From JADFSZ01 sp022560555 [NCBI: PVC group bacterium] (GTDB lineage Bacteria; GCA-001730085; JADFSZ01), in NCBI GenBank assembly GCA_022560555.1, contig JADFSZ010000024.1, forward strand, positions 1-13,349: a stretch of 13,349 bases of DNA, given 5' to 3'. Of the stretch, positions 1 through 13,349 are shown piece after piece. How positions within the stretch are numbered: the first letter of the stretch is position 1; the number at the start of each line of letters is the position of its first letter. Both the position numbers and the translations under genes were made by a program. A model generated the notes under the pieces. That model had not been told where the DNA came from. It searched no databases and was given only the letters and a program-made list of their open reading frames with translations.

Positions 1-1428
1 ACCACTAGAAAGGTGACTTTCACGACTGTTATAGTCCAAATATTGAAGTACATGATCAGTATACGTCACACCATAAACTGTCTTCCATATTTGATCTATT
101 TTTTTACATATTTCTGGTTCATCGATTTTGGCGAGCCAATTCTCTCCGGAATTATGCTGTTCGATCAAAAACCAAAAAAAGGAGAAATGCACCGGGATCA
201 ATTTCACTGGATCCGAAGTATGATTATCACCAAACTGGATTACTAAATGATTTTGAGGGATTTTAGGTTCTAATCCTTCGTAAATTACAAGCTCGATATT
301 TGTAATTGTGTCCCAAGTGTATTGCTCATTCCATATTTTATCAGTTTCTTGTGGAGCCTTGTATGGATATTTCTTTAATTCATTTAAGTAAGATTCTAAG
401 TTCAATTTTTTAGACTGCTTTATCATTATCTCCAATATTTCATTTAATTCCTCTATGTCTTCAGTGGCTCCTTGAAATTCAATTATTAATCTATGCTTAC
501 ACAATTCCATTACAGAACCCAATGTTCCAATATTCAAAGGGATTTTCATAAGTCCGTCATAGAGGAGGCGGTTTTCTTTTAATGTGAACCTAAATTCATC
601 CCACGTTTCAATAGCGGCATTAATCTGATCTTGCTCTGCTTGGGAATAAAGAAGCACAGCATATGCTGAGGCAATTGTCTGACTGTCTACTGATGAATGT
701 GTCATTGAATCAATGGCACGTCTTATAGGTAAGTTCACGTCCTTAAAGCGTTCTAAAAAATGGTATGAAACAGCCCTTATTAGATGGATTTCTCCATTAT
801 TGGGATCAAGCTGTTCAGCATTATCTAAGTGCTTTAGGGCATCAGCGTAATTTTCTTTTACTATTGCGGAGCGCGCTAATTTACAAATCGCTGAGACATT
901 TAGTTGATCAATGAGTAATATCTTGTCGGCTATTTTCTTCATCCGAATCCAGTCGTGTAGTTCTGTATAACATCTCAATAGAATTTCTAAATTTTCAATA
1001 TTCTTCGGGTGTTTTCTTTCATATTTCCGGGATATTTTAATCGCTAATTTGAATTGAACACCATTATGTAAATTCCTTGCGATAACATCTAATGGGAATT
1101 TGAGTTTTTCCATTTTCTTTACTTCATCTTCAATTCTAGGCAAATTCTGGGTCAGTAGATAATAGTGAAATTCAAGATAACTTAGAATTTTATCAGGAGG
1201 ATTAAATTTCAGTAAACCAGATTTTAAAATATCAAAGTAATCATCACGTTCATCTCCGACAAAACATGATATTATAACACCGACTGTCATAAAATTTAGT
1301 TGAGGTTTCTCTTCTAAAAGTGACCATAATAACTTAAATCCTTTATCAACATTACCAGCGAGAAAAGATTTCGTTACTTTTGCCTCATTTTTTTGATAAC
1401 CTTTGAAATTTAATTTAGAATTAGCCAT
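1..1428 (-). CDS. Unrecognised TPR-like repeat protein, C-terminus cut by the window edge
   Basis: I read this frame codon by codon from an ATG at 1428-1426 down to base 1: 476 codons without a stop, so the gene continues past the left edge. An in-frame stop at 1443-1441 bounds it upstream. The start is MANSKLNFKGYQ. There is no signal peptide or membrane segment, so it is probably cytoplasmic. The protein is rich in Lys, Glu, Leu and Ile and looks all-helical. The stretch ADALKHLDNAEQLDPNNGEI, about residues 200-219, has the spacing of a TPR helix pair. Near residues 425-455, PVHFSFFWFLIEQ followed by a Glu/Lys-rich helix faintly resembles a winged-helix unit, but this is only a guess. It is divergent from the urea genes and more AT-rich. 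AGGA at 1446-1443 lies 14 bases before the start, rather far for a ribosome binding site. I do not recognise the family or function. AT-rich genes of this kind are common in genomic islands and defence loci, but nothing here proves that. Confidence 0.8.
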   Translation of the reverse strand, partial: MANSKLNFKGYQKNEAKVTKSFLAGNVDKGFKLLWSLLEEKPQLNFMTVGVIISCFVGDERDDYFDILKSGLLKFNPPDKILSYLEFHYYLLTQNLPRIEDEVKKMEKLKFPLDVIARNLHNGVQFKLAIKISRKYERKHPKNIENLEILLRCYTELHDWIRMKKIADKILLIDQLNVSAICKLARSAIVKENYADALKHLDNAEQLDPNNGEIHLIRAVSYHFLERFKDVNLPIRRAIDSMTHSSVDSQTIASAYAVLLYSQAEQDQINAAIETWDEFRFTLKENRLLYDGLMKIPLNIGTLGSVMELCKHRLIIEFQGATEDIEELNEILEIMIKQSKKLNLESYLNELKKYPYKAPQETDKIWNEQYTWDTITNIELVIYEGLEPKIPQNHLVIQFGDNHTSDPVKLIPVHFSFFWFLIEQHNSGENWLAKIDEPEICKKIDQIWKTVYGVTYTDHVLQYLDYNSRESHLSSG

Positions 1429-1508
1429 TTGAATCAAATATTATCCTAAAATACATATGTAATGTTCAACATTTATTAAATAAAGTGCCATTTTAATGAA
1501 ATTAGCTA

Positions 1509-1537
1509 TTGACATAGCTTCTTTAATTTCATATACT
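1509..1537 (+). promoter_or_regulatory. Near-consensus sigma-70 promoter facing the urt-ure cluster
   Basis: TTGACA at 1509-1514 is a perfect -35 element and TATACT at 1532-1537 is a one-mismatch -10, separated by exactly 17 bases. Transcription would start near 1544 and run rightwards. It is the only near-consensus promoter I noticed ahead of the urea genes. By position it could now drive them, though it may originally have served a gene lost at the junction. Confidence 0.6.
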
Positions 1538-1545
1538 TAAGTATA
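1532..1545. promoter_or_regulatory. Perfect 14-bp palindrome on the -10 element, possible operator
   Basis: TATACTTAAGTATA reads the same on both strands. It starts with the -10 hexamer and ends about at the expected transcription start. A homodimeric repressor bound there would block RNA polymerase, the usual geometry of autoregulated helix-turn-helix repressors. No regulator gene is visible in the window. AT-rich DNA gives short palindromes by chance, so the position is the stronger argument. Confidence 0.4.
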
Positions 1546-1549
1546 AATA

Positions 1550-1572
1550 TAAGGAGGATTTCAAACTCCTTA
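1550..1572 (+). promoter_or_regulatory. Shine-Dalgarno sequence within a small hairpin, with no start codon after it
   Basis: AAGGAGGA at 1551-1558 is a strong ribosome binding site just after the predicted transcription start. CTCCTT at 1566-1571 is complementary to AAGGAG, and a flanking T-A pair (1550 and 1572) makes the stem 7 bp with a 9-base loop. No ATG, GTG or TTG lies at a usable distance, so the site appears orphaned. The urtA remnant starts about 80 bases further on and lacks a good site of its own. Confidence 0.4.
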
Positions 1573-1640
1573 ATCTATAAAAACTTCTAGTCAATCTATT
1601 GCCTTTACGGCGATAAAATAACCAATTATGGAAATAAAAC

Positions 1641-2420
1641 ATGCAAAAAATCTATGAAACTAGTGATTTCTATTTCGTGGCCTTTCTTCATTCCAAAGGA
1701 GTGAGTGATGACGATATTTTGGAGCAATACACACCCTTTGGACACAGCGATTACCAAACCATTGTTGCCAATATTAAGAAATTTGCCGCAAAGAAGCAGA
1801 CAGCGGTTATTTCAACCATCAATGGGGATTCCAATGTTCCCTTTTATAAGGAACTTGCGAACCAAGGAATCAAAGCAGAAGATATTCCCGTTATTGCTTT
1901 TTCCGTTGGAGAGGAAGAATTGCGCGGTGTGGACACCTCTTCCCTCGTAGGACATTTAGCTGCGTGGAATTACTTTATGTCCATTGAAACTCCTGAGAAC
2001 AAAAAGTTTATAGCTAAATGGAAGGACTATGTGAAAAAACATAATCTTCCCGGAGGAGAAAAAAGAGTGACCAATGACCCGATGGAAGCAACGTATATCG
2101 GTATGCACATGTGGGCCCAGGCGGTCGAACAGGCAAGAACGACTAATATCGATGCTGTCCGTCAAGCCCTTGGGCATCAGACCTTTCGAGCCCCGTCAGG
2201 CTATACCATTACCATGGATGCTAAGAATCATCATTTGCATAAACCGGTAATCATTGCGGAAATTAGAGCAGACGGCCAGTTTGATATTGTTTGGGAAACA
2301 GAGGGACCGATTCGGGCTGAGGCTTGGAGTCCTTATCTTCCTGACAGTGCAAAAAAAGTTGCTGATTGGACTTATCCATGGGTAAGCGGTAATGGAACGG
2401 AACCAAGGTTTTCAGATTAA
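1641..2420 (+). pseudogene. urtA: urtA remnant: C-terminal part of the urea-binding protein
   Basis: UrtA is the periplasmic receptor of the urea ABC transporter UrtABCDE. This frame gives 259 residues from an ATG at 1641, whereas family members usually have about 400-450. Family likeness starts near residue 14 (AFLHSKGV) and runs through YTPFGHSDYQTIV, ISTINGDSNVPFYKEL, FSVGEEELRG, GHLAAWNYFMS, RVTNDPMEATYIG and HHLHKPVIIAEI. The 3' end is therefore intact, including the second lobe of the type 1 periplasmic-binding fold. The signal peptide and first lobe are absent. An in-frame TAA at 1635-1637 precedes the ATG and there is no convincing ribosome binding site, so residues 1-13 are probably junction sequence. 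Even if translated, the fragment would stay in the cytoplasm and could not form the two-lobed urea site. Alternatives are a split gene whose first half lies to the left, or an assembly error. It is first in line for urtBCDE. Confidence 0.88.
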
Positions 2421-2449
2421 AGGTAGTATCCATTTATGAAAGGGTTAAG

Positions 2450-2480
2450 AGTTTCTCCTGAAAAACATTCAGGAGAAACT
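2450..2480 (+). promoter_or_regulatory. Perfect 13-bp hairpin between urtA and urtB
   Basis: AGTTTCTCCTGAA at 2450-2462 and its exact reverse complement at 2468-2480 flank a five-base AAACA loop. No T-run follows, so it is not a classic rho-independent terminator. Hairpins after the binding-protein gene of ABC transporter operons often protect the upstream mRNA or reduce read-through, so that the binding protein exceeds the permease. That role is inferred. A direct repeat ATTCCTCTG occurs just downstream at 2506-2514 and 2519-2527. Confidence 0.65.
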
Positions 2481-2574
2481 CACCTACCCATCCTGGAAAA
2501 AAATCATTCCTCTGAAAAATTCCTCTGGATGTAGGTACGATGTTTACGTTAAAATGAGACTTTTAAGGGATGAT

Positions 2575-4218
2575 ATGTACTTCCAAAGGAAAAATAGAAT
2601 AGGAATTATTCTCTGCGGTATTTTTGTCTTTTCGATCCTGATTGTATCCAGGGCATGGGGAAACGAATTAGACGAAGTTATTGGGCATCTCGGTTCTAAA
2701 AAAATAAAAGAAATCAAACAAGCTATTCAAGACATAGCACGAATGGATCAACCCCAAGTCCTGCCAACCCTCTTCGCTCTCAAGGATCGTCATCTCAGAG
2801 TCGATGAACAAGGACAGCTCTTTATCCTCAGTGATGATGAAACCACTCTGATTAATGCCATTACGAAGGAAAAAGTATCCGCAGAGGATCGGCAGCTTCG
2901 TATCCCCCGTATCAACAATTCTGTGAGACGTCTTTTATCTCCTGTTATAGCGCAATTGCAGCTTCAATCCGATGATCCCTCTATCCGCTTGGAAGCGGCC
3001 AAAGAATTAAGCAGGAAGGGAAAACTCACTGAAGATGCCGTTCTAGCGATACGTGTGGGTATCCATAAAGAACAAAATCGTAAGATTAAAAATATATTAC
3101 ATTTGGCATTAGCAAGAATCGACCTTGCCTCCGGAGATATGGATCAACGTATTCGTGCGATCGAACGGATCGGGGAGGCCGGGAACCTTCAATTTAAAAG
3201 TGTTCTTGAAAAGATACTGATTCAAAACGAAGATGCCTCCTATCCGGAGCCCGAAGAACGTATCCGGCAGGCGGCCAAGAAGGCCATCGCGGCCATAAAT
3301 CTCAAGCAGACCATCGTAACCCAGGCCGGAAACTTGTTTTATGGATTAAGTTTAGGAAGCGTTTTGCTCCTCACAGCTCTGGGACTGGCCATTACGTTTG
3401 GACTCATGGGGGTAATCAATATGGCCCATGGCGAAATGCTGATGTTGGGCGCGTATTCAACATATGTGATTCAAAACATTTTTAACACGTATCTTCCAAA
3501 TTATTTTGATTGGTATCCTTTGTTTGCTATCCCGGTTGCTTTTTTTGTAACGGCTATTGTCGGTATAATTTTAGAGCGAACCGTCATTCGGCATCTTTAT
3601 ACTCGCCCCTTGGAAACATTGCTTGCCACATGGGGTGTTAGCCTCATCATCATACAAACTGTGCGTCTCATTTTTGGCGCACAAAATGTTGAAGTGGCCA
3701 ATCCGAATTGGTTGTCCGGTGGTATAGAAGTGATGCCGGGCCTTGTTTTAACTTACAACCGCATCGCCATTATTATTTTTGCCGTGCTTGTTGTTTTTCT
3801 CGTTTGGTATATTTTGCAAAGGACGCGTTTGGGATTACAGGTGCGTGCTGTGACCCAGAATCGTTCTATGGCTGCGAGTATGGGGATTTCAACAGCAAAA
3901 ATCGATATGTGGGCCTTTGGTCTGGGAAGCGGGGTTGCGGGATTAGGCGGCGTTGCTTTATCGCAGCTTACCAACGTGGGACCGGAGTTAGGGCAGTTGT
4001 ATATTATTGATTCGTTTATGGTTGTTGTCCTGGGTGGTGTTGGCAAAATCATCGGGACTGTTGTTGGGGCCCTTGGTTTAGGAATTGCTAATAAATTTTT
4101 AGAACCTGTGTCCGGGGCTGTCCTGGGTAAAATTTTTATTTTAATTTTTATCATTTTATTCATTCAAAAATTTCCACAGGGTATATTTTCTCTGAAAGGA
4201 AGAGACGTTGAAAATTAA
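2575..4218 (+). CDS. urtB: UrtB, urea ABC transporter permease subunit
   Basis: UrtB forms half of the inner-membrane urea channel. I prefer the ATG at 2575 because AAGGGA at 2565-2570 sits four bases before it and the product then starts with a clean signal peptide (MYFQRKNRIG, then a hydrophobic run, cleavage probably after SRAWG). An in-frame ATG at 2554 would add seven residues but lacks a ribosome binding site. Numbered from 2554, residues 37-255 are a soluble, helical, HEAT-like region, the periplasmic extension usual in UrtB and absent from LivH. From about 260 onward lies the multi-span branched-chain-type permease (BPD_transp_2 family), with GLAITFGLMGVINMAHGE at 277-294 and GGVGKIIGTVVGA further on. 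The length of 547-554 residues is normal. The stop lies inside urtC (11-base overlap), pointing to coupled translation. The gene appears intact even though urtA is broken. Confidence 0.95.
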   Translation: MYFQRKNRIGIILCGIFVFSILIVSRAWGNELDEVIGHLGSKKIKEIKQAIQDIARMDQPQVLPTLFALKDRHLRVDEQGQLFILSDDETTLINAITKEKVSAEDRQLRIPRINNSVRRLLSPVIAQLQLQSDDPSIRLEAAKELSRKGKLTEDAVLAIRVGIHKEQNRKIKNILHLALARIDLASGDMDQRIRAIERIGEAGNLQFKSVLEKILIQNEDASYPEPEERIRQAAKKAIAAINLKQTIVTQAGNLFYGLSLGSVLLLTALGLAITFGLMGVINMAHGEMLMLGAYSTYVIQNIFNTYLPNYFDWYPLFAIPVAFFVTAIVGIILERTVIRHLYTRPLETLLATWGVSLIIIQTVRLIFGAQNVEVANPNWLSGGIEVMPGLVLTYNRIAIIIFAVLVVFLVWYILQRTRLGLQVRAVTQNRSMAASMGISTAKIDMWAFGLGSGVAGLGGVALSQLTNVGPELGQLYIIDSFMVVVLGGVGKIIGTVVGALGLGIANKFLEPVSGAVLGKIFILIFIILFIQKFPQGIFSLKGRDVEN

Positions 4219-5335
4219 CCGGCTTGATTATATGAAACAACGTATTCATGAGATGCATACGCCCAAAGGATGGGGTCTTATGGGATTGATGGGGAGTATC
4301 ATGATCATCGCTGTTCCTCTTTTGAATATCTTGCCATCGTCGGAATCTTTTTTTTATATTCCGGATTATTTGGTTACGTTATTTGGTAAGATCCTTTGCT
4401 ATGCTCTTGTGGCGCTTGCCTTAGATTTAGTGTGGGGATATACGGGTATATTGAGTTTGGGGCATGGCCTTTTCTTTGCCTTGGGCGGGTATGCGATGGG
4501 AATGCATTTGATGCGGAATATCGGAACCGAAGGGGTTTACAAAAGCGCACTTCCTGATTTTATGGTCTTTTTGGATTGGAAGGAACTTCCCTGGTATTGG
4601 CATGGATTTGACAAATTCCCTTTTGCGATGCTCATGGTGATTCTGGTCCCGGGTGTTCTGGCTTGGGTGTTCGGTTTTTTTGCTTTTCGCTCACGTATCA
4701 AGGGCGTTTACTTTGCGATTGTTACCCAGGCCTTGACCTTTGCGGCTATGCTCCTTTTCTTTCGGAACAATACCGGATTTGGCGGAAATAATGGCTTGAC
4801 CGACTTTAAACGTATCCTTGGGTTTTCACTGCAAGACCCTTCGACAAAGCTCGGCCTGTATGTTCTCACAGGACTTGTTCTTATAATCTTTTATATTTTT
4901 GCACGCTTTATTGTGACGAGTAAGTTGGGGCGGATCATCAGGGCCATCCGTGATGCTGAAAACAGGGTTATCTTTTCCGGTTATGATGCCTTTAAATTTA
5001 AACTCTTCATCTGGACTTTATCGGCCGTGGTGTGCGGTATTGCCGGAGCCCTTTATGTTCCGCAAGTCGGGATCATCAATCCCAGTGAGATGCAGCCATC
5101 CAACTCGATTGAAATCGTGATTTGGGTCGCGATTGGCGGACGAGGAACCCTCTTGGGGCCTATCCTGGGAGCGATTGTTGTCAACGGAGCCAAAAGCTGG
5201 TTTACTGTGGCTTATCCGGAATTTTGGCTGTATTTTTTAGGGGGGCTGTTTGTTCTTGTCACGGTATTTTTACCTCGGGGGCTCATCGGAATTTTGTCAC
5301 AAAAAAACAAGGAGCCTCTCCGTGGCCGCACTTAA
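4208..5335 (+). CDS. urtC: UrtC, urea ABC transporter permease subunit
   Basis: UrtC is the second membrane subunit and pairs with UrtB. The start is a TTG at 4208 with AAAGGAAG directly upstream at 4196-4203. It overlaps the end of urtB by 11 bases, so ribosomes may reinitiate there. The 375-residue product starts MKINRLDYMKQ, has a short cytoplasmic head, and then a series of hydrophobic segments. DLVWGYTGILSLGHG at residues 73-87 is the LivM/UrtC signature; GNNGLTDF and AIGGRGTLLGPILGA are also typical. An insertion between the second and third membrane segments (about residues 100-140, rich in Trp and Tyr) is normal for UrtC and longer than in LivM. The length is in the usual range and I see no damage. 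The last 14 bases overlap urtD. Confidence 0.95.
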   Translation: MKINRLDYMKQRIHEMHTPKGWGLMGLMGSIMIIAVPLLNILPSSESFFYIPDYLVTLFGKILCYALVALALDLVWGYTGILSLGHGLFFALGGYAMGMHLMRNIGTEGVYKSALPDFMVFLDWKELPWYWHGFDKFPFAMLMVILVPGVLAWVFGFFAFRSRIKGVYFAIVTQALTFAAMLLFFRNNTGFGGNNGLTDFKRILGFSLQDPSTKLGLYVLTGLVLIIFYIFARFIVTSKLGRIIRAIRDAENRVIFSGYDAFKFKLFIWTLSAVVCGIAGALYVPQVGIINPSEMQPSNSIEIVIWVAIGGRGTLLGPILGAIVVNGAKSWFTVAYPEFWLYFLGGLFVLVTVFLPRGLIGILSQKNKEPLRGRT

Positions 5336-6161
5336 TTACATTCGTAATATCCTTCGTCGAGACCGCGTTTTTGAATTTATGATACCGAAACCGGTCAAGA
5401 ATCCAAAGCTTCGTATCGGACAGGGATGCCTTTTATATGTCGAAGGAGTCACGGTGAGTTTTGATGGATTCAAAGCACTCGATGATTTGAATCTCTATAT
5501 CGATGACGGAGAGCTGCGATGTATTATCGGCCCGAATGGTGCCGGGAAAACCACTCTGATGGATGTGATTACCGGAAAGACGTTGCCCGAAGAAGGAAGC
5601 GTTCTTTTTGGTCAGAACATCGATCTGCTAAAGATGAAAGAACAGGAGATTGTCGAGGCCGGCATCGGACGGAAATTTCAGAGACCAACAGTATTTCAGG
5701 AACTCACCGTTATGGAGAATCTGGAGCTGGCGATGCATACCGACAAAAAAGTATGGCATAGCCTTTTCACTTATTTGTCCGAAAAACAATTGGAGCGAAT
5801 CGAAGAAATCCTGGAGTTTCTGGCGCTTCAAGATCACCGACATCAAACCGCGGGCTTGTTGAGTCACGGGCAAAAACAATGGCTCGAAATCGGGATGCTT
5901 TTGATGCAGAATCCGAAACTTCTTTTTCTCGATGAACCGGTTGCGGGTATGACGCCGCATGAAATCGAACGGACTGGGGAGTTGTTATCTTCAATGGTCC
6001 CGGAACATACGGTGGTTGTAATCGACCATGATATGGATTTTATCCGGTCCATTGCCAAAAGAGTTACGGTTCTCCATGAGGGACATGTTTTGGCCGAAGG
6101 CAGTATGAAAGATATACAAAGCAATCCTCAAGTGATTGAAGTGTACTTGGGAGAGGAATGA
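5322..6161 (+). CDS. urtD: UrtD, urea ABC transporter ATP-binding protein
   Basis: UrtD is one of the two ATPases that power urea uptake from the cytoplasmic face. I place the start at GTG 5322 because AAGGAG at 5309-5314 lies seven bases before it. The frame is open further upstream, but only as a shadow of urtC. The product has 279 residues. A 40-residue head precedes the ATPase domain, as is common in UrtD. Walker A is GPNGAGKTT (70-78), Q-loop Gln 120, signature LSHGQ (180-184), Walker B LLFLDEP (200-206) and switch His 236 in VIDHDMDF. LSHGQKQWLEIG in place of the usual LSGGQ is typical of UrtD and separates it from LivG. The gene overlaps urtC by 14 bases and urtE by four. All catalytic residues are present. 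Confidence 0.96.
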   Translation: MAALNYIRNILRRDRVFEFMIPKPVKNPKLRIGQGCLLYVEGVTVSFDGFKALDDLNLYIDDGELRCIIGPNGAGKTTLMDVITGKTLPEEGSVLFGQNIDLLKMKEQEIVEAGIGRKFQRPTVFQELTVMENLELAMHTDKKVWHSLFTYLSEKQLERIEEILEFLALQDHRHQTAGLLSHGQKQWLEIGMLLMQNPKLLFLDEPVAGMTPHEIERTGELLSSMVPEHTVVVIDHDMDFIRSIAKRVTVLHEGHVLAEGSMKDIQSNPQVIEVYLGEE

Positions 6162-6856
6162 TGCTTGAAATTGCGAATCTGAACCAGTATTATGGCGAAA
6201 GTCATACCTTGTGGGATATCCATTTAAATCTTCCCAAAGGTGTTTGTACCTGTCTTATGGGACGAAACGGAGCCGGAAAGACGACATTATTGAAATCTCT
6301 CATGGGACTTCACCCCATCAAAACAGGGCAGGTGAATTTTGATGGGACGGATATCACTCATATTCCTACCTATCGTAAAGTTCGTTTAGGTATTGGCTAT
6401 GTGCCGCAAGGCAGAGAAATCTTTTCACAGCTTACCGTAGAAGAAAACCTGCGTTTGGGGCTAACGGTGCAAAACCAGTGGCATAAAGAGATTCCTGATA
6501 AGATCTATGACCTTTTTCCTGACCTCAAAAAAATGTTAAATCGCCGTGGCGGGAATCTTTCCGGAGGGCAGCAGCAGCAGTTGTCGATTGCGCGTGCGCT
6601 TGTGGCCAATCCAAAATTTTTAATCCTTGACGAACCAACTGAAGGGATTCAGCCGAATATTGTTCATCAAATCGGGGAGGTCATTGAATATTTGTGTAAG
6701 AAAGCGGAAATGACGATTCTTTTGGTTGAGCAAAAACTGGCGTTTGCCCGTCGGACAGCGCAGCATTTTTGCATCATGGATAAAGGATATATGGTTGCTG
6801 CAGACAGAATAGATGCTTTAGATGATCAACTGATTCAAAAACATCTCAGAGTATAG
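6158..6856 (+). CDS. urtE: UrtE, urea ABC transporter ATP-binding protein
   Basis: UrtE is the second ATPase and forms a heterodimer with UrtD. The ATG at 6158 overlaps the urtD stop in an ATGA junction, with GAGAGGA just upstream; a second ATG follows directly at 6161. The 232-residue product is a standard LivF/UrtE-type ATPase: Walker A GRNGAGKT (35-42), YVPQGREIFSQLTVEENL around the Q-loop (81-98), signature LSGGQ (134-138) and Walker B FLILDEP (154-160). The H-loop position reads LLVEQKLAFA, the family's usual sequence, without the standard switch histidine. TEGIQPNIV after Walker B is also characteristic. The TAG stop at 6854-6856 lies inside the first unit of a tandem repeat that fills the gap to the next gene. 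It appears intact. Confidence 0.96.
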   Translation: MMLEIANLNQYYGESHTLWDIHLNLPKGVCTCLMGRNGAGKTTLLKSLMGLHPIKTGQVNFDGTDITHIPTYRKVRLGIGYVPQGREIFSQLTVEENLRLGLTVQNQWHKEIPDKIYDLFPDLKKMLNRRGGNLSGGQQQQLSIARALVANPKFLILDEPTEGIQPNIVHQIGEVIEYLCKKAEMTILLVEQKLAFARRTAQHFCIMDKGYMVAADRIDALDDQLIQKHLRV

Positions 6857-6906
6857 TTAAAAAAGATAGTTAAAAAGAAAAGTTAAAAAGAAGAGTTAAA
6901 AAGAAA
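6855..6906 (+). repeat. Four tandem 13-bp units between urtE and the histidine-rich gene
   Basis: The units start at 6855, 6868, 6881 and 6894. Each reads AGTTAAAAAGAAA or differs at up to three bases (the last reads AGTTAAAAAGAAA followed by GG). The first unit overlaps the urtE stop, and the last runs into the AAAGGAG ribosome binding site of the next gene. Every unit contains TTAA and 13 is not a multiple of three, so the array puts TAA stops in all three frames. Such arrays change copy number by slippage and could alter spacing or mRNA structure here. No function is shown. Confidence 0.85.
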
Positions 6907-6919
6907 GGAGCGAAACCGT

Positions 6920-7312
6920 ATGAAGCGGATATTTTTGTTTGTTGTCATCCTGTTGACAGGAATCTTATTGTGTTTGCCCAGACCATCTTTTGCCCATGGT
7001 CTTCACTTTCATTCTTTAGAAGACATGGCCGCGCATATTGAAGGGCATCTTTTAGAGCTGGAAATCCTTGTAGCATCCAAGAGGGATCATCAGGAAGAGA
7101 TTTTTGAAAAAAGCCTGGAAATCCATCGCCATGCCTTAGATTATCATAGATATGTCAGGCATTTACAAAATAGTTCACCTCGACACGCTGGTTTCAACGC
7201 CCTGGTGATGGGAGCTGAACAGTTAATCAAAAAGTCGGAACAAAACGATGTCTTTCAGATGATCTTTGTCATGAATGACATGTTAGAAATTATCCCGCTG
7301 AATCCGGCGTAG
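6920..7312 (+). CDS. Small exported histidine-rich protein, family not recognised
   Basis: This gene has a good ribosome binding site (AAAGGAG at 6904-6910, nine bases before the ATG). The 130-residue product opens with a clear Sec signal peptide: MKR, a hydrophobic core, and PSFA before a likely cut at residue 25. Cys 18 lacks a proper lipobox, so a soluble periplasmic protein is likelier than a lipoprotein. All 11 histidines lie in the mature part (26, 29, 31, 39, 43, 57, 69, 71, 76, 81, 89). The mature N-terminus would be HGLHFH, and EIHRHALDYHRYVRH puts four more on what looks like one or two helices. The remainder is predicted helical, with hydrophobic positions suiting a small bundle. 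I do not recognise the family. Its place between the urea transporter and urease genes, plus the histidines, suggests periplasmic nickel binding or delivery. That is inference; copper, zinc or a structural role are possible. Confidence 0.85.
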   Translation: MKRIFLFVVILLTGILLCLPRPSFAHGLHFHSLEDMAAHIEGHLLELEILVASKRDHQEEIFEKSLEIHRHALDYHRYVRHLQNSSPRHAGFNALVMGAEQLIKKSEQNDVFQMIFVMNDMLEIIPLNPA

Positions 7313-7324
7313 GAAAATGGAATT

Positions 7325-8302
7325 ATGTCCGTAACAGCTCTCATAAAAAAAAGAAGACATCGAACGCAAGATCATATGCGCATCGATCAAACAGATTCTC
7401 ATTACCCATATGATATTTGTCCTAATGAGAATTTATGGAGCCGCATTCAAGTGGCTCCTGTCCAAGGGGTATCCCTGTTAAACACGTGTCAAAGCATTAA
7501 TCCTCTTAAGATTTTCAATCCTCATGACGGAGGCACAACCTGTCATGTGGTTTTATCGAGTTATGGGGGAGGGTTTGTGACAGGGGATCAGATCTATTTT
7601 CAAGTTGTGTGTCAGCCGGATTCGAAATTATTTCTCGGGACTCAAGCCGAAACAAAAGTGTATAAATCTGTTTATGATCAGACATCATCTCAGACGATTG
7701 TGGGTTCATTGGGAAAGAATGCGTTGGCTGTGATAGCCCCGGATGCCTTGATCCCTTATGCGGGGAGCCGTTTTGTTCAAAAACAAATATGGACGTTAGA
7801 AACAACCTCATGTTTGATTCTCATTGATTGGATTCATTCAGGACGTTCCGCTTTAGGGGAAGATTTCCAATATGATTTATTGCGTTCAGATATTGAGATC
7901 TTTGTGGATGGGGAAAAAGTGATTTTGGATCGATTGAAGATTCAGCCGGGATATTCGTCACCTTTTGCTCCGGGGGCGTACGGAGAGTATACGAGTTGCT
8001 TTAATATGTATCTTGTAGGGGACGCGTGCGCGCCTTTAATTCAAAAGATCAATAATGTGATCAAGAAGGGCGGAGCGATCCCAGGATATAATGAACAAAA
8101 ATTTTGTCTTCCAAATGATAATGCTCGAGAAGAATATTTCAAAGGAATATGGTTGGGGCTCAATCGCATGAACGACACATGTTATGTGCTACGTTTGCTC
8201 GCCAGAGAAAAACAGGATATCGAACCCTTGTTAAAAATCTTTTTTGCTGAGTTGGCTTCAAAAAAATTATTGGGATTTAATCCTTTAACAAGAAAACTTT
8301 GA
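7325..8302 (+). CDS. ureD: UreD (UreH), urease accessory protein
   Basis: UreD binds apo-urease and, with UreF and UreG, forms the activation complex that carries nickel into the active site. The 325-residue product shows the family pattern: YGGGFVTGDQ (80-89), GTQAETKVYKS (105-115), PDALIPYAGSRF (139-150) and HSGRSALGE (171-179). The N-terminus is about 30 residues longer than the conserved core and rich in basic residues and histidine (KKRRHRTQDH). A start at the in-frame ATG at 7376 would remove much of this tail, and neither start has a strong ribosome binding site, so the exact N-terminus is open. The gene follows the histidine-rich protein after only 12 bases, which implies one transcript. 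Placing ureD ahead of the structural genes matches many bacterial urease operons. Confidence 0.92.
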   Translation: MSVTALIKKRRHRTQDHMRIDQTDSHYPYDICPNENLWSRIQVAPVQGVSLLNTCQSINPLKIFNPHDGGTTCHVVLSSYGGGFVTGDQIYFQVVCQPDSKLFLGTQAETKVYKSVYDQTSSQTIVGSLGKNALAVIAPDALIPYAGSRFVQKQIWTLETTSCLILIDWIHSGRSALGEDFQYDLLRSDIEIFVDGEKVILDRLKIQPGYSSPFAPGAYGEYTSCFNMYLVGDACAPLIQKINNVIKKGGAIPGYNEQKFCLPNDNAREEYFKGIWLGLNRMNDTCYVLRLLAREKQDIEPLLKIFFAELASKKLLGFNPLTRKL

Positions 8303-8351
8303 CCTCCAATATACTGTAGCTTCAAACGAAATATAGAACGGAAGGGATCTT

Positions 8352-9110
8352 ATGAGATTGTCGCCGAAAGAAATTGAAAAACTGATGCTCCATAATGCGG
8401 GGTTTGTTGCCCAAAAGAGATTGTGGCGCGGCCTCAAACTCAATTATCCCGAGGCCATAGCTTTGATAGCTACGCAGATTCTTGAGCTGATACGGGAAGG
8501 GAAGACGGTGTCCGCACTGATGGATCAAGGGAAGCGCATCTTGGGCACCGTTCATGTTCAGCCTGAAGTCCCGTCTCTGATCCATGAAGTTCAGGTAGAA
8601 GGAACATTTCCGGATGGTGTTAAGCTTGTTACTATTCATGATCCGATCTGCACCGAAGAGGGAGATTTGGCATTAGCTCTCTATGGGTCGGGGCTGTCTT
8701 TGGAGAGTGCGACAGTGCAACGGCATGATGCCGATGCCCGGAAAGGACCCCGAATTATCCCGGGAGAATTGATCCTTCAAAAAGAAGAATTAGTATTGAA
8801 TGAAGGCAGGGACATTCGTGTTGTGAACGTCATCAATAAGGGGGATCGCCCTATTCAGGTTGGATCGCATTATCCCTTTTTTGAGGTTAATCCGAGCTTA
8901 GTCTTTGAACGGGAATCAGCCTATGGATACCGCTTGAATATTCCTTCGGGAACAGCGATTCGCTTTGAACCAGGAGCTAAGAAAGATGTCGAACTCATTC
9001 CTATTGCAGGAGAAAAAATCATTTATGGCGGGAATGCCTGGATCTCCGGAAAATTGTCTGAGGAAAACAAAAAAACGGCATTGGAACGATTTAGAGACAT
9101 AGAAAATTAA
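8352..9110 (+). CDS. ureAB: Fused urease gamma-beta subunit (UreA-UreB)
   Basis: This single frame joins the two small urease subunits, which are separate genes in Klebsiella and fused in Helicobacter. Residues 1-99 are Ure[34 protein letters not shown] and [17 protein letters not shown]. Residues 136-252 are Ure[37 protein letters not shown] and GTAIRFEPG. Between them, residues 100-135 form a linker ([20 protein letters not shown] and on to KGPR) clearly longer than the short Helicobacter join as I recall it. At residue 175 the widely conserved GSHYHF reads GSHYPF, a His-to-Pro change. The C-terminus is shorter than in Helicobacter. The product packs against UreC in the urease assembly and does not hold the nickel site. 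GGAAGGGA lies just before the ATG. The 49-base gap after ureD holds nothing else I recognise. Confidence 0.95.
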
Positions 9111-9156
9111 AAATGAGTTGTATGATAATCAAGGTTTTAATAGAAAGGAGATTTTT

Positions 9157-10878
9157 ATGAGTTATCGGATTGATCGAAGGGCGTATGCGGATATGTATGG
9201 TCCGACAACAGGCGATAAAGTCCGATTAGGCGATACGGATCTCATCGTCGAAGTGGAAAAGGACATGACAGTCTATGGGGAAGAATGCAAATTTGGCGGC
9301 GGTAAAGTTTTACGGGACGGCATGGGACAAGCGGCAGGTGTCCTACAGAAGGATGCCCTCGATTTACTGATCACGAACGCTTTGATCTTGGACTATACAG
9401 GAATTTATAAAGCCGATGTAGGTATCAAAAATGGACGCATCATAGGCATTGGTAAAGCCGGAAACCCGGCTATCATGCCCAACGTGAATAAGGATATGAT
9501 TTTTGGTGTGACAACAGAAGTTGTGGCCGGGGAAGGATTGATTTTAACGGCAGGAGGTATTGATGCGCATATTCATTTTATTTGTCCCCAACAAATCGAT
9601 GAAGCACTAGCATCCGGCATCACAACCATGTTGGGAGGAGGCACAGGACCGGCAACAGGAACCAATGCCACGACGTGTACACCCGGTGCTTATCATATTG
9701 AGATGATGATGCGTGCAACAGATGCTTATCCCTTAAATTTTGGATTCTTGGGGAAAGGGAATTCCTCTTTGCCTCAAGGATTAGAGGAGCAGATCCATGG
9801 CGGGGCGATCGGACTCAAACTCCATGAAGATTGGGGAACAACACCGGCTGCCATTGACAGTTGCTTGTCAATAGCAGATAAATTTGATGTGCAAGTCGCA
9901 ATCCATACTGATACGTTGAATGAGTCAGGTTTTGTCGAAAGAACGATAGCCGCTTTTAAAGGGCGAACGATTCATACATTTCATTCCGAGGGAGCCGGAG
10001 GAGGACATGCTCCGGATATTCTCAAAGTCTGCGGCCAAAGAAATGTTTTGCCTTCTTCAACGAATCCGACACGACCTTTTACCGCTAATACCATTGATGA
10101 ACATTTGGATATGCTGATGGTTTGTCACCATTTGGATAAAAATATTCCGGAAGATGTGGCCTTTGCAGAAAGCCGCATTCGCGCGGAAACGATTGCCGCG
10201 GAAGACATACTTCATGATATGGGCGCGATCTCCATAATAGCTTCGGATTCTCAGGCCATGGGCCGTGTGGGCGAGGTGATTTGCCGGACATGGCAAACAG
10301 CTCATAAAATGAAAGTTCAACGGGGCCAACTTCCGGAAGATAAAAAGACCGTCTCCGGTAGTGATAATTTCCGGGTGAAACGTTATATCGCAAAATATAC
10401 AATCAATCCGGCTATTGCACATGGATTTGCCAATGAGGTTGGATCTGTCGAGATTGGAAAATGGGCCGATTTTGTTTTGTGGAAACCTTGTTTCTTTGGT
10501 TCAAAACCTGAAATGGTGATCAAAGGCGGCATTATTGTACAGGCACAGATGGGAGATCCCAATGCATCCATACCCACCACGCAACCCTATTTTTCCAGAC
10601 CCATGTTCGGGGCTATGGGATCGGCTATCGGTGCGAATTCATTTGCGTTAGTTTCAGCAGTCTCCCAAGAGCATGTCAAAAATCATTATGGACTATCCAA
10701 AAGAATAGTCCCCATTAAAAATTGTCGAAAAATCAGCAAAGACGACATGAAGCTTAATAATTATTTGCCGAATATTGAGGTGGATCCCGAAAGCTATCAG
10801 GTCAAAGTGAATGGAGAGATAATAACCTGTGAGCCGGCAAGCCAATTGCCTTTAGCGCAGCTTTATTCTTTATTCTAG
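9157..10878 (+). CDS. ureC: UreC, urease alpha (catalytic) subunit
   Basis: UreC holds the dinickel centre that hydrolyses urea to ammonia and carbamate in the cytoplasm. The ATG at 9157 follows a textbook AAAGGAG and gives [20 protein letters not shown], the normal N-terminus, at 573 residues (family about 567-572). The frame is open upstream to 9118 but that part has no family likeness. All nickel and catalytic residues are present, offset by four from Klebsiella numbering: His 138 and His 140 (DAHIHF), the carbamylated Lys 221 (GLKLHEDWG), His 250 (VAIHTDT), His 276 ([14 protein letters not shown]), Asp 364 ([12 protein letters not shown]), and flap residues Cys 323 and His 324 (MVCHHLD). 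I see no missing key residue, so the enzyme should be active once nickel is loaded. It is the most strongly conserved gene in the window. Confidence 0.98.
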
Positions 10879-10895
10879 AAGGAAGGTAATGAGTT

Positions 10896-11579
10896 TTGAC
10901 TAAGCAATATCTTTATTTATTCCAATTAGCTGATTCGGCATGGCCCACAGGAGGGTTTGCCCTCTCTAATGGTTTTGAAGCCTTGATGAAGCTGGGACAT
11001 CTGAAAGATACTCATGTCTTTGTAGAATATCTAGAATCTTATCTCCGGCAAATTAGTGAAGCTGATCTTGCTTTTATGAACTCGATTTATATGTTAAATG
11101 AAGAGGATTATAGTTATCGCTTTCATGAAATCTGGATGGACTGGCATGCGTTTCAACATATCGAAGCCATGCGCAACGCCAATGCCCTTTTGGGCGAAAA
11201 CTGGTTTCGCATGATCCGCTCTGTTTACTCTCCTCGAAACATTGATGAGATGAAAAACTTTTTCGATGAGAAAAATCGCCCCATGTATTTTACCATTGTT
11301 TTTCCAAGGCTTCTCAGGATGATCAGGGTCGAGTTATTAGTCATGCACAAGCTGTTTTATCATATGGCCGTTCGAGATCAAACCGGTGCTGCCATACGAT
11401 TAGGTGTTATCGGCCCTGAAATGGCACAAAGGATCCATTTTCGCTTGATTGATACCTGCGAAAAATTGCGTGTGCAATACAAAGATCGAACATATGAGGA
11501 GGCGTGCCGTTCCCATCCACTGCTGGAATTGGCGCAAAGTTCTCATCAATATCTATATTCACGCATTTTTCAGAACTAG
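10896..11579 (+). CDS. ureF: UreF, urease accessory protein
   Basis: UreF works with UreD and recruits UreG during nickel insertion, controlling the fidelity of activation. The 227-residue, mostly helical product has the family signature LADSAWPTGGFALSNGFEA (11-29) and ends in HQYLYSRIFQN, close to the usual UreF terminus. I accept the TTG at 10896 because AAGGAAGG at 10879-10886 lies nine bases upstream and the family motif begins only ten codons in. An ATG at 10889 in another frame opens a four-codon reading frame that overlaps this TTG and could compete for the same ribosome binding site. The gap after ureC is 17 bases. Length is normal. Sequence drift from better-known UreF proteins is noticeable in the middle, as is common in this fast-evolving family. 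Confidence 0.93.
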   Translation: MTKQYLYLFQLADSAWPTGGFALSNGFEALMKLGHLKDTHVFVEYLESYLRQISEADLAFMNSIYMLNEEDYSYRFHEIWMDWHAFQHIEAMRNANALLGENWFRMIRSVYSPRNIDEMKNFFDEKNRPMYFTIVFPRLLRMIRVELLVMHKLFYHMAVRDQTGAAIRLGVIGPEMAQRIHFRLIDTCEKLRVQYKDRTYEEACRSHPLLELAQSSHQYLYSRIFQN

Positions 11580-11597
11580 TATTCTAAGAGGAAAAAC

Positions 11598-12365
11598 ATG
11601 TCTCAAAAAAACCATATCCAAAAAAAACATCTCCATTTAGACGCTCATAAACATGACCATGAGCACCACCATACCCATGAAAAATGGGAAAGCCCCGGCA
11701 TATACAGATGGAAAGATCTTTCTGATCATCCGCGTGATTTTTCCAAGAGAGCGTTTACGATAGGAATTGGCGGCCCCGTGGGCTCGGGGAAAACAGCATT
11801 ATTGAAATCTTTATGTGAATGTTTTCGAAACCGATATCAGCTTGGTGTTGTTACGAATGATATATTTACGCGAGAAGACGCAGAGTTTTTGATTAAACAT
11901 AAAGTGCTTGAACCTGACCGCATTATTGGAGTTGAGACGGGGGGATGTCCCCATGCGGCGATTCGTGAAGATATATCATCTAATTTGTCAGCCCTCACAG
12001 AACTGATGAAACGCTTTTCTTGCAATCTTGATTTGCTTTTTGTTGAGAGCGGAGGGGATAATCTGGCCGCTCATTTCAGCAAAGAGCTTGTTGATTATAC
12101 GATTTATGTCATTGATGTTTCCGGAGGGGATAAGATCCCTCGAAAAGGAGGGCCCGGAATTACACAGGCGGATTTATTGGTCATTAATAAAATTGATTTG
12201 GCAGATATTGTTGGAGCGGATTTAAAAATTATGAAAAGAGATTCAATCATAATGCGCGGGGAAGGTCCCTTTATCTTTTCTAATGCGAGAGAAGGGCATG
12301 GTGTGCCCCAAATCGCACAGGCTGTTGAGAAAGCTATGAAACAAGCCAAAGCTACAATACTATGA
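11598..12365 (+). CDS. ureG: UreG, nickel-delivering GTPase with a histidine-rich N-terminal tail
   Basis: UreG is the SIMIBI-class GTPase that carries nickel to the UreD-UreF-urease complex. The 255-residue product is longer than common bacterial UreG (about 200-210) because of an N-terminal tail. Residues 1-29 contain ten histidines (6, 11, 13, 17, 19, 21, 23-25, 27). The core is canonical: P-loop GGPVGSGKT (58-66), ETGGCPH (113-119) with the Cys-Pro-His metal site, [10 protein letters not shown] (149-158) and NKID (197-200) for guanine recognition. The start has AGAGGA at 11585-11590 just upstream, and the gap after ureF is 18 bases. No ureE is present in the window, so the tail may store or hand over nickel in its place; histidine-rich UreG tails are known in plants and some bacteria. 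It is the last clear gene of the cluster. Confidence 0.96.
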
Positions 12366-13094
12366 TCTTCAAATTGTTACTTCCAATTTATCAATAGCCG
12401 TATCCGTTTTTAACATCTTTCCCCAACATGATCTTCATCGTCTCTGTCGTGCTGTTCCAAACACTGTCTGTGCTCAAAAGTCTGTTGAATTTAATTATGG
12501 ACCGTATGCCATAAAAAATTGGATATAGAAACTATTCTTTGAAGACAGGATCTTATAACAATATTGTTGTTTTTCTAAAATTCCATGGTCGGCTGTCAGA
12601 ATGCGTAGGCAATGGGTTGAATAGAGACGGGTGTAATGATTGAAAATAGTGGGCTTAGAATCCAGAGCATTAAAAATTCGCTCATTGGTTTATAAATGGC
12701 ATCCATATTGCGTGAAAACATGACATCTGTTTTTAAGGAAAAACTGTTTTATGGGAACATCGGTTATATGGGAAAGCTTACGGTTCAAACTGAAAGCAAA
12801 AAAAATATTTTTATTACTCAATTCCAGCTCTCCGATGGCACAAAGTATGTCCTCTGTATTCAAGCACATTTGGTCACTCGGAAAACAACCATATACGAAA
12901 GCCGTTTATTCTCAAGATTTGCATGTGCCCTTAACGATTCGAACGATCATTTGGAACAAGCTTGGACCTTTGAGGCTCGTTTGCTCCGCATGGCCTGAGC
13001 CCCGTCTGGCGAGTCAGAATCTTTACCAAGGACGATGAGTTTTGGGCGGGGATAGCCTTTTGGGGGCGTTTTAAGAAGAGCTTGGAATCCTTAT

Positions 13095-13140
13095 AAAATA
13101 CAAAAATGTCACTAAAAGAAGCCTAAAAATACAAAAATGT
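13095..13140. repeat. Direct repeat of 15 bp with a 31-bp period
   Basis: AAAATACAAAAATGT occurs at 13095-13109 and again, identically, at 13126-13140. A spacing of 31 bp is close to three helical turns, so both copies face the same side of the DNA, as paired regulator sites often do. The sequence is AT-rich and two copies are weak evidence. It could also be duplication debris. Confidence 0.6.
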
Positions 13141-13224
13141 TATATTTCAAGATGAAGGCTGATATGTGTTTTCAAAAACAAAGGAAGAAAATGAAGGTGC
13201 CAGAGAGGTATAAATAACTGATAT

Positions 13225-13245
13225 GAAAAAGGATATGCCTTTTTC
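13225..13245. terminator. Weak hairpin with A/T flanks, possible terminator
   Basis: GAAAAAGG at 13225-13232 pairs perfectly with CCTTTTTC at 13238-13245 around a five-base loop (ATATG). Only two or three pairs are G-C and the T-run is part of the stem instead of following it, so termination would be inefficient. It might separate the urease transcript from the gene that starts beyond the window. Confidence 0.25.
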
Positions 13246-13341
13246 TGAATCAGCGGTCTCTCAAATGATTTTTGGTATGTTTGTTGCATTAAGGACAAAG
13301 GCGATTCTCGTCCGAAAATCGCATGCTAACAATCACAACAA

Positions 13342-13348
13342 AGGAGGA
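13342..13348 (+). promoter_or_regulatory. Strong ribosome binding site at the window edge
   Basis: AAAGGAGG lies in the last bases of the window, preceded by ACAATCACAAC. Such an exact anti-16S match suggests a plus-strand gene starting within about ten bases past the right edge. Nothing of its coding sequence is visible. Confidence 0.5.
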
Positions 13349-13349
13349 A

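Follow-up and report, generated by a model that had tools for sequence, protein, structure and literature searches.

A probably exported, histidine-rich candidate metal-binding protein encoded between the urea-uptake and urease genes of a single bacterial genome

The window, by which we mean the whole stretch of DNA analysed (13,349 nucleotides), is an entire contig (C182) of a 1.66-Mb genome that is assembled in 222 contigs and is 91.5% complete. It carries on its forward strand a urea-uptake and urease cluster in the order urtA (3′ part)–urtB–urtC–urtD–urtE–orphan–ureD–ureAB–ureC–ureF–ureG, where ‘orphan’ denotes the small gene with which we are concerned here. The features are collected in Table 1.

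Table 1. Genes and sequence features of the urea-uptake and urease cluster.
Feature	Position	Strand	Basis or remark
urtA, 3′ part only (profile positions 154–361)	1641–2420	+	family profile
urtB	2554–4218	+	TIGR03409
urtC	4208–5335	+	TIGR03408
urtD	5376–6161	+	TIGR03411
urtE	6158–6856	+	TIGR03410
13-bp tandem repeat, 4.1 copies	6853–6905	+	between urtE and orphan gene
Shine–Dalgarno-like AAAGGAG	6904–6910	+	read from sequence; 9 nt 5′ of ATG
Orphan gene, 130-residue probably exported His-rich protein	6920–7312	+	ORF listing, codon usage
Putative signal peptide, residues 1–25, presumed cut between SFA and HGLHFH	6920–6994	+	read from sequence
Presumed mature protein, 105 residues, predicted all-helical (four helices), low confidence	6995–7309	+	AlphaFold2 without alignment
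ureD	7325–8302	+	PF01774
ureAB, fused urease gamma/beta subunit	8352–9110	+	PF00547 + PF00699, NF009671
ureC	9160–10878	+	PF00449, PF01979; upstream TTG start at 9118 also in ORF listing
ureF	10896–11579	+	PF01730
ureG with His-rich N-terminal tail	11598–12365	+	TIGR00101

The cluster appears to belong to its genome. Contamination was considered and rejected on the grounds that both the GC content of the cluster (43.6%, compared with 40–46% in 16 unmasked sampled contigs) and its tetranucleotide correlation (0.53, compared with 0.40–0.78 in the unmasked sampled contigs) match those of the rest, four masked contigs being excluded in each case; nine other loci, mostly of different GC content, gave correlations of −0.05 to 0.29, below that of the cluster. 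The start of the contig is another matter. The urtA frame (1438–2420) lacks the first ~153 profile positions and a signal peptide, and it is the sole Peripla_BP_5 match in the genome. Either truncation of urtA or a chimeric join in the contig at ~1640, where the GC content shifts from ~33% to 43%, would account for this, and it is doubtful that the first 1.5 kb (33% GC) forms part of the same genome. An Rfam match to the 5′ ureB sRNA family lies antisense to ureC (9309–9604, − strand); the same family also matches all five of the other urease loci tested, so that the match is most likely conserved coding sequence and not a proven RNA.

By codon usage, the orphan frame of 393 nt is a coding gene, and it has a good ribosome-binding site. 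Its codon score in frame 1 is 0.10, like those of the ten neighbouring urt and ure genes (0.10–0.21); the other two forward frames score −0.59 and −0.30, and those of the opposite strand −0.30 to −0.39. That the stretch does not encode a protein might be argued from the lack of a homologue in any collection searched, but the in-frame codon usage, the ribosome-binding site and the operon-like spacing make this very improbable. The gene ends 12 nt before ureD and shares the direction of the cluster, as the preliminary description had stated, and this tight spacing and common direction suggest that it is co-expressed with ureD. Between positions 6600 and 7700, promoter-like sites number three, against 2.6 expected by shuffling, and there is one terminator-like site against 0.8 expected; since both are at chance level, nothing contradicts a single transcript. 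The 13-bp repeat overlaps both the stop codon of urtE and the orphan gene’s ribosome-binding site.

The N-terminus of the encoded protein, MKRIFLFVVILLTGILLCLPRPSFA followed by HGLHFH, reads by eye as a Sec signal ending in a site for signal peptidase I: it has a KR pair, a hydrophobic stretch at residues 4–19 that is the only one in the protein, and S-F-A before the first histidine. On this reading, we infer that the protein is probably exported and that cleavage would leave a mature form beginning HGLHFH, as had been proposed. All 11 histidines do lie in the mature part, as also claimed, and more narrowly in residues 26–89; there are none in the signal peptide and none in the last 41 residues. 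At the histidine rate of 2.4% in the sampled genome, the binomial probability of at least 11 in 105 residues is ~5e-5. In a sample of 122 ORFs of at least 100 residues (from 20 of the 222 contigs, of which three were fully and one was partially masked), no ORF has 11 histidines in any 105-residue window and six reach ten; the histidine content is therefore unusual but not extreme. Some of the six look non-coding.

The AlphaFold2 models, made from the single sequence, are of low confidence, with a mean pLDDT of 64.6 for the whole protein and 65.7 for the mature part. They place a helix at residues 2–18 in the signal region and four helices in the mature part, the last two of which (90–108 and 111–124) contain no histidine. 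It had been suggested that several histidines lie on one helix face. In the low-confidence model this does not hold: the four histidines of the long predicted helix (58–85) diverge in direction (resultant 0.13, P 0.93), and the addition of H57 changes little (resultant 0.14, P 0.90). H39 and H43, on the first helix, show an unremarkable i,i+4 spacing (P 0.20). A Foldseek search with the orphan model found nothing at E ≤0.001. VIA-align returned generic helical bundles with Z scores of 8.8–11.3, amongst them designed di-metal proteins (one of which has the best score, 11.3) and a hemerythrin-like domain; all lie below the Z of ~13 under which matches between helical bundles may reflect no more than a common arrangement.

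As judged from sequence comparison, the orphan protein is without recognised family or relatives in the collections searched. Pfam, searched up to E 10 within the filters of HMMER, gave only tRNA-synt_2 (E 0.023–0.034, below the cut-off); NCBIfam, PHROGs and PADLOC gave no match of weight; PDB sequences up to E 10 gave only a ribosomal protein and FwdD; and tblastn at E 1 detected no relative in plasmids and phages. Exact eight-residue patterns, which reach close relatives only, found none in genome contigs and viral contigs. One other genome of the same phylum (G001) matches neither the orphan protein nor the urease alpha family. Amongst 145 genomes (its own included), 27 others matched at E ≤1, the best (E 0.01) being a frame with three stops. 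With the mature part as query against 386 genomes (again including its own), ten matched at E ≤0.05, namely its own and nine others, and the best of these nine (E 0.006) is likewise a frame with three stops. Eight of the nine (L164–L171; the ninth is L004) were inspected and set aside as chance matches to broken, low-complexity or unrelated-looking frames. The most alike, L165, has an HGLHF stretch in the middle of a 210-residue frame with no hydrophobic N-terminus and was also judged to be chance. A phmmer comparison with 17,383 frames from 160 of 162 loci, the two with the window’s own cluster being excluded, gave as best amongst the matches listed a 66-residue frame (E 0.008), and none was convincing. 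The search for homologues, which took in 385 further genomes, has thus produced no convincing relative.

The closest urease cluster found, L132, is in a genome of another phylum (G140), the only one of 68 genomes of that phylum with a UreD match; its UreC is 81%, its UreAB 64% and its UreD 38% identical to those of the window. It has the order urtD–urtE–ureD–ureAB–ureC–ureF–ureG, as in the window but without the orphan gene, and its urtE–ureD frame gap is 24 nt. Of 90 loci compared (80 named and 10 others), 22, L132 included, have urtE and ureD on one strand with urtE no more than 3 kb upstream, and no recognisable copy of the orphan gene was seen in any of the 22. The urtE–ureD frame gap is ≤266 nt in 20 of the 22, as against 460 in the window; in the other two (L088 and L091) gaps of 2.0–2.4 kb are filled by larger, different frames. 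Forward-strand frames in the gaps of 21 loci have up to ten histidines, and none of those listed (up to 12 frames per locus) has a hydrophobic N-terminal stretch (best 12-residue mean 1.6). An ORF scan for exported histidine-rich proteins in the 80 named loci yielded mostly antisense or unlikely frames, and we found no report in the open-licence literature of an exported histidine-rich protein between urt and ure genes. Since no recognisable copy was seen at comparable loci or in other genomes, the gene was probably either acquired by this lineage or retained in it alone. The preliminary description had raised the possibility of a new element of urease operons. As a general element this is not supported, given its absence from L132 and the lack of a recognisable copy in the 22 urtE–ureD loci (L132 amongst them) and in 385 other genomes.

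These comparisons bear on two explanations that have nothing to do with nickel. The first is that the protein, whether rapidly evolving or of new origin, is exported but has no metal function and entered the operon recently, its histidines being moderately numerous by chance. The lack of relatives wherever they were sought, the nearest cluster without the gene, the six sampled ORFs that reach ten histidines and the scatter of the long-helix histidines all agree with this; we nevertheless consider it doubtful in view of the probability calculated above for 11 histidines in 105 residues, a number reached by none of the 122 ORFs, and of their confinement to the part before residue 90. The second explanation is an exported binder of zinc or copper, or a general metal-stress protein, that lies in the urease cluster by happenstance and is unrelated to nickel or urease. 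Locus L064 (Vreelandella lutescens) has between urtE and ureD a different histidine-rich exported protein (4894–5445, + strand), which by eye resembles a copper chaperone. Small exported metal binders can moreover serve several metals, as PMC7137794 indicates for SmbP with Ni, Cu, Zn and Fe. The tight spacing before ureD and the shared direction, which suggest co-expression, point away from happenstance, and this explanation too seems to us unlikely on balance.

Urease needs nickel, and the nickel context of the cluster is therefore of interest. In the genome as it stands (with ~8% missing), no match to the Pfam families NicO, HupE/UreJ, UreE_N or CbiM was found at E 0.001, in a search that, as a control, matched these families in five, one, two and three of 14 known genomes, respectively. 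The earlier statement that neither a nickel permease nor UreE is present here holds for the ten window proteins covered by each of the Pfam and NCBIfam scans and, genome-wide, for these four families; NikABCDE and NikK-type systems lie outside them. The window’s UreG has a tail (11598–11750) with nine histidines in 45 residues before the P-loop, and the UreG of L132 has six. By eye, an extended region before the P-loop is present in ten of 71 UreGs collected by a motif search that missed those of Hymenobacter (L052, L056, L058–L062, L132, L133 and the window), and seven of the ten have at least six histidines there; a UreG-like frame in L123 has six histidines without the extended region. The clusters with an extended UreG have a fused ureAB wherever this can be read (L052 ends at the contig end). 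Given a UreG with its own histidine tail, the missing UreE does not by itself demand a new chaperone. G140 also lacks UreE_N and has a HupE/UreJ match, and most Nitrospira genomes are without ureE, which, PMC10753782 suggests, may lower urease activity. Absence of UreE is thus not peculiar to this genome and is not by itself a pointer to the orphan protein.

Amongst the known proteins closest in character is SmbP, which has a histidine-rich composition with a repeated histidine pattern and folds as a four-helix bundle. The orphan protein is also small and histidine-rich (11 in 105 residues), with export judged by eye; it differs in that no Pfam, NCBIfam or PDB match of weight was obtained and in that the histidine repeat of SmbP is not evident. 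Four helices are predicted for it at a mean pLDDT of ~65, with generic bundle matches only. PMC7137794 describes SmbP as periplasmic and as a binder of Ni(II), Cu(II), Zn(II) and Fe(III), and its accessible part mentions no link with urease. One could suppose that the orphan protein is a known small metal-binding or sensor protein, of the SmbP, CnrX/CpxP or hemerythrin type, that has diverged beyond recognition by sequence. The all-helical prediction and the helical bundles found by VIA-align would suit such an origin. Nonetheless it is improbable, because Pfam, NCBIfam, PHROGs and PDB sequences gave no match of weight, Foldseek gave none at E 0.001, the Z scores fall below ~13 and the last 41 residues hold no histidine. 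For sensors of the CnrX/CpxP type in particular, there was no Pfam match up to E 10 within HMMER’s filters, although a fold of that type is still conceivable. Hemerythrin draws its ligand histidines from both its first and its later helices; a hemerythrin-like identity was rejected for the orphan protein, which has no histidine after residue 89 of 130 and none in its last two helices. SmbP, CnrX and hemerythrin were thus considered and not adopted, and absence from the VIA-align matches or a low rank amongst them proves nothing.

Other nickel proteins resemble the orphan protein in fewer respects. UreE and UreG are cytoplasmic. UreE and the histidine-rich tail of UreG share with it the encoding of a histidine-rich protein in a urease cluster, whereas the orphan protein, for which there was no UreE_N match, is probably exported. 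HupE/UreJ, NicO and NikK/NikL are nickel-uptake proteins of organisms bearing urease and hydrogenase; HupE/UreJ and NicO are multi-span permeases, and the orphan protein has a single N-terminal hydrophobic stretch and no family match. Two small histidine-rich nickel-binding proteins of gastric Helicobacter were, according to PMC4671568, acquired in one urease-bearing lineage. NikK and NikL orphans without NikMQO have also been noted (PMC2667541), and the exporter RcnA has a histidine-rich loop (PMC11247825). The Helicobacter pair, Hpn and Hpn-2, are cytosolic and have far more histidines than the orphan protein, which is probably exported and with which no shared family was found.

We tentatively prefer the possibility that the orphan protein is a lineage-specific, exported, histidine-rich metal-binding candidate with an extracytoplasmic nickel role linked, in whatever form, to urease. 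Its narrower version, in which the protein founds a new family of dedicated extracytoplasmic nickel buffers or acceptors encoded alongside urease where UreE and the common nickel permeases are lacking, is unlikely. Metal binding, nickel as the metal and hand-over to urease are all speculative; since urease depends on nickel, that metal is the obvious one to suggest, and zinc, copper or no metal at all are also possible. In the scheme envisaged, the Sec system would export the protein and signal peptidase I would cut it at SFA/H, to give an N-terminal histidine with further histidines at positions 4 and 6. These N-terminal histidines, together with those of the first two helices, might then bind or buffer nickel close to the membrane, on the outer side of the inner membrane, from where some importer would take it into the cell, and UreG (with its own histidine tail) together with UreD and UreF would insert it into urease.

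In favour of the nickel role we count a coding gene 12 nt before ureD, the histidine content, the missing UreE_N, NicO, HupE/UreJ and CbiM matches, the all-helical prediction and the precedent of SmbP. Against it we count the lack of homologues, and with it of any histidine conservation or co-occurrence with urease; the L132 gene order without the orphan gene; the unaligned histidines of the long helix; the low-confidence models; and the truncated gene for the urea-binding protein. The histidine tail of UreG, moreover, could do part of the job of UreE. As no relatives were found, it is composition and position, at present in one genome, that favour a nickel role. The original observation was mostly real, and is confirmed in part. 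How nickel is delivered to urease in bacteria where UreE and the usual permeases are missing is an unsettled matter, and an exported nickel protein from a urease operon would, if the preferred reading is correct, be a direct lead to the missing uptake route.

Amongst the urease loci compared, the ureAB and ureC matches are ~0.5–2.1 kb apart in four from Hymenobacter (L053, L054, L055 and L057) and ≤50 bases apart in L056 and L058–L062. The gap in L054 contains further short ureC- and ureAB-like stretches.
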